From: Legionella steelei
GTDB lineage: Bacteria > Pseudomonadota > Gammaproteobacteria > Legionellales > Legionellaceae
Assembly (NCBI RefSeq): GCF_001468005.1
Contig: NZ_LNYY01000021.1
Location: 558,637-622,636 of the forward strand
DNA: 64,000 bases
Reading direction: 5' to 3'
Below, in pieces: positions 1-64,000 of this stretch (its first letter is position 1; each line of letters opens with the position of its first letter). The notes below the pieces were generated by a model. It saw nothing but the letters and a program-made list of their open reading frames with translations, did no database searches and was not told the DNA's origin. Position numbers and translations under genes: made by a program.

Positions 1-1350
1 GTAGTAGATAAGGGAGTTAATTTAAATTTCCGTGATAGTGAATCGATGAATAATGCCTATCTTGGCTTAAAGGAAAAAATTCCTGAACTCGTTTTCGTAA
101 AAAGTAAAACAGATAATGGAATTCTAGCCTCGATTTCTCCCGTCGAATTGAATAGTATGCGTCAAAACACCATTGAGCAAACAATGAGTATTTTACGCAA
201 TAGGGTTAATGAATTAGGTGTTGGTGAAGCGGTTGTACAACAACAAGGAGCAACCCGTGTTGCTGTTGACTTACCAGGAATTCAAGATGCGGCACGTGCG
301 AAGCAAATTCTTGGTGGTACTGCAACCCTGCAATTTTATTTAGTCGATCAGGATAATGATCCACAAATTGCAAAACAAACAGGAGCTATTCCCGTTAATG
401 ATAAATTGCTCATGATGGATGGGCATCCTATTTTGTTAAAAAGACAAGTAGTATTGAGTGGTGATTCAATTACCTCTGCAGTTTCCAGTTATGATCAGCA
501 AACAGCAACTCCAGCAGTACAAATACAACTTGGTGGGGGCGGTGAAAGTCTATTTACTAAAGTGACTCGCGAGAATATTGGCAAACGTATGGCTATTGTT
601 TATGTTGAAACCAAAAATAACATACAAATTGTCAATGGAGAGGAAAAAAGGATTACTCATAGAGAGGAGCGTGTTATTAGTGCTCCAGTAATCCAAAATG
701 CCTTAGGTAATAATTTCCAGATTACAGGTCTTGCTGACAGCAAAGAAGCAAGTAATTTGGCTTTATTACTCAGAGCTGGAGCGTTACCTGCGGCCATCTA
801 TCCAGTCGAAGAGCGCACAGTAGGTCCTTCCTTAGGTAAAGAAAATATTCGTAGAGGTATTGTTTCTTTACAAGTCGGTATGGGCTTAATTCTGATTTTG
901 ATGTTGGTCTATTATCGACTTTTTGGTCTCATTGCTAATATTGCGCTGTTGCTTAACTTGATATTGCTCTGTGCTTTATTGTCGGTTATCGATGCAACGC
1001 TCACGCTACCGGGTATCGCGGGAATTGTATTGACGGTAGGTATGGCTGTAGATGCTAACGTGCTGATTTATGAACGCATTCGAGAGGAGTTGCGCCATGG
1101 ATTATCACCACAAGCCGCGATTTACGCAGGGTATGAGCGTGCATTTTCTACCATTCTTGATGCGAACATCACTACATTAATCGTCGCCATCATTTTATTT
1201 GCTGTGGGTACAGGACCTGTACGTGGATTTGCGATAACCCTTTCTTTAGGGTTGCTCACCTCCATGCTCACAGGGATCACATATACCCGAGCAATTGTAA
1301 ATTGGTATTATGGTGGTAGGGCTGTTAAAAAATTATCTATTGGTATTTAA
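1..1350 (+). CDS. secD: Protein translocase subunit SecD (3' part; 5' end outside window)
   Basis: The frame is open from base 1, so this is the C-terminal 449 residues of SecD, whose family is about 620 residues long. SecD pairs with SecF in the inner membrane and uses the proton gradient to help SecYEG complete export. The visible part contains the end of the large periplasmic P1 domain and then about five membrane helices. The RND-type segment around 1015-1085 encodes GIAGIVLTVGMAVDANV followed by the conserved LIYERIREE. secF follows 12 bases downstream, the usual operon order. No frameshift or odd residue is visible. The identification is secure; only the start is missing. Confidence 0.97.
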   Translation, partial: VVDKGVNLNFRDSESMNNAYLGLKEKIPELVFVKSKTDNGILASISPVELNSMRQNTIEQTMSILRNRVNELGVGEAVVQQQGATRVAVDLPGIQDAARAKQILGGTATLQFYLVDQDNDPQIAKQTGAIPVNDKLLMMDGHPILLKRQVVLSGDSITSAVSSYDQQTATPAVQIQLGGGGESLFTKVTRENIGKRMAIVYVETKNNIQIVNGEEKRITHREERVISAPVIQNALGNNFQITGLADSKEASNLALLLRAGALPAAIYPVEERTVGPSLGKENIRRGIVSLQVGMGLILILMLVYYRLFGLIANIALLLNLILLCALLSVIDATLTLPGIAGIVLTVGMAVDANVLIYERIREELRHGLSPQAAIYAGYERAFSTILDANITTLIVAIILFAVGTGPVRGFAITLSLGLLTSMLTGITYTRAIVNWYYGGRAVKKLSIGI

Positions 1351-1362
1351 GGCGAGGCTCAG

Positions 1363-2280
1363 ATGGAATTTTTTAATCCAAATTCAAATGTGGACTTTAT
1401 GGGTGCTCGTCGTTGGACGGCAATATTCTCCATATTGATCTTTGTGGTTTCTATAGGTGCTTTAGCAATTCATGGCTTAAAGTGGGGGCTTGATTTTACT
1501 GGTGGAACTCAAATTGAAGTTTCTTATTCTACTGCTGCAGATTTACCCTTAATCAGAGAAAGTCTGAGTAAGGCAGGATTCAAAGAAGCGCAAGTTGTGA
1601 GCTATGGAACTTCTAAAGATGTATTAATCAGTATTGCTCCTCGAGAAGATAAAGAGCAAGCACGTTTGGTAGACCAAGTCATGGAAGCTCTTCCAGGTGC
1701 TACAAAACAAAGAGTTGATTTTGTTGGACCACAAGTTGGACAAGAGTTAGCAACTAAGGGTGCTTTGGCCGTTATTGTTTCTTTGTTAGCAACGATGATT
1801 TATATTGCCATGCGTTTTGAGTACCGACTCGCAGTAAGTTCTGCGGTGGCATTAGTTCATGACCCTGTCTTGATATTAGGTATTTTTGCTTTTTTCGGCA
1901 TTGAATTTGATTTGAAAGCACTGGCAGGATTATTGGCAGTAATTGGTTATTCTCTAAATGATACCATCGTAGTTTTTGATAGGGTACGTGAAAATTTTGT
2001 TAAGATACGTCGTGCCAATTCAATTGAAATTATGAATGTTTCGATTAACCAAACTTTATCACGAACGATTATGACCTCAACATTGACGCTTTTTGTCGTA
2101 CTTGCATTGTTTATCTATGGAGGCGAAGCAATACATGGATTTTCTTTGGCATTGATCATTGGTATTCTGATCGGTACATATTCTTCTATCTATGTTGCTG
2201 GCGCTTTAGCTGTAGCAATGGGACTTGATAGAAAAGACTTTATGCCAAGCCAACGCAAAGAAGTGGATAGCCGTCCATAA
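1363..2280 (+). CDS. secF: Protein translocase subunit SecF
   Basis: 305 residues, the normal length for SecF, partner of SecD in the accessory translocase of the inner membrane. An N-terminal helix is followed by the family signature GLDFTGGTQIEV near residues 45-56, a short periplasmic domain and five more helices. The conserved DRVRENF after GYSLNDTIVVF lies in the fourth helix region. The ATG has a good GAGG ribosome site (GGCGAGGCTCAG) a few bases upstream, and the gene starts 12 bases after secD, so the two are surely co-transcribed. Confidence 0.98.
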   Translation: MEFFNPNSNVDFMGARRWTAIFSILIFVVSIGALAIHGLKWGLDFTGGTQIEVSYSTAADLPLIRESLSKAGFKEAQVVSYGTSKDVLISIAPREDKEQARLVDQVMEALPGATKQRVDFVGPQVGQELATKGALAVIVSLLATMIYIAMRFEYRLAVSSAVALVHDPVLILGIFAFFGIEFDLKALAGLLAVIGYSLNDTIVVFDRVRENFVKIRRANSIEIMNVSINQTLSRTIMTSTLTLFVVLALFIYGGEAIHGFSLALIIGILIGTYSSIYVAGALAVAMGLDRKDFMPSQRKEVDSRP

Positions 2281-2322
2281 TCGGTAGTTTGTACCTAGCC
2301 GAGCACAGCTACATGCGACAAC

Positions 2323-2392
2323 GTAGGCTGGGCTGCTAAGTCCAGCATATAGCAATAATTCAGCAAACGCTGGGCTTAACAGCCCAGCCTAC
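2323..2392. repeat. Dispersed inverted repeat, GTAGGCTGGGCTG family
   Basis: Arms at 2323-2346 and 2369-2392 are inverted copies matching at about 22 of 24 positions, around a 22-base loop. It lies just after secF and before the convergent gene at 2428, so it could act as a bidirectional terminator, but it also looks like one of the chromosomal palindromic repeat families seen elsewhere in the window. Confidence 0.7.
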
Positions 2393-2427
2393 ACATGCGA
2401 CACACTGCTTTTTCCAAGACAATGGTT

Positions 2428-3822
2428 CTATATTGTTAATGCGCCACTTTCAACTTGTTCTGCCTCAGGATTATCTTGCTTTGGGGCTGAATCAGCTGAT
2501 TCGTGATTTTTTGTACGTGCTGCCTGTTGTTTCTTTAATTCTTCAATTACTTCTATAGAAACTTGTATAGGTTTTTGGGGTGTCTTTACTGCTACTTCGT
2601 CGTCAATTTCAATGCGAGCTTCACCTTCATGATCTTTTGTACGTGTTGCCAGTTGCTTCTTTAATTCCTCAATCACTTCTGCAGGAATTTGCATTGGTTT
2701 TTGGGGTTTTTGCACTTCTTCTCCTTCAATGCGTATTTCACCTGCCTCTGTTATTTCAAGAATTTTTTTAGTACATCCGTCAGGTAAGGTATTCTCTGGA
2801 ACTAACTGAATCGGTATGCCAGCAATTATTGGTGCTCCATCAGCAATACGTATTCCATCGATCGGAGCAAGTACAGGTGTTTTACTGTAATAATTACTTA
2901 TTAAGGAACAAACAGACCAAAGTAAATTGTATGCGGCATCGAAAGGGAAACCCACACCGATACCTACACCTTGACCTAAATATCCCGCTGCTGTTCCCAT
3001 AAGATGTGCCAAGCTGATTGTACAGAATGAAGTGAGAAGTCTTGTTGCAATGACCGGTGCGAAAAGGGCGACTCCGGTTGTGCCAGCAGGACTAAAAATT
3101 AATAACGTACTGCCTACTAGAGCAGTTAATTGGACTCTAGGAGATATTGCTGTGGTCGAGTTACTTACTCCCTCTGCTAATACCACCCCAACGGTTGCTC
3201 CTACATAGGTAAAAGCTGCGCCAAATAAAGGTTGTGTGAATGAAATAACAGGAAAGTTATTAATCTGATCTTTAGCTTCCTTTTTATGGCACATCTCTTT
3301 TAAAAACTCTGCAAACAGCTTCCACTCCTTTTCAGTAAATGGTTTACGACCATCTTTCTCTAATGCCACATTAGCATGATCAAATGCATGCGGTGTCTTA
3401 AGAAGCCGCTCAGCGGTCAAATAACAAGTTTCTTTGTCCTCATCGTCCATGTAATTTTCAGCAGTGACCCCCAAATTGTCTTCAATGATTCGGTATAAAG
3501 CGGAGTTTCGTTTTGAACTACCAATTTGAGATTGCACATGCAGGCATGCTGCAATCATAAAACGTTCTGCAATAATATACGCTTGTCGCTGGTATGGTGT
3601 TTTGATGTCTTCTTCGTGGAGTAAGTGTACTTTAAGTACGGCTTTTACTTTTTCTAAAAATGAAATTTGCTTGTTACGACTGACAACATCAGTTCCTCCA
3701 AAAAAAACAGGTGTCCCTATGATTGAAGGTTTTGCATTTAAATCTACTTTGCGTTCTTTTTCGTAATCTGAACGTACATGATCAAATTTTGCAATACATT
3801 TAGGTGCAAGAATAAAGTGCAT
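2428..3822 (-). CDS. Unknown membrane protein with a C-terminal tandem repeat
   Basis: 464 residues, no family recognised. The first 190 residues are soluble and charged. Residues about 195-310 hold three or four hydrophobic segments rich in Gly, Ala and Thr, compatible with membrane insertion. The tail (about 370-445) carries two imperfect copies of a unit of about 35 residues built on QKPMQIPAEVIEELKKQ followed by a basic TRTK/ARTK and an acidic linker. The ATG is preceded by a GGGGG-rich ribosome site. It stands alone, convergent with secF and divergent from the UbiA gene. A large protein with internal membrane pairs and a helical charged tail fits a secreted effector, but that is only an inference. 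Confidence 0.75.
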   Translation of the reverse strand: MHFILAPKCIAKFDHVRSDYEKERKVDLNAKPSIIGTPVFFGGTDVVSRNKQISFLEKVKAVLKVHLLHEEDIKTPYQRQAYIIAERFMIAACLHVQSQIGSSKRNSALYRIIEDNLGVTAENYMDDEDKETCYLTAERLLKTPHAFDHANVALEKDGRKPFTEKEWKLFAEFLKEMCHKKEAKDQINNFPVISFTQPLFGAAFTYVGATVGVVLAEGVSNSTTAISPRVQLTALVGSTLLIFSPAGTTGVALFAPVIATRLLTSFCTISLAHLMGTAAGYLGQGVGIGVGFPFDAAYNLLWSVCSLISNYYSKTPVLAPIDGIRIADGAPIIAGIPIQLVPENTLPDGCTKKILEITEAGEIRIEGEEVQKPQKPMQIPAEVIEELKKQLATRTKDHEGEARIEIDDEVAVKTPQKPIQVSIEVIEELKKQQAARTKNHESADSAPKQDNPEAEQVESGALTI

Positions 3823-4100
3823 AATATCCCCCGTCCATTGGCATATTTTTTTACGTGAATCACGTGAAATTCCTTTTTTGTATATTTTATCTTACTTCGT
3901 AATTGTATAAATGCAATGTTATTTGATTATTTTTTACTAAATTGTTTCAATATGTTGAAGGTTTTTACTATATTTAGCGATTAACCTGTTGAAATGATGC
4001 ATTTTTTCAGGATTGTGATACTTTTAACTTAATGACGAGAGTTATTGTATGTTGTGGGTAGTACATAGTGGTGTAACTTGGATGAGGCGAGGTCATAACT

Positions 4101-5063
4101 TTGGTTCTGGCAGATGCAACGTTTCAGGACTATGCTTTACTTCACCCAGGCTGCATTTTTATGGGAACAGATAAGGTGAATGAATTGATGAATGATGTGA
4201 GGAATGTGAGCTTCATGGAAAGACTGAAACATTTATTTCTGCTTCTGCGAGTGTCTCACTGGGCCAAAGCAGCCTTCGTGATGTTGGGATTTTGCTATAC
4301 ACCTACGCCTGGATATTTTATACCTGCGCTCCTTGCTTCTTTAGCTTTTTGTCTGATTGCGAGTGCTGTTTATATATATAATGATATTGAAGATAGAGAC
4401 GAAGACAGTTTACATCCCCATAAGCGACATAGGCCTTTAGCTAGTGAGAAAGTTTCTGTATCTGAAGCGATTTTTATGCTGTTTTTATTGTTACTCACAG
4501 GCCTTACTTTGGGATGGTTGATTTCTAAGAACCTGGCTATTATTCTCTGCATATACTTAGTGATTAATGTCGCATATAACCATGTATTCAAACTCATCCC
4601 TATTGTCGATGTGCTTTGTATTGCTGCGGGATTTATGCTGCGAGTATTGGCGGGAACTTTAGGCATTGGTTTATCTATTTCTACTTGGTTAATTGTTGCC
4701 GCAACCTTACTTAGCCTCTTTATTGCTTTAAATAAACGACGAATGGAAATGCAGTTAGGATTAAAACATGCTACGCGCAAGGTATTGAAGAAATATAATC
4801 CTTTAGCACTTCATTGGTTGATTGTAGTGATTGGTTTTAGCAGTTTCATTACTTATGTTTTCTATATTATTTACGCGCAAGATGAGTCATTTTATTTTAT
4901 GCTCACAGTACCTTTTGCAGCAATTGCATTGTGGCGTTTCGCTTGGTTGGCAATGCGAGATATCGAAAATGATGATCCAGTAATTGTTTTTCTAAGTGAT
5001 CGGCTGTCACGAATTAATCTTTGGTGTTTTGTCGTCTTGACCTTTATGGCTTTAGCTCAATGA
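4101..5063 (+). CDS. UbiA-family prenyltransferase, decaprenyl-phosphate phosphoribosyltransferase-like
   Basis: 320 residues from a TTG start that has a GAGG site 8 bases upstream; ATG codons at 4161 and 4188 are in-frame alternatives. The UbiA aspartate motif NDIEDRDED (residues 94-102) is followed by HPHKRHRP (105-112). That HPxKRxRP signature is typical of DPPR synthase (mycobacterial Rv3806c/UbiA), which moves phosphoribose from PRPP to polyprenyl phosphate, rather than of quinone prenyltransferases. A second motif region with GFMLRVLAG follows near residue 177, and eight or nine helices are predictable. The stop overlaps the ATG of the next gene (ATGA at 5060-5063), so translation is probably coupled. 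It likely supplies a lipid-linked pentose donor. Confidence 0.85.
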   Translation: MVLADATFQDYALLHPGCIFMGTDKVNELMNDVRNVSFMERLKHLFLLLRVSHWAKAAFVMLGFCYTPTPGYFIPALLASLAFCLIASAVYIYNDIEDRDEDSLHPHKRHRPLASEKVSVSEAIFMLFLLLLTGLTLGWLISKNLAIILCIYLVINVAYNHVFKLIPIVDVLCIAAGFMLRVLAGTLGIGLSISTWLIVAATLLSLFIALNKRRMEMQLGLKHATRKVLKKYNPLALHWLIVVIGFSSFITYVFYIIYAQDESFYFMLTVPFAAIALWRFAWLAMRDIENDDPVIVFLSDRLSRINLWCFVVLTFMALAQ

Positions 5064-6592
5064 AACCTGGGTTTCGCTGGTATGATGGCATTCTGATTTT
5101 ATTGTTTTTCTATCTACTTGTTTTGCAAGTACAAGCGATCTGGCCGTTGACCATTGATGATATGTATATCTCACTGCGTTATGCCAAACATTGGGCGGCT
5201 GGAGAGGGGATTTTGTGGAATTTAGATGCACCTCCAGTGGAGGGTTATTCTAATTTTAGCTTTGTTGCCCTAGGGGCTTTAACGCTTCTCTTTAATGGTA
5301 ATCCCGTTGTTGTTTTAAAAATGGCAGGATTTTTAGGCCTTCTTATTACCTGTTTTTTTATTTACTTAATTAGTCGTTTTTGGTTTTCTCAGCGTGAATC
5401 ACTTTTGCCTTGTGTTGGACTGCTACTCTATAAAGGACAAATTATATGGGCAACCAGTGGTTTGGAAACAACGGTATACGAAGCACTTCTGTGTGGCGCC
5501 GTATATTGTTGTTTTAGAGGAATGGGATACCGTTTTTTTCCTAATCCACGAGGGGCTGCAGTAAATACGTATTTTATATGTGCTGGGGCTTTGCTCACAC
5601 TTGCAGGAATGACGCGACCAGAGGCTCCTGCATTTATGATTTTGTTTTTTATTTTAATGTGTTGGGACAGACCTCAGAAAGAGATAAAACGCTATCGATA
5701 TGGGATTTTGCTTTTTTGTGTCACGCTTGTAGTATTCTATGGGCCTTATTTTTTTTGGCGCCTGATTTATTTTGGATTCCTGTTCCCCAATTCAGTGTAT
5801 TGCAAAGGATTATCCAAAACATTTACCTTTTCTTTGGGGCTTCATTATTTCAAATTGATTTGGCCTTTAGCGCTTTTAGCTTTGCCGGCTTGTGTTAAGG
5901 CAAAAGATAAACGGCATTATTTTTTATGGTTACCCAGTCTTATCTATCTTATTCTGTTGCTTGATTCTGATCCTGTTGTCGCTTTTGAAAATCGACTTTT
6001 TTTACCTGCTTTTGCTTTACTTCTTCCTTTGGTTGTTCAAGGAATTAACATATTAGGGTATGTGCTCCGACAAAAAAGAGATTCTATTTTTGCATTATTT
6101 TTTTATTTAGGCACGTTGACCATTCTATTTCTTTTAATTCCCAAAATGAGCTTGGCAGATTATCGCTATTTTAGCCAAAACCCAGTTAAGGGTGAGCTGT
6201 TGCGCAGTAGGGTAGTGGGTTGGTTAAATAGCCATGCTTCTAGCAGAGATTGGGTGGTTTTAGCGGATAGCGGGTTGATTCCTTATGCCAGTGATTTGAA
6301 TTTTATTGATTCATATTGCCTCAATAATTTAGCAATGGCCCACTACCCTACGCAGCAGATGTATAAGCACTTTTGTGAAGAAATTTGGCAGGAAAAGCCA
6401 AAAATTATCATTTTAACCTCGCTGATTAAACAAGGAAAGGTAATCTACACGCCAAGTGATGCGTGTTTGAAAACAATGTTGGATAAATATAACTATAAAT
6501 TAAGTACAACTTTTATAAGTAACAATATCGATTCGACTTATCGCTATGAGGTCTATGAAAAGCCATTTATTTTTCCATCAGAAATTAGGTAG
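5060..6592 (+). CDS. Polytopic membrane glycosyltransferase, AftB (GT89)-like
   Basis: 510 residues starting at the ATG that overlaps the stop of the UbiA gene. The first loop after helix 1 carries adjacent aspartates (residues 33-34) in LTIDDMYISLRYA, then VEGYSNF (60-66) and GLETT (134-138). This arrangement is that of AftB-type GT-C arabinofuranosyltransferases, which use polyprenyl-phospho-sugars on the periplasmic face. About ten hydrophobic helices are followed by a soluble C-terminal domain from about residue 370. Coupling with a DPPR-synthase-like gene supports use of a polyprenyl-phospho-pentose. The acceptor is unknown: lipopolysaccharide, a glycoprotein and pili are all possible. 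Confidence 0.8.
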   Translation: MKPGFRWYDGILILLFFYLLVLQVQAIWPLTIDDMYISLRYAKHWAAGEGILWNLDAPPVEGYSNFSFVALGALTLLFNGNPVVVLKMAGFLGLLITCFFIYLISRFWFSQRESLLPCVGLLLYKGQIIWATSGLETTVYEALLCGAVYCCFRGMGYRFFPNPRGAAVNTYFICAGALLTLAGMTRPEAPAFMILFFILMCWDRPQKEIKRYRYGILLFCVTLVVFYGPYFFWRLIYFGFLFPNSVYCKGLSKTFTFSLGLHYFKLIWPLALLALPACVKAKDKRHYFLWLPSLIYLILLLDSDPVVAFENRLFLPAFALLLPLVVQGINILGYVLRQKRDSIFALFFYLGTLTILFLLIPKMSLADYRYFSQNPVKGELLRSRVVGWLNSHASSRDWVVLADSGLIPYASDLNFIDSYCLNNLAMAHYPTQQMYKHFCEEIWQEKPKIIILTSLIKQGKVIYTPSDACLKTMLDKYNYKLSTTFISNNIDSTYRYEVYEKPFIFPSEIR

Positions 6593-6694
6593 TTTTAGGC
6601 TAAGGTTTTCCAGTTGTTATGCTTTTTTGTGTGATATACGCAAAATATAGTGTACTATTCCTATAGTAATAAAAAATGGGTGAAGGACTCTCGT

Positions 6695-8566
6695 ATGATA
6701 CAAAAGATGTCAGTATTTTTTCAAAAATTGTATAAAAAACTACCTGTTCTTTTGTGTGATTTATTTGCTATTCCCGTAGCATGGTTTGCTGCATATTGGT
6801 TGCGATATAATATGCAACCCTTTCCTAAAATGTTGAGTTCGACTCATCCGATTATTGCTTTAACTCTATTAACCGCAATTCAAATGGTTTGTTTTTTTTA
6901 TTTTAAAACATATCGTGGCTTGTGGCGCTTTTTTTCATTAAACGATGTAGTGCGAATTTTAAAGGCGACATTGACGGCGACCGTGTTAGGAATTCCTCTT
7001 TTATATGTGGTGTCCATACTTCACGAAGTTCCCCGCTCTGTATTTCCCTTATATTGCCTGATTTTAACAACTATTCTTTGTAGCTGTAGAATGTTTCGAA
7101 GAATTTATTGGGATAAGCAAGCGAGTGGTAATAAAACAACTGAAATAAAACGAGTACTTATCATCGGAGCAGGTATGGCTGGCGAGAGCCTTGCACGTGA
7201 TTTAAAACGCTCCAAGCAATACACTCCTGTGGGTTTTATTGATGATAACCTAGCAAAACGTGGTTTGGACGTTCATGGAGTACCTGTTTTAGGTACTACG
7301 AGTCAAATTGCTAAACGCGTCAATGATTATACGATTGATTTGATCTTTATTGCTATTCCATCAGCCAGTTCGTCTGTTATGCGACGCATTGTAACGTGTT
7401 GTGAAGAAAGCAAAACTCCATTTAGAACACTTCCAAGTCTTAATGCTTTAGCTTCTGGACGAGTGGAGGTCAACGCGCTAAGACCGGTTAATATAGAAGA
7501 TTTGTTAGGGAGAGACCAAGTTAGCTTGCAATGGGATAAGTTAACGGCTGGTATTGTTGGCAAACGAGTATTGGTTACTGGTGGGGGCGGATCAATTGGA
7601 TCGGAGCTGTGTCGACAGATTTTAGCTCTTAAGCCCAAGTGTCTGGCAATCATCGAAAACAGTGAATTCAATCTGTATCAAATTGAACTTGAATTAACGC
7701 AAAGTTTTCCAGATATTCCTATGGAATTCATATTGATGAGTGTTACTGATGAAGTCGCAATCAATCATTTTTTTGTGAATTTTCAACCAGAAATTGTATT
7801 TCATGCTGCTGCTTATAAGCATGTTCCTCTTTTACAGAATCAAATTCGTATCGCGGTTATGAATAATGTACTCGGAACTCAAATTGTTGCGAAAGCGAGT
7901 GTGTCTGTTAATGTCGGAAAATTTATTCTGATTTCAACTGATAAAGCAGTCAATCCAACCAACATTATGGGGACTACCAAGCGTGTGGCTGAGATTTATT
8001 GTCAGAACTTAGACGGTAGGACTCAGACTCAATTCATTACGGTTCGCTTTGGAAATGTTTTAGGCTCAGCTGGAAGTGTGGTTCCATTATTTCAAAAGCA
8101 ATTACAAAGCGGTGGTCCGATCAAAGTAACGCATCCAGACATGCAGCGGTACTTTATGACAATACCCGAAGCAAGTCAGCTAATTTTACAAGCTATGGTT
8201 AATGGAAAAGGCGGAGAAATTTTTGTTTTGGATATGGGAGAGCCTGTTAAAATCAGTTATTTAGCAGAGCAAATGATTCGCTTGGCTGGGAAAGAACCTG
8301 GAAAAGACATTATGATCGAATATACAGGACTACGCCCAGGAGAAAAATTATATGAAGAATTGTTTCATGAATCAGAGCAATTGGCTTCAACAGAACATGA
8401 AAAATTATTCAAGGCGAAATTCCGCGAGCTTAATTGGGAAGAATTAATCCAAACAATGCGCTTGTTGCATTCAGCATGTGAGGAAAATCAGGATGATGAG
8501 TTATTCATTTTATTGAAAAGTTTAGTTCCTGAATTAAATACAACGAGTGCTGTGCCCATATCCTAA
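6695..8566 (+). CDS. Membrane-anchored nucleotide-sugar 4,6-dehydratase, WbpM/PglF/CapD family
   Basis: 623 residues from the ATG at 6695, chosen because AAGGA lies 7 bases upstream; an in-frame GTG at 6650 lacks such a site. Four N-terminal helices (about residues 15-140) are followed by two Rossmann domains: GAGMAGE near residue 157 and GGGGSIGSE near 296. The active-site segment TDKAVNPTNIMGTTK near 416 has methionine where ordinary SDRs have the catalytic tyrosine, as in the PglF/WbpM/FlaA1 group. These enzymes remove water from UDP-HexNAc to begin the synthesis of rare sugars such as QuiNAc or bacillosamine for surface polysaccharide or glycoprotein. The gene follows the glycosyltransferase by about 100 bases and is probably in the same envelope-sugar group. 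Confidence 0.93.
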   Translation: MIQKMSVFFQKLYKKLPVLLCDLFAIPVAWFAAYWLRYNMQPFPKMLSSTHPIIALTLLTAIQMVCFFYFKTYRGLWRFFSLNDVVRILKATLTATVLGIPLLYVVSILHEVPRSVFPLYCLILTTILCSCRMFRRIYWDKQASGNKTTEIKRVLIIGAGMAGESLARDLKRSKQYTPVGFIDDNLAKRGLDVHGVPVLGTTSQIAKRVNDYTIDLIFIAIPSASSSVMRRIVTCCEESKTPFRTLPSLNALASGRVEVNALRPVNIEDLLGRDQVSLQWDKLTAGIVGKRVLVTGGGGSIGSELCRQILALKPKCLAIIENSEFNLYQIELELTQSFPDIPMEFILMSVTDEVAINHFFVNFQPEIVFHAAAYKHVPLLQNQIRIAVMNNVLGTQIVAKASVSVNVGKFILISTDKAVNPTNIMGTTKRVAEIYCQNLDGRTQTQFITVRFGNVLGSAGSVVPLFQKQLQSGGPIKVTHPDMQRYFMTIPEASQLILQAMVNGKGGEIFVLDMGEPVKISYLAEQMIRLAGKEPGKDIMIEYTGLRPGEKLYEELFHESEQLASTEHEKLFKAKFRELNWEELIQTMRLLHSACEENQDDELFILLKSLVPELNTTSAVPIS

Positions 8567-8627
8567 TTGGCTTATGGGTTTAGTTGTGTTTCATTGTACT
8601 CATTTATTGAAGAAGAGGTTTTTCAAG

Positions 8628-8963
8628 ATGATTGTTACTTATGATGATTTTGCCAAAATAGAGTTGCGATCCGGTACAGTGGTTAAGGTTGAAGAGTTTC
8701 CTCGAGCAAAGAAACCTGCCTATAAAGTTTGGGTGGATTTTGGTCAGGATATCGGTATATTGCAAACCTCAGCTCAAGTTACTGTACATTATACGCCAGA
8801 AACATTATTAGGCCGTTCCGTGGTTGGATGTGTCAACTTAGGCGAAAAAAATATCGCAGGCTTCACTTCTCAATTTTTATTAGTTGGATTCTCTGATGCT
8901 AATGGCGCCATCTGTCTCATAACAACTGATCTTAAAGTTCCCAATGGGGAAAAGTTGCATTAA
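8628..8963 (+). CDS. csaA: CsaA-like tRNA-binding domain protein
   Basis: 111 residues, the length of CsaA, a stand-alone EMAP/tRNA-binding OB-fold protein proposed to act as an export chaperone or to bind tRNA. The sequence opens with YDDFAKIELRSGTVVKVEEF and includes RAKKPAYKVWVDFG and the family ending LTTDLKVPNGEKLH. The start at 8628 is fixed by homology and by AAGAGG about 9 bases upstream; reading from 8547 would add an unrelated segment overlapping the previous gene. Confidence 0.92.
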   Translation: MIVTYDDFAKIELRSGTVVKVEEFPRAKKPAYKVWVDFGQDIGILQTSAQVTVHYTPETLLGRSVVGCVNLGEKNIAGFTSQFLLVGFSDANGAICLITTDLKVPNGEKLH

Positions 8964-8996
8964 TTTCAGATCAATGGCATTTGTAGAGATATAAAC

Positions 8997-9091
8997 ATGT
9001 AGCCTGGGTGAAGCACAGCGTAACCTGGGATAGAGAGCTTGTTCATGCTTCTTATAATCCTGGGTTACGCTGCGCTTCACCCAGGCTACAT
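8997..9091. repeat. Dispersed inverted repeat, ATGTAGCCTGGGTGAAGC family
   Basis: Arms at 8997-9030 and 9058-9091 are near-perfect inverted copies of 34 bases around a 27-base centre. It fills the gap between the convergent csaA and permease genes. A partial unit of the same family is at 39730-39763. Confidence 0.85.
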
Positions 9092-9098
9092 ACTACTA

Positions 9099-10580
9099 TT
9101 AAACTGGTGGAAAGAGGTCCTGAAACTTAACGCGAGTTTTCAGATGAAGCGCTTTTTTCCTTTTCTTCGATAAATCAAAAACCTTATAGATTATTATGGG
9201 AATGATAAAGCTAACCATGCCTATATAAAAAGCAAGCTTATAGGTGGGGTCTTTATTTAATACCAAGAAAAACAAGGCAATACACATGAGTATAATGGCT
9301 AAAATCCCGGTATAGGGTGAATAGGGCGTCACATAGCGAAGATTCGCTGTAGTATACCCAGCTTGATATAGTCTATTTCTAAAACGAATTTGTGATGTGC
9401 ATAAAGAAATCCATGCTAATGTACCCGTAAATCCAGACACTAAAAGCAGAGCGATATAAAGTTGTGTTTGCCCAAAAAAGTAACCTACACCTAAAAGTAT
9501 CCAGATGGTAATTAGGGTTGCGATGATTGCATTTTGAGGTACTGAGTTGTGATTGAATTTAGCAAAAGTGTGTGGTGCCATGCCATCACGTGCTAAAGCA
9601 TTTAACGCACGTACCGTGCCGTAAAATCCAGAGTTAGCGCAAGATAAAGTAGCACTTAGGGTTACAAAGCTCGTTACAGCCCCTGCCCATTTTAGATTGT
9701 AATAGTTCAAAGCATCAGCAAATACTGAGTTGGATAGTCCGGCTTTTTGCCAAGGAAAAATTAATACCAAACAAAACACTGGAATAATATAGATGAAAAG
9801 AATCCTAAACGTCACATTTCGAATTGCGTGCGGGATCATTCGTGCCGGATTTTCTGATTCTCCAGCAGCAAGACCAATGATTTCAGAACCTTGATAGTTA
9901 ACCAATAAAAGAACCATAGCCGTCAATAAGGACATCGTACCATTAGGAAGAAGTCCTCCATCACCAAAGATGTACTTAGAACCAATAAATCCATTAGATT
10001 CAGGGCCTTGGATTAGACCAAAGAAAATTAAAACGGCTAAAATAACAAAGCCAAACAACGCTAAGATCTTGATTAAAGCAAGCCAAAATTCGATTTCACC
10101 AAAAGTGTCTACTTTGGCAAGATTGATGTATGTAATAAGAAAACCAAAGCAAACAGCCCATACATAACCATTTACTCCGGTAAACATCTCCATGATTATT
10201 CCCCCTGCGACACATTCGGCAGGGATGTATGCCACCCAACTGATCCAATAGGACCATCCTACGCCACATGCAACTGACGGAGAAATAAAATCAGCGGTGT
10301 AGGTTACAAAGGAACCAGAGATAGGAATTGCTACTGCAAGTTCACCCATGCAAAGCATGGTTAAAAAAATGATCAACCCGCCTAATATGTAGGCTAGAAA
10401 CACAGCAGGGCCAACAAGGTTGATTACTTCCCCTGTGCCTAAAAAATAACCCGAGCCGATAATTCCCCCCAAGGCAATAAGCTGCACATGGCGGTCTTTC
10501 AATCTTCGGCTATAACCACTGTCTTTTATGGGTTTATCTATTTCCATCTTGCTCTTTTTCACGGACTGTTTGTTACTCAC
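9099..10580 (-). CDS. Amino-acid permease, APC superfamily (AAT type)
   Basis: 493 residues with about twelve helices. The first helix carries HVQLIALGGIIGSGYFLGTG, the conserved substrate and sodium-site region of the AAT family of proton-coupled amino-acid permeases (relatives of LysP, CycA, AnsP). Further family marks are GELAVAIPISGSF and the long NYQGSEIIGLAAGE segment. The listed start is a GTG; an ATG 11 codons later (10547) is an alternative. The substrate cannot be assigned from sequence. It is a single gene, with an inverted repeat after its stop. Confidence 0.93.
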   Translation of the reverse strand: MSNKQSVKKSKMEIDKPIKDSGYSRRLKDRHVQLIALGGIIGSGYFLGTGEVINLVGPAVFLAYILGGLIIFLTMLCMGELAVAIPISGSFVTYTADFISPSVACGVGWSYWISWVAYIPAECVAGGIIMEMFTGVNGYVWAVCFGFLITYINLAKVDTFGEIEFWLALIKILALFGFVILAVLIFFGLIQGPESNGFIGSKYIFGDGGLLPNGTMSLLTAMVLLLVNYQGSEIIGLAAGESENPARMIPHAIRNVTFRILFIYIIPVFCLVLIFPWQKAGLSNSVFADALNYYNLKWAGAVTSFVTLSATLSCANSGFYGTVRALNALARDGMAPHTFAKFNHNSVPQNAIIATLITIWILLGVGYFFGQTQLYIALLLVSGFTGTLAWISLCTSQIRFRNRLYQAGYTTANLRYVTPYSPYTGILAIILMCIALFFLVLNKDPTYKLAFYIGMVSFIIPIIIYKVFDLSKKRKKALHLKTRVKFQDLFPPV

Positions 10581-10922
10581 AAGTTGTCATATTTTTGGGT
10601 GACGCTATGTTATATTCATCTTTAATAATTTAAAACTAAATTTTTTCTATTTACACTATATTTTTTGTTAAATGGATATAAAAAATTTATCCGGACGACA
10701 TTATAAAACATTTTTCAACTATTTGAATATTTTTTTACTAAATTAATGAAAATTATTACAGGGCAAGCCTCAGTTTGAGAATTAATTGAAGATTAAGCTG
10801 ATAAAAAAGAATATAATTGTCTGTTTTTTTGTAAAAAAATAATTGATTTAATTCGTTCCGATATGATTAATCAATCATAGAGAAGTTGCATCATCACCTA
10901 ACTTAAGTATACTTTTTCATAC
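10581..10922. other. AT-rich intergenic region between permease and tRNA-Thr
   Basis: 342 bases without a gene. It holds the leader of the permease on one side and the tRNA promoter at its right end. No other open frame or clear repeat is seen. Confidence 0.6.
10886..10913 (+). promoter_or_regulatory. Sigma-70 promoter of tRNA-Thr
   Basis: A TTGCAT -35 box (10886-10891) and a TATACT -10 box (10908-10913) are separated by 16 bases and end 9 bases before the tRNA. Confidence 0.65.
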
Positions 10923-10995
10923 GCCGCTGTAGCTCAGTCGGTAGAGCAGTTGATTCGTAATCAAAAGGTCGTGTGTTCGATTCACATCAGCGGCA
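10923..10995 (+). tRNA. tRNA-Thr (anticodon CGT)
   Basis: 73 bases fold as a tRNA. The acceptor arm GCCGCTG pairs with CAGCGGC, the D arm is GCTCAGTCGGTAGAGC, the anticodon loop is TTCGTAA (anticodon CGT), and the T arm is built on GTGTGTTCGATTCACAT. The G-A mismatch at the top of the anticodon stem is also present in E. coli thrW. CCA is not encoded; the next bases are TTG. thrW-type tRNAs are frequent integration targets, and everything from here to about 27.4 kb looks accessory. Confidence 0.95.
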
Positions 10996-11131
10996 TTGTA
11001 AAATCAAGGAGTTACGTAATTCCATCATTGTAGTAAGTTTTATGTGTCGCACATGTGTCGCAGTTTGAATATATTTCTTTTCTAAATTTAATGACACAAT
11101 TGCGTAACCACTAGAGTTTTTTGGATTAAAA

Positions 11132-11608
11132 TTACTGTTCTGGTATTAATTCAAGAATCAATTTCTGAGTATATTCATTCCATTTATCGGCGCCTTCAAG
11201 AGTGTCAAAAATGGCATCACATTTTTTATTGATATCAAAAATACATTTTTGTAATGCAGCAACTCTTAATTTTCTTGGTTCATGGGGCTTAAAGTTCTTA
11301 TGGTAAAATACTAGGGGAAAGCAGGTGTGAGTATGATCTACACAAAATACTCCCGCCACAGCATCATGATCATAAAATCTAAAAATGCTGTAATATTCGC
11401 AAGAAAAGCTATTTAATGGGAGATTTTTTACGTACTCATATGTGTTATTTAATATTTCTTTAAAAGCACTCTTATCTAGTTGATTCTTTTTAATAGCCTC
11501 ATAGAAACAGTATATGATTACTAATTTATAAGATATTGGATATTTACTGTGTAGAAACCATGTTTCATTATTTGCATATCGGCTTAAAATCTTCAGTTTG
11601 TGACTCAT
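11132..11608 (-). CDS. Unknown protein
   Basis: 158 residues from the ATG at 11608, which has GGAAA about 7 bases upstream; a TTG at 11650 would add 14 residues. The protein is rich in Lys, Tyr and Phe, with a Cys/His-containing stretch VDHTHTCFPLVFYH in the middle. There is no signal peptide or membrane helix and no recognised family. It is the first gene inside the accessory region after the tRNA. Confidence 0.6.
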   Translation of the reverse strand: MSHKLKILSRYANNETWFLHSKYPISYKLVIIYCFYEAIKKNQLDKSAFKEILNNTYEYVKNLPLNSFSCEYYSIFRFYDHDAVAGVFCVDHTHTCFPLVFYHKNFKPHEPRKLRVAALQKCIFDINKKCDAIFDTLEGADKWNEYTQKLILELIPEQ

Positions 11609-11857
11609 GAGATTTCCATATCTAGAGTTTATTGTATAAATTATAGACAAAAATCCTATTTTTATACTATTTTGATATGGTTGTTATTAGAGATTTAATA
11701 TTCATATTAATTTTAATAAATCCTATTATCTGTAATACCTTTCAGGCTGCTGTTTTGAGTTGTTCAATACAATTGCTTGAGCGAAATCGCGGGGCTGGTA
11801 CTCTTTTGCTTAAATCTTGATCTATAATATATAAATGCGCCTTAATGGAAGATGGGC

Positions 11858-12331
11858 ATGTCTAAGAATCAGGATGTGGTTTATGTTTTTGTCAAAGGGT
11901 ATAAAGGTAGATTTGCTTATGAAATTACAGATTATAAGTTTAAGGATATATATCAATCTGTAAAAGCTGATATTTTAAATGATAAAAATGAAAAAATGTA
12001 TCCGATTAACACAGATATGCAGGCAATGTTAGAAAGCTTGAATTATGTGAAGGATAATAGAGGAAAAAACAAAATACCAATACATCCTGTAGTTTTTCTT
12101 TTTACTACATTTGAACTTAATTTTCATGTAGCTAATGCTTTAAAAAATCCCGATAAAAATAAAGAAAATGTAAAAGAATTAGAGGGCATCAAAAAAGAAC
12201 TGGCCAGGAGTCTTATTGATAGAGATCAGATTAAAATTTATTGGATTCCAAAAGATTTTGAAAATAGAATGGAATATGTAGAAAAGTTATTAGAGGAAGA
12301 GGCACTAAGCTCTAATCCACCTCGCTTATAA
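11858..12331 (+). CDS. Unknown protein
   Basis: 157 residues from the ATG at 11858, which has GGAAG 6 bases upstream; an ATG at 11852 is in frame but too close to that site. The protein is charged, soluble and apparently alpha/beta, starting with QDVVYVFVKGYKGRFAYEI. The segment LIDRDQIKIYWIPKDFENRM lies near the end. No family recognised. It stands alone between oppositely oriented genes. Confidence 0.6.
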   Translation: MSKNQDVVYVFVKGYKGRFAYEITDYKFKDIYQSVKADILNDKNEKMYPINTDMQAMLESLNYVKDNRGKNKIPIHPVVFLFTTFELNFHVANALKNPDKNKENVKELEGIKKELARSLIDRDQIKIYWIPKDFENRMEYVEKLLEEEALSSNPPRL

Positions 12332-12397
12332 AATTGTAGCTAGACCCAACAGCAAGCACGTATTAGGTGCGGCCCGTAATACGGGATTATTGGACCA

Positions 12398-12721
12398 TTA
12401 ATCTTGGCAATTGGATAAAGCCTGTTTGACTTTAGTTAACATTTTAGGTGTAGCTTTCTCTTGATTCTCAATTTTACTAATATAAACCTGAGTGACGCCC
12501 ATCAGAGTGGCTAATTCTTCTTGAGTTAACCCAGATTGAATACGAGCCAAAGCTACAGGATTATCAACGTAATCAGCAGGATTAAAGATCTCATAATCCT
12601 CATTTTCTTGAGTATGCTTTAATTGCTCAGTAATTTGATGACGTAAAGCATTGTAAGTAGTTACAGGTAATAAAACATATTCTACTTTGCCATCAAGAGA
12701 TTTAATTGTTTGTAAATTCAT
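12398..12721 (-). CDS. XRE-family HTH antitoxin-like protein (HigA type)
   Basis: 107 residues. The C-terminal half is a Cro/cI helix-turn-helix (SGLTQEELATLMGVTQVYIS followed by KIENQEKATPKMLTKV). The N-terminal half, MNLQTIKSLDGKVEYVLLPV, is the beta-rich segment often found in antitoxins of RelE/HigB pairs. A strong GGAGG lies 8 bases before the ATG. The start overlaps the stop of a 17-codon frame that looks like the beginning of a HigB toxin, so this is probably an antitoxin left behind after loss of its toxin. Confidence 0.85.
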   Translation of the reverse strand: MNLQTIKSLDGKVEYVLLPVTTYNALRHQITEQLKHTQENEDYEIFNPADYVDNPVALARIQSGLTQEELATLMGVTQVYISKIENQEKATPKMLTKVKQALSNCQD

Positions 12722-12771
12722 TTATAAGCACCTCCACGATGTTTAATTTTCTCAATAGAGATAATTCTCAT
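12718..12771 (-). pseudogene. 17-codon remnant or leader peptide, HigB-like start
   Basis: A short frame MRIISIEKIKHRGGAYK runs directly into the HTH gene (ATGA overlap at 12718-12721). MRIIS plus a basic helix is how many HigB toxins begin, and the HTH gene downstream is the HigA-like type. The toxin body (about 80 residues) is absent. Either an internal deletion removed it in frame, or this is merely a coupled leader peptide. Confidence 0.4.
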
Positions 12772-12786
12772 AAAAAATTAATTCCA

Positions 12787-13023
12787 TTATTTATCTACTA
12801 GGGCTTTAATAGTCGCAGCATGTCGCTCTTTTAATTTGGCAATAGCTTGGGCACGTTTTTTATGTTTTGCTTCTTCAAGTTGGGCTTCAGTAGGTGAGCC
12901 AACTTTAGCTATGATAAAAGGTTCTTGTCCTTTGCGAGTAAAGCAGATTTGTTCGCCATTGGCGATTTTTTCCATGATTTCACATAAATGTTTGCGCATA
13001 TAAGTATAAGATACTGTTTGCAT
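12787..13023 (-). CDS. Phd/YefM-family antitoxin
   Basis: 78 residues from the ATG at 13023, which has GGGAAA just upstream; an ATG at 13035 adds four residues. The N-terminal MQTVSYTYMRKHLCEIMEKI and GEQICFTRKGQEPFIIAKV match the Phd/YefM DNA-binding fold. The C-terminal half is a charged helix, which in this family wraps the toxin. It lies 45 bases after the AbiEi/Fic fusion gene and 15 bases before the HigB-like remnant. Phd-type antitoxins neutralise Doc (Fic-fold) or RelE toxins, so it may partner the upstream Fic protein or the lost toxin. Confidence 0.8.
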   Translation of the reverse strand: MQTVSYTYMRKHLCEIMEKIANGEQICFTRKGQEPFIIAKVGSPTEAQLEEAKHKKRAQAIAKLKERHAATIKALVDK

Positions 13024-13067
13024 GGTTTTTCCCATATTTTCTGTACAAGTAGGTATCTAATTATCTT

Positions 13068-14561
13068 TTAACTAGCAATATCTGATAGCTTTAATGTTCT
13101 TAATATTCTGTTAAATAATGGGATTCCTTCATCAGCGGTTGAGTTAGCATGGTCTGATTCGATCTTATTTCGTGCCTCTCCATAATCCTTCCAGTTAATT
13201 GATGCAGTATAAGCTTGCGCTTGATCCATGACCTTTACATAAGTTTTGAAATTTTTATCCCGAGAAGCAAGCCTTAACCCATTAAGATAATTATCTCGAT
13301 GAACAGTAGGAATCATTATTTTATAATCTTCATGACTGACCAGTTCCGCATTCATCATAATTCTTGATAAACGGCCATTGCCATCATCAAATGGATGTAC
13401 TTCGCTAATCAAAAAATGCATAAATAGAGCTCTCTCAAAACCAGGATTAAGAATATTATAACGTTCAAATCCTTGATATAAAGTGCCCAGTGATTCTTTG
13501 GGGGAAACAAAATACGTATTACCAGCTTTGTTTTGTTCAATCTTAAATTCACCCGGTCTTTTTTCTGGTCTTTCTTTCATTAAGATTGAATGTCTTCGTT
13601 GGAGAATTTCAATCAATTCTTTTGGAGTTCTGGGAGTTATACTCATCTCGTATAAATCATTAGTTATCGTGAAATTAGATAACACATCATGACTATCAGC
13701 ATGACGATTGTTAATTTCTTCACCTTTAAAAACGATGTCTTCCGCCTCATCAATTAAAAACTCAGTTCCCTCTATGAAATTAGAAAAATAAGATTCGTAG
13801 AAACTTAAGTTTTTGAAGGAATTTTTTTCGTATTGATATTGGCGAAAAATGAATTCACATTTTTTTAAATAAATAATTAACTCGTCAAATAGTTGGACTC
13901 GATAGTCATCATATGGTTTATTTTGAGCAATTGCTTTAGCGTAGGGTGAGACTAATGTATTTTTATCATGATGGGTTGAAAGTAGCGCGCTAATAATTTT
14001 CGTTAATTTTTCATATTCATTATTAAAATTGAGTTCTTTCGCTATTATTCTAGCCTCATCCCGTATAGCGTTTAATTTTTCTTCGCCTCTCAAATGTAAT
14101 TCTTTACTAAGAATTTTTTCAATACCTTCTATTCCTACAGTTTTGGTGCCTATATAAGATGCGCCCCTGACTGTTGTCAGATTTTCTAATAGTGACCTAG
14201 GCAAATTACTCCGTGCTAAATCAGGCGTAATTTGTTCAAAGAATTTATCGGGTTCCCCCTGATAAACTTTTATAACAAGACCAGGAAGATTGATTGTTTT
14301 TTCATATGTACTGACGACAAAAACAATTGATGATTTTGAGTCAAATCGGACAGGTTTTAACACCAGGGCGGAACTGTATCCAAGAATGCCTTGGGAAACT
14401 ATGTAAGGAATAATTTTCATCCATTCTTGTAATACAATATGTTCAATGCTGGTAGTTAAATCATCAGTATAAATACCCTGATAGATTCTTCTAAGTTTTT
14501 TATCCCTATATCGTCTGGATAAATTTTTTGCTGTCTTATTATCAGTTGCGAATTCTAGCAT
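13068..14561 (-). CDS. Fusion of AbiEi-like winged-helix domain and Fic domain
   Basis: 497 residues. The C-terminal half is a Fic AMP-transferase fold with a complete active-site motif, HPFDDGNGRLSR from H389. Fic proteins usually transfer AMP from ATP to a target hydroxyl. The N-terminal 200 residues (DKKLRRIYQGIYTDDL near the start, then a beta-rich body) resemble the winged-helix AbiEi antitoxin group, which binds its own promoter. The upstream DNA carries five copies of a GCGAA-type motif, the first overlapping codons 1-5, which fits autoregulation. It is the first gene of a minus-strand cluster with Phd-like and HTH antitoxins. The AbiEi assignment is by general resemblance and is less certain than Fic. 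Confidence 0.85.
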   Translation of the reverse strand: MLEFATDNKTAKNLSRRYRDKKLRRIYQGIYTDDLTTSIEHIVLQEWMKIIPYIVSQGILGYSSALVLKPVRFDSKSSIVFVVSTYEKTINLPGLVIKVYQGEPDKFFEQITPDLARSNLPRSLLENLTTVRGASYIGTKTVGIEGIEKILSKELHLRGEEKLNAIRDEARIIAKELNFNNEYEKLTKIISALLSTHHDKNTLVSPYAKAIAQNKPYDDYRVQLFDELIIYLKKCEFIFRQYQYEKNSFKNLSFYESYFSNFIEGTEFLIDEAEDIVFKGEEINNRHADSHDVLSNFTITNDLYEMSITPRTPKELIEILQRRHSILMKERPEKRPGEFKIEQNKAGNTYFVSPKESLGTLYQGFERYNILNPGFERALFMHFLISEVHPFDDGNGRLSRIMMNAELVSHEDYKIMIPTVHRDNYLNGLRLASRDKNFKTYVKVMDQAQAYTASINWKDYGEARNKIESDHANSTADEGIPLFNRILRTLKLSDIAS

Positions 14562-14753
14562 AGTCTAACCTTGGATAAATATATAATATAAGCATGTTAT
14601 ACCACAGCTTAGCGAATTATAGCATGTTTTGTTGTTTAAATTGCGAACTTTAGAATAATTTGATAGTTATTTTGCGAATATTAGACTGTTTTAATTGTCT
14701 ATCAATGAGAATATAAGGGAGTTTTGATTGCTCTTATGTGAATTCTAGCATGG
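14548..14753. promoter_or_regulatory. Five-copy operator array before the AbiEi/Fic gene
   Basis: Direct copies of GCGAATTNTAGCATG-like 16-mers begin at 14548, 14612, 14643, 14674 and 14738. Copies 1, 2 and 5 are the closest to each other; copies 3 and 4 are weaker (GCGAACTTTAGAATAA, GCGAATATTAGACTGT). Start-to-start distances are 64, 31, 31 and 64 bases, close to whole multiples of three helical turns, so all copies would face the same side of the DNA. Copy 1 lies over the start codon. This is most simply an operator for the protein encoded at 13068-14561. Confidence 0.7.
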
Positions 14754-15313
14754 CTTAGAGATATTGTTAGTTACTTGAAAAAGGTGAATAAGAAAACACA
14801 TATATTTAAATTATAAAATAAAATATGTCGTTGTTTACTCCGAAAAATCCAATGTGTTATCACCTAATTTCCCTTAATATTAAATCAAAATATTATTCTT
14901 ATTTAATTGTAGGTATCTATTCTTTCTCAATTGATTAGTAATTTATTAAAAAAATTAGTGGGACATTCGGAACAATTGGGACAGTCGCATGAACACTAGG
15001 TTTTAAATGTCCCAATATAAAATATTCACTTGGGACAAATGGGACAGACTCTGACAGTAAAAATTTTTTTAGTAACAATGAATATCATTGAATAACAATG
15101 AGATCACAGGCCTTGAAAGCACTTGACTCCCTTTTAAATTCCAAGCAATACTTCTCGCGAGCTGTAAACTTTTGCGGGTCCACGGTCCTGTAAAAGTCAC
15201 GGAAAATGAAATATCAAGACTATTATCCGGCCGGACAGTCAACTGATATTCATCGAGCAGGACGCATACCGTCGGCATTAAGCTGAATGAATAATCATTT
15301 GATGAGGTTCCAT
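14562..15313. other. Gene-poor region with operator array and GGGACA cluster
   Basis: About 750 bases without a convincing gene. The left part holds the operator array, the middle is AT-rich, and 14960-15046 carries the GGGACA motifs. The GC-richer stretch 15070-15290 contains a weak minus-strand frame not accepted as a gene; it may instead be the leader of the HTH gene at 15314. Confidence 0.6.
14960..15046. repeat. Left cluster of GGGACA/TGTCCC motifs
   Basis: Five copies in 87 bases: GGGACA at 14960, 14978, 15032 and 15041, and the inverted form TGTCCC at 15008. A matching cluster occurs on the other side of the DUF927 module at 17429-17514. The arrangement suggests binding sites for an element-encoded protein (replication, excision or repression). 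Confidence 0.7.
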
Positions 15314-15586
15314 ATGAATAAAAAACTATCTCGTTTACAACTGTTAAACGAATTTGAATCTGCACCAACTTCTGCGTTGTTTAATCAACACACTTTGGCC
15401 GCTGTTTTGGATTGTTCCACCCAACTTTTGGAGCGCAATCGCTGGGAAGGAAAGGGCGTTCCCTATCTTAAAATAGGCCGTAAGGTTTTGTATCGCAAAA
15501 GTGACGTGTTGTCTTTTCTCCAACAACAAAAAATCTATCGCTCTACTGGTGACGAAGGGGAACTCCTTTCCCCGATCAACGAATAA
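15314..15586 (+). CDS. Small HTH protein of excisionase/AlpA type
   Basis: 90 residues from the ATG at 15314, which has GAGG 6 bases upstream. The sequence has a winged-helix MerR/excisionase layout: TLAAVLDCSTQLLERNRWEG as helix-turn-helix, then GVPYLKIGRKVLYRKSDVLSFL, where the strand pair and final helix of this family lie. Such proteins direct excision by the neighbouring integrase or activate element genes. It begins the plus-strand part of the DUF927 module. Confidence 0.8.
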   Translation: MNKKLSRLQLLNEFESAPTSALFNQHTLAAVLDCSTQLLERNRWEGKGVPYLKIGRKVLYRKSDVLSFLQQQKIYRSTGDEGELLSPINE

Positions 15587-15640
15587 ATTCCAATCCCATA
15601 GAAATAGATTGTTCATGGAAGGATAGGGTTTCTATCTTCT

Positions 15641-17415
15641 ATGAACTCTGCTGGAGAAAGAGTGATGCTGCAAAATCAACTTATTACATTAAAAAACAAA
15701 AACGACCATAAGCCTATAATCTGTGAATATGCTGGCGGTTGTTTTAAATTAAATGAGCAAGGCGTGTCTTTCCTTGGAAAAGACAAAGACGGTAATCCAA
15801 TGGCGCCACGCTGGATTTGTTCTCCTTTGTATGTGGTAGCTAAAACGCGTGATGCCAAAAGTGGGGAGTGGGGTCGATTACTTGAATGGCAGGATGATGA
15901 TGGGGTACTCCATCAATGGGCAATGCCCTGGCTTTGTTACAGGGTGATGCTTCTGAGGTCAGAAGGGAATTGGCGCGTCTGGGTTTGAGCATCTCGCCTC
16001 ATAAAATTTCCCGAGATTTACTGACTACCTATTTACAGGTCTTTCCTGTAGAGGACCGAGTGCGTTGTGTCGATAAACTGGGTTGGCATGAACACCTCTT
16101 TGTTACTGCCTCACAAACTCTTGGTCATTCGTCCGAAAAAATTGTTTTTCAAAATAGTCATGCGGTCGAATCAGCCATGTCTGTATCGGGTACTGTAGAA
16201 GATTGGCGAGAATCAATTGGACGTCTTGCCTCGGGTAATTCTCGATTGATTTTTGCCATTTCTGCTGCTTTTGCTCCTGCTTTGGCAAAAATTGCTGGTG
16301 AAGACTCCGGTGGGTTTCATTTCCGAGGTGCGTCTTCAAGCGGTAAAAGTACTGCGTTAAAAGTAGCGGCTTCGGTTTGGGGGAATCCGCAAGTTTATTG
16401 CCGATTATGGCGCAGTACGACTAATGGTCTTGAGGGACTGGCTGCTTTGTATAACGATGGCTTACTGATTCTGGATGAGCTAAGTCAAATAGATCCTAAG
16501 GAAGCAGGGGAGGCGGCTTACTTGTTGGCCAATGGTCAAGGCAAAACGCGCGCCTCACGCCATGGAACAGTCAAGCTATCTTCTCGATGGTCCTTATTCT
16601 TTCTCTCTGCTGGGGAAGAATCCTTAATGTCTTTGATGTCGAGAGCTGGGCAGAAACCCAATGCAGGACAAGAAATACGGTTAGCCGATATTGAAGCCGA
16701 TGCTGGGTTTCACATGGGGATTTTTGAAAAAATTCATAATCAGCTCAGCCCGGCTACCATGGCTTTATCCTTAAAGGAATATTCCAGCAAGTATTATGGT
16801 GCTGTGGGTATGGCATGGCTGCAAAAAGTGGTGGCAAACCAACAAAGCATTGCAACACACATTACTGATGGAATACAAGAATTTGTAAGTAGTGTTATTT
16901 TACCGGATTCAACGGGACAAATTATCCGCGTGGCGAGACGTTTTGCATTGGTCGCTGTTGCTGGTGAAGTAGCTAGCCAATATGGATTAACTGGGTGGAA
17001 AGAGGGCGAGTCTACTTATGCAGCTTATAAATGTTATCGAGCATGGTTGGAACATTTTGGCATGGAGGGTAATCGGGAAGATAGGGCAATTTTAGCCCAA
17101 GTTAGGGCCTTTTTTGAGTCCCATGGCGCCAGTCGGTTTGATAATGTAAGAACGCCAAACAACGAACGGATTCAAAATCGTGCAGGGTTTTATTCTACCG
17201 ATGATGCGGGATTTCGCATCTATATGGTATTAACGGAAGTGTTTAAAAAAGAATTATGTCAGGGATTTGAACCACGAACAGTTGCTCGTGTGTTAATGAA
17301 TGAAGGGTGGTTAAAGCCGGCAACAGATGGAATGCCTACTCATAAGCCAAGAGTCAAAGGAGTAGGAACACCCAGAGTTTATGTATTTACGGATAAAATT
17401 TGGGGCGGGGAATAA
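15641..17415 (+). pseudogene. DUF927 ATPase/helicase-like protein, frameshifted
   Basis: Two overlapping frames (15641-15988 and 15916-17415) together make one DUF927 protein. Frame 1 ends in QDDDGVLHQWAMPW and then loses homology, while frame 2 carries on with ALLQGDASEVRRELARLGL, so the reading frame shifts near 15925-15935. A missing pair of bases or one extra base in ATGCCCTGGCT explains it. Frame 2 holds Walker A GASSSGKST and Walker B LLILDELSQ, as in P-loop ATPases of mobile elements. The start is probably the ATG at 15641 or 15665. Function is likely element maintenance or mobilisation. A sequencing error cannot be excluded. Confidence 0.85.
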
Positions 17416-17428
17416 TATCCTAGAAATT

Positions 17429-17514
17429 TGTCCCATTATTTTTAAGTTATGGGACATATTGGGGCGGCTCGACCCCAGTGTTTATGCGCTGTCCCGCATG
17501 TCCCAATTGTCCCA
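17429..17514. repeat. Right cluster of TGTCCC/GGGACA motifs
   Basis: Five copies in 86 bases: TGTCCC at 17429, 17490, 17499 and 17509, and GGGACA at 17451. They mirror the left cluster at 14960-15046 and sit between the convergent DUF927 and integrase genes. Confidence 0.7.
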
Positions 17515-17515
17515 G

Positions 17516-18325
17516 CTAGTTTTTAAGATATAACCACAAAGTATTACGCGATTTAATCCCCATCTCATCACGAATATGCCAACACGTCTTGTAATTTTCA
17601 TATTTAGGTAGTAGGTACGCATACATTTGTTTTGCATATAAATAACGCCAGCTTTTAGTGCTGGATAAACGGTGCTTGGCCAATGTACTGCGCCAGATGA
17701 TACGGATTTCTTCATAAGATTTTAATTGGAGCAGATTACCGTATTGTTTTGTGAGCCAGTTAAAAAGATTGAGTACCGCTTTCTGGCTTTCAGTTCGTAT
17801 CGGTATGGTGCGGTCGGTGGAGTTAAAAGCAATGTCTCGGGTTATCCAGAGAGAACACTCACGGACTTGGATACGTGGTTGAATCAGAATCGCTTCTTTG
17901 AACGTGAGCCCAAACTCGGTTTGTAATCCCATAATGACCCTTGCTAGAGGGTCATTAAGTGACCTCCAAAAATCTGGAGGGATTATTTTCTTCCTCTTTT
18001 TTCTTGCTTTAGGTCTTGAGAGTTCAAGCGATTGATTATCGATATCGGCAACAGAACAATCGTTCATCTGTAAAAAACGGCGGATGATGGTCATATAACG
18101 CATGATGGTGACTGGGTTAACATTTTGTTTTTTCCAGTAACGCACCAGCTTGTGAACCTGCTCAGACTGCAAAGCCAGCCATGAAGGTGGAACCTGTCGG
18201 ATAACAAACAAATCATCAATCATCTTACGAATGACATAAGCACGGTGCTTCCGGTACAAGTATTTACCTTGCCTGTCCAGTTTAATAAACCGATTAGCGA
18301 ATTGTCTTAAGGATTGTGTACGCAT
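17516..18325 (-). CDS. Integrase_1-type site-specific recombinase
   Basis: 269 residues from the ATG at 18325; the frame continues up to 18514, but the extra 63 residues look unlike this family and lie in the structured leader. The N-terminal part (MRTQSLRQFANRFIKL, then KHRAYVIRKMIDDLF, TIMRYMTIIRRFLQ) is a core-binding SAM-like domain. The C-terminal part (LQTEFGLTFKEAILIQPR, LWITRDIAFNS, RTIPIRTESQKAVL) matches the Integrase_1 family found on integrative elements. It converges on the DUF927 gene. A hammerhead ribozyme lies 353 bases upstream of the start on the same strand, so the integrase mRNA is probably self-cleaved. Confidence 0.8.
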   Translation of the reverse strand: MRTQSLRQFANRFIKLDRQGKYLYRKHRAYVIRKMIDDLFVIRQVPPSWLALQSEQVHKLVRYWKKQNVNPVTIMRYMTIIRRFLQMNDCSVADIDNQSLELSRPKARKKRKKIIPPDFWRSLNDPLARVIMGLQTEFGLTFKEAILIQPRIQVRECSLWITRDIAFNSTDRTIPIRTESQKAVLNLFNWLTKQYGNLLQLKSYEEIRIIWRSTLAKHRLSSTKSWRYLYAKQMYAYLLPKYENYKTCWHIRDEMGIKSRNTLWLYLKN

Positions 18326-18534
18326 CTTCCCATCTGCAAAAATTAGTAAAAAAAAAAGAATTTGCCCTGTGTATTGTTTAGTGTTGGTCGAGCGGTTCAC
18401 TCTCTGTTGAAACCCGGTAAAAACCGTAAAGCTCGAAGAAGGGGGCAAATCAATCGTTATAAGGCAAACGATCTCGCCATTACAACTTGGTTTTTCTGGT
18501 TTTTTTCTCCTCAATAAATAAAGTAAATGAAAGC

Positions 18535-18675
18535 GATAAAGCAGGGCTTTATCCCTAATCCATGGTCAAATTAACGATGACTTAGAGTTCCAAAGAACTC
18601 CCTTTACTGAACAGTAAAGGTTCCTGAAGGTTTCCCGACTATACGTCCAGCCACAAGGTTAGGAATGAGAGTGGC
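18535..18675 (-). ncRNA. Chain of hairpins in the integrase leader
   Basis: Four perfect stems follow one another: GATAAAG/CTTTATC (18535-18553), GAGTTC/GAACTC with a CAAA loop (18585-18600), CCTTTACT/AGTAAAGG with a GAAC loop (18601-18620) and GCCAC/GTGGC (18650-18675). They lie just 3' of the hammerhead on the minus strand, between its cleavage site and the integrase start. They may be one folded RNA or a recombination site that works as folded DNA. Confidence 0.5.
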
Positions 18676-18677
18676 TT

Positions 18678-18731
18678 AGCATAAGACGCCTAAGCGTTTC
18701 ATCGGATTTTCACCGATTCATCAGTCATGCT
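18678..18731 (-). ncRNA. Type I hammerhead ribozyme
   Basis: Read on the minus strand, all core elements are present. Stem I is AGCATGA paired with TTATGCT (7 pairs, one G-U). Then come CTGATGA, stem II ATCGG/CCGAT with a 7-base loop, GAAA, stem III CGC/GCG with a TTAG loop closed by the A-U pair, and the GTC cleavage triplet. Cleavage would fall between 18685 and 18684. Stem I is the open stem, so this is type I. The first pair of stem II is A-U instead of the usual G-C. It sits in the leader of the integrase gene. Confidence 0.88.
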
Positions 18732-19303
18732 TCATTTAGAAAATATCAAAGTGCAGATCTGGGAGCAAGAGCATTAAAAGGAATATTTTGTCCTATCTTA
18801 TCTGGTGCGTCAGGACAAATGGGGATTCGATGCTTGATGTGGGAGGGTTAAATAAGGTGAATGTTGCTGCGTCACTGCTGGGATTTTGCAGTGAAGCAGA
18901 ACAAAAAATCATTTTAGCTTATAATTTAAACCGTAGACTACACTATGGATAAAACGCTATGAGTTCTACAACTTAAGCCAAAATTTATATCAAAGAGAAA
19001 GAATGAAAAAATAATAATTATGGAGTGTTTTTCTTAGTGATGGTTTGGTACTAGTATGTTAATTATTGATGAGGTTAGAGAGTATTGTAAATAAAGTAAT
19101 CTGTAGTGCTGTCCGATTGTTCTGTTCAAAAAAATTACCAAAGCTTTATTTTTCTATTAAACAGCGCCTCTTTCTGCAAGCGTTAACATAATCCATTCTA
19201 TATGTTTAATTGATTAAAAAAAGACCTTCTGATAATATTTTGACTGGTTGTTTAATTAATCTATATTTTGGATAGGAAGAAATTAAAAAATGGGTAAAAG
19301 TTA

Positions 19304-22300
19304 ATGAGCGAGATGAATCAGACTGGTACCCTTGAGGCAAATGAAGACCGCGCGAAATTGATCGCTGATCGTATTAATACATTACGGCCAAAATTACTTG
19401 ATTTAACAAGAAGAAACCCTCTAATTTCTACGAAATTTTCTGAACGTTCAAACTCATTGATAAGAATAGTAGATGAAGTTCCCGAGTTATTACTTAAATC
19501 TATTATATCTTGTGAAATGCGAATTGTGCCATTACCTGATTTAGGCACTGATCCTAGTGATGAACAGACTTCAATATTTCAGAGTTCTCTAGCAGATGCT
19601 AGGCTCAATGATGAAATTTACTTAAGTAAATTAGATGAAATAGATTCTGAAAGTGATGAGGCGCCAAATCTTTTAGCTCAAGCAGAACGTCAATTAAAAG
19701 ATAGAATTAGAGAGCAATTAAACTTACCAACGAGACAAACAAAAAATAATCTATCTTTACAACAGCATGCAAAAAATCATGGAATTTCTCCTAATTACGA
19801 ATTGTTTTTAGAGGGGCACCAAGCTGAGGATGGACGGCACGGTGATCAAGATATTCAGACTCTTCTGTTACCTGAGATATTAGAAAGACGGTTAAATGCA
19901 CTGTGTTCAAAAGAAAAAACTTGGAAAGAAGAGACAGGAATTAGTGTATTACATGTTGCATTTGGGTTTCTTGAATGGGAGGACGGAAATAATAGCTCTA
20001 CGCAGTTTTCTCCATTAGTGTTAATTCCTGTTTATATCGATAAAAAACGAACTAGGAATGGCCAAGAGTTTTGGGTTATCGGTGATGAGACAGAGGTGCA
20101 TGAGAATAAAATTCTTGCAGAGAAATTGCGCCTAGAGTTCAATATTATACTACCAGAATATACAAATCAGGGTTTAGAAAAATACTTTCAAGAGGTTGCC
20201 GAGCAACGTCCAAAAAATATGACATGGCGAATTAGGCGATGGGCTACGATAGGTGTTTTCCCTTCAGCTAGATTAGCGATGTATCACGATCTTGATCCTG
20301 AGGGGTGGGATTTCGCGTCTAATGAAGTTGTTTCTCTTTTATTTGGCGGTACAGACACGGGACATGATGCGTTGCCTTTTGGAGAGGAGTATCATGTAGA
20401 TGAGCCTGAAATTGAAAGCAAAGTGCCTTTCATTATTGCTGATGTAGATTCTTCGCAATTTAGTACTATAGTTGATATAGCTAGTGGAAAAAATTTAGCA
20501 GTTGAGGGACCACCAGGAACAGGAAAATCGCAAACAATTGTAAATACTATTGCAGCTTCGCTTTCCTTGGGATTGAAAGTTCTTTTTGTAGCTGAAAAGT
20601 CAGCGGCACTCGAAGTTGTTGGATCAAGATTAGAAGCATATGGAATTGGTAAATTTTTATTACCATTACAAGCAAACCGTTCCGGAAAAGAACAAGTAAT
20701 ATCCTCAATTAGGAATAGGCTTGAAATGAAGACATGTGCCAATCCTTCAGAGTTAGAACATGCAGTTAGACAATTTAAAGATACAAGACAAAAATTAAAA
20801 TTATATGTAGATATTTTATCCTCCACCTATGGAAAAACAGATCTTACTATTTATGAAGTTCTAGGGAGAAGTATTAAATTTTCAGATTTAATTAACAATC
20901 TACCCGAAAAAATAAAAAAACTAACCATTCCTGAAACAAAAATTATCACATCAGATAAATTAAATGATATTTTATCTCGTTGTAAGCAGGTTGAAGAAGC
21001 ATGGGAAGCTACATTACTGTATCCAGATTCTTGGAATATTATTCAAATAGCTAACATTGATCCTTTTCTTGCTGATGAGTTAGTTGATTTGGCTTTTGAT
21101 ATCTCTGCTTTTTTTGTTGAGGCAGATAAACAACGACAATCATTAATAGAATTTCGACTTTCACCTCTAATTGAGAGTGAAAGGCTCAGCAAAATTAGTA
21201 CCACTATTAAAAATACTCCAGAGATCTCAAATCAAGATCTTGATATAGTCACTAAGCTAACTTCTAACGAAATTATAGGGATTATAAAAAATTATCTAAA
21301 TGAAGCGCGTTTGTGGAGAGATAAAAGAGACAGCATTATTGATCTATTCAAGACTGATCTAGATTCGGTTGTCATAGAAGAATTATATCTTCTCAAAGAA
21401 CTATGTTTAAAATACCGAATAGAGTCATTCAAAGAACTGGTCTTAGATTCGATTATCCCAAAATATAAAAAATCTCTTGAATACAACATACAATCAGTGG
21501 AAATTTGTAATAAGGTAATTAATATCTCAGAAAGTCTTGGCAAGATAACAGTTCATGATTTTATTAAAATGCTTGAGATTATCTCTGGCATATCAAAGCA
21601 GGTATTATCAGTTAGAAAGAGCGACTTTGATGATCCGATAACTCATGTATTGATAGAGAAACAGGCATCACATGCTCAGGCTTTAAAGAAAACTCGATCT
21701 TTACTTGATGAAGAGTTTATTTTATCGATGCTTCAGGAAGGTGATATTACAAATCATCATGCTGAAACATTACGTCACTCAGGCTTTTTTTCTTTTCTCT
21801 CAAAGAAATATAGGCAAGCAAAGAAATATTATAAGTTAGTGTCTAAAAATAAAAAATTTAATAAATTATATGCTACTCAAAAACTTAGCCAATTAGGGCA
21901 ATGGCAAATAGACGTAAAAGTTTTTTGTGAAAATGTAGTCATGAAAAGTATTCTTGGCTCGCATTTTTTTGGTATAGAGACAGATTTTTCTCCTTTTGAG
22001 GAAGTAATATCATTATTTAATAATATTGATCATGAATTTTCAGGATCTGATTATGTTGACTTGAGGACTTTTCTAAAATTTGCGGATAGTGAAAAAATTC
22101 AATCAATTCCCATAATCGAAAAAAATCATCCTCTCTATGAAATAGAAGATACTACTTTGGCGAATGTAGCCGAACGAATTACCGTTTTGCAAGATCAAGT
22201 TAAGGATTGTGAGAGTGATCTCATACAGCTTAAAAAAATTATCAAGGTATTTAAAGAACCTGAAAAAATATCAAAAGAGCAAATTATTGAGCTTCCATTA

Positions 22301-24415
22301 ATATTTGAGCAATTATTAAAAACAAGGGAACACTTAAGACATAATGATGATATCAAAGGTATTCTTGGAGTAGCTTATAAAGCTGAACTCACTGATGAAC
22401 ATGAGTTAGAGAGATGCTTTATATTGGCTATGAATCTCATAGAGTTAAATGAGAATGAGCGACAGGCACTTTTGTATAGTGCAAAGCAAGGTTTTATAAA
22501 AAAATTGGAAACACAAGTATCGTGTGTTATGGATTGTGATGCTCAGGCCTTAACTAGTTTAGAAAAAATTGCTGCCATGACAAATACATTGCCAGAAAGA
22601 TGGTTAGATAATATGACCTATTTGGCTTTTTCAAAATGGATGGAACAGGCATCTAAAAATAAAGATGGTTTGGTTGCATATTCGCGATTTATTTCAGCTA
22701 AAAATAATGTAAAGCAAGATGGATACATGGAGCATATTGAAATTATCTTGTCTGAAAAATATGGTAATTTATGCGAAATAATTGAGGCATTAATAATACG
22801 TGAAATGGCTCGTGAGATCTATAAATCTCATGGTGAAATATTAGCATCATATAATGGTAGTAATTTGAATACATTAAGAAAGCGTTTGCAGGAAGCTGAT
22901 AGAGCAGTAATAAAGCTTTCTCGCAAACATTTGCAAGCTGAACTTTTTAATAAGGCTTGTCCACCACTTGGAATAGGTTTTGGGCGAAAAAGTGAATTTA
23001 CAGAACTTGCATTACTTAAAAATGAAATATCTAAAAAACAACGCCATATCCCAATTCGCAATCTTACAAAAAGAGCAGCGAGAGCACTGTTAGAGATTAA
23101 ACCTTGCTGGATGATGTCTCCTTTAGCTGTAGCTCAATATTTACCTCGAGGAGGAGTTGAATTTGATCTTGTAATTATTGATGAAGCATCCCAAATGACT
23201 CCAGAGGATTCAGTTGGTGCATTGATACGAGCCAAACAGGCGATGATCGTTGGTGATACTAATCAATTACCTCCTACGGGATTTTTCCGCAAGATGCTAG
23301 AAGATGAAAGTGCAGATGAAGATGAAAAAGTAACTGAGGAATCTATTTTAGAAATGGCCAATGCTTCTTTTACACCTGCAAGACGGCTTCGTTGGCATTA
23401 TAGGTCTAGACATTCGGGATTAATATCATTTTCTAATAAACATGTTTATAACAATGATCTAGTGGTGTTCCCTTCTGCGCAGGAAGATCATCCACATATG
23501 GGAATATCTTATATCAAAGTTAATGGAACATATTCCTCGGGTACTAATCCTAAAGAAGCTATGATCATGATAGACGCGATTATCGATTTTATGAGAGTAC
23601 ATACCGATAAATCTTTAGGTGTAGTTCTTATGAATCAGAAGCAGCGAGATCTATTACTCGATGAAATGAACTATGCTTTGGAGCAACATCCGCAAGCAAG
23701 AGAGTATATAGAGAGGTGGGATGTAGCTAATGATGGATTGGAATCATTTTTCATAAAAAACCTAGAGAATGTCCAGGGCGATGAGCGGGATGTTATTTTC
23801 ATTGGTACTGTTTATGGAGCAGAAAAAGAAGGAGCTCCCGTAATGCAACGTTTTGGACCGATAAATGGAATAGCTGGAAAACGAAGGTTAAATGTTCTTT
23901 TTTCTAGAGCTAAAGAGCGAATCGTTACGTTTTCCTCTATGACTTCGGCAGATATTCGTGCGGAAGAGGAGTCCAACCCTGGTGTGTATATGCTTAAATG
24001 TTGGTTGGAATACTCTAGCTCTGGGATTCTGGAGACTGGACAATACACTGAAAAAGAACCTGATTCTGATTTTGAAGAGCATGTTATTAAGCAAATAATA
24101 TCAATTGGTTGTGTAGCAATCCCGCAAGTTGGCGTTAAAGGATACTCTATTGATATAGGTATTAAGCATCCAGATTGGCCTCATGGCTTTATTATGGGAG
24201 TAGAGTGCGATGGCGCATCTTATCACTCTTCTCGCTCCGCCCGAGATCGTGATCGTTTAAGACAAGAGGTTTTGGAGGGGCTCGGGTGGAATCTTTATCG
24301 TATCTGGTCAACAGATTGGTTTGAGGATCCGCGACGTGAAACAGAAAAACTAAGAAGAGCAATTCATGCGAGATTGTCACAGTTGTTGAACTATCCGGAA
24401 TTTCCAGATGATTGA
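19304..24415 (+). CDS. DUF4011-SF1 helicase-Vsr-like nuclease (Hhe-type defence protein)
   Basis: 1703 residues. The N-terminal 380 residues match the DUF4011 layout (RINTLRPKLLDLTRRNPLI near residue 27). A superfamily 1 helicase follows, split by a long helical insert: Walker A GPPGTGKS at 402-409, DEAS at 1293-1296, GDTNQLPP near 1317, then QGDERDVIF and RRLNVLFSRAKE near 1490-1540. The C-terminal 100 residues resemble a Vsr/PD-(D/E)xK nuclease (DUF3320-like): D1617, the ECDG group at 1634-1637, then GLGWNLYRIWSTDWF. This domain order is that of single-gene Hhe anti-phage systems. It stands alone between an integrative module and a second Fic gene, typical defence-island context. Confidence 0.88.
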   Translation: MSEMNQTGTLEANEDRAKLIADRINTLRPKLLDLTRRNPLISTKFSERSNSLIRIVDEVPELLLKSIISCEMRIVPLPDLGTDPSDEQTSIFQSSLADARLNDEIYLSKLDEIDSESDEAPNLLAQAERQLKDRIREQLNLPTRQTKNNLSLQQHAKNHGISPNYELFLEGHQAEDGRHGDQDIQTLLLPEILERRLNALCSKEKTWKEETGISVLHVAFGFLEWEDGNNSSTQFSPLVLIPVYIDKKRTRNGQEFWVIGDETEVHENKILAEKLRLEFNIILPEYTNQGLEKYFQEVAEQRPKNMTWRIRRWATIGVFPSARLAMYHDLDPEGWDFASNEVVSLLFGGTDTGHDALPFGEEYHVDEPEIESKVPFIIADVDSSQFSTIVDIASGKNLAVEGPPGTGKSQTIVNTIAASLSLGLKVLFVAEKSAALEVVGSRLEAYGIGKFLLPLQANRSGKEQVISSIRNRLEMKTCANPSELEHAVRQFKDTRQKLKLYVDILSSTYGKTDLTIYEVLGRSIKFSDLINNLPEKIKKLTIPETKIITSDKLNDILSRCKQVEEAWEATLLYPDSWNIIQIANIDPFLADELVDLAFDISAFFVEADKQRQSLIEFRLSPLIESERLSKISTTIKNTPEISNQDLDIVTKLTSNEIIGIIKNYLNEARLWRDKRDSIIDLFKTDLDSVVIEELYLLKELCLKYRIESFKELVLDSIIPKYKKSLEYNIQSVEICNKVINISESLGKITVHDFIKMLEIISGISKQVLSVRKSDFDDPITHVLIEKQASHAQALKKTRSLLDEEFILSMLQEGDITNHHAETLRHSGFFSFLSKKYRQAKKYYKLVSKNKKFNKLYATQKLSQLGQWQIDVKVFCENVVMKSILGSHFFGIETDFSPFEEVISLFNNIDHEFSGSDYVDLRTFLKFADSEKIQSIPIIEKNHPLYEIEDTTLANVAERITVLQDQVKDCESDLIQLKKIIKVFKEPEKISKEQIIELPLIFEQLLKTREHLRHNDDIKGILGVAYKAELTDEHELERCFILAMNLIELNENERQALLYSAKQGFIKKLETQVSCVMDCDAQALTSLEKIAAMTNTLPERWLDNMTYLAFSKWMEQASKNKDGLVAYSRFISAKNNVKQDGYMEHIEIILSEKYGNLCEIIEALIIREMAREIYKSHGEILASYNGSNLNTLRKRLQEADRAVIKLSRKHLQAELFNKACPPLGIGFGRKSEFTELALLKNEISKKQRHIPIRNLTKRAARALLEIKPCWMMSPLAVAQYLPRGGVEFDLVIIDEASQMTPEDSVGALIRAKQAMIVGDTNQLPPTGFFRKMLEDESADEDEKVTEESILEMANASFTPARRLRWHYRSRHSGLISFSNKHVYNNDLVVFPSAQEDHPHMGISYIKVNGTYSSGTNPKEAMIMIDAIIDFMRVHTDKSLGVVLMNQKQRDLLLDEMNYALEQHPQAREYIERWDVANDGLESFFIKNLENVQGDERDVIFIGTVYGAEKEGAPVMQRFGPINGIAGKRRLNVLFSRAKERIVTFSSMTSADIRAEEESNPGVYMLKCWLEYSSSGILETGQYTEKEPDSDFEEHVIKQIISIGCVAIPQVGVKGYSIDIGIKHPDWPHGFIMGVECDGASYHSSRSARDRDRLRQEVLEGLGWNLYRIWSTDWFEDPRRETEKLRRAIHARLSQLLNYPEFPDD

Positions 24416-24489
24416 GTTTTGTATAAAATCGTTTTCAAGAAGGATATTTTGAAAGTCCCTCGTGTTCCCCATCTTCAGTTGAATGCCTG

Positions 24490-24546
24490 GGTCAAGTCTT
24501 GCTTTTTGCCTAGAGCCTAGAAATTAGCAAAAAGCAAGACTTGACC
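24490..24546. terminator. Long perfect inverted repeat after the helicase gene
   Basis: Two perfect 20-base arms (24490-24509 and 24527-24546, beginning GGTCAAGTCTTG) surround a 17-base centre that itself contains CTAG.. CTAG. It lies 74 bases after the helicase stop, so it can terminate transcription. The arm length and the phrase TCAAGTCTTGCTTTTTGC suggest it may also be a small mobile palindrome. Confidence 0.6.
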
Positions 24547-24633
24547 TAAATTATTTTGGGAGTTTTACTACAGCAAATATTAGTTGTAAAAAATTAGACT
24601 ATTATTTTAGATAAAGATAATGGAATAATCTAA

Positions 24634-25410
24634 ATGAAATTATCTAAATCTAAATGGATTTTGTTTTTTTTATTTTCTTGGATAAGTATTTGTCATGCAG
24701 AAGTGTATAAATGGACTGATCCGAATGGAGTGATACATTTTAGCGATCAACCAAATGACTCTTCCAACACAGAAAAGATTAAAATTATTAATAATCATTC
24801 AAGTTATGATAGTAACTCTGTACCTATAACTGATGACACCATAGTTGGATATATGGACGATTTGATGGAAAAAGCGAAGGAAATAAAAAATGAAGCTGAT
24901 GAATGTTATTATATTGCGGACAATAAAAAAGAACTAGATATTAGTTGCAAAAACTACAGCACTTTGCTTAATAGAGATTTTAATCCTTTAATAAAAAAGA
25001 TAAAAGATTATCTCAGTGATAATCCTAAAATAAAAATTTCTCAAAAAGAATTAGATGAAATACACGATATAGTTAAAGATGCCAACGAGAAATATCTCCA
25101 AGCTATTAATTACATGTTGTATGTACTACAAGAAAAGGCAAATGAAACGAAACGCCAGGCATACTCTTGCTATTCCTATGCAATTGAAAATAATGCGTTA
25201 GACACAAGTTGTCAAATTTATCAACGCATCTTAAATCAAGAGTTCAATCCATTGTTAGAAAAAGTAAAAGATTATGTTCTAGAAAACCCAGAAATAGATA
25301 TTTCGAAGAAAGAAAAAGCACTTGATGAATTGAACAATATAATTTTTGAAGCTGATGATTATTACAAGCGGGCAATGACTTATATAGCTGCACACCAAGG
25401 AAAGATCTGA
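24634..25410 (+). CDS. Secreted or periplasmic DUF4124 protein with internal duplication
   Basis: 258 residues. A signal peptide (KWILFFLFSWISICHAE, cleavage near residue 22) precedes a short DUF4124 domain, VYKWTDPNGVIHFSDQP, which is common in proteobacterial envelope proteins of unknown role. The remainder is two tandem helical units of about 85 residues, each with a paired cysteine (DECYY..DISCKNY and YSCYS..DTSCQIY) and a core FNPL(I/L)xKxKDY. The cysteines probably form disulphides in the periplasm. It is a single gene between the helicase and the Fic gene. Confidence 0.85.
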   Translation: MKLSKSKWILFFLFSWISICHAEVYKWTDPNGVIHFSDQPNDSSNTEKIKIINNHSSYDSNSVPITDDTIVGYMDDLMEKAKEIKNEADECYYIADNKKELDISCKNYSTLLNRDFNPLIKKIKDYLSDNPKIKISQKELDEIHDIVKDANEKYLQAINYMLYVLQEKANETKRQAYSCYSYAIENNALDTSCQIYQRILNQEFNPLLEKVKDYVLENPEIDISKKEKALDELNNIIFEADDYYKRAMTYIAAHQGKI

Positions 25411-25467
25411 CCCTATTGGTTCTATCTTTGTTAATAACAGTATCTTGAACTTTGAATTATTTTCTTT

Positions 25468-25541
25468 TGATTAACATAATCATATTTTATTAATCATTAA
25501 TATGCTATATTTTGATTAATAAAATGCGAGGTTATTAATCA
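25468..25541. promoter_or_regulatory. Palindromic operator of the Fic gene
   Basis: Half-sites of TGATTAAT occur four times. A perfect 12-base inverted repeat, TTTTATTAATCA (25485-25496) and TGATTAATAAAA (25513-25524), brackets a TATGCTATAT core that could be the -10 region. Further half-sites lie at 25468-25475 and 25532-25541, the latter touching the start codon. The pattern fits autoregulation by the Fic protein, whose family often has a C-terminal winged helix. Confidence 0.55.
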
Positions 25542-26650
25542 TGAAATGGAATTGGCAGCTTGAAAATTGGCCTAATTTTACTTGGGACTCCGATAAATTA
25601 GTTGTGTTTGAACAGTCTTTTACTGAGGGTGCGGGTATTATTATTGGTTCTTCGCAACACATTTCTCAAGAAGGTAAGCAAAATTTATTTATTGATTTAA
25701 TGTGTACGGATGCTTTGGATAGCTCTGAAATTGAAGGGGAGCATTTAAACAGGGATAGTGTTCAATCATCTATTCAAAAAGAGTTAGGTTTGTCTACTGT
25801 AGCTCCAAGAGCTAGTATGGCAGAGCGTGGGATCGCTAAAATGATGGTTAATTTATATCAAACGATTTCTAGTCCGCTAACACATCAGGTTTTATTTGAA
25901 TGGCATCAATTTTTAATGGGTAATAGCCATCATTTAGAACATATTGGTCAATATCGTAAGCATGAAGAAGCAATGCAGATTGTTTCTGGGCCTGATTATG
26001 ATCGAAAAATCCATTTTGAAGCGCCTCCTTCAAAATGTGTTCGGGCTGAAATGGATCAATTTATTAATTGGTTTGAACGGAGTTCTCTCACCGGTTCAGC
26101 TCCTTTACCCACATTAACCCGAGCGGGAATAGCCCATTTATGGTTTGAGAGTATCCATCCTTTTGAAGATGGGAATGGAAGAATAGGGCGGGCTATCGCA
26201 GAAAAAGCTTTATCGCAAGGATTTTCAAAACCAGTAATGACAGTATTGGCAAAAATATTATTAAAAAAGAGAAAGGAATATTATCAACAGTTAGGTTTAG
26301 CAAGCAAAACCTTGGATCTCACCTCTTGGTTGATATGGTTCGCTAACATCGCTCTAGAAGCGCAACAAAGCACTTATTTGTATATAGATTTTATTATTAA
26401 GAAATCTGTTATTTTAAGGGAAGCGGAAGGGAAAATTAATCCAAGGCAAGAAAAGGTTTTATTAAAATTATTTCATGCTGGACCAGATGGATTTGTAGGT
26501 GGTTTGAGCGCTAAAAATTATATGAGCATAACAGGCGCACCGATCGCTACAACAACTAGAGATTTGAATGACTTGGTGAAAAAAAATATTCTCAAACGAA
26601 CTGGCGAACTTAAAGCGACTCGTTATTTTTTAAATCTTGATAAGGCTTAA
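25541..26650 (+). CDS. Fic family protein with DUF4172 N-terminal domain
   Basis: 369 residues. The N-terminal DUF4172 region begins MKWNWQLENWPNFTWDSDKL. It contains SSEIEG near residue 70, which fits the S/TxxxE(G/N) inhibitory helix that keeps Fic enzymes off until it moves. The Fic core has HPFEDGNGRIGR from H206, a complete AMP-transfer motif. The last 90 residues form a winged-helix-like domain (KVLLKLFHAG..., ITGAPIATTTRDLNDLVKK). GCGAGG serves as ribosome site. It stands alone behind a palindromic operator. A damaged second copy of its middle part exists at 37815-38045. Confidence 0.93.
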   Translation: MKWNWQLENWPNFTWDSDKLVVFEQSFTEGAGIIIGSSQHISQEGKQNLFIDLMCTDALDSSEIEGEHLNRDSVQSSIQKELGLSTVAPRASMAERGIAKMMVNLYQTISSPLTHQVLFEWHQFLMGNSHHLEHIGQYRKHEEAMQIVSGPDYDRKIHFEAPPSKCVRAEMDQFINWFERSSLTGSAPLPTLTRAGIAHLWFESIHPFEDGNGRIGRAIAEKALSQGFSKPVMTVLAKILLKKRKEYYQQLGLASKTLDLTSWLIWFANIALEAQQSTYLYIDFIIKKSVILREAEGKINPRQEKVLLKLFHAGPDGFVGGLSAKNYMSITGAPIATTTRDLNDLVKKNILKRTGELKATRYFLNLDKA

Positions 26651-26807
26651 ATGTAATTTTTTAGATTTGGTACGCAGTGAGTACCAAATTAAAGTGTCTA
26701 GCAGTGAGTTCCAAAATGGAACTTACTGAAGTGTATCATTTGGCCGACATTGTCCGCCAAATTGAACATAAGGAATACAAATTTATTTTCTATGTCTAAT
26801 TTGGATC

Positions 26808-27390
26808 TCAATGCGATCCAAATTGAAGAGGTTGGATACCAATAATATCAGCAGATCTAATAACGCCCATACACTTTAAAAAATAATCGGTAATCAATTG
26901 CATTGGTTTTCTCAACCGCTCCACATCTGTAATAATATACCCAGCGGTCACATCATTACTCATTTTATGATTCATTAGCCGTTTAAGCGCATAAACAGAA
27001 ATATCCAAGCTTTCAGCAATAGTGATAAAGGTACGTCTTAAATCATGAACGGTAAAGTGGACACCAGATGCTTTGGTTACATTAGCCATTTGTTTACGTG
27101 GCTCAATAATATGACCAGCAGCACCAGTTCCTGGGAATACATAATCGTTTATCTTCTTCTCATGACGAGCTACCAATAAATCATAGAGAAAATCAGAAAG
27201 GGGTAGGGTGTGGGATTCATTGTTTTTCGTTTTAACCACTATAAAGGTTTTTGCTGCCAGATCGACATTTTCCCATTTTAAGGTTGCAGCTTCTTCTCTA
27301 CGTAAGCCTGTTAGTAAAACGAATAATAAGTAATCGCGTAGGGTTTCATTTTCAATATTTTTAAGAGCAGTATACCAAAATGTTTATCAT
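26808..27390 (-). pseudogene. Tyrosine recombinase (phage integrase), 5'-truncated
   Basis: The frame carries the catalytic half of a P4-type integrase: LLTGLRREEAATLKW with the first active-site Arg, HDLRRTFITIAE with the His/Arg pair, and a distal Tyr in AGYIITDVERLR. Reading upstream, it meets stop codons at about 27390 and the N-terminal half (about 200 residues) is gone. What follows is the terminator of the next gene, so a deletion or insertion fused unrelated DNA here. It marks the probable right end of the accessory region that starts at tRNA-Thr. Confidence 0.85.
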
Positions 27391-27410
27391 CAAGTGAGTA
27401 TTGAGTAAAA

Positions 27411-27439
27411 CAAGCGTAGATTGAGTCTTTCTACGCTTG
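27411..27439 (-). terminator. Rho-independent terminator of the beta-propeller gene
   Basis: A perfect 10-base stem (CAAGCGTAGA/TCTACGCTTG, 9-base loop) is followed on the minus strand by TTTT. It starts 9 bases after the stop codon at 27448. Confidence 0.85.
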
Positions 27440-27447
27440 TTTGCAAA

Positions 27448-29760
27448 TCACACTGAGGGTGGTGCAGCAATCCCTATAAATACCACCATCCCATCACCAC
27501 CAGGATTAAAGTAATTATCACTAAAAGGAAGTGGTTTCCAATTATTTGCAGCCCAAACATTTCCTGCTCGATCTGAAATAGCATGAGTTAGACGCATTAA
27601 AGGACTAAAACTGGGAGGTCCGCCTGCACCATTAAGCGGTGTACCATCAGCAAGCAACACTTGGCTTCCGGCACTGGGTAAAGTATATCCAGTCGAAGGA
27701 GATATTGCATCACCTGTAGATAGCCCTGTCGGACACTTAGCTGTGTTAATGCCACAGAGTTTAGAAATTGAAAATTGAGGTGGTAAGCCATTGCCCTCAA
27801 AATTAGCTACCCAGATATTATCATCACCATCAACAGTAACCCCCCAGGGTCCAGATACTCCGCCTTGGCCGCTATATGCAACAAAAGTTCCATTGGGAGC
27901 AATTTTATAGATTGTGGAGTCATTTACCGATGCTACCCAAGCATTACCTTGCGAATCTAAAGAAACCTCTCTTGTTGAACTACCGGCTGGTAATTGAACG
28001 TCTAAAGTTTTGATGAGTTGGGTTCCGGAAATCACATATTTATTAATTACCGAACCTGGGTTGCCAGCAGAAGTTTTGCTATTACTCACCCATGCAGAAC
28101 CATCTTGAGCAATAGCTATATCAAAAGGCCCACTATTTGTAGGCTCTTGATAATAAATTGCAGAATTAGGATCTCCATTTAAATAAACAACAACCCTGTC
28201 GTTACCATAACTGGCCATCCAAATATTGTTATTTTTATCTGAAACGGTACCTTGAACCCGATATAAAGCGGATATATAGCCTAGAGGACCTGAAATTGGA
28301 ATACCCGTTGCAGAAAACTGAGAAACGCTCCCCTCTCCTCCCGGAGGCAAACAGGTATCGCAACTACCCCATCCAAAATTGCCGGTCCATATAGATCCTT
28401 GCGTATCAATAGTTATTCCAAAAGCATTCCCTAAAAGACCACCACCAAATAAGGGCGATGTAGGGGTACCATTCACTCCATCCGCAGGCTGGCCGTTTGG
28501 CTTTAAAACAATAAGCCAGTTCGATGAATTGGGAGTGCCTTGAATCACATTATTCGTTATCCAAGCATAACCATTCTTATCAAAAACTGTTTTGGCGGGT
28601 CCACCAAATGGAGCTGACAAACTGCCTGAGTTATTAAATTTTACCGCTAAAGTCCACGCATCGGGTTTAATTTGTAAAGAAGGTTGATAAGCAGAAAATT
28701 GATTCGATAGGACATAAATACCTAATACATTATTCGCTGGATTATGCGCTATATTTAACAACGCATCTAAGGTATTAGTCGGTGCAAAACCATTGATTGT
28801 TGTTAATCCAAAAAGAGAAGTACAAGCACCTGGCGAATTCCGTACGCAAGTTGCAATTAAATTAGATAAATTATTGAGGGATCGCATCGTATTCGTTTGA
28901 TCCGCATTCGGTGATGTTGTAATCACTTGCGATAAAGTACCTTGGACAGGAGAAACTAAATTATCATTCATCCCTGCTGCAATTTTTAATCCTAGTGACG
29001 CACCATTAATTTGTCCATTATTAAAAAATTGCGCCATTGCAAAAGCTGCACCTACCGTCGTCAATTCGTTAATCGTAATCACCGGAAGAAGACTTTCGCC
29101 TATTATTGTCACCAGTTTGGTGTTATTTCCCTGACGCGCGACAGCATAAAATGAGGATGTTTTGGGTATTTGTTCAGGCGGAATGTAAATAAAAAATTGT
29201 CCCGAACTATTGGTTGTCGCATTACCAATCGGTATTGCTGAGGTTGAACCGGCGCTGTAAATTGTAACATTTGCATTCGCAAGTGGGATTGCAGAAGCAT
29301 TCCCAGATTGCACCACGCCTTTTACTGTAGGTTCGAATGCTCTCACATTCAAGGGATCATTCGTTCCTGCACATGCTGGAACATTAGGACTACAAACAAA
29401 AAGATGATTATGGGGATTAGGATCATGTGGATTAACAGCCCCCGAAACGGTAAGTTCCAATGTGCAACTGGCACCAGGCGATAAGGTAAAATTTGCACCA
29501 CATAAATCAGGATAATTTGGATCAGCGAGTACCTGGATTACGTTGGGTGGTAAATATTTAACAAATCCGCCGGGTAGAGTACGACGAGTAGCATTAGTTA
29601 CGGTGTAGAATGCTGTTGCAGTGTTTCCTAAAACAAGTTGACTGGGTAACACTGTACCTGCTTTGGGGACGACATTGTAGGCAACCCCATAGCTCATCGT
29701 GCTTAATGAGGTTGCGCCAATAAACAGAAATAAAGAGGACATCCTTTTATTCTTTTTCAT
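27448..29760 (-). CDS. Exported beta-propeller (NHL/Vgb-like) protein
   Basis: 770 residues with a signal peptide (residues 1-25, ending near MSYGVAYN). Residues 30-115 are an Ig-like domain with a paired-Cys motif (CGANFTLSPGASCTLELTVS). 130-220 resembles a carboxypeptidase-regulatory/transthyretin fold (NATTNSSGQFFIYIPPEQ). About 375-770 is a six- or seven-bladed propeller whose blades repeat phrases such as GNAWVASVNDSTIYKIAPNG and DDNIWVANFEGNG, as in NHL and virginiamycin-B-lyase-like proteins. It is probably cell-surface or extracellular. It follows the barrel protein by 10 bases in the same operon. Enzymatic activity cannot be claimed. Confidence 0.85.
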   Translation of the reverse strand: MKKNKRMSSLFLFIGATSLSTMSYGVAYNVVPKAGTVLPSQLVLGNTATAFYTVTNATRRTLPGGFVKYLPPNVIQVLADPNYPDLCGANFTLSPGASCTLELTVSGAVNPHDPNPHNHLFVCSPNVPACAGTNDPLNVRAFEPTVKGVVQSGNASAIPLANANVTIYSAGSTSAIPIGNATTNSSGQFFIYIPPEQIPKTSSFYAVARQGNNTKLVTIIGESLLPVITINELTTVGAAFAMAQFFNNGQINGASLGLKIAAGMNDNLVSPVQGTLSQVITTSPNADQTNTMRSLNNLSNLIATCVRNSPGACTSLFGLTTINGFAPTNTLDALLNIAHNPANNVLGIYVLSNQFSAYQPSLQIKPDAWTLAVKFNNSGSLSAPFGGPAKTVFDKNGYAWITNNVIQGTPNSSNWLIVLKPNGQPADGVNGTPTSPLFGGGLLGNAFGITIDTQGSIWTGNFGWGSCDTCLPPGGEGSVSQFSATGIPISGPLGYISALYRVQGTVSDKNNNIWMASYGNDRVVVYLNGDPNSAIYYQEPTNSGPFDIAIAQDGSAWVSNSKTSAGNPGSVINKYVISGTQLIKTLDVQLPAGSSTREVSLDSQGNAWVASVNDSTIYKIAPNGTFVAYSGQGGVSGPWGVTVDGDDNIWVANFEGNGLPPQFSISKLCGINTAKCPTGLSTGDAISPSTGYTLPSAGSQVLLADGTPLNGAGGPPSFSPLMRLTHAISDRAGNVWAANNWKPLPFSDNYFNPGGDGMVVFIGIAAPPSV

Positions 29761-29770
29761 TTTTCTATTC

Positions 29771-30586
29771 CTAAATTAAATAGCTTATTTGTACTATACC
29801 TTCCTGCATATAAAGATGTGGCAGTGTCAAAGTACTTGTGAAAGGTATCACATCAAGCATTCCTTCATCCAAATTCGCTTCACCTAAGCCTACATAACGA
29901 TACCCTACCCCTAAGCGCCAGTTTTTACATAGATCCATATCGATGCCTACACCAAGACTGTAAGCAAAGTTCGTTGTTTTATGATCCTCAAATTCTGGAG
30001 TAAAGGTTAGAAAAGGTGGAACACTCGTTTGATAATTTGAAGCCTTATTGAACGCTGCTCCAAGACCTAAAGATACATAGGGATGAAAAATATTTTTAAA
30101 AGAATGTAATAACTTGCCTTCAAAAAAAAGTTGGCTGCTTTTTATTTTATAGTTGTAGGTGAACTCGTCAGCTGATTGCTCATCAACCCCTTGGATTAAA
30201 ATACCACTGCTAGAAAAATTATTAGGCCTATAATAGCTAATACCAAGCTGCAAAGCCCATTGTGAATTGACAGGGACTTCAGTTCCAATAGTCCCTCCCC
30301 ATAACATCCGATTTGAATGGGTATGCTGGGGCGTATATTGGTACGTTGTGAAATCACCGTCCATATTTAAAGTTTGTGCATGTCCTGTTTTGGCGACAGC
30401 TACACCACCTGAGAAGGTAAAAAAGGGATGGAACCAACTTAAGTTTCTTGGATTGGATTGGGGAGTTATTGCAGCAGGATCAGCATACCCTACGTTTGCA
30501 GTCATCATCACTGAACTACAAATTATAAAAAAAGAACGTATGGAAAAAGATGGTAAAAAACAATCCGTTTTTGTTCGTTTATGCAT
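29771..30586 (-). CDS. Outer-membrane beta-barrel protein
   Basis: 271 residues from the ATG at 30586, which has AGGAAGA 8 bases upstream. A signal peptide ends near NVGYADP. The mature protein alternates hydrophobic and polar residues over eight or so strands (QWALQLGISYYRPNNF, NWRLGVGYRYVGLGEANL) and ends in an aromatic/hydrophobic tail, VQISYLI, typical of barrels inserted by Bam. Its size fits an OmpW/opacity-type eight-stranded barrel. It is the first gene of an operon with the propeller protein, so the two may act together at the cell surface. Confidence 0.85.
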   Translation of the reverse strand: MHKRTKTDCFLPSFSIRSFFIICSSVMMTANVGYADPAAITPQSNPRNLSWFHPFFTFSGGVAVAKTGHAQTLNMDGDFTTYQYTPQHTHSNRMLWGGTIGTEVPVNSQWALQLGISYYRPNNFSSSGILIQGVDEQSADEFTYNYKIKSSQLFFEGKLLHSFKNIFHPYVSLGLGAAFNKASNYQTSVPPFLTFTPEFEDHKTTNFAYSLGVGIDMDLCKNWRLGVGYRYVGLGEANLDEGMLDVIPFTSTLTLPHLYMQEGIVQISYLI

Positions 30587-31199
30587 AAAATATTCTTCCT
30601 TTTCTCCCCTCAATAAAAGGGTATTTAAAATCCTTTCTGACTAAGTCGATTAAGTAATCATTTTAGTTTGCCACAAGATAGCTGATTTCGTTCTTTTTCT
30701 CAATGACAAAGAACCTGAATCAAGCTATTCTGGCTCAGGATCTGCTTTGACGATCAAAATAAGATAGAGAGAGTAGAGAGAGCATTTATTATTTTTCGTA
30801 GAAAAAAATAGCTATCGTTCAAACATTAAGTATCATGACCTAGATCCCTGCTTTAAGAAAAAGAGGACTCTGTTAACTTTAGTAAATCACGCATTGATCT
30901 CATTATGGGATCTTTTGATGTGAATTTTTCCACGTCGCCTTGAGTAACTTTATGTACATAAAAACCATAATTGTAAAAACTAACACAATGACTAAAATCG
31001 ATGGGGAGGATACTATTTGAGTTTTTTTGACTAAAATCAATGACAGTTCCATGTCCATAACTATCCGTTTCTTTTTCAATGCGTTTTGAGATGATTTAAT
31101 AGATTCTAGTTTCTTTTGAAGCAACCTATGAGTGAGTAATTTTTACACCTTTTACTATACTGTAAATTATACATAGAGCATATAGTATAGTAGGTAATT
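30587..31199. other. Divergent regulatory region
   Basis: About 610 bases between the barrel operon and the gene at 31200. The right end has TATAGTATAGT just before the 31200 gene, likely its promoter. A 73-codon minus-strand frame (30903-31124) is listed separately as doubtful. Confidence 0.5.
30903..31124 (-). CDS. Possible small single-helix membrane protein
   Basis: Up to 73 residues from a TTG; an ATG at 31058 gives 51. A lysine-rich start is followed by one clear membrane helix (SPSILVIVLVFTIMVFMYI) and a basic tail. No homologue recognised and no strong ribosome site, so it may be chance coding in AT-rich DNA. Confidence 0.3.
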   Translation of the reverse strand: MLQKKLESIKSSQNALKKKRIVMDMELSLILVKKTQIVSSPSILVIVLVFTIMVFMYIKLLKATWKNSHQKIP

Positions 31200-33035
31200 A
31201 TGAGACAACGTACAGAGCCTCAAGAAAAAGAAAAGAAGCGTCAAAAGGTAATAATTGAATCTCACAAAGAAATGACTCATGTTTTAGGGCTACAAAAAAA
31301 TCCTTTCTTGAGCAACATTGAAAATACAGGTTGGTACATCGAGGACACAGCGCCTAGTACAAAAAAAAGATACGATCATTTTAAAGAAAATCCAAATTCT
31401 AATTTAAATTTCGATCTATTGCCCGCTTCATTTTCTGCAGACGCTCTCCAAAAAATTACGAATCTTCCACCTAATGGTTATGTTGGATTTTCTTGTCGAT
31501 GGCCACGTCATGCCTTTACCCTTAATGCAGTCAAAGAAGGAAATCAAACTCATTTTATTTATGTAAATCGAGGAAAACGCCATTTTGATTTAGAAACAGG
31601 ACAGGATAAAAATGATGCGCCAACAGTGATGGTTTTTTCTGTTGAAAATCAACACGCGAGGAGCTTTGCTAAGCTCATGTTGGGCGCTGCTATGACTCCA
31701 GATCCTCGCAAAGGAATGTCTCAATTTTTAGAAAGGCATAAAAAGCAATTCAACCAAGAGCTGTCCGAACTCATGGAAAAGAAGAATCAAAAAACAGGAA
31801 ATTGTAGCATTGCAAATTCGAACATCGCCTGGCATTTTCAATTAGCAGCCGAAGAAATGCAAAAGAGCAATAAAAGTTTTGCGCAGGCTTATGAAGATAC
31901 AGAGCAAAAATATAGAGAAATGAGGATTAAAGATAGAGTTCAAGCGTTCAAATACCTTTTAAATGATCGAGGCTGTTATATTTCTGACAATGCATTTCTT
32001 TATAATTATTTTCAAGCAATTGAAAAGTTTGCAAGAAAAGACATTAAAGTGCAAGGACAGCACACAATAGAGCATATTAAAACGTTACTTGAGGAACTTG
32101 ATCCTAAGGGACTATCCAAATTAGTAGAACCATTAATTAATGATAATTTTACCATCAAAGTAGATGAATATATCGATGCTAGGATACAACAACTCAAAGA
32201 GGAGCATCCAAATTTATCAGAGCAGTACTGTAAAGATTTTGCAGCCATGACACGAGATGGCTTACAGTCAGCAAAAACTAGAGTGTTAATGCATGCTTTC
32301 AATAGATTATCCCCAGGCGAACAAATGAAATTAATAGCTAAAGATATTTCATTATTATGTTATGCGGATCAGCAATTGCAATTGAACTTACTTAAACAAG
32401 ATTACAACAAGTATGCTTTGTATGCAGATAAAGAATTAAACAAAAGATTCCCTGAGCATCCTTTAAATCGATTTCGTAAGGAGCATGCAAAAGAACTTGA
32501 TTCAGTAGGTGATAGTATGAAAGAAATGATTGAGACAGTCATGGAGGGTAAAGAGGAGGAATATCTTAGAAAAAGTAAAATAATTACTACAGAAAGAAAA
32601 ACCAAAGATGCTGGTTTCTTCTCACAAGATGCAGCACAAAAAGAAGTGGTGATTAATAATACATTGAAGACTTTATATTCATCTCTCTGGACCGAAGACA
32701 AGAAGCATACCGCTAAAACATTTGAAGAGCTTTGTCGAGTTTGCTGTGAACGTAGATTTTATCTAGGCGGAGATAAATATTCAGTACATACTGAATCTGC
32801 AAAATGGTTAATTAATCGAATCTGTGCAAATGATGAAATAGGAGAAGACTTTAGGAAATTTTTAAAAGTCCAAGATGTTAAGGCCGAGAAGCTAACCTCA
32901 ACAGTAACCAATATGATTCAAAATACGCTCTCTGGAAAAAACATAACGTTCAACAGCTATAAAGAACGGTATACTCAGCAAATCGAAACACCAACACCAC
33001 TTGAACCCACTCAAAAATCCCTATCGTGCCAGTAG
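31200..33035 (+). CDS. Effector-like protein, candidate cysteine protease
   Basis: 611 residues, no signal peptide, soluble, largely helical after residue 180. The N-terminal part has a His-containing strand (WPRHAFTL, H104), then YVNRG (121-125) and, after a gap, KTGNCSIANSNIAWHF with C202. A His strand, an NRG turn and GNCS at a helix start is a layout found in several Legionella ankyrin-type effectors with papain-like folds. I infer a thiol protease or related hydrolase; the acid residue is not identified. The tail is charged and coiled-coil-like. Start by position of ATG after AGG; the next gene is a TPR protein in the same direction. Confidence 0.7.
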   Translation: MRQRTEPQEKEKKRQKVIIESHKEMTHVLGLQKNPFLSNIENTGWYIEDTAPSTKKRYDHFKENPNSNLNFDLLPASFSADALQKITNLPPNGYVGFSCRWPRHAFTLNAVKEGNQTHFIYVNRGKRHFDLETGQDKNDAPTVMVFSVENQHARSFAKLMLGAAMTPDPRKGMSQFLERHKKQFNQELSELMEKKNQKTGNCSIANSNIAWHFQLAAEEMQKSNKSFAQAYEDTEQKYREMRIKDRVQAFKYLLNDRGCYISDNAFLYNYFQAIEKFARKDIKVQGQHTIEHIKTLLEELDPKGLSKLVEPLINDNFTIKVDEYIDARIQQLKEEHPNLSEQYCKDFAAMTRDGLQSAKTRVLMHAFNRLSPGEQMKLIAKDISLLCYADQQLQLNLLKQDYNKYALYADKELNKRFPEHPLNRFRKEHAKELDSVGDSMKEMIETVMEGKEEEYLRKSKIITTERKTKDAGFFSQDAAQKEVVINNTLKTLYSSLWTEDKKHTAKTFEELCRVCCERRFYLGGDKYSVHTESAKWLINRICANDEIGEDFRKFLKVQDVKAEKLTSTVTNMIQNTLSGKNITFNSYKERYTQQIETPTPLEPTQKSLSCQ

Positions 33036-33380
33036 TTTAAGCCTTTCATGTTGAGTTTAAGCCCTCCTACCAAAGTGGGACACTATTTTCTCCCCAAAGA
33101 CCTAGATACTTTAAATTGAATTTTTGTTATGGTTAATCGGACAATTACAGTAAATTCCTTTTCAAATAGGAGCATAAAAATACTTGGAATAGTTAAAATC
33201 CTATTTAGCATTTCTGAGTTGATTACTCATCCAATTTGAACTTCATCTTGCTGCACATTTTGCGTATGCTCCTTAAGACGTACTTCAGAAAATACTTTTA
33301 AAATAATCCATTGAGAATTCAAATAAATTATTCATTATTGGTTTAAATTAAATCAACAAGGAAAATTACTGGACTTATTA
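33036..33380. other. Intergenic region before the TPR gene
   Basis: 345 AT-rich bases. No repeat, terminator or extra gene stands out; it likely holds the TPR gene promoter. Confidence 0.5.
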
Positions 33381-35426
33381 ATGAAAAGAAAATTAGAAAT
33401 TCCTTTTGAAGAACCACCTTCGAAACGTTTTGAAGAAGCTACGAATTCCTTAGTCAAAAAGGGTGAACAGCTTTATAAAAAAAATCAACTTAATGAAGCG
33501 TTACCTTTTTTAAATCAGGCCATTGCGCAGCAACCTAATGAGCCTTTGGCTTTGGCAATTCGTGGAGATATTCACAGTCAGTTGGATAATATGCAACTTG
33601 CCTTTGCGGATTTCAATACCTTGTTAACACTCCAACCCAATCATGTGTTTGCCTTATCACGACGTGGCGCATTATGGCATAGATTCGGTAGCATCAATGA
33701 AGCCTTCAACGATTTAAATGCTGCACTTGCTATTGAACCTACCCATTCGCATGCCTTAGCAAATCGAGGCGCAGTTTATTGTACACAAAGTCAATATAAT
33801 CTCGCGTTAAAAGATTTCAATGCAGCTCTAGAAAGCGATAACAAGAATATTTTTGCTTTAAAAGAACGAAGCTGGGTTTATAGTATATTAAATTTTCCTG
33901 AAGCAGCTGAGCATGATCTTAATTCTGTACGCTCTATTCCCGCTGTCACTATGATTGACTTAGTGTACCAAGCAGATATTTATATACAAAAAAAGCTATA
34001 TGAGAGCGCTTTAGATATTATAAATCCTTTACTTGCCAACGCGCCAAATTGTTCACGCCTTTTAGCAATTCGTGGAGATATCTATCATAAAATGGGCAAG
34101 ACTGACGAAGCGTTAAATGATTTTAATAACATTTTGCTGATACAGCCTTACTCATTGGCTGTTCGAGGCCTTCGCTTCAATATTTATTATCAACAACAAA
34201 AGTTCGATCTTGCATTAAATGAATTAAATCAGATGCTTGCCATTAACCCCAATTATGACTATGTTTTGATGGTTCGTAGCATCATTTATAGTCAACAAGG
34301 AAATCATGTTCAGTCTTTAAATGACGTTAATGCTGCGCTTGCTATAAATCCCCATAATCTACAAGCTTTAGCGATGCGTGGTGCGGCATATTATCAGCAA
34401 GGCAATTTCGCACAAGCCTTAAGTGATTTTAATGGTATCCTTGCTATTACCCCTACTAACGTAAATGCGTTGCTATCTCGTGGAGACATTTATCGACAGC
34501 AAGGAAACCTTACCCAAGCCTTAAGCGATTACAATGCCGTTCTTGCTCTAGACCCCACTCATGCGTTTGCGTTAGGGGGGCGTGGAAAGGTTTATCAGTT
34601 ACAAGGGAATTATGAAAAGGCTTTATGCGATTTTAATGCAGCACTAGCTATAAACCCTAGTTACTGGTTTGGTTTAATGTCACGCGGTGAAATTAATTGG
34701 AAACTAGGTAATTTCGACTTGGCTTTAAATGACTTGAACCAAGCTCTTACTTTGAATACCAATAATTCGAATATCTGGTATTTATTAAGAGTACGCGGAG
34801 ATATTTATCGTCAGCAAGGTGAGCTTAGTCTTGCATTAAACGACTTGAATCAAGCAATTAAAGAACAACCAAATGATCTTTTAATATTGGCCATGCGTGG
34901 CGATGTGTATTGCAAACAAAAGAAATTTAAGCGCGCTTTGGCTGATTTAAATCAAGTATTAAACACCCTACCACGACACCACATGGCCTTAGAAGCGCGA
35001 GGAGATCTTTACCGCAAACAAGAAAAATTTGCTGAAGCACTCACTGACTATGAAAAAATTAAAGATCCTAGTCCTTCAGTCTTATTCAAAAAGGCTAAAA
35101 TTTATCGTATGCAAGAACATTTTGATGAAGCTATTCTACTCGAATATCAAGCCCATCAATTGCAATTAAAGAAAGGAAAACGGAGCGACGTTCCTTCCTT
35201 ACGTGCATTCTGCAAATGGGCCTTTTTTGCAAATGAAGCAACTCTATATGCTAATAAAAAAGTATTGAAACGAGATGATCCCCATCAAGTTGATCATGTT
35301 TTACAAGCAAATCATATTAACCGTCAGACCTTAACTACGATGCGTCGCACACTACATACTGCACCACCAGAGTTCCCAACGGTTTTCGACCAATTAGATT
35401 TGCTTACAAATCAATTAAAACCCTAA
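33381..35426 (+). CDS. TPR repeat protein
   Basis: 681 residues made almost entirely of about 16 tetratricopeptide repeats of 34 residues. Typical units read NYEKALCDFNAALAINPSYWFGL and NLTQALSDYNAVLALDPTHAFAL. The first 20 residues (KRKLEIPFEEPPSKRFEE) are basic and proline-rich, with a KRK and an SKR group. The last 90 residues are outside the repeats. There is no signal peptide or transmembrane segment, so it acts as a soluble protein-binding scaffold, in the bacterium or, if secreted, in the host. The repeats are very alike in DNA, which suggests growth by internal duplication. Confidence 0.9.
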   Translation: MKRKLEIPFEEPPSKRFEEATNSLVKKGEQLYKKNQLNEALPFLNQAIAQQPNEPLALAIRGDIHSQLDNMQLAFADFNTLLTLQPNHVFALSRRGALWHRFGSINEAFNDLNAALAIEPTHSHALANRGAVYCTQSQYNLALKDFNAALESDNKNIFALKERSWVYSILNFPEAAEHDLNSVRSIPAVTMIDLVYQADIYIQKKLYESALDIINPLLANAPNCSRLLAIRGDIYHKMGKTDEALNDFNNILLIQPYSLAVRGLRFNIYYQQQKFDLALNELNQMLAINPNYDYVLMVRSIIYSQQGNHVQSLNDVNAALAINPHNLQALAMRGAAYYQQGNFAQALSDFNGILAITPTNVNALLSRGDIYRQQGNLTQALSDYNAVLALDPTHAFALGGRGKVYQLQGNYEKALCDFNAALAINPSYWFGLMSRGEINWKLGNFDLALNDLNQALTLNTNNSNIWYLLRVRGDIYRQQGELSLALNDLNQAIKEQPNDLLILAMRGDVYCKQKKFKRALADLNQVLNTLPRHHMALEARGDLYRKQEKFAEALTDYEKIKDPSPSVLFKKAKIYRMQEHFDEAILLEYQAHQLQLKKGKRSDVPSLRAFCKWAFFANEATLYANKKVLKRDDPHQVDHVLQANHINRQTLTTMRRTLHTAPPEFPTVFDQLDLLTNQLKP

Positions 35427-35701
35427 GAACAAGTCATTGCTTCAGTATGTTCAAAATGAATTTGAGGCCTATCTGAAATGCGGGCGACTAGAGCATGGAA
35501 TTTACGTGTTCAATGCGAATCTTGTCATAATGAGCGGCTGGTTAATCAAAATTAATTTGAGTGAATGAATTATTCGTTTTTAATTGGTGAAGTCTATAAA
35601 GGTTAATACTGCTCGTCTTTTTTATAGTATGATGGAACAGCAATTGAATGGTATGATTTTTATCTTTTTGGTGCCGCCTCACCAGCATTAGTAGAGGGAA
35701 C

Positions 35702-37570
35702 TCACAAAGTCATTGCTAGAGGGGGTTGTAAATCATTTAAGCGGTTTATCACGTTACTAATCGAGTTTTCATCAGTAGGGACAATATCTGCTAAGATATC
35801 GTATAGTTCATTTGTAAAATCATCCCTTCCTCTCAGTTTGGAAATAAAAACATCGAAATTGGAATGGGCATGTGTCGCACTACATATTTTTTGTATGCGC
35901 TCTAATTTTTGACAGGATGTCATCTCTGCATTAAGAACTTCTTCAATTTCTATGATGCTTTTGGGCTTACTTCCTAATAGTGTAAGGGAACCCCAATCTT
36001 TATTTTGAATAATTCTATCAATCACAATCAACAATTCATCCGCTTTTGATGCTGAATCAATCTCTCTGAGCTCCACTAATGTACTTTTAAAGTGTTTCGT
36101 TTTATGAGAATGATCGTGTTCCATTTTATTTTGTAATACGGGATCATTTAAACATTTTAAATAATCTTGAAAAGCATAAAAAACTTTTTTATTTATGGGA
36201 CTTGAAGCTTTTCCATTAAAAAAATCCATATTATTTTCTTTTTCACAAACAGATTTAAAATTTTGATGTGCTTTTATTAATGCATTGGGAATTTGATATT
36301 CTCCTGATGAGGAAAGTTTCATCGCTTTTTTAAAAAGGTTATGCGCTTCATTGACCAGCTCTGGAAATACATCTTTATATATTTGCATTTGTCGTTTCAT
36401 TTGCTCGTCAGGGACATCACCATAACCATCTGCACGGTAAATATCTGCGCCTGCAGAAATGAGAGTTTTTACAATTTCTATTTTCCTATCATTTAACGCT
36501 GCGGATAACGGGGTTTCCTTAGTAGAACTTTTCCCAAAAGAATTAGCATCTAAATAATTTAATAGAACTCTAACAACCTCAATGGAGTCGCTATTTCTTT
36601 GGGTGATCGCCTGAAATAGTAAATTTTCGGGAGCGTTAATATGATTAGCTAATAAAAAATTTAATACCTTAGCATCATTCAGAGAAACATAATTGACAAA
36701 TGAGCTATTCTGATACTTTTCTAACACCTGTGTTGTCATTGTAAAATCGAATAACTTTGCTTTTGTTGAAGTGCCTAATTGTTGGAGGTAGGTAGAAAAA
36801 TTAGAATAGAAACTCCGTAGTTCTTTTACGAAAGAAGGTGCTTTTCCTCCTAAAACCAATTGATTGATAAAATCATGAAACAAATTATGTTGGTATTCAC
36901 AAAGCTTTCTGGCGTCACGATATAATAATCTATCTGTTCTGCGTATCGTATGTGTTTCTACTGGGCTAGGGCGACCATTATCCTGATCTTCAGGTTGGTG
37001 GGCAAACACCATTGTGAGAGGAGCTGTTGTGATTGCATCTTTTACTACATCAACCAGAGGCACATTTCTATCGGATTTTATTTTTTTAACATAGATATCA
37101 ATAATATTTAGACTATCTTCAATCATGGTAGGTTCATCATTATCTGAAGATACAAAAAAGCTGGTGCCTTCTAAAAGCTCACGTTGTGTGCTTTCTCGTA
37201 GTTGATCTACTACTTTTCCACCAAAACAAGAAGTCAAAACTATATTTTTTGCTCCAGTCTGTTTTTGAACTTTTTTAATTACATCGAGTGAATCTTTATC
37301 TGGATGACCTCCAAGAGCAATTTCATGCCTATTGGCTGATGGATTTATATGGCCATGCCCTGCGATTGCAACATGTTTTGCTTTAGGAAGTTGTTGTATA
37401 TCATCTAAATTAATTGGTGATTTTCCATCACCCAAAATGGCATATTTTAGATTGTTTCTGTCACAATAGTCTTTAAATTGCTTGAAAAATTGGTGGGATT
37501 TCTCCTCGGGGCCTAAAACAAGGACAATATCTACTTCTTCATTTGCTCTTATATTTTTACTAAAGGACAT
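35702..37570 (-). CDS. Clan CD cysteine peptidase-like protein with ankyrin repeats
   Basis: 622 residues. The N-terminal 200 form an alpha/beta caspase-hemoglobinase-type domain. HVAIAGHGHINP has the catalytic His (H72 or H74) after a hydrophobic strand, and NIVLTSCFGG has the nucleophile C115, the same His-then-Cys order as C11, C13, C14 and C80 peptidases. Residues about 305-390 contain two ankyrin-like repeats (TPLSAALNDRKIEIVKTLIS followed by AGADIYRADGYGD). The rest is helical. With no signal peptide and a eukaryotic-like repeat it is a good secreted-effector candidate. Substrate specificity cannot be read; target proteins in the host or self-activation are both possible. Confidence 0.75.
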   Translation of the reverse strand: MSFSKNIRANEEVDIVLVLGPEEKSHQFFKQFKDYCDRNNLKYAILGDGKSPINLDDIQQLPKAKHVAIAGHGHINPSANRHEIALGGHPDKDSLDVIKKVQKQTGAKNIVLTSCFGGKVVDQLRESTQRELLEGTSFFVSSDNDEPTMIEDSLNIIDIYVKKIKSDRNVPLVDVVKDAITTAPLTMVFAHQPEDQDNGRPSPVETHTIRRTDRLLYRDARKLCEYQHNLFHDFINQLVLGGKAPSFVKELRSFYSNFSTYLQQLGTSTKAKLFDFTMTTQVLEKYQNSSFVNYVSLNDAKVLNFLLANHINAPENLLFQAITQRNSDSIEVVRVLLNYLDANSFGKSSTKETPLSAALNDRKIEIVKTLISAGADIYRADGYGDVPDEQMKRQMQIYKDVFPELVNEAHNLFKKAMKLSSSGEYQIPNALIKAHQNFKSVCEKENNMDFFNGKASSPINKKVFYAFQDYLKCLNDPVLQNKMEHDHSHKTKHFKSTLVELREIDSASKADELLIVIDRIIQNKDWGSLTLLGSKPKSIIEIEEVLNAEMTSCQKLERIQKICSATHAHSNFDVFISKLRGRDDFTNELYDILADIVPTDENSISNVINRLNDLQPPLAMTL

Positions 37571-37814
37571 TTTATTCGTCTCTTGTCTTCTGCATTCTTA
37601 GATAAACATTAGAAAGATTGATTAGTGATCGATTTGAATAATATTATAGCGCTTTGGTTGTGAATGATTGAGTTTTTGCCTACTACTTGCCGCTACAACC
37701 AACGTTATTGATTCGTCATGTTGTTTTCTAATTGAGAGGTATAGTCGGTGTTTTTATCAGAGAAGTGGATTTAAAGATTTGCTACATCTCAGCTGCAGTC
37801 CCATATATTGAATT
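37571..37814. other. Intergenic, junction with the Fic remnant
   Basis: Leader of the peptidase gene and about 200 bases of unassigned sequence up to the Fic fragment at 37815. Nothing further seen. Confidence 0.4.
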
Positions 37815-38045
37815 GTATGGCATCAATTTTTAATGGTAATAGCCATATCATTTAGAGCATATTGGTCAATATCGTAAGCATGAAGAAGCAATGCAAATTG
37901 GTTCCGGGCCTGATTACGATCGAAAAATCTATTTTGAAGCACCTCCCTCATTATCTGTTTCGGCAGACGGTCTTGGCAAAAATATTATTAAAAAAGAGAA
38001 AGGAATATTATCAACAATTGGGTTTAGCAAGTAAAAGCTTAATCA
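37815..38045 (+). pseudogene. Remnant of a Fic gene (partial copy of the 25541 gene)
   Basis: 37815-37950 is nearly identical to about 25901-26034 of the Fic gene, and 37968-38045 to about 26242-26317; some 200 bases in between, including the HPFEDGNGR active site, are missing. Small indels also break the frame. It cannot encode a working enzyme. Its source may be recombination with the intact gene or loss of an old paralogue. Confidence 0.85.
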
Positions 38046-38072
38046 GTAGCAAGTATGTTCAAGGAAAAATTA

Positions 38073-39535
38073 TTAGAAAAAGACACAATGTTGGCTACCA
38101 TAGACACCTTTATGAAACCCTGCGATTACTTGTTTATCTACCAAAATTTCGTAGATAGAATCCATAAGCCATTCAAGAAAATGAGCATTAAAGGTGATAT
38201 TCATTGTAGATAAGTGACTTTTTAAAATATCAGGTAATAATTTTTCATTCTGGTCATATTCAGATCTTTTGCTGAATGGAACAAAATCTCTTCCAAAAAT
38301 ACTTTTTCTTATATTTAGTAATGATTTTGTTTTTAAATTATTTTCTTTCGCAAGAGCATATTGACATCTTTTTTTATTAAAAGCTAAAGACTCTTTAACT
38401 GCAATAGGAAAAAATTTGAATTTTAATAGCTCGACATTTTGAACACTATTATTCGCGACAAATTCATGGTCATCATCAGTTGTCTTTGGTGAAAAGGTAT
38501 CGGTTGAATCGTTATATTTATTTTTCAAAAGATTAATAATTTCTTCTTCTAGAACAGGATTTGTATCGATTAACACATTAGCATTATTTGCGGTGATGTT
38601 ATGGTAGTGTAGAAATCGTGCATGGGCTCCATAAATTTTATCAAAAAAAACAAGCATTTTTTCTTGGATATTTTCCAGCTCTTTTCTTTTTTTAAAATAT
38701 TCTTATCAAATCTCTCTATTTGCGCAATGATTTGGTTTAAATGATAAGGGAAAAATATCACGGCTCGTTTCCATCGTTCAAAAATCTGTTCATTGTTTTC
38801 GCAACTCAGCTCACTCTCAGAGTTGATGTAAAGAGATTTGACATCAATGAGACCAATTTTTCCGTAACCATGATCCAAATAAAGAAGTGCATTATCATAT
38901 CGTGGAATTGCTGTAGAAGATAAACTACTCCAATACCCCCCTAATAGATCAGTAAAAGAGACAATTAATAGGAGCCGAGTGAATTCTTCGGCAGCTGCAG
39001 TAAAATTATCAATATGTTTAGTGTAAAGTTCAATTTGTTCCCGGATATCAAAAGCATTAACGGGCAATTTATCTTCAATTAGGTAATCTTCTTCTACCTT
39101 TGTTTGGGGAACAACTATATACTTAAATTTTTCTCTTTTTATAAATTGTTTAATCTGTTGTTGATGATTATGTCGGAACAGAGGTGACCATCGAGCGCAC
39201 ACGCCAGGATGTTTAATTAGGATTTTTGGCATATCAGGATTTACAAATATTAAAGACTTACCATCTGTTTCTTTTATAAAAAACCCTTTTGTAATAAATT
39301 TTTCTTCTAATTTTTTTAATTCGGGTGATTTGTTATTACTAATATCATTAGTGTAATAATTTGTGTTTAACTGTCTTAAATAACGATTAATTACATAGTC
39401 AACTAAAACAACTAATCCTATGGCTCCAATTGCAATAGCAATAAATGATGGAAAAGAATCCGCATCTTTAGGCTCAGACTCTTTTCGTAAAAAATTAGAT
39501 ATAAAATCAAACAATGATGCGATATTAATGAACAC
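38073..39535 (-). pseudogene. Kinase-like effector candidate split by a frameshift
   Basis: Two overlapping frames (39535-38570 and 38657-38073) form one protein of about 487 residues. On the coding strand a T8 tract (38643-38650) joins KKKCLFF to FDKIYGAHARFL if one T is added, so a one-base loss in the homopolymer explains the break. One N-terminal membrane helix (SFIAIAIGAIGLVVLVDYVI) is present. The middle has RYDNALLYLDHGYGKIGLID, which resembles the catalytic loop and metal-binding loop of kinase folds (D..N..L, then IGLID). The beginning (GTG at 39535) is uncertain. A sequencing error, slippage during expression and true inactivation are all possible. Confidence 0.65.
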
Positions 39536-39729
39536 TTGGGAATATAAATTTACAAATTTTTCTGAAAATTACCCTTTATTTTCAATAATGTCAAAGAATA
39601 ATTTAAAGATACAAGAGCGAGCTTCTGTTGTCATTGTAAAATCGAATTACTGTATCGTTTGCATTTCAATTAAAAAAGCACAATTAAATCATCTCCAAAT
39701 GCACTCGCGCTAGGTATAGAAAAAGCATA

Positions 39730-39763
39730 CCCGGGGTTACGCTTCGCTGCACCCCGGCTACGT
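39730..39763. repeat. Partial dispersed repeat (CCGGGGTTACGC type)
   Basis: CCCGGGGTTACGCTTCGCTG and ACCCCGGCTACG match one arm of the repeat at 8997-9091 with few changes and form a short hairpin by themselves. It lies just after the patatin stop. Confidence 0.6.
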
Positions 39764-39789
39764 CAGCCTCTTTACGTTAAGCATCTTTA

Positions 39790-40998
39790 TTAATGCTGTT
39801 CAAAATAATCGGGTGTTACACCATAAATAGAACAGGCCAGAGCCTTATTCGATTTTTTTTCCCAGTCAGGTTTTTTAAGAACTTCCATTGCATTTTTATA
39901 ACCTGTTTTCATCCGATAATTAATTGCTGAACGAACAAAATTGTAATCTTTAAACGAATGGGAAAAAGGCGTGCCGCGATAAATGATATGTACCACACTG
40001 AAATGTTTGCTATGTCCCAGCTCCAGTATTTGCTGAACAATAGGATCTTTTTTGGCTTCCGGACTTAATTTTTCACCTAAAAACTGTATCGCGCCCTGCA
40101 GGTTTTGACGACTGGTGTAAATATTAGTGAGCCGGCGTGAATGGCTGGCATAACGAATGTCTTTTTGCCGTTCGTCAAGTTCCTCCATGGTTTGTGGTAA
40201 TCGTCCTTGTAGGCTGAAACAATCCACCACAAAACATAAAGTATCTTGTTCAGGCAATGCATCTAGCACGGTCACCAGAGGCGTATTGGCATAGATGCCA
40301 CCATCCCAATAATAATCATCACCAATTTTAACTGCTGGAAAGCCTGGAGGAAGCGCTCCACTTGCCATCACATGCTCTGGCGTAATGGTAATTTTTTGAT
40401 TATTAAAAAATTCCATTTCGCCAGACGACAAATTGACCGCACCCAGACATAGGGTGGTTTTTTTGTCATTGATACGGTCAAAATCAATCAAACTTTCCAA
40501 TGTTGTTTTGAGATGGGAGGTATCATAATAACTTAGTTTATCCGGTGTATCATAAGTCATGGGCGTGGGAGGAATTAGGCGGGGTTTAAAAAAACCGTCC
40601 AGACCGTAAAAGACTGCATGCATAGCGCCCATTTGATTATGTAAATGATGTAAAAAATTTGAAACGTCGCTATCAAAAAGTGTATCGTTCCATATTTTTG
40701 GTACGATGGTATCCCAAAAAGAGGTTAATTTTTCAATTTGTTTGTCTCTTGAATTACCAGCAATAATCGCACAGTTAATGGAGCCGATAGAGACTCCCGC
40801 TAGGAAATTGGGATTGTATCCTTTTTCATGAATTGCACGAAATGCGCCTACTTGGTATGCCCCCAATGCACCACCGCCCTGAAATACACATGCAATTCGT
40901 TCATAAGTTTGTTTGCCATGGGAATGATCTGCAGGTTTGTTAATACGGCATAAAGGATTTTTATGACAAGTTGATGATTTGCTAATTTTCTTACCCAT
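39790..40998 (-). CDS. Patatin-like phospholipase
   Basis: 402 residues. The oxyanion loop GGGALGAY (41-48), the nucleophile elbow GVSIG with S70 (68-72) and the DGG motif with D232 form the complete Ser-Asp dyad of patatin lipid acyl hydrolases. The C-terminal 150 residues are helical, with a DUF3734-like region. There is no signal peptide. The N-terminal 30 residues are basic and Cys/His-containing. An AGGAG ribosome site lies about 9 bases before the ATG. Legionella carry many patatins; whether this one is secreted cannot be told. It likely hydrolyses phospholipid acyl chains. Confidence 0.92.
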   Translation of the reverse strand: MGKKISKSSTCHKNPLCRINKPADHSHGKQTYERIACVFQGGGALGAYQVGAFRAIHEKGYNPNFLAGVSIGSINCAIIAGNSRDKQIEKLTSFWDTIVPKIWNDTLFDSDVSNFLHHLHNQMGAMHAVFYGLDGFFKPRLIPPTPMTYDTPDKLSYYDTSHLKTTLESLIDFDRINDKKTTLCLGAVNLSSGEMEFFNNQKITITPEHVMASGALPPGFPAVKIGDDYYWDGGIYANTPLVTVLDALPEQDTLCFVVDCFSLQGRLPQTMEELDERQKDIRYASHSRRLTNIYTSRQNLQGAIQFLGEKLSPEAKKDPIVQQILELGHSKHFSVVHIIYRGTPFSHSFKDYNFVRSAINYRMKTGYKNAMEVLKKPDWEKKSNKALACSIYGVTPDYFEQH

Positions 40999-41210
40999 TT
41001 GATGACTCCTACAGTCCTTTTTAATAATTATAATCTATAGCCGCAGAGTTTATGTAAGTAACTCGTTTGCTTGCAAACAGACACTTATAGACTCATTATT
41101 ATTGATGTTAGATCACCTATGCAAGCAAATGGGGTATTTGCATACTAAGGGGCTAATTTTGGAAGACTATAAAAAATAATAACTGCTGTGATGTAGATTA
41201 AAGGAATAAC

Positions 41211-41852
41211 ATGCTTACAAAAATTGAGCGAATCAAACAGAACGAAGATGCAATAATAAGTGCAATTAAAGGCTTAGAAAATATAACTTACCATACAGTT
41301 TCAACCAGTTTACCAAGAAGGCTCGCAGAGGGCTCATTAAAACTAGATCATAGTGTTTATAATCCTGCTGATTTCAATACGGTGATGCCAAATGGTATTG
41401 GCCGGTATCTTATTTATGATCATACTGATACATCTAATCCTTTCTCAATATGGGTATTTGCATTTGCACCAGGACAAAAAACAACAATTCATGATCATAA
41501 ATATAAGGGTACAGTTACAGTCTTAGAGGGACCAATATCTGAGAAATACTATCAACCAACAGGTGAGCATACTGCTCGGTTAGTAGAGCGTGTTAACCGT
41601 TATCGGTTTCATAGCAATCATGATGATTTAAATGGAGTTTTTGTTCATCAGCTCAAGCGAAGAAAAGTTTTAGGGGCAGGGGTTAGTGTGACTTTGCATA
41701 TATACAATATGGAAGCTTATTTAGTAAATTTTCAAGGTGAAAAAACAGATCAAAGAAATTTAAATATCATCTATTCCAAGGATAAAACAATAGATAAGGA
41801 GAATATCCCACCTTATTCAGATGCTTATCCTGAGCGAACTTGTGGTATGTAG
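41211..41852 (+). CDS. Cysteine-dioxygenase-type cupin
   Basis: 213 residues. The iron site of the cupin fold is visible: TTIHDHKYKGTVTVLEG supplies H94 and H96, VFVHQLKR gives H146, and SVTLHIYN gives the conserved catalytic-site His163. Cysteine dioxygenases oxidise cysteine to cysteine sulfinate with O2; plant-type relatives act on N-terminal Cys of proteins. AAGGAATAAC precedes the ATG. A broken TauE/SafE exporter follows directly. In other bacteria CDO next to a sulfite/sulfonate exporter forms a taurine-type sulfur pathway, so the loss of the exporter is notable. Confidence 0.88.
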   Translation: MLTKIERIKQNEDAIISAIKGLENITYHTVSTSLPRRLAEGSLKLDHSVYNPADFNTVMPNGIGRYLIYDHTDTSNPFSIWVFAFAPGQKTTIHDHKYKGTVTVLEGPISEKYYQPTGEHTARLVERVNRYRFHSNHDDLNGVFVHQLKRRKVLGAGVSVTLHIYNMEAYLVNFQGEKTDQRNLNIIYSKDKTIDKENIPPYSDAYPERTCGM

Positions 41853-41896
41853 CCATTTTTACTGTAGTTTAACTTTTGAATCTAAGGGCTTTACTA

Positions 41897-42140
41897 ATGA
41901 CAACAATGATAATTGCCTATTTAATGTCTGGTATTGTAGCCGGTGTGTTAGCAACCATGTTTGGTTTCGGCGGCGGTTTTGTTGTTGTTCCATTATTATT
42001 CTGGTTACTTCCTCTCCATGGGGAGCATATTTGGTGCAAAAATTGGTATGTATTTCACAAACAAAGTACCTGACCAGTTATACGGTAAAATTTATGCGTT
42101 ATTATTAGTCGTTGTGATTGTCAGTATGGCAGCAAATTAG
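41897..42140 (+). pseudogene. TauE/SafE sulfite exporter, fused remains of both ends
   Basis: 41897-42030 encodes the N-terminal helix region IIAYLMSGIVAGVLATMFGF plus GGGFVVVPLLF, the family signature of TauE/SafE anion exporters. About 42036-42140, in a different frame, encodes the usual C-terminal end, IGMYFTNKVPDQLYGKIYAL to the stop. Some 180 residues between them are missing. The gene is dead. It follows the cysteine-dioxygenase-like gene, as functional copies do elsewhere. Confidence 0.85.
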
Positions 42141-42189
42141 ACCGTTGCAAGCAAACAGCGCTACGCTAAATTAATTGCATTTTCATAGT

Positions 42190-42918
42190 TTATAGAATGG
42201 TACAATTTCGACTTTTTTTCTGGGGGATTCCTATTTCCATATCGTCATCACCACGATTTTTCTTCACTTCAAAAAATCGAAGAACTCCGCCAGTTGAAAA
42301 TGTATCTTCTATCAGGGAAAAACGCTCTGTTGCATCTTCAAACTCATAGGGATGAATGACTTCTTCTTGGTTCGTGCACGCACTTAAGTTATGCGCTAGT
42401 CCATTAATGTATTTAATACTGTCGCCGACTAATATAATTGGTTTATTTTTAAGGGACTTATAACAAACGACTACACCATAAGAAGCGATATGATCTTGAA
42501 TTTGAATATTTATAGCTGGTTGTGGCAGCTTGTTATTTTGGAAGTATTTTATAACGTTTTCAGTGAAGGCTTTCACCTTTTTGGAGTTCAACTGATGCCC
42601 TTTTTCAAATAATTCGATTTCTACAAGATCATCTCTGTTGAGCAAACTTTCAACTTTTGATATGTCTGCAGAGTTCCCATGCAACAATCCTATGTCACCA
42701 TTTCTAAATTTAAAAATAACTGGAAAACAAGATTGCAAATCCGCAGTCCAAAGGCAACTTGTATCCGCAGCCCTTAAAATTTCCACCGCACCTATTCCAA
42801 CTCGGATGGAATCGTTGCGTGCTTTTTTACTAAGAGCGATAGCCGAAGAATAATAAGTTCCTGGTTTTTTCACACTTGATGTAGGAGCTCCAGCGGCAGA
42901 TAATTTGATATGTGGCAT
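42190..42918 (-). CDS. Unknown protein ending in a CaaX prenylation box
   Basis: 242 residues from the ATG at 42918, which follows a GAGG site; a GTG two codons earlier is possible. The protein is soluble, with no recognised fold. It begins MPHIKLSAAGAPTSSVKKPG and has an alpha/beta body, then ends KKSRNCTIL: a basic patch followed by Cys-Thr-Ile-Leu, a CaaX box of the geranylgeranyl (X = Leu) type. Several Legionella effectors use such tails to be lipidated by host enzymes and reach host membranes. No bacterial use of a C-terminal CaaX is known, which makes this a strong secreted-effector candidate. Confidence 0.75.
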   Translation of the reverse strand: MPHIKLSAAGAPTSSVKKPGTYYSSAIALSKKARNDSIRVGIGAVEILRAADTSCLWTADLQSCFPVIFKFRNGDIGLLHGNSADISKVESLLNRDDLVEIELFEKGHQLNSKKVKAFTENVIKYFQNNKLPQPAINIQIQDHIASYGVVVCYKSLKNKPIILVGDSIKYINGLAHNLSACTNQEEVIHPYEFEDATERFSLIEDTFSTGGVLRFFEVKKNRGDDDMEIGIPQKKSRNCTIL

Positions 42919-43265
42919 AAACACCTCAACAACATAAGTTTCATTTCCCGGGGTAATTTAAAAAATAACCACCCCGTGTAATTATAATACATATAAGTTA
43001 AGCCAATATTAGATGTAGCTAGATAAAAGTTAATGCCGATATCAATTAATTTATATTGATTGAGTCAGAGGAAATCATTTAGCAAACGTGAGTCTGGTTT
43101 TGGTCTGACCATTTATTGAGAGTTACTTAGCTCGTATTAGACAAAGCCGTAATATGGGATTTAACTTCAATCAGCAAATGCTATGAGACTGTTCAAGTTC
43201 TTGTTTGCAAGCAAACAGGCTATACAGAACATCCTCTTGCTACGTTTCATCTCTTTGCCTGTATA
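42919..43265. other. Intergenic region with two hairpins
   Basis: About 345 bases. CGGGGT ... ACCCCG (about 42953-42976) forms one hairpin near the CaaX gene start, and TGTTTGCAAGCAAACA (43202-43217) is a perfect palindrome close to the end of the next gene. The remainder is AT-rich without a gene. Confidence 0.5.
43202..43217. repeat. Perfect palindrome TGTTTGCAAGCAAACA
   Basis: The same core (TTGCTTGCAAACAG or GCAAGCAAACAG) recurs near 41068 and 42143, so three copies of this small palindrome lie within 2.2 kb around the cupin, exporter remnant and CaaX genes. Confidence 0.5.
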
Positions 43266-44489
43266 TTAGGTGTTTCCCAAGCTATTTTGAGTTTGTTCAG
43301 TTTCGGTTTTGTCGATTTTTATTCTTTTATTAGATGTATTAGTGGCCTCTGCTTTTCTTTTTGAAAATAAAGTATTTGCATTTTCAGAGGGATGTACAAA
43401 AACATTTTCATCTATTTCCAAAGGTTGTTCAGTAACGTTTATATTCATTTCTTCTTCAGCAGGCGGGGGTACTAATTCAGTTTGCTCTGGCATATTGATT
43501 TGTGCGCAGTATTCTTTATAGTCCTTTAACGTATTGGCACATTGAGAAAAAAGTGCGATCTTATTTCTTAATCCGTTTAGAAGGATTTCTATTTTATCAT
43601 TGTATTTTTTATCAATGCAGCTTCTCAAAATTAATTCATATTCTTCTAGCGGGGTATTAATAATTTTATAAATTATTGCGAACTTTTCTAGATTGGCTGC
43701 TTCGGTGCTCATAAAACCGTTTACTACATCCCAATTGCATTCATCAATTTCCTCTATGCAAAAATTATCTGTAAAATTATCTAAAAAATCACGTGAATGA
43801 TTACGAGCTATATCATTAAATGCCATAACTATACTTGTTGCATCTTGAGAAAAGAACCAATGATTAAAGCAGCATTCTGGATCAAGCTTAATCATATAAT
43901 AATCATTTCCATATTTGACCAAACCAAAGTTTCCTGGGTTTGTGTCAATATCATTCAAAAAGAAACTGACAATAGCTGTACTAACGATTCTCTTTATTTC
44001 GCCTTTTTGTCCTCCTAATTCAAAGGTATTTGTACCTGTAACTAATTTGTTGCCTAGTACAGTATACTGCTTTGTTGTGTCTTCGCTGTCATCTCCATCT
44101 GAATCTTCAATTTCGTGGGTTGCATTTATGGCTTCGCTTTCTTTAATACAATTACCCCAAGTGGTGAACTCAGAAACTTTTTTTGATAGGCGATAATAAA
44201 CTCCGTTTTCATCAATCCCACTATAAAATTTCGGTTGAGGCTCACCTAATAACATATGGTAAATATTGCCGGAAGCTACTGCCAGCTCAATATTAAATTG
44301 CTGATCTTTAGGGAGGTCTGCATAACTAATATCCATCAGGCCTAAAACGCCTCCTCCAATTAAATTACACACTGAATCGCTGCAATACCATATATCACCA
44401 CCAGTAGTAGCGGTTAATGGTGGAGGGCTTGTCTCTAATATTAATTCCTCTCCATTTTTATCATTAGGTTTCTCAATTTTAATACGCAT
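43266..44489 (-). CDS. Kinase-like effector candidate
   Basis: 407 residues from the ATG at 44489 (the frame extends to 44567, but those 26 residues lie in promoter-like AT-rich DNA). A phosphotransferase-like site is visible: FFLNDIDTNPGNFGLV has Asp (residue 180) and Asn (184, 187) placed as in a catalytic loop, followed by YYMIKLDPE with D203 as the metal-binding residue. This resembles HipA/PI-kinase-type atypical kinases seen in Legionella. The tail is proline- and glutamate-rich (PPPAEEEMNINVTEQPLEID), then has a basic KRKAE..NKRIKID group. Substrate unknown. Confidence 0.65.
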   Translation of the reverse strand: MRIKIEKPNDKNGEELILETSPPPLTATTGGDIWYCSDSVCNLIGGGVLGLMDISYADLPKDQQFNIELAVASGNIYHMLLGEPQPKFYSGIDENGVYYRLSKKVSEFTTWGNCIKESEAINATHEIEDSDGDDSEDTTKQYTVLGNKLVTGTNTFELGGQKGEIKRIVSTAIVSFFLNDIDTNPGNFGLVKYGNDYYMIKLDPECCFNHWFFSQDATSIVMAFNDIARNHSRDFLDNFTDNFCIEEIDECNWDVVNGFMSTEAANLEKFAIIYKIINTPLEEYELILRSCIDKKYNDKIEILLNGLRNKIALFSQCANTLKDYKEYCAQINMPEQTELVPPPAEEEMNINVTEQPLEIDENVFVHPSENANTLFSKRKAEATNTSNKRIKIDKTETEQTQNSLGNT

Positions 44490-44687
44490 AGTTAAACCAA
44501 AAACAATTGATTTGTGTATATATATTATACAAAATTTATTGCTGTGGTTCAAAAAAGGAGCGGTCATTATGGTGCATTGTTTGGGTTTCGGTAGCCGTTT
44601 ACAACTCTATTATGTAGTCCAAATTGAATATCATTGCATTACCTGAGCGAATCAAGTTATAAAATATAAAAACACAAGGAGCGTGTT

Positions 44688-46376
44688 ATGCCTAAAAAAA
44701 TTTCTGAAACCGAATTTGCAGTCTTTAGTGCTGCATTATCGTTATTGGAGCATCTTGATAATCAAGACTCAGAGCATTTTCATTCTGCACAAAAGAAATT
44801 AGTACAATTGTGTTGTCCAGGAAAACTGGAAGGCAATGAACAAGAAGCGAATAATAAGGTCAATCAATTGATTGAAAAGTTTCGTCGAAAAAGCTCAAAA
44901 CGTTATGGCGAAGAAGGTTTTGACTTGCGTGTAATATCTGAATCATTGAGAGGTGAGACAGCGCGACGGAGCTACTTATTACATAGCCGAAAATTTACGT
45001 ACTTGAATCAGCGCCAATTAATTAATATCGTTACCAAAGTGATTAATCATTTTCAATTAGAAGAGCTTGCTGCACTTTTTCGAGAAAAATATTTTTCTGA
45101 AGTTGATTGCATTGCGGTGACGCAGTTTCTTGATCCTGAATACAAAAAGGGCGAACCCCATTTTCCTGCAACACGTTATCCCTCTTTATTAACTACAATG
45201 CACGATATAAAAATAGAGCAGGATAGTCCTCAGCCAAGCGAAAAATTGTTTCATACGAAAAAGGGATTTCGTTTAGTGCCAAAAAACAAAATGAATCCAA
45301 GATTACCTTTACTTCTTTCCGAAATAAGCGAAGAAACGCCGGCAGAGCTGAAGTATCACATTGGGGAAGAGGAGCGATTAATTACCGAAGGCGAAATCAT
45401 TGGAACAGAACTAACACTGAAAAAGAATAAAAGTAAACACGCAAGCCTAGTACCAGGACCTTTATATTTAAGCTCATTTCCTGTAGTTAGCTCCATTAAT
45501 AAAAATGCTGATAAGACAGAGACGGTCGACGATTTAGTCTTTAAAGGTGTTTGCTCTGTTCTTACTATTGAGGCAAGCAATGTGCCACAAAGAATTTATA
45601 ATGAAGAAAAAAAAGCGCTTCCTAGTGATTGGATTCAGCGTGGCGTGAGTGTTGCTCTGATTCAATGTCCTGATTTACACGCTATGAGAACATTTCATAC
45701 ATTATTAGCGGCACAATATTTATTTAGTGAAGTGTTAGGCTGTCTACCAGGACGCAAAAATTCCGAATGTAAGAATCTAATCGATAAATTGATGGGTAAA
45801 AAATTTGAAAAAACGGATGTTACCCTTGCGATAAATGAAAAATCGAAGCTTAAAGTAGTATACGATAACGTTATTTCCTTTTTTGCTTCTAGCAAAGAAC
45901 ATGATGAGGCAAAATATTGCCGCAGTTTTATCAGTCAATGTCAATCTGATAAGCAAACAGATAGTTCAGGCAGTGCATCGGAACAGAATCAAGGTCGGGT
46001 ACTCGTCCATTGCAAAGCAGGAATGAGTCGAAGTGCTACGGCATTACTTTCAATGTATATTGTTTTTATTGACGTTATTTTACGTTGGTATGCTAAAGAT
46101 TTTATTCAATCGGAGCAGGATGAAACATTTTTTGGGGCGATCATTAAAGCCATATATCATCCTAGTAAAGACCCCATAGAGGATGTAAACAATATTGCGC
46201 ATATTTTTTCTAAAAATTATAGACACATTACTCCTCTTAATGAGCAAATTTTGGTATTAGCACAGCTCATTGAATATAAGCGTCAAATGCTAAAAACTTC
46301 AGACTTTCACTATGATGGTGTGCTATTAAAAGATGAAGCACAGGAAACAAGAATTTTGTCACCTGTTCTTAGTTGA
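44688..46376 (+). CDS. Dual-specificity/tyrosine-phosphatase-like protein
   Basis: 562 residues. The CX5R phosphatase loop is intact: VHCKAGMSRSAT with C442 and R448, in a domain (about 245-530) that opens with SLVPGPLYLSSFPVV, as dual-specificity phosphatases do. The catalytic domain is larger than usual because of an insert (about 345-430) rich in Lys and Ser. The N-terminal 240 residues are helical and unassigned. AAGGAG lies 7 bases before the ATG. It probably removes phosphate from protein Ser/Thr/Tyr or from phosphoinositides; as a eukaryotic-like enzyme in Legionella it is a likely effector. Confidence 0.82.
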   Translation: MPKKISETEFAVFSAALSLLEHLDNQDSEHFHSAQKKLVQLCCPGKLEGNEQEANNKVNQLIEKFRRKSSKRYGEEGFDLRVISESLRGETARRSYLLHSRKFTYLNQRQLINIVTKVINHFQLEELAALFREKYFSEVDCIAVTQFLDPEYKKGEPHFPATRYPSLLTTMHDIKIEQDSPQPSEKLFHTKKGFRLVPKNKMNPRLPLLLSEISEETPAELKYHIGEEERLITEGEIIGTELTLKKNKSKHASLVPGPLYLSSFPVVSSINKNADKTETVDDLVFKGVCSVLTIEASNVPQRIYNEEKKALPSDWIQRGVSVALIQCPDLHAMRTFHTLLAAQYLFSEVLGCLPGRKNSECKNLIDKLMGKKFEKTDVTLAINEKSKLKVVYDNVISFFASSKEHDEAKYCRSFISQCQSDKQTDSSGSASEQNQGRVLVHCKAGMSRSATALLSMYIVFIDVILRWYAKDFIQSEQDETFFGAIIKAIYHPSKDPIEDVNNIAHIFSKNYRHITPLNEQILVLAQLIEYKRQMLKTSDFHYDGVLLKDEAQETRILSPVLS

Positions 46377-46377
46377 T

Positions 46378-46423
46378 CAGATAATTTATAGGTCGAGCTA
46401 AAGCCCGATCTATAAATTATCTG
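46378..46423. terminator. Bidirectional terminator
   Basis: CAGATAATTTATAG pairs perfectly with CTATAAATTATCTG around a GC-rich inner stem (GGTCG..CCCGA). It lies 1 base after the phosphatase stop and overlaps the stop of the convergent small gene. Confidence 0.75.
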
Positions 46424-46617
46424 TCTTCTCTTAAAAACGCACTTAAACTTTTTTTATGTTCTTTTTCCAGTAAGATTTTAAGCGTTTCGTCTGAGCCATA
46501 ATTTGGAGCGAAGTTCTTGCCATATAGATTGCGCAATGTTTTGATTTTTGTATCACTACGCTTTTTTCTGATGACTCCGCTCTTATCTCGACTTCGATTA
46601 TCTAATCCTTTGTCCAT
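46417..46617 (-). CDS. Small conserved basic protein of unknown function
   Basis: 66 residues, very basic at the N terminus. It matches a widespread small family whose members read RSRDxDGxIxRKxxxTxxxTLRxxYGxxFAxGxRSDxxLxxLL; here the forms are RSRDKSGVIRKKRSDT, TLRNLYGKNFAPNYGSD and ETLKILLEKE. The function of the family is unknown to me. Its length, conserved core and terminator make it a real gene. Confidence 0.75.
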   Translation of the reverse strand: MDKGLDNRSRDKSGVIRKKRSDTKIKTLRNLYGKNFAPNYGSDETLKILLEKEHKKSLSAFLREDR

Positions 46618-46947
46618 GATTTTTTGCCCATTTTTAAATAAAAATAGTTCTTTATATTATAGTACTTTGAATTGTACTTGATTAATTAATGATCAATTCT
46701 GTTTGCAAGTCTTTAGTTGCTTCAAAAATAAACTTAGAAAAATTCCTCACCCAAAAGGGATAGGGGGGGATCGAGTTGGTAGGTCGGGCCTTCAGGGAGG
46801 GGGCTTGGTGCGACAATTTCTTAAGTGTTAACTTAAAAGCAAATGTTTATGGAAATAAAAGATAGGTATTATGCTAGTCTTTACAATAATCAATAGAAAA
46901 AAATGAGTGAGCTATTACTCAAAATAGGTTTGTAGGAGGTAAGCATT
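46618..46947. other. Intergenic region
   Basis: 330 bases. A GC-richer patch with TAGGTCGGGCC around 46780-46795 is a partial dispersed repeat. The right end holds the GNAT leader with a strong TAGGAGG ribosome site. No gene seen. Confidence 0.5.
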
Positions 46948-47520
46948 ATGGAATATAAAAGGTCAAATTTAGGTGATTTCGAGCAAGTAATTGCTCTGCA
47001 AAATAAAAATTTAGTTACTGCTTTAACCCCCTCAGAAAAAGCGGATGGCTTTCTTTCTGAAGGTTTATCCATCGAACAATTCAAATCGATGGATAAAGAT
47101 ATTTGTGTCTTTATTTGTAAAGATGAACAGGGCGTTTGTGGATATATTTGTGTCGGTTCCGTTGAATACAATAAAAATATACCCTTAGTCTCAGCCATGC
47201 TGGATTGTTTCCCAGATATTTCTTATCGAGGCAAGCAATTATCTAGGTATAATATTGCAATTTCTGGTCCAGTTTGTATTGATAGGAACCATAGAGGACA
47301 AGGATTATTTTTTAAACTTTATGAAAAACTCTCTGCGTTTTTATTGAATGAACGTCCAGAGTTAGATTTATATGTGGTCTTGGTTTCTACTCAAAATGAA
47401 CGCTCTATAAATGCCCATAAAAAAGTTGGTATGGAAATTGTCGGAACATTTTCTTTTAATAATAATGATTTTTTAATCATGGTAGTTCCCATCAATAAAC
47501 GTAAAGATGATAATTTATAA
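46948..47520 (+). CDS. GNAT-family N-acetyltransferase
   Basis: 190 residues. The acetyl-CoA motif is CIDRNHRGQGLFFKLYEKL (about 110-128), an R/Q-x-x-G-x-G/A version typical of GNAT, and the fold opens with KRSNLGDFEQVIALQNKN. TAGGAGGTAAGCATT gives a very strong ribosome site before the ATG. The substrate is not predictable; relatives acetylate amines, peptides or antibiotics. It is a single gene between convergent neighbours. Confidence 0.85.
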   Translation: MEYKRSNLGDFEQVIALQNKNLVTALTPSEKADGFLSEGLSIEQFKSMDKDICVFICKDEQGVCGYICVGSVEYNKNIPLVSAMLDCFPDISYRGKQLSRYNIAISGPVCIDRNHRGQGLFFKLYEKLSAFLLNERPELDLYVVLVSTQNERSINAHKKVGMEIVGTFSFNNNDFLIMVVPINKRKDDNL

Positions 47521-47521
47521 T

Positions 47522-47544
47522 GTAGGTCGGGCCTTGGCCCGATG
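47522..47544. repeat. Short palindrome GTAGGTCGGGCCTTGGCCCG
   Basis: TCGGGCC/GGCCCGA hairpin of the small family that also occurs at 50447-50462, 53909-53926 and 54559-54586. Confidence 0.6.
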
Positions 47545-47584
47545 TCGATTGGCTATTCCTAAAATAATATTTTATCGCCAAGGC

Positions 47585-48181
47585 TTAATAATTAATCTGG
47601 CCGAAACATAAATAACCCGCTGTTAGCATCAATAACAGTCCCATAATGAAATTAAACTGTCGTAGACGCGCGTGATCTTTTAATAAATAAGATACCTTAT
47701 CACCCAAAACTGCCCAAATACCCAGCGAAAGATAACATACGATAAAATAAATAAGGGTAAACGTTAAAAACGGATCATGATTGTTTGCACTGGAAAAAAT
47801 TGAGGCTCCAGATACGCAGGCAATCCATGCTTTAGGATTTATCCATTGTAGTAAAAAACCTTCATAAAATTTAGGGGTATCCTTTTTAGTTACTTCCAAC
47901 TCTGGTTTAGAAAAAGCTATTTTATATCCCATATAAATAATATATGACGAGCCTGCAATTGCTAAATAGGTTAGAAAAAATGGGTATGCATTAATAAATT
48001 GCGCGAATCCAAAGCCAATGAATATCAATAAGAAGGTAAACCCTATAGTCGCTCCTGATACATAAGGAATCGTTCTCTTGACTCCATAATTAATGCCAGA
48101 GGAAAGTATAATCATATTCACAGGTCCTGGTGTAATGGACATGACCAAAGAAAATGAAAACATTGCTAATAAAAGTGTCAT
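47585..48181 (-). CDS. LysE-family amino-acid exporter
   Basis: 198 residues with six hydrophobic segments and the LysE/RhtB opening, ITPGPVNMIILSSGINYG. A conserved family core is found at about 110-135 (GFLLQWINPKAWIACVSG). GAGGAGA lies 6 bases before the ATG. It exports an amino acid or related metabolite. It is transcribed divergently from the LysR regulator at 48320, 138 bases away, the usual arrangement for LysE with its activator. Confidence 0.93.
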   Translation of the reverse strand: MTLLLAMFSFSLVMSITPGPVNMIILSSGINYGVKRTIPYVSGATIGFTFLLIFIGFGFAQFINAYPFFLTYLAIAGSSYIIYMGYKIAFSKPELEVTKKDTPKFYEGFLLQWINPKAWIACVSGASIFSSANNHDPFLTFTLIYFIVCYLSLGIWAVLGDKVSYLLKDHARLRQFNFIMGLLLMLTAGYLCFGQINY

Positions 48182-48319
48182 CGTTATTCTCCTCTGAGAA
48201 AATTATCCTAATAATTCTATGTTGCCAGTCAATTTTATTACTTGTTTAATAGCTTACCATCTGTGTGATGATTTTATTAGATGATATAATTGGAATTTAC
48301 TGTTTGATTTGATGGTACA

Positions 48320-49213
48320 ATGATTGATGAATTAAGAGCCTTGGCAATCTTCGCAAAAGTGGTTGAGGCGGGCTCATTTCGTTCCGCAGCGAAGACGTTA
48401 AAACTTTCACCTTCGGTTGTTAGTCACCATGTGGCACAGCTGGAGGAGCGACTGGGAGTGGCTTTGCTTTATCGTTCCACACGACGACTTTCTCTTACTT
48501 ATGAAGGTGAAAAATTATTTATAAGTGCGAAAGCAATGTTATCGGCAGCAGAAAAAGGGCTTAATGGTATTGCATATCACGCTCCTGAACCAACTGGCAA
48601 ATTAAATCTGACCCTCCCTGCAATGCTCACAAAAAGTCCGCTTGTTGATGATATTGCTGCATTTGCCAAGGCTTTTCCAAAAGTAGCGCTTTCAATCAGT
48701 TTTAGCGACATACAACTGGATTTAATTCGAGAAAGCATCGATTTGGCGATTCGAATCGGTAATTTGCAAGACAGCACTTTAAAATCTAAACGGCTTTTTA
48801 CGATGAAACGTAAAATTGTTATTGCTCCATCGGTAATGAATCGTCATAAGTCTCCACGCAAGCTTAAGGACTTACTCAAATGGGATTGGATTGGGCTCAA
48901 AATGCGTCCCAATACTAAGACGTTAATCAATCAAAAAGGACAAACTTATATAATTGATTTCGAGCCAAGAATTATCGTCGATAGCATGGATGCTGCTTGT
49001 CAATTGGCAATTGCTGGGCTAGGACTAGTGACCCCTCCTGTGTTTTTTGTGGCAGAGGATATCAATCAGGGGCGTCTTGTTGAACCTCTACCTGAATGGC
49101 AAGCAGAATCTCTTCCTATTTATGCTGTATGGCCACCTAATGCATCTAAAGAATCTCTGACGTATCGATTAATCACATTCCTAGAGATGAGAAAAAAGGC
49201 ATACTTTGAATGA
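48320..49213 (+). CDS. LysR-family transcriptional regulator
   Basis: 297 residues. An N-terminal winged helix (LAIFAKVVEAGSFRSAAKTL followed by KLSPSVVSHHVAQLEERLG) precedes a substrate-binding domain of normal size. It is closest to the group with short GG-free linkers (PEPTGKLNLTLPAML). It likely regulates the divergent lysE-type gene with an amino acid as coinducer. No clear T-N11-A box was picked out in the 138-base gap. Confidence 0.92.
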   Translation: MIDELRALAIFAKVVEAGSFRSAAKTLKLSPSVVSHHVAQLEERLGVALLYRSTRRLSLTYEGEKLFISAKAMLSAAEKGLNGIAYHAPEPTGKLNLTLPAMLTKSPLVDDIAAFAKAFPKVALSISFSDIQLDLIRESIDLAIRIGNLQDSTLKSKRLFTMKRKIVIAPSVMNRHKSPRKLKDLLKWDWIGLKMRPNTKTLINQKGQTYIIDFEPRIIVDSMDAACQLAIAGLGLVTPPVFFVAEDINQGRLVEPLPEWQAESLPIYAVWPPNASKESLTYRLITFLEMRKKAYFE

Positions 49214-49454
49214 GCTTGATGCGATTAAAATGATGGCAATGACATCAATATTGTCCTACGTAGATCACATGTTGGGCCTTGGCCGCTCTCTTCCTAACCC
49301 TCTCCCCTTAGGGGTGAGGAGAACAAAAAAGTGAGAATATCTGCCCATTCATTCTCGTAAAAAAATAGTAAAACTTTTCACCATGTAGGCAGGAAAATTA
49401 AATTTTCACATATAATTGTTCCATTATTTATAAATTTTAAATTGGTTATTTCTC

Positions 49455-50384
49455 ATGAAAAAAGACAATCATCAGCCAGATTCTGAACCAACAGGTGAAC
49501 CGATAACCTCTTCTATGAGATTGGTTTTACAACAATTAAATAAAGAAGCAGAAAAAAAAGAAGCTGCTGCTGAATCAGCAAAAATACGTTGTCGAATTTG
49601 TTTTAAAGAAACTGCTCCAACTCCTCGTTGTTTTGGACATGGAGGTGGTGGCGGTGGCGGTGACGGAAGTGGTTCTGATAACTCATCAGAGGACAACGCT
49701 GGCCATGGCGATGATAAATCTCTGATTAAGACAGATCATTTAGTCGATGATTCTGAAGAGTTGATAGGGGAGTTCAGTTTCATGGAAGATAGTGAAGAAC
49801 TCATGGAAGATGGTGAAGAGCTTGACCCAGAGTCTCAGTCTGAGGAAAGAAGCTTTGATCCAGACGTAATTGCTGAGCTAGTTGCTGAAGAACTATTGGT
49901 TATTAATAATGACCGCAAATCCATGACTCTGACGATTGATTTACAGTGTGAGCCTGATTCATTATCCGAAAAACAAAGAGAAGAGTTAGAAAAATTCATG
50001 CAGGCTATTCTCCAAGAGTTCAATGCGCTTAAAGAAAAGCATCATTTATCCGATGATTGCCTCAGCATGACTCGAGATGAAAAAGGCAATATAGTGTCAC
50101 TTCGCGTTAGCCTACCCACATTAAAGCTATATGATGAATTTATCCAGAGGTTAGCAAATAATTTACAGCCCACACCAACTCCGAAATTACAAACAGAGGA
50201 TAAGGACACTAAAAATTTAGCCCCAACCCCTTTGTCAATGAAGCCAAAGCCGACTGCCAAAAACAAGCCTATTGAGCAAGATGTAACTACTCAAGACGAA
50301 GAACTTTCTAAGGAAACTGCAGCTGAAGATGAGCAAGGAATCTTTAAGCTATCTCCTTTTTCAATCAAAATGGACCCGTGGTAA
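49455..50384 (+). CDS. Acidic, glycine-rich unknown protein (effector-like)
   Basis: 309 residues, no signal peptide or membrane helix. A Cys cluster CRICFKETAPTPRC (about 45-58) could bind zinc; a Gly7 run with Asp/Ser follows (about 62-78), then a strongly acidic stretch to about 140. Residues 155-235 form a compact charged domain (QREELEKFMQAILQEFNALK and so on). The tail is Pro/Thr/Lys-rich. The composition and lack of homologues fit a secreted protein, but this is unproven. The gene is alone, and its ribosome site is weak. Confidence 0.65.
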   Translation: MKKDNHQPDSEPTGEPITSSMRLVLQQLNKEAEKKEAAAESAKIRCRICFKETAPTPRCFGHGGGGGGGDGSGSDNSSEDNAGHGDDKSLIKTDHLVDDSEELIGEFSFMEDSEELMEDGEELDPESQSEERSFDPDVIAELVAEELLVINNDRKSMTLTIDLQCEPDSLSEKQREELEKFMQAILQEFNALKEKHHLSDDCLSMTRDEKGNIVSLRVSLPTLKLYDEFIQRLANNLQPTPTPKLQTEDKDTKNLAPTPLSMKPKPTAKNKPIEQDVTTQDEELSKETAAEDEQGIFKLSPFSIKMDPW

Positions 50385-50540
50385 GAATGGATGTAAATAA
50401 GTCATGTAACTCTTTTATTCATACACATTAAAAACACCCTTATAGGTCGGGCTTTGGCCCGAAAATTCCCTCGAGAAGCTAACTTAAAAATGTACCCTGT
50501 ACCATTCATTTTTTTGATTTAACGCCTCTCTTTAATCAAA

Positions 50541-51422
50541 TTACTTACTATTTGAAGCATAAAAATCAAGAAAAGCGCTTATCTTTGGTAATTCACAACC
50601 ATAGGGCTGGTAAAAGGTAAAAATTTCATATCGCTTAAATTTTATTTCTGGAAGAACGTGTATTAGTGTTTCGTCCTTAAGTGCCTGTTCAACCAATCTA
50701 TCACCAGTTAAAAAGAGACCTATTCCATTTTTACATGCTTGATTTAGGGCATTAAAATCATTCATAAAAAGTATTGGTTTGGGACATGGTAGAAATGTTC
50801 CATTTTCTAGTGGTAGTTCTGTAGCCGGTTTTCTTAGACTATGAGAAATAAAAGGAAATGACATGAGATCGGATGCTTGAGTAGGCATGCCGTATTGATT
50901 CATTAAGCTTGGTGCCCCACAAAGAATATTGGCCACAGAGGGCATCTTTCTATATTTTAATTGATCGGTAAAAGGTGGAACTTCAGGAAAGCCGACCATT
51001 ACATCGATGTCTTTACGTGCCAAATCGTTATCATGTTCTGAGAATAAAAACTCACATTCAATCAATGGATATTGAGCAACAAAGTCAACAAGTCTATTTA
51101 AAATAAGTTCTCGAGCAAGAATGTTTGAAACCAAAATAGTGATTTGACCTTGAGGATGAATTTGTCTTGATTCAATAAATTGCTCGATTTGTTGTGTCTC
51201 ATGGAATAAGTTTCGGCATTTTTCGAGCAACATGAAACCAAAAGCAGTCAGCTGAACTTTGCGTGTATCCCGAATAAAGAGTTGTTCACCAAATTGTTGT
51301 TCCAGATTTTTAATTTGTTTGCTTACTGCAGTTGCAGTAACACTCAATTCTTCTGCCGCACGATTGTAATTGAGAAGTTCAGCAACTTTTATAAAACATC
51401 TTAATTGAGAAAAATTCAACAT
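50541..51422 (-). CDS. LysR-family transcriptional regulator
   Basis: 293 residues. The winged helix reads NFSQLRCFIKVAELLNYNRA then AEELSVTATAVSKQIKNLE, followed by a standard effector-binding domain. It is divergent from the small VOC-like gene at 51555. Two TTGAT...ATCA palindromes 21 bases apart lie in the shared gap and are probable binding sites. Confidence 0.92.
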   Translation of the reverse strand: MLNFSQLRCFIKVAELLNYNRAAEELSVTATAVSKQIKNLEQQFGEQLFIRDTRKVQLTAFGFMLLEKCRNLFHETQQIEQFIESRQIHPQGQITILVSNILARELILNRLVDFVAQYPLIECEFLFSEHDNDLARKDIDVMVGFPEVPPFTDQLKYRKMPSVANILCGAPSLMNQYGMPTQASDLMSFPFISHSLRKPATELPLENGTFLPCPKPILFMNDFNALNQACKNGIGLFLTGDRLVEQALKDETLIHVLPEIKFKRYEIFTFYQPYGCELPKISAFLDFYASNSK

Positions 51423-51468
51423 AATAAAGTTATATTCATCAGATATTCCATTAATTATAAACTAAAAG

Positions 51469-51502
51469 TTGATAATCAAGGAAATAATGTTGATTAATAT
51501 CA
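51469..51502. promoter_or_regulatory. Candidate LysR operator
   Basis: TTGATAATCAA (51469-51479, perfect palindrome) and TTGATTAATATCA (51490-51502) start 21 bases apart, two helical turns, in the gap between the divergent genes. Confidence 0.5.
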
Positions 51503-51554
51503 GAGCAACCAGTAGGTACAATGTAAATAAATAAAAACATTTTTAAGGTCTATT

Positions 51555-51932
51555 ATGAACTATCAATATCATCATGTTGGCATCCCGATAACAGAACCTC
51601 GCCCGGGCGAGCGTTATAGTCCTGTTATGGATATGTATACTTCAGAAGGGGAGCTACCTGGACGCATTCAATATCATCGATTTGGTCCTAATTGTCCGCT
51701 ACATCCGCTGATTCAAACTCAACCGCATGTAGCCTATAAAGTGACCTGTATTGATGAAGCCATACAAGGAAAACATGTTCTTCTCGAACCTTATTTTCCT
51801 TTAAAAAACTTTAGAGTTGCTATCATTGAGGAATACGGTGCTGTAATCGAGTTTATAGAAACGAGTTTATCTGAAGATGAAATATGGAATGAATCAAAAC
51901 ATCAAGACTCAATGCTATATCCTCAAAGATAA
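51555..51932 (+). CDS. Small VOC/glyoxalase-fold-like protein
   Basis: 125 residues. The start, YQYHHVGIPITEPRPGERY, and the internal metal-site-like HVAYKVTCIDEAIQGK fit one half of the vicinal-oxygen-chelate fold. VLLEPYFPLKNFRVAIIEEYGAVIEFIE ends it as such domains do. Function unknown; possibly a binding protein or enzyme acting with the divergent LysR regulator. Confidence 0.7.
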   Translation: MNYQYHHVGIPITEPRPGERYSPVMDMYTSEGELPGRIQYHRFGPNCPLHPLIQTQPHVAYKVTCIDEAIQGKHVLLEPYFPLKNFRVAIIEEYGAVIEFIETSLSEDEIWNESKHQDSMLYPQR

Positions 51933-51970
51933 CTCTCTTCTCACAAGAGCTATGTTGAAAAAAATCGTAT

Positions 51971-52054
51971 GTCATTCCCGCGCGGGCGAGAATCTATTCA
52001 CAAACTTATCATTGTTCCTAATTTATAGATGGATTCCGCCTGCGCGGGAATGAC
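51971..52054. repeat. Dispersed inverted repeat GTCATTCCCGCGCGGGCG
   Basis: Arms at 51971-51995 and 52030-52054 are inverted copies with few mismatches. The repeat lies between convergent genes. A related half is at about 60462-60483. Confidence 0.8.
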
Positions 52055-52093
52055 ATGAATATATAAATGTATTCTTACTAGTTTAATGTAAAG

Positions 52094-53794
52094 CTAAGGG
52101 ATAAAGCCTCCGTTACCTGCTTGGGTATGCTGTAGGCTAGAAGGATTTGGGTTTGTTTCACTAGTTTGCTGTTCGAAAAAACCATTTTCTCTGCGTTGTT
52201 CTATGGATGTTAACATTAAACTGTCTTGTTCTTTACTTGCTTGAGCATGCTGTGGGCTAAAAGGGGCTGTTTTCCCAATTTTTTGCTCGAAAAAACCACT
52301 TTCTTTGCCTTGTTTTATTGAGGTTAAAGTTAAGCTTTCTTGCTTTTTTTGTTCCAGTAACAGATGCACCACTTGTTCGAGGCGCGCAACCATTTTATGT
52401 ATATCAGTAAATTGAGTATATCCATAATGTGCAGTAACACGAATATTATTAGGAGGACGGACGTCTATTTCAAACGCTCCTAATTCATTTGCTGTTTTTA
52501 GTAAAGTTTCTATTTGTCTGACATCACTAATACCCTTAACGCGAAAAACCAACATAGCTCCGCATTTTTTAGGGGCGTCAGGGGTAATCCATTCAATTTT
52601 ATCGCCTAAATGTTGTTGGATTAGAGCATGCATATAGCGAGTAAGACATTCTGATTTGGCATTTAATTTATCCCAGCCTATCTGACTCATTGTTTTGATA
52701 TAAGTTTTTACTGGTGCAAGCGCAACAGGGGAGGGGTTGCTGCATCTAAAAGCCCATGCTCCTTTTTGCATCATAATCTCAGAAGCGTACCCATCAATTA
52801 AGTCAAAAACTTTGTCAGAAGCAGCTGCTTTCCATCCTTGAATGGGTGGATATTTTTCCAAATCTGTATTTTTGTTAACATAAATACCAAAGCCGCTGCC
52901 TGCAGAACCACAAATGTGTTTATAGCCACAACCCACCGCGTAGGTGACGGGTAATTCACATAGATTTAAAGTTCTATTTCCTACGGTATGCGCTAAATCC
53001 AAGCCAACAATAATATGATGTTGCTCTATCGTATCCTTTAATTCAGTTAAGATTCGCGTGATGTCAAGACGTTGTCCGGTACTAAATACAATGTCAGATA
53101 AGTGCAGGATTTGCATTTGCGCGGCATGCTCTTTGACAAAATGAATAATGACCTCTTCACTATAGAGTCCTTTTTCATCAGGTAGGATCTTTAGGGCAAG
53201 GGAGGAGGGGCTAGGAGCTGGCATCGACGCACTGAAAACACCAAAACCCTTGGCTGTTTGTATCCCTCTTTTTAATACAGATTCTATGACTGCTTGATCG
53301 GAAAAAAACTCTTTTCCTAAATGACAAAAACCAGTTTTTCCTGATTGCCAATCCATGAGTGTTGGTCGATAAAAGGTATCCACCAAACGACCTAAATTTG
53401 AAGATAAGCCTTCTTGAGTATAGAGAAATTCACAAGGATCAGAAAAGCCTAGCATTGCTTGCATGGCTTTGATGGCTTCTTCTTCAATATCACAATCAAA
53501 CCAATTACCGCCATGTTCACGAGTTTCGGGGAAATGTCCTTCATGTAACTGTGATGCTTGTAACTCATTAATTCGCTCTATTTCTTTCACAGCAGGTTTG
53601 AATACAGGTCCTAAGGAATGGCCGGCAAAAGGAGTCAAACCCTTAAGTTCAAATAGCTCATGTAAGTCTTTTAACGGATCAATAGAATCTAAAAAGGCGG
53701 CATATTCTTGGGAAAAACCATCAGATTTTTCTGAAATTAAGTGGATAAATTCATCTGGATTAGATGTCATTGCGTCAATCAGTTCTTTCATCGT
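52094..53794 (-). CDS. Kynureninase-like PLP enzyme with C-terminal repeat tail
   Basis: 566 residues from the ATG at 53794, which has AGAGGGAA just upstream; a TTG at 53902 is less likely. The kynureninase region (about 40-470) has LDSIDPLKDLHELFELKG, the PLP-binding GLDLAHTVGN and the Schiff-base lysine K292 in VGCGYKHICG. Kynureninase splits kynurenine to anthranilate and alanine in tryptophan breakdown. It is about 140 residues longer than normal. The extra tail holds two copies of a 38-residue unit (DSLMLTSIEQRRENGFFEQQ, ESLTLTSIKQGKESGFFEQK). No other tryptophan-degradation gene is nearby. Confidence 0.85.
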   Translation of the reverse strand, partial: TMKELIDAMTSNPDEFIHLISEKSDGFSQEYAAFLDSIDPLKDLHELFELKGLTPFAGHSLGPVFKPAVKEIERINELQASQLHEGHFPETREHGGNWFDCDIEEEAIKAMQAMLGFSDPCEFLYTQEGLSSNLGRLVDTFYRPTLMDWQSGKTGFCHLGKEFFSDQAVIESVLKRGIQTAKGFGVFSASMPAPSPSSLALKILPDEKGLYSEEVIIHFVKEHAAQMQILHLSDIVFSTGQRLDITRILTELKDTIEQHHIIVGLDLAHTVGNRTLNLCELPVTYAVGCGYKHICGSAGSGFGIYVNKNTDLEKYPPIQGWKAAASDKVFDLIDGYASEIMMQKGAWAFRCSNPSPVALAPVKTYIKTMSQIGWDKLNAKSECLTRYMHALIQQHLGDKIEWITPDAPKKCGAMLVFRVKGISDVRQIETLLKTANELGAFEIDVRPPNNIRVTAHYGYTQFTDIHKMVARLEQVVHLLLEQKKQESLTLTSIKQGKESGFFEQKIGKTAPFSPQHAQASKEQDSLMLTSIEQRRENGFFEQQTSETNPNPSSLQHTQAGNGGFIP

Positions 53795-54171
53795 TCCCTC
53801 TAAAGTCAATACGGTTAGGCGGCTATAGTAAGCCTTTCTCTGAGATGATTCTATGGCTGTTATTAAAGAATTTTTTGGGAAAAAAATCCGCATTTTATTC
53901 AAATAATTGTCGGGCCTAGACCCGACCTACCAATGCCATTAAATTCCCTTTTTTGGGGAGAGGGGATTATTTGTGTTGTTTGAGTCAGGCATAGGTCTTG
54001 TAAGTAATTAAATTGTCAGTAATCTCAAATAGTTTACAAAAAGGTAGAATAATTGTATTTTCCGTTGGGATTCTTACGATACTTAAATTGAATCGAATTG
54101 TCCTATACGTTTCATGGAAAAGTTGACCGCAGAGCGTATCCTTTTATTTTACATTTCAAGAGGTTTTTAAT
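53795..54171. other. Intergenic region with a short palindrome
   Basis: 377 bases. GTCGGGCCTAGACCCGAC (53909-53926) is a perfect short palindrome. The right end has a strong ribosome site (CAAGAGG) for the gene at 54172. No other gene seen. Confidence 0.55.
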
Positions 54172-54540
54172 ATGAAATTGTTTCGAATGACGTTGCTTGG
54201 ATTTTTATTTTCTACCACGCTGAGCGCCCAAGCTTTGGCTGCACCAGGAGCGGATACCGCTGCGGTTGTCCCAGTAGATGATTATGAGTTCCAACAAGAG
54301 CGAATGAAGCTTACTCCTGATTCTGTGATGGTTCTTTCAACATTTGATAGCGAAGATCATGTTACCGCGTACACATATGCTGGAGTACGTTTATGGAATG
54401 CGCCGTTCCATGCGAAAATATTATCATGGCAATTTGCAGGTGATTTTGTTTTTGTTTTTTCTAAAGACCGTAAAGGGACAAAAACTTATATTACCTGTCT
54501 TAACAGACATACAGGGTCTCTGGTTTGGCAAAAACCTTAA
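54172..54540 (+). CDS. Small exported protein with a propeller-blade-like end
   Basis: 122 residues. A signal peptide (FRMTLLGFLFSTTLSAQALA, cleavage after ALAAPG) precedes about 95 mature residues. The end, TYITCLNRHTGSLVWQKP, looks like one blade of a PQQ-type propeller (xxLdxxtGxxxW), but one blade cannot form a propeller by itself. CAAGAGG gives a good ribosome site. Unknown function, periplasmic or secreted. Confidence 0.75.
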   Translation: MKLFRMTLLGFLFSTTLSAQALAAPGADTAAVVPVDDYEFQQERMKLTPDSVMVLSTFDSEDHVTAYTYAGVRLWNAPFHAKILSWQFAGDFVFVFSKDRKGTKTYITCLNRHTGSLVWQKP

Positions 54541-54558
54541 GTGCTTTCATCGAACAAT

Positions 54559-54586
54559 CGTAGGTTGGACCTTGGGCCGACCTACG
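54559..54586. terminator. Palindrome CGTAGGTTGGACC, likely terminator
   Basis: CGTAGGTTGG and CCGACCTACG pair almost perfectly. It lies between convergent genes and belongs to the same small repeat family as 53909-53926. Confidence 0.55.
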
Positions 54587-54608
54587 TCAAAATGTGTATC
54601 ATCGTTCG

Positions 54609-54929
54609 CTATAGCTCACCCTGCCAAGAGTATTTCTTTAAATCAACATAACCCTTAATAATGGCAATGCCTTCTTTTTCTAATAGTTCTTTTTGTACTA
54701 AATACTGAGGGGTATCGGCAGGAAAAGAAAGTTTTCCTCCAGATTTTAACACCCGTTGCCAGGGAAGATTATGACTTCCAGTACACGAGTGCAGAAGCCA
54801 TCCGACACCACGTGCTCCTTGTGGGTGACCTGCTAGTCTGGCAATATCCCCATAGGTTGCAACCTTACCTCGTGGTATTGATTTAATTAACTTTAGCACT
54901 TCCTTTGAAAACTCAGTTTGTGTGTTCAT
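54609..54929 (-). CDS. Alkyltransferase-like (ATL) DNA-damage-binding protein
   Basis: 106 residues, homologous to the C-terminal domain of O6-alkylguanine transferase: IPRGKVATYGDIARLAGHPQ for the helix-turn-helix, and the active-site segment LPWQRVL, where tryptophan (W57) stands in place of the catalytic Cys of PCHRV. ATL proteins cannot accept the alkyl group; they bind O6-alkylguanine lesions and hand them to nucleotide excision repair. A single gene. Confidence 0.93.
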   Translation of the reverse strand: MNTQTEFSKEVLKLIKSIPRGKVATYGDIARLAGHPQGARGVGWLLHSCTGSHNLPWQRVLKSGGKLSFPADTPQYLVQKELLEKEGIAIIKGYVDLKKYSWQGEL

Positions 54930-55040
54930 TTTGCGAAAAGTCAGTTCGGTTATTTTTCTATTATAGGCCTTTTACTTAATGTCTCAATTTTCTTAAGATA
55001 AGCATTAAATTGATTAGTATTTTTAGCGAAATATAATTTT

Positions 55041-55760
55041 ATGCAAAACTCTCGAACATTTATCCTAATTCACGGAGCTTGGCATGCCTCTTGGTGTTGG
55101 AAACGTATTGCAAAAGCGCTTTCCTTGAAAGGACATAAAGTGTATACGCCAGATTTGCCAGGCCATGGGAGCTTAAATAATCAAATCAGCGGGTCAATAG
55201 GTCTTGCTGATTATGTACATCGTGTTGTGACATTAATTCAACAGCAACAAGAACAAGTGACACTGGTTGGCCATAGTATGGCAGGGTTAGTTATTTCAGG
55301 GGTTGCTGAAATAGTTCCTGATGCTATTCGCGAACTCATTTTTGTCGCGGGTTATGTGCCACAAGATCAGACGTCGTTGTTTTCATTAGCGCAAGAATCC
55401 GAATCACATAAACTCACACCTTTTTTAATTATTGATGAGCCTTTACAAGAAATTCGCCTGCAATGTTCACCTCTGTTAGTCGATATTCTTTTTAACTGCT
55501 GCAGTAGCGAGGATGTTGAAAAAGCGCTGACTCAATTGCAAGCGCAACCTTTGCGGCCATTTACTGAGTCAGTTCATCTTGGCGAACAATTTACTCGTAT
55601 TGCTAAACGCTCTTTGGTTTGCCGATATGATCACGCGCTATTCCTAAGTGATCAATTACGTATGAGTAGAGAAGTTACTGACAATATTATATATTTAGAT
55701 GCCGACCATGCCGCCTATTATTCAGGTGCAGGGCAGATTGTAGATGAATTATTAAAATAA
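55041..55760 (+). CDS. Alpha/beta-hydrolase esterase (methylesterase-like)
   Basis: 239 residues. The N-terminal FILIHGAWHASWCWKRIA is the oxyanion region of the plant-type methylesterase/EstC group; the nucleophile elbow is VGHSMAG with S79; YDHALFLSDQ and DADHAAYYSG near the end supply the catalytic Asp and His. These enzymes hydrolyse small esters. It lies 13 bases before a methyltransferase gene, so one may add and the other remove a methyl ester on the same compound. Confidence 0.85.
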   Translation: MQNSRTFILIHGAWHASWCWKRIAKALSLKGHKVYTPDLPGHGSLNNQISGSIGLADYVHRVVTLIQQQQEQVTLVGHSMAGLVISGVAEIVPDAIRELIFVAGYVPQDQTSLFSLAQESESHKLTPFLIIDEPLQEIRLQCSPLLVDILFNCCSSEDVEKALTQLQAQPLRPFTESVHLGEQFTRIAKRSLVCRYDHALFLSDQLRMSREVTDNIIYLDADHAAYYSGAGQIVDELLK

Positions 55761-55773
55761 GAGAATCGTGTTT

Positions 55774-56676
55774 ATGCAAGAAAAAATTTTAAAAGAGCAT
55801 AATGTTGCTACTACTTCCTTATTAGCAAACTATTGGAAAAATCAGGCTAAATCTAAAGAGAATTGGCCCACATTAACACAAAAACAAGGCACAAGAGAAA
55901 AAGATTTATTTAAAGATCCCCTGATGCAAAATTTTGTTAGTGAACAGGTAAAAGAAGAAGCAGAACAAAGATTAGATAAAAGAATGTGGCTGCCTTTAGC
56001 GACGAGAACACGCTTTTTTAGACGAACCGTATCCGATGCGGTGAAAAACAAAGAAGTAAAGCAAGTCATCATTTTAGGCAGTGGCTTTGATACCTTACCT
56101 GCTCGCAAAATGAAATATACACAGCAATTGGGTGTGCGCTTTTTTGAAATTGACCAGCCGCAAATTTTAAAATGTAAAGAACAAATTTATGCGGAGCAAC
56201 AGGTTAACAAAAATGCTACTTATATCGGGCTGGATTATGTTAAAGGCGATTTAATTGCAGAATTAACAAAAAATGATATTGATTTCACAAAACCAACGTT
56301 AATTTTATGGGAAGGCAATACATTCTATCTTGAAAAAGAAGAGGTCATTAGAATCTTACGTGATTTATCTAGTAAATTTAGCCACTTAATTATTACCTTC
56401 GACTATATGCATGCTTTGATGCAAACAGGAAAACAACAATTGGACTCATCTGCTAAAGAAAAAAGTCTAGAAACCACATTAGATGAGTTTGCCAGTAAAA
56501 AATCGCCCTTCAAAACATTTTTTGAACCCAATGAAATTGTTTCTCTTTGCAAAGAGCTGGGAATACAATGCGTGGATCATAAACCAGCCGCAGAGTTAGC
56601 TAAAGAATATCAAGTGGATCAAGCTCCATACTATACAGCTGAAACTTATTCGATGGTAACGTTTCAGGGCAAGTAG
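55774..56676 (+). CDS. Class I SAM-dependent methyltransferase, LCMT/PPM1-like
   Basis: 300 residues from the ATG at 55774, which fits GAGAA 9 bases upstream better than the GTG at 55768. The SAM-binding site reads QVIILGSGFDTLPARKM followed by FFEIDQPQ, as in the leucine-carboxyl-methyltransferase-like (TIGR00027/PPM1) group, which methylates carboxylates. The family also covers polyketide and mycolate-linked methyltransferases. It is co-transcribed with the esterase upstream. The C-terminal half is helical, with no odd features. Confidence 0.85.
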   Translation: MQEKILKEHNVATTSLLANYWKNQAKSKENWPTLTQKQGTREKDLFKDPLMQNFVSEQVKEEAEQRLDKRMWLPLATRTRFFRRTVSDAVKNKEVKQVIILGSGFDTLPARKMKYTQQLGVRFFEIDQPQILKCKEQIYAEQQVNKNATYIGLDYVKGDLIAELTKNDIDFTKPTLILWEGNTFYLEKEEVIRILRDLSSKFSHLIITFDYMHALMQTGKQQLDSSAKEKSLETTLDEFASKKSPFKTFFEPNEIVSLCKELGIQCVDHKPAAELAKEYQVDQAPYYTAETYSMVTFQGK

Positions 56677-56682
56677 AAAAAT

Positions 56683-56781
56683 GTAGCCTGGTTGCTTGCA
56701 ACCAGGAGCTGCTAAATTCCATAAATTGATAAAGTCCAAATGAAGTCCTGGTCCCAGCTGCAAGCAGCCAGGCCAGGTTAC
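56683..56781. repeat. Dispersed inverted repeat GTAGCCTGGTTGCTTGCA
   Basis: GTAGCCTGGTTGCTTGCAAC and GCAAGCAGCCAGGCCAGGTT are inverted arms at the two ends of a 99-base unit, with an inner hairpin ACCAGGAGCT/AGTCCTGGT. It follows the methyltransferase stop and could terminate the operon. Confidence 0.65.
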
Positions 56782-56847
56782 TTATTTAATTCAACAAACA
56801 TGCCTCTCATGAGACTATACTAATAATAAATCAGCGATGTTTTTAAA

Positions 56848-57729
56848 ATGGAATATGCTATGAAAGTTTTTAATAATATGAAGATGTATACTTCTTATCT
56901 AGAAAGCCTCTACAAGCATATTTTTGCAAATACGCCTATCTATAGCTGGGGATATTTCTATTATGATTTAAACGGACGTTGTCTGCAGTTGATGTCAGAT
57001 AATTCGCTTCTCGATGTGTTCCTTAAAAAGGAGTTATTTACTGATCAGATTATCAATTCGCTTCAAAGAGAGAGTGACTTTTATGCGTCAGATGTTATGA
57101 ATGACGGGATGTTAGCAGATTCACTCAAAGAAACATTGGTTGAGCAACGATATGTTTATTTTTTTGATATGGTTCATGAGCATGCGGACTATACAGAAAT
57201 TTATACTTTTGCATCAACTTCCAGTGCGCAAAAGTCGAATAATTTTATTCTTAATAACATCGATATTTTAAAGGTAATCAGTCAGGATCTTGCTACTCGT
57301 GGTAGGCGGTTATTAACTAAGGACAATACCCTAATTTTACCGAATGATTTTAATATTGAAATGAATGCCCTCGCAGAGTCATATGAACCCGACCATTCCC
57401 TAAATTTAAAAAAAATCATTTTGGGGCAAAAAGAGAATTCCCCAAAACTGCATGAAATGGTCAATGATACAGTGTTCGATTTTAATACTCTGCCGTTTAA
57501 CTTTATGTCTGCAAGACAACTGACCTTAAAAGAAAAAGAGATTATTTACCTTTATTACTATGGTTTTAATGTGCAACGTATTGCAAATATTTTAGAAGTA
57601 TCCAAACGCACTGTGGATAAGCACCTCGAAAATATCAAGAAAAAACTTGATTGTGACAGTACAGGTCAGATAATTCCTACCTTATTACGATCGAATATTT
57701 CTATCAATCAATTTATCCAAAAAGCCTAA
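56848..57729 (+). CDS. LuxR-family transcriptional regulator
   Basis: 293 residues. The C-terminal DNA-binding domain reads LTLKEKEIIYLYYYGFNVQR followed by IANILEVSKRTVDKHLENIKK, the LuxR/GerE helix-turn-helix. The N-terminal part is a PAS/GAF-like sensor without the autoinducer signature of quorum-sensing LuxR. A second ATG five codons in is possible. This type of orphan LuxR protein is frequent in Legionella, where it controls life-cycle switching and effector genes; its targets are unknown. Confidence 0.88.
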   Translation: MEYAMKVFNNMKMYTSYLESLYKHIFANTPIYSWGYFYYDLNGRCLQLMSDNSLLDVFLKKELFTDQIINSLQRESDFYASDVMNDGMLADSLKETLVEQRYVYFFDMVHEHADYTEIYTFASTSSAQKSNNFILNNIDILKVISQDLATRGRRLLTKDNTLILPNDFNIEMNALAESYEPDHSLNLKKIILGQKENSPKLHEMVNDTVFDFNTLPFNFMSARQLTLKEKEIIYLYYYGFNVQRIANILEVSKRTVDKHLENIKKKLDCDSTGQIIPTLLRSNISINQFIQKA

Positions 57730-57754
57730 GTTATTAGAGGAAGTGAGGTATCTC

Positions 57755-60265
57755 TTAGGTCTGAGGTGACTTAGGTGGTTTCGATGGATCAGGAGCGGCT
57801 TGGTTATCTTGGGGATCTGCTGGTTTACTAAAAAAACTATTCGCTGCATGAGACTTAGCGTGTCGTTCTATCCTTGGTTCCTCAAGAGGTGTGTTAGGAG
57901 GCGTCGCGTTGATGGGAGAATCAGAAAAACTATGTGAGTCTGGAGATATTGATCGTCTTATTACGGGAGATCTTGCTGCAATTCTGCGTAATCCTATATG
58001 CATAGCATCTTGGATAGAATATAACTCTTCAAGCAATTTTATATCATGGCGCAGGGCACTAAAGTCTCTTATCCACGCTGATGCATCTTTCGCTATCTGA
58101 GCACTACTTATTCTTATTTCTTTAAGATCAGCAATAATTTGATCAAGCTCAGCTGATGTTATTGATGCAGGAGTATCTCTTAACTTTTCAACAAGGTGAA
58201 TGCTTTTAAAATCTTTTTTCTTTGGAAGCGCTTCGTTAAATGCATTGACTTCTATGAGTATCCACGTCGCTGTTTGTTTGCAATTTTCTATATGTGCTTC
58301 TATAGATGCTTTGGCACATTGACAGGTAATATAATGTTTTGCCTGCTTCTTAAGTTCGACGATTCGTTCAGCACTGACTTCCGGTACGGTTGATTCGAGG
58401 AGTTTAATTAATTCATCCAATGTTGCGTTTAACCTTTTGCTGTCTGCCTTTTGATCTTTAATATTGGGGTCGGTCAGACATTTTAAAATAAAATTATCTT
58501 CTGTCATGAGTTTGGCCAAAAGACGTTTAAGAGAAGGCCTTTGTGTGATTAAATCCATAAAATGGGGGTCGTGATTAAAGACACATAAAGGCGTAACAAG
58601 AGGCACTCCCTTATTCTCTGGATGAGTTGCAAAGAATGCATTAGCTTCCATAAGTGTCTTTAGAATAGACAGAATTTCGGTATCTTCTTTAAAAACAGGA
58701 ATGGAGGATTGAGGTGTCCCATGATGTGCTGCCCCTTCCATTAACGTTGCGATTATTGAGTATGAACGCAGCATATCTTCTATAGTACCTTTTTGATTTT
58801 TTGCAATCTCTCCGGCATCACTACGTTTTACTGTTTTCTTAAAACCATAGATGTTTTCATGTCCTTTGATTCCGCTAATTTTGGTAGCCAAAAATCGACG
58901 CAATTTATCTCCACCTTTATGCATTGCTTGATCAAAATGCCCCGTTCCAGTCAAAACTACGGGTTCAAATAACATTAATAATTTGGGCTCATGTTTTAAA
59001 AACTCTGGGAAATTTTTGATTTGTCCCTTTCTTTGCATTGGTTCGTAGCCATCATATTTGCTGCTTACATCTACAGGTTGATAGCCAAGCCTTAATGCGG
59101 AAGGTTTGCGATATTCTCGACTTAAAACGGAGCATATAAAATGTATTTGAAAATATTCATTAATAGGGCTCATTTTTTTATCAAATCTTTTTTCATAATC
59201 AGGCCCTTCTTCCAATGCAGCGAATTCAATGACTTTTTTGATAGGTTGCGATAATTGACTGTATTCCAATACAGCTATTTTTTCCCTTGCTTGCAAAGTT
59301 TTTAACTGCATTTCATGTCTTACTTCGCTTACAATAGAATCTAAATTATTGGGATTCATACTTAATAGCTTCGCTTGATTTGCAGCATCAAGTGCGCTCC
59401 GCCATTCTTCCGGCGTTAGTGTGGCAGTCCCAACTTTTTCTACTGCTTTAGTTATAGTTCCACAAGATCTGTTCTTTAGAATAGATAAATATTGTGTCAT
59501 CTGATCTTGGAATTTTGAACTAATGCGGCTACTCGTGCTCTGTACCACTTTGTTCATATGGATCAACATTTCGTCGGTAATGGTGTCAAGTGTTTCTTGA
59601 GCAAACTCTTTAGCTAACTCCCTACGTATTTCTGCTAATGATATTTCTCCAGCAGCACCTGTTATCACCTCGACACTTTCAGGGTTTATATTTCGTAAAA
59701 CTTGTCCAATGACATCGCCGACAGCCCCAGCCCCAACAACTCCCAGAGCAACTTTGAACAGGGCGGCGACTAATTCTGTTCTCGCCTCTTTGCTTTTACT
59801 GTCTTTTTCAAATTCTTCATTGATCGTGCTTACAGTAGAAGCTATAGAATGTTGAATCGAATCAAGTCCACTTACTAAGTTAATATGAGCGTTCGATAAT
59901 TTAGATATGGCAACTGGGACGCCAGCAGCTGCCTCAGCATCTTTTTTTATATTTCTTTCTGTCTCTATTAGAGTAAGCTCGGTTAATAAATATTTTTTAT
60001 ATTCATCTAACATGTCAATTTGAGCTTTCAAAAACTCTCTTGCTGCAAGCTCTTTTTCACCAGCTCCAGTTTTGATTTGAGGATCTTCTCTAAGCAATTT
60101 CAAGAATTGTTCTAATTGACCAATATTGCGAAACTGACCATCCTCTACACCAAATAATCTGCCCATTTGTTTATGATTTTTTATACCAAGTTCAGAAATT
60201 ATTTTGCGGAAATCATCTACTTTCCCTAAATTAGATGGGACTACTTCTTGATGTTCAGCAGCCAT
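57755..60265 (-). CDS. Large helical protein, effector-like
   Basis: 836 residues, no recognised family. The start (VVPSNLGKVDDFRKIISELG) is soluble. A short Gly/Ala-rich hydrophobic stretch (ALFKVALGVVGAGAVGDVIG, about 170-190) may be a membrane hairpin. The rest is long helices with coiled-coil character and an N-rich segment near residues 480-560. The last 80 residues are Pro/Ser-rich and charged (SPDSHSFSDSPINATPPNTP), as at the ends of many Dot/Icm substrates. The ATG has GAAGG about 9 bases upstream. Its secretion is inferred from composition only. Confidence 0.7.
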   Translation of the reverse strand: MAAEHQEVVPSNLGKVDDFRKIISELGIKNHKQMGRLFGVEDGQFRNIGQLEQFLKLLREDPQIKTGAGEKELAAREFLKAQIDMLDEYKKYLLTELTLIETERNIKKDAEAAAGVPVAISKLSNAHINLVSGLDSIQHSIASTVSTINEEFEKDSKSKEARTELVAALFKVALGVVGAGAVGDVIGQVLRNINPESVEVITGAAGEISLAEIRRELAKEFAQETLDTITDEMLIHMNKVVQSTSSRISSKFQDQMTQYLSILKNRSCGTITKAVEKVGTATLTPEEWRSALDAANQAKLLSMNPNNLDSIVSEVRHEMQLKTLQAREKIAVLEYSQLSQPIKKVIEFAALEEGPDYEKRFDKKMSPINEYFQIHFICSVLSREYRKPSALRLGYQPVDVSSKYDGYEPMQRKGQIKNFPEFLKHEPKLLMLFEPVVLTGTGHFDQAMHKGGDKLRRFLATKISGIKGHENIYGFKKTVKRSDAGEIAKNQKGTIEDMLRSYSIIATLMEGAAHHGTPQSSIPVFKEDTEILSILKTLMEANAFFATHPENKGVPLVTPLCVFNHDPHFMDLITQRPSLKRLLAKLMTEDNFILKCLTDPNIKDQKADSKRLNATLDELIKLLESTVPEVSAERIVELKKQAKHYITCQCAKASIEAHIENCKQTATWILIEVNAFNEALPKKKDFKSIHLVEKLRDTPASITSAELDQIIADLKEIRISSAQIAKDASAWIRDFSALRHDIKLLEELYSIQDAMHIGLRRIAARSPVIRRSISPDSHSFSDSPINATPPNTPLEEPRIERHAKSHAANSFFSKPADPQDNQAAPDPSKPPKSPQT

Positions 60266-60571
60266 AATTCTACCTTCACCAACGTGATAGTTAGCTTCAA
60301 GTGTTGTTGTCTATATTATAGACAACTTATAAAAAAATAATTCAATTAAAAGGTCTATGTAGCGCGAGTTGTCGGCGGTATCCAGTTGTTTAGGGATATG
60401 AATGAGCACCTTATGGATGACGCGGACAAGCACTGTCGAGTTTAAGGCTAACTGGAAGTTCCCGTTTGCGTAGGAATGACATATGTACCTACCAGCTTAG
60501 AGGTGATTTACGGAAATAATTAAAGGGCAGTATATACTTAATTTATCGATCTAAATTATTAGGCTAAATAT
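60266..60571. other. Divergent intergenic region
   Basis: 306 bases between two effector-like genes. GTTCCCGTTTGCGTAGGAATG (about 60459-60479) resembles half of the repeat at 51971-52054. No gene seen. Confidence 0.5.
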
Positions 60572-62128
60572 ATGCCATTGCCACCAAGAAAAGCTGTAAT
60601 GAATCGGTTTGCATTGTTGGACAGGATATATAATGTGGGAGCACTTGATGCTCATTTTCAGTCATTAATTGCCCCTCCTACTCCTCCAGTTTTGCATGAT
60701 TACTTCACATTACTTAGGGAAGGAAATAAAGATAAATTTAAGGGGTTTTTGGATAAATATGGAAAGGAAGAACCTTTAATGGCCAAAGTGTGTCAGGCCC
60801 ATTTTCTGATCAATACTGAAGCGGATAGCCCCTTGATCTTGTCGTTAATTGACGAATTAAAACAGGCACATCTTGGCATAGGCTATAGGTTTGAAGCTGA
60901 AGTTTCCAAAGATGAGAATAAGAAACTTCAAGATTTACAAGCGGCACATGAACTAGGTGATGAATGGGCAGCTGGACTCATAGGCAACAAATATCTTAAT
61001 TATTTGCACGAAAACTTAGTCAATAACAAATACTATAATTTTCCTAGGTTAGGTATTAATCCAGCGCGGGAACTGAAGTTAGCAGGAGAGAGGGGAGACC
61101 CACAGGCGATACAGCAATCATTATCATTTCTTGAAAATGTACCGCAAATGATTAAGGACTTAAATCCTGTTAATGCAGCTAAAACATCAGGCTATGAATT
61201 GAGTTTGTTGCCTGATGATGCAGCCAGAGAAAAAAATAAAATCTATCTAAAAATTACTGATGATGACTTGACTTATGAGTTACTTGATCAACAAGGTCAA
61301 TTACAGACAGCGAAGATTCCATGGACAGATTTAAATTTCAGGATGAGGAACAATCTGTTCCAAGCTCAAAAAGATATTCTTTTACCCTTAGTATTAAAGG
61401 TTGTTGCAGATAAAGGCCATGTGTCTTTTGACCAATCATTTTTTGATGATAAATTAAACTCTGTATTGAAAGGTGCAAAAGAATTAGCGACAGATGATGA
61501 GGAATTATCTATGCATCTTGAACAGGCTCGCGATGCACTTGGTAGAAAAGATTATGTAGAGTTAACCAAACTTGGCGAACAAATGCATGGATATATCAAT
61601 GCAACTTATAAAGAAAAACAAAATAATAAAATGAATGAGGCTTTAGTTCAAGCAAGGTCCTGGAGTCTACCTGTAGGTGTTTATCTTAGAAAGGATTTAA
61701 ACATCCTTTTCGATCATTATCAGGAAGAAACGAGTAGAATACGTAATGGAAATGCTGGCAAGGTATCAAAAATTGACGAAATAAATATAGAGTCATTACA
61801 GCGAGCGCAAAAGGACTTATTGCGAATTAATGAAGAACCTGATGATGAAAAAATGCATGAGCTTTTAAATAGCCATATCCAATCTACAGATACAGAAATC
61901 TCCAAGCTTCCTCATCCTAATGCATTTGTACGAGGATTGGAGGCTCTAATTAATAAAATAAGATCAAATTCTTCAGAAGAAGGACGTTTTAGTTTTAATC
62001 ATAAACAAAAATTTGACTTCATGAACCGCTTTGCGACGATTAAACAAAAACTGGAAGTTTTAAAACAAGCAGATCAACCAGAACCGAAAAATGACCCTTC
62101 GGACAGAAAAGGCTTAGGCTTAAATTAG
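60572..62128 (+). CDS. Unknown protein with Sel1/TPR-like helices
   Basis: 518 residues, no signal peptide. Residues about 125-185 contain two Sel1-like half-units, LQAAHELGDEWAAGLIGNKY and LKLAGERGDPQAIQQSL, which are helical protein-binding repeats. The middle has a basic/acidic mixed region, and the end is lysine- and proline-rich (QPEPKNDPSDRKGLG). The first 20 residues (PLPPRKAVMNRFALLDRIYN) are basic. The gene is followed 95 bases on by a PP2C-like gene in the same direction, perhaps a unit of effector genes. Function unknown. Confidence 0.65.
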   Translation: MPLPPRKAVMNRFALLDRIYNVGALDAHFQSLIAPPTPPVLHDYFTLLREGNKDKFKGFLDKYGKEEPLMAKVCQAHFLINTEADSPLILSLIDELKQAHLGIGYRFEAEVSKDENKKLQDLQAAHELGDEWAAGLIGNKYLNYLHENLVNNKYYNFPRLGINPARELKLAGERGDPQAIQQSLSFLENVPQMIKDLNPVNAAKTSGYELSLLPDDAAREKNKIYLKITDDDLTYELLDQQGQLQTAKIPWTDLNFRMRNNLFQAQKDILLPLVLKVVADKGHVSFDQSFFDDKLNSVLKGAKELATDDEELSMHLEQARDALGRKDYVELTKLGEQMHGYINATYKEKQNNKMNEALVQARSWSLPVGVYLRKDLNILFDHYQEETSRIRNGNAGKVSKIDEINIESLQRAQKDLLRINEEPDDEKMHELLNSHIQSTDTEISKLPHPNAFVRGLEALINKIRSNSSEEGRFSFNHKQKFDFMNRFATIKQKLEVLKQADQPEPKNDPSDRKGLGLN

Positions 62129-62223
62129 TACCCTTAAAAGTGAAGAACTATCCCTGGCCATGTGTTTTGCATAAGTATCATGATGGTATATATTTAATTA
62201 AAGTGCTTTTTTAGAAGTCAATA

Positions 62224-64000
62224 ATGTCTCAGCTCAAAATAGATGGCTATAATTTTTCAACAGAAGGTGATACCAAAAAACGCAATGGTCCTTCTATCGG
62301 GCTTGCAAAAATGCAAGGAGCATTTGGTGAACCTCCCAATATGATACTCATGCAACATCAAGAAGATGATGTGTCTGGAGAGATGATGCCTGGGTTTAAT
62401 CTCTTATCCGAGGTGGAACAAGAGTTTGCGTTAAAAGAAACGGCTAGGCTCATGCAAGAAAAGTATGGAGACAAACAAGCCGTTGGTTCGACTCTAACTT
62501 CATTGGTTGCATGGAAGGATCCGCAGACCAATCAACTGCATGGGGTGACCAGTAATGTTGGCGATAGTCTTGCGATTTTTGTCATTGTTGGCGCCGATGG
62601 ACAAGTGCGTGTCGCCAAGCAACTCAATGAATTGCATGAGAATAACGATAGAAATGCTACAGGAATAGATATAGGGGTTACTCGCTCCATAGGGGACAGG
62701 GCGCAAGAAAAAAATAAACTAAGGCATGATCCTGATATCACCCGTGATGTCATTCCGCTACAAGAAGGGGATAGGATATTTGCAATCGCAGCAACGGATG
62801 GGATTTCCTCATACAATAAGTTTTTCAAAACAGACGCGTTAACAACCGCTGAAATTGCGGAGACTGTAAGTCAATTTATCGCGCAACATCCTGGTTCAGG
62901 TCCAGACGATATTGCAGAAGCTTTAATATCCAGAGCTTATGCGGGAGGAAAGGGCTCAACAGATAATATTTCTTTAGTTGTCGCCGAAGTGGGTACCGAG
63001 CCTGTTTCACTTGTGGCCGCAGATGGGCATCAAGTTAAAATGGATGCTGTTAACCTTGGGGAAAAAGGAGACGATGTTTCCAAAGCTATTGCAGAAAACT
63101 TTCATTCCCAATTACAAAGCCAAATAAAATTCAAGCCACAAGATTATATTGATGCCTTAAGAGAGGGAAATTATCCATTGGCAGCAGGTTTGGGACGGTT
63201 TCTATATACGAAGTATATGCCATTAAATGATGGAGAGGTCTTAGGCGCTGACGAGGTTACTCCTTTAATGGCAAGTTTACTTGCGGAAACAGACATTACT
63301 TCTGCCGACATAGCAAATATTCAACATGGAGTCTTAAGCCTGCCTTTTGGGCTCGAGTCGCAGTATTATATGACTCAAATAATGTCTGGAGCTATAACGT
63401 TATTAAGCAATGAAGCAGCGTTAATGAAGCAAGAAGGGAATCAAGGCAAATCAGCAAAAGATATTCGCCAAATGGTCCGGGATGAAATTAATGTTGCAAT
63501 TACAGGACCTACATATAAGGAAAAAAATAGAGCCCAAGAAGTAATAGCAAATATAACTAATGCAAAAAGCAGTAAAGAGCTGGAAGCTTTGCTGGCTAAA
63601 GAAATGACTATCCAGAAAGTATTTGCTTTTGTTGTTGACCATTTAATAAAAGAAAATGTTGGGCAAATACGAGCAAAGGGAACGCGACTTATTCATCATC
63701 TCAATAATATAGAAAATCATGTAGCAGAATTAAATAGGGAGGCAGATAAATTAGAAGCTGAGATAGAGGTCCTAAAAAAAGACTTGGAAAATCTGTATAA
63801 TAAAATTGGCAAGCTTCCTAAAGATGACTTCATGGCGCAAAAAAAGGCATTAGATGACAATATTGCATTAAAGAAAGTCCATCTAAGAGAAACGATAAAA
63901 TTAATAAGTATAGCCAACGGGCATAAGCATATGGCCGAGGATCAGCTTTTGATATTGTGTAATAAACCAGAAGAGTTTAATAACGACCATATTTTGCACC
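62224..64000 (+). CDS. PP2C-like protein phosphatase (3' end beyond window)
   Basis: 592 residues are visible and the frame is open to the window end. PP2C motifs are clear: GSTLTS (88-93), NVGDS with D114, GVTRSIGD (about 160), the metal-site ATDG with D192 and STDNIS with D247-N248. PP2C enzymes remove phosphate from Ser/Thr with two metal ions. The usual first Asp-Gly motif is not recognisable in the N-terminal segment (about 10-60), where EGDTKKRNGPS sits. The C-terminal part beyond 260 is helical with a long coiled coil (LNREADKLEAEIEVLKKDLE). A eukaryotic-like phosphatase with an added helical domain fits a secreted effector. Confidence 0.75.
   Translation, partial: MSQLKIDGYNFSTEGDTKKRNGPSIGLAKMQGAFGEPPNMILMQHQEDDVSGEMMPGFNLLSEVEQEFALKETARLMQEKYGDKQAVGSTLTSLVAWKDPQTNQLHGVTSNVGDSLAIFVIVGADGQVRVAKQLNELHENNDRNATGIDIGVTRSIGDRAQEKNKLRHDPDITRDVIPLQEGDRIFAIAATDGISSYNKFFKTDALTTAEIAETVSQFIAQHPGSGPDDIAEALISRAYAGGKGSTDNISLVVAEVGTEPVSLVAADGHQVKMDAVNLGEKGDDVSKAIAENFHSQLQSQIKFKPQDYIDALREGNYPLAAGLGRFLYTKYMPLNDGEVLGADEVTPLMASLLAETDITSADIANIQHGVLSLPFGLESQYYMTQIMSGAITLLSNEAALMKQEGNQGKSAKDIRQMVRDEINVAITGPTYKEKNRAQEVIANITNAKSSKELEALLAKEMTIQKVFAFVVDHLIKENVGQIRAKGTRLIHHLNNIENHVAELNREADKLEAEIEVLKKDLENLYNKIGKLPKDDFMAQKKALDDNIALKKVHLRETIKLISIANGHKHMAEDQLLILCNKPEEFNNDHILH

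What the first reader, a model, noticed from the sequence alone, without database searches (positions are those of the whole stretch)
18678..18731. Complete type I hammerhead ribozyme in the leader of an integrase gene
The minus strand shows every element of the hammerhead core in order: stem I (7 pairs), CTGATGA, a 5-pair stem II, GAAA, a 3-pair stem III with a TTAG loop, and the GTC cleavage triplet. The chance of all parts matching with all three stems paired is very small. It lies about 350 bases upstream of the integrase start on the same strand, so the integrase transcript would cut itself and begin with a 5'-OH. Hammerheads are known from bacterial and phage DNA, but a self-cleaving leader on an Integrase_1/DUF927 element in Legionella looks little described.
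Basis: partly seen in the sequence, partly recalled or inferred. Interest (0 to 1): 0.88.

Follow-up and report, generated by a model that had tools for sequence, protein, structure and literature searches.

The report
Self-cutting RNA leader of mobile elements
The RNA start of a mobile-element gene in a Legionella relative carries a convincing self-cutting hammerhead ribozyme fused to a folded RNA knot, and the same leader heads both recombinase-like and anti-restriction genes in many related bacteria, which makes the unexplained role of bacterial hammerheads testable.

Summary
The hammerhead is real by sequence: type I, complete core, minus strand 18731-18678. It is the only such hit in the window, against none in 60 shuffles, and the RNA folds as drawn. 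Rfam's hammerhead models miss it, but a model built from relatives finds the leader in 84 of 143 Legionellaceae genomes. In 101 aligned copies the core is intact in 99 and the stems covary. New here: the ribozyme is the 5' half of a composite leader. Its 3' flank pairs with Rfam's orphan motif RAGATH-32 to form a pseudoknot that Rfam does not model. Of 101 leaders, 63 head an integrase-like gene (int1) and 24 an ssb/ardA operon. A palindrome that behaves as a recombination site lies 126-130 nt upstream in 53 of 60 int leaders. Correction: int1 has no Integrase_1 match and lacks the first catalytic arginine in 35 of 35. Hammerheads near integrases and Legionella ardA were already in print (PMC3088659). 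Likely role: a self-trimming, pseudoknot-capped 5' leader for establishment genes. Cleavage was not shown.

The parts
18867..18899 (.). Palindrome CTGCGTCACTGC-N-GCAGTGAAGCAG, probable recombination (att) site
   Evidence: 126-130 nt upstream of 53 of 60 int leaders; insertion with 41-bp direct repeat in L130 and empty sites in L042 and L061
18785..18819 (.). Inverted repeat TTTGTCCT..AGGACAAAAT between palindrome and promoter-like pair; role unknown
   Evidence: read by eye
18740..18768 (-). Promoter-like pair TTGCTC-17-TATTTT directly before the ribozyme
   Evidence: position conserved in relatives (consensus), but hexamer scores are no better than shuffles
18678..18731 (-). Type I hammerhead ribozyme; cleavage step between 18685 and 18684
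18632..18675 (-). Pseudoknot: hairpin GCCAC (18675-18671)/GTGGC (18654-18650), its loop TTCC (18665-18662) pairing with GGAA (18635-18632); 4 pairs in the window copy, 5 in most relatives
18578..18654 (-). RAGATH-32 (RF02922), 96.3 bits
18360..18454 (-). RAGATH-13 (RF02688), 107.3 bits
17516..18325 (-). int1, tyrosine-recombinase-like protein of 269 aa without the first catalytic arginine

Best explanation
A composite self-processing 5' leader. Transcription most likely starts at the first base of the hammerhead. The ribozyme cuts off its own ~50-nt 5' part together with the 5'-triphosphate. The mRNA then begins with a 5'-OH nine bases before a compact pseudoknot that runs into RAGATH-32. Such an end is the same whatever lies upstream, including read-through from cargo inserted at the palindrome about 130 bp away, and should resist 5'-end-dependent decay. 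The same leader heads the two operons that an incoming element needs first, the recombinase-like one (int1, with or without int2) and ssb/ardA. I read it as a standard establishment leader that works like the engineered RiboJ insulator (hammerhead plus hairpin). Shown here: the ribozyme and pseudoknot structures by comparison, their conservation, their positions and their genes. Inferred: transcription start, cleavage in the cell, 5'-OH, stability and insulation.
For: Core intact in 99 of 101 copies, position 7 free; 94.7% of cells paired against 84.3% shuffled, 24 of 30 pairs with a change on both sides; pseudoknot pairs UUCUC/GAGAA and AUCCC/GGGAU besides UUCCC/GGGAA; 65 of 66 loci brought in by RAGATH-13 or RAGATH-32, not by the ribozyme, have the leader; 63 int1 and 24 ssb/ardA leaders of 101; palindrome 126-130 nt upstream of 53 of 60 int leaders and shown as an insertion site; two leaders outside the family head an int1 relative and an ArdA gene. 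RiboJ: ribozyme plus hairpin gives uniform 5' ends and about twofold more transcript (PMC6206723, passages). ArdA and SSB genes are typical of plasmid leading regions (PMC11541004, passages).
Against: No cleavage or transcript data. Promoter hexamers score no better than shuffles. The energy-only fold of L112 and of the ardA leader L001:5047-5154 is not a hammerhead (z +0.42 and +0.57). Upstream ORFs face the leader in only 14 of 27 loci, so insulation is not specially needed in half. 14 of 101 leaders head neither operon (some for want of sequence). The ssb/ardA leaders have no palindrome in 21 of 22 cases, so insulation from cargo cannot explain them. The window copy lacks one pseudoknot pair.
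Confidence: 0.5

Rival explanations
1. Regulated switch: the pseudoknot/RAGATH-32 domain binds a ligand, ion or element protein (perhaps int1 itself) and changes ribozyme speed or translation, so the leader is a sensor and not a constant processing device.
For: The pseudoknot is conserved beyond what a simple cap would need (CGU..AG bases nearly fixed); RAGATH-32 is typed Cis-reg in Rfam; int1 resembles DNA-binding repressors such as SroF and MrpR as well as recombinases.
Against: No ligand pocket or partner is known; the RAGATH-32 hairpins are not found by Rfam in the ssb/ardA leaders of the loci scanned, so a shared sensor would have to be the pseudoknot alone.
Confidence: 0.25
2. RNA release or circle: the hammerhead and RAGATH-13 (typed ribozyme in Rfam) both cut and free the RNA between them, which may be ligated.
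For: Rfam types RAGATH-13 as a ribozyme; the two motifs flank RAGATH-32.
Against: A recent paper counts only three RAGATH members as shown ribozymes, hammerhead, HDV-like and twister-sister (PMC11061315, passage). The ssb/ardA leaders in the loci scanned have no RAGATH-13 at the gathering score.
Confidence: 0.07
3. DNA-level role: the conserved stems are part of a folded recombination or single-strand DNA site near the palindrome, and RNA cleavage is incidental.
For: The palindrome lies at a nearly fixed distance.
Against: Conservation follows hammerhead catalysis: all fixed core positions hold and position 7 drifts; 21 of 22 ssb/ardA leaders have no palindrome.
Confidence: 0.06
4. Chance resemblance or an inactive relic.
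For: Rfam hammerhead models do not reach threshold.
Against: 0 hits in 60 shuffles; covariation in 101 copies; core intact in 99 of 101.
Confidence: 0.03

Closest known systems
Bacterial hammerhead ribozymes near integrases and ardA (Perreault et al. 2011, PMC3088659; passages seen)
   Same: Hammerhead core; many bacterial cases lie near integrases; ardA lies directly behind a hammerhead in three Legionella strains, probably the ssb/ardA leader found here.
   Different: The passages I saw do not mention the downstream pseudoknot with RAGATH-32, the shared leader of two operons, or the palindrome. The pseudoknot named in that paper joins stems I and II of the hammerhead itself.
RAGATH-32 (RF02922) and RAGATH-13 (RF02688)
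   Same: Both match the window above their gathering scores.
   Different: Rfam leaves the first 35 positions of RAGATH-32 unpaired (consensus line); here they pair with the 3' flank of the ribozyme. Rfam does not join either motif to a hammerhead in these hits.
RiboJ insulator (engineered; PMC6206723, passages)
   Same: Hammerhead between promoter and gene, followed at once by a hairpin structure that stays on the mRNA.
   Different: Natural, type I, with a pseudoknot and more structured RNA after it; effect on expression untested.
Phage repressors with a tyrosine-recombinase fold (SroF 9rd5, MrpR 8a0a)
   Same: Among the Foldseek matches of int1 (TM 0.48 for SroF, the best TM of the rows shown), beside Cre, XerA, lambda and Tn1549 integrases.
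   Different: Weak matches overall (one at E <= 0.001, rmsd about 10); whether int1 represses, assists or recombines is unknown.

Membership tests
Hammerhead ribozyme, type I | Core CUGANGA / GAAA / UH in order | tested here: met
   99 of 101 copies
Hammerhead ribozyme, type I | Three helices around the core, stem I open | tested here: met
Hammerhead ribozyme, type I | Match to a curated covariance model (Rfam) | tested here: not met
   best 19.4 bits, gathering 48.5; no RF00163 match in the own genome, though that search rang in no control either
Hammerhead ribozyme, type I | Stem I - stem II tertiary contact | not tested
   no 3D modelling of the RNA was done
Hammerhead ribozyme, type I | Mg-dependent self-cleavage | not testable with these tools
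   bench step, referred
RAGATH-32 | Match above the gathering score | tested here: met
   96.3 against 41.8 bits
RAGATH-13 | Match above the gathering score | tested here: met
   107.3 against 80 bits
RAGATH-13 | Self-cleaving activity, as its Rfam type suggests | not testable with these tools
   none
Integrase_1 (PF12835) | Pfam match of the gene behind the leader | tested here: not met
   int1: no match at E <= 0.001, nor any integrase family at E <= 10
Active tyrosine recombinase | Tyrosine-recombinase fold | tested here: inconclusive
   top PDB matches are recombinases, but TM 0.34-0.48; model pLDDT 79.5, pTM 0.53
Active tyrosine recombinase | First catalytic arginine (FGLR in int2) | tested here: not met
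   T in 34 and N in 1 of 35 int1 proteins; that this is the catalytic arginine is recalled
RiboJ-like insulator (works like) | Ribozyme followed at once by a 5' hairpin, giving one 5' end from any upstream context | tested here: inconclusive
   layout met; effect untested, promoter not established

The most novel reading that the evidence does not exclude
A natural RiboJ: a family of mobile elements uses one self-cleaving, pseudoknot-capped leader as a movable 5' part on each operon it must express on entering a new cell (recombinase-like and ssb/ardA). In front of int1 it sits about 130 bp from the site where cargo, often anti-phage defence genes, is inserted, so that expression does not depend on the DNA that has landed upstream. 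This would also give a function to the orphan motif RAGATH-32.
Probability: 0.3. Interest if true: 0.82.

Novelty: new variant of a known kind. Interest (0 to 1): 0.6.

Why it matters
A review says that the biological roles of prokaryotic hammerheads remain an open question (PMC6155905, passage). Here one hammerhead is tied to a partner fold, two gene classes and a recombination site, in 84 of 143 genomes of a family, so its role can be asked of transcript ends. The pseudoknot also redraws RAGATH-32, one of the RAGATH motifs whose function is said to be unknown (PMC11061315, passage); in that same paper RAGATH-18 proved to be the guide RNA of IS607 TnpB nucleases. Rfam's hammerhead models found none of the 17 leaders in the nine loci scanned, so annotations built on them are likely to miss the family.

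Tried and rejected
Chance: rejected by shuffles and covariation. Rfam hammerhead models: no hit in the own genome with RF00163 (it rang in no control genome either), in the window at gathering, or in nine fetched loci holding 17 leaders. Phage or virus origin: the RAGATH-32 pattern has no match in viral contigs, int1 found no relative there, and the leader region has no match in phages; plasmids gave 3 Legionella records. int1 against solved structures by sequence: nothing convincing. Promoter scoring did not separate from shuffles. Orientation of the upstream ORF, by a crude longest-ORF rule, was mixed: 14 toward and 13 away. The order search only repeated the family's 143 genomes; searches around the two outside lineages held 3 and 1 genomes.

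Bias and dropped rows: A1 (42 sequences) came from a descriptor that demands core and stems, so its hammerhead counts lean to the structure, and R1 inherits this; the five pseudoknot pairs were in neither the descriptor nor R1. A2 was made from 96 of the 193 loci then held, near-identical ones left out by hand; it has 101 rows, 97 distinct, and at least three places were fetched twice (L037, L184 and L187 repeat places in L128). L112 and L113 are misaligned in the pseudoknot columns of A2; by eye L112 pairs GCUGA/UCAGC and ACUCU/AGAGU. L114 (cut off) and L118 (second hairpin not clear by eye) were left out of A2, as were the decayed copies L126:3529 and, under its L126 name, L126:6691 (it is in A2 as L163). 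Match tables are cut by the tool. A3 holds 35 of the 55 int1 proteins. In one search int2 hits at int1 positions are cross-hits. One search used 95 of the 101 leaders (duplicates and short upstream stretches dropped by the script). L125-L133 were chosen partly because two hits lay near each other. int2 absence: tested with 1 kb or more after int1 in the window, L005, L007 and L011; L002, L003, L008 and L013 hold only 0.3-0.6 kb there. L021 is the one of 66 RAGATH loci without a leader.

Full report
1. The observation. Read on the minus strand, 18731-18678 gives stem I, CTGATGA, stem II with its loop, GAAA, stem III with a TTAG loop, TC and the other side of stem I. Stem I has 7 pairs (one G-U), stem II 5, stem III 3 plus the A15.1-U16.1 pair. 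The cleavage step falls between 18685 and 18684. Stem I is open, hence type I. The minimum-energy fold of the 61-nt RNA is exactly this (-15.2 kcal/mol, shuffles -9.06, z -2.58). A loose descriptor finds one place in the window and none in 60 dinucleotide shuffles. No Rfam hammerhead family reaches its gathering score here or in nine fetched loci that hold 17 leaders.

2. The neighbourhood. Rfam finds two other motifs between ribozyme and gene: RAGATH-32 (18654-18578, 96.3 bits) and RAGATH-13 (18454-18360, 107.3 bits). A RAGATH-32 pattern scan of GTDB species genomes returned 13 stretches, all Legionella or Legionellaceae by title, and all 13 carry a hammerhead upstream with changed but paired stems. 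Of 66 loci brought in by RAGATH-13 or RAGATH-32 matches, not by the ribozyme, 65 have the leader; many of the 66 overlap and they are the best-scoring ones. The exception, L021, has none. RAGATH-13 matches 76 of 143 Legionellaceae genomes and RAGATH-32 64 of 143; in a draw of 369 genomes of the class RAGATH-13 rings in 3, all of this family.

3. A composite RNA. Aligning 42 copies showed that the 3' flank of the ribozyme (GCCAC) pairs with the first bases of RAGATH-32 (GTGGC), and that the loop of this hairpin (UUCCC) pairs with GGGAA further into RAGATH-32: a pseudoknot. Rfam's model leaves these 35 positions unpaired; the 5' partner lies outside it. With a model R1 that knows the hammerhead, this hairpin and the small one after it, but not the pseudoknot pairs, 101 copies were aligned. 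Over all 30 pairs 94.7% of cells pair (84.3% shuffled), 24 pairs change on both sides (15.0 shuffled), and the covariation score is 0.331 (0.154); none of these was reached in 500 shuffles. Sliding the partners by 1-3 columns drops pairing to 30-46%. In the pseudoknot helix 94.8% of cells pair, with both-side changes in 3 of 5 pairs. UUCCC/GGGAA stands in 81 rows, UUCUC/GAGAA in 3, AUCCC/GGGAU in 2. The window copy has lost one C and keeps 4 pairs. Against this, energy-only folding does not give a hammerhead for L112 or for the ardA leader of L001 (z +0.42 and +0.57).

4. Core. CUGA-N-GA, GAAA and UC are intact in 99 of 101 copies; position 7 is U 70, A 15, C 14, G 2. Freedom at position 7 is what I recall for hammerheads. 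The exceptions are L163, which heads neither operon, and L188, which heads int1. The training set was picked by a core pattern, so conservation is somewhat inflated.

5. Spread. R1 finds the leader in 84 of 143 Legionellaceae genomes, up to 13 per genome, and in 6 of 369 genomes of the class, three of them outside the family. Of those, L112 heads an int1 relative and L113 an ArdA gene. The own genome has three copies, the window one.

6. Two kinds of operon. Of 101 leaders, 63 are followed by int1, 24 by a small protein, ssb and/or ardA, and 14 by neither, some for want of sequence. SSB, ArdA and int2 (Phage_int_SAM_2 plus Integrase_1) were confirmed by Pfam. In nine long stretches (L001, L125, L127-L133), chosen partly for having two hits, an int leader is followed on the same strand by an ssb/ardA leader 2.2-9.9 kb away (coordinates, classes).

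7. The gene. int1 has no Pfam family. Its predicted structure (mean pLDDT 79.5, pTM 0.53) matches Cre, XerA, lambda and Tn1549 integrases, and also the phage repressors SroF and MrpR, all weakly (TM 0.34-0.48, one match at E <= 0.001). The residue at the arginine of the FGLR motif is T in 34 and N in 1 of 35. So int1 may be a partner or regulator. In the window no int2 follows. A further integrase of P4 type (my label) lies in L003, L007 and L012 and matches the window in part at 27377-26823. Which protein recombines is open.

8. The site. A palindrome, CTGCGTCACTGC-N-GCAGTGACGCAG, lies 126-130 nt upstream of 53 of 60 int leaders, 123-130 nt upstream of 12 of 13 leaders with other genes, and upstream of 1 of 22 ssb/ardA leaders. 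An exact form occurs in 57 of 143 genomes, with no match of the reversed control in the rows shown. In L130 a 1378-bp segment with two ORFs (LuxR-like and secreted, by eye) lies between two copies with a 41-bp direct repeat; L042 and L061 show the site without it. So the palindrome is very likely a recombination site. In the window the neighbour across it is a Hhe/PDC-S37-type defence gene; L003 and L007 carry other defence genes nearby.

9. How it most likely works. A promoter-like pair lies at a conserved place, but its score is no better than shuffles. If it is the promoter, the ribozyme is the first thing transcribed; cleavage would remove the triphosphate end and leave a 5'-OH nine bases before the pseudoknot. 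RiboJ has the same layout; it makes 5' ends uniform and raised transcript level about twofold in E. coli (PMC6206723, passages). ArdA and SSB genes are typical of plasmid leading regions (PMC11541004, passages). I therefore propose a standard establishment leader. Insulation from cargo read-through is possible: the longest upstream ORF faces the leader in 14 of 27 loci. Cleavage, ends and stability are inferred.

10. What is known. Hammerheads near bacterial integrases, and ardA behind a hammerhead in three Legionella strains, are in PMC3088659 (passages). I found no description of the hammerhead-pseudoknot composite in searches of the open PMC library, of which I saw listings and the passages cited. 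The two papers I looked up as sources of the RAGATH motifs (recalled) are not held, so they may mention it. Verdict: real, partly known, with a new composite form and a testable role.

Noticed in passing
window 15641-15988 and 15916-17415 (+): DUF927 gene (SCC Cch-like by NCBIfam) split over two overlapping frames, while L007 has one 584-aa ORF. Described only.
   Followed up: no
window 19304-24415 (+); L003, L007: Large Hhe/PDC-S37-type helicase-nuclease next to the palindrome in the window; AbiL-type plus RT-Toprim genes in L003 and TIR-like plus caspase-like genes in L007 near the same place: a variable defence cargo slot.
   Followed up: partly
window 26823-27377 (-): Part of a further integrase, 78% identical to residues 225-409 of the 416-aa integrase of L003; only this part matched.
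   Followed up: no
L130:1702-3120; L224 (G476): Cargo between two palindromes: 1.38 kb in L130 and about 6.9 kb with several ORFs in L224, an integron-like look.
   Followed up: partly
L184 (same place as L128:18367-18477, -): A leader followed by an HTH gene and HipA-like ORFs (by eye), neither int1 nor ssb/ardA.
   Followed up: no
window 18785-18819: Inverted repeat TTTGTCC..GGACAAAAT kept between palindrome and promoter-like pair, with changed loop and longer arms in L001 and L004; possible operator or recombinase arm site.
   Followed up: no
window 13068-14561 (-), 25541-26650 (+): Two Fic-domain proteins on either side of the island.
   Followed up: no
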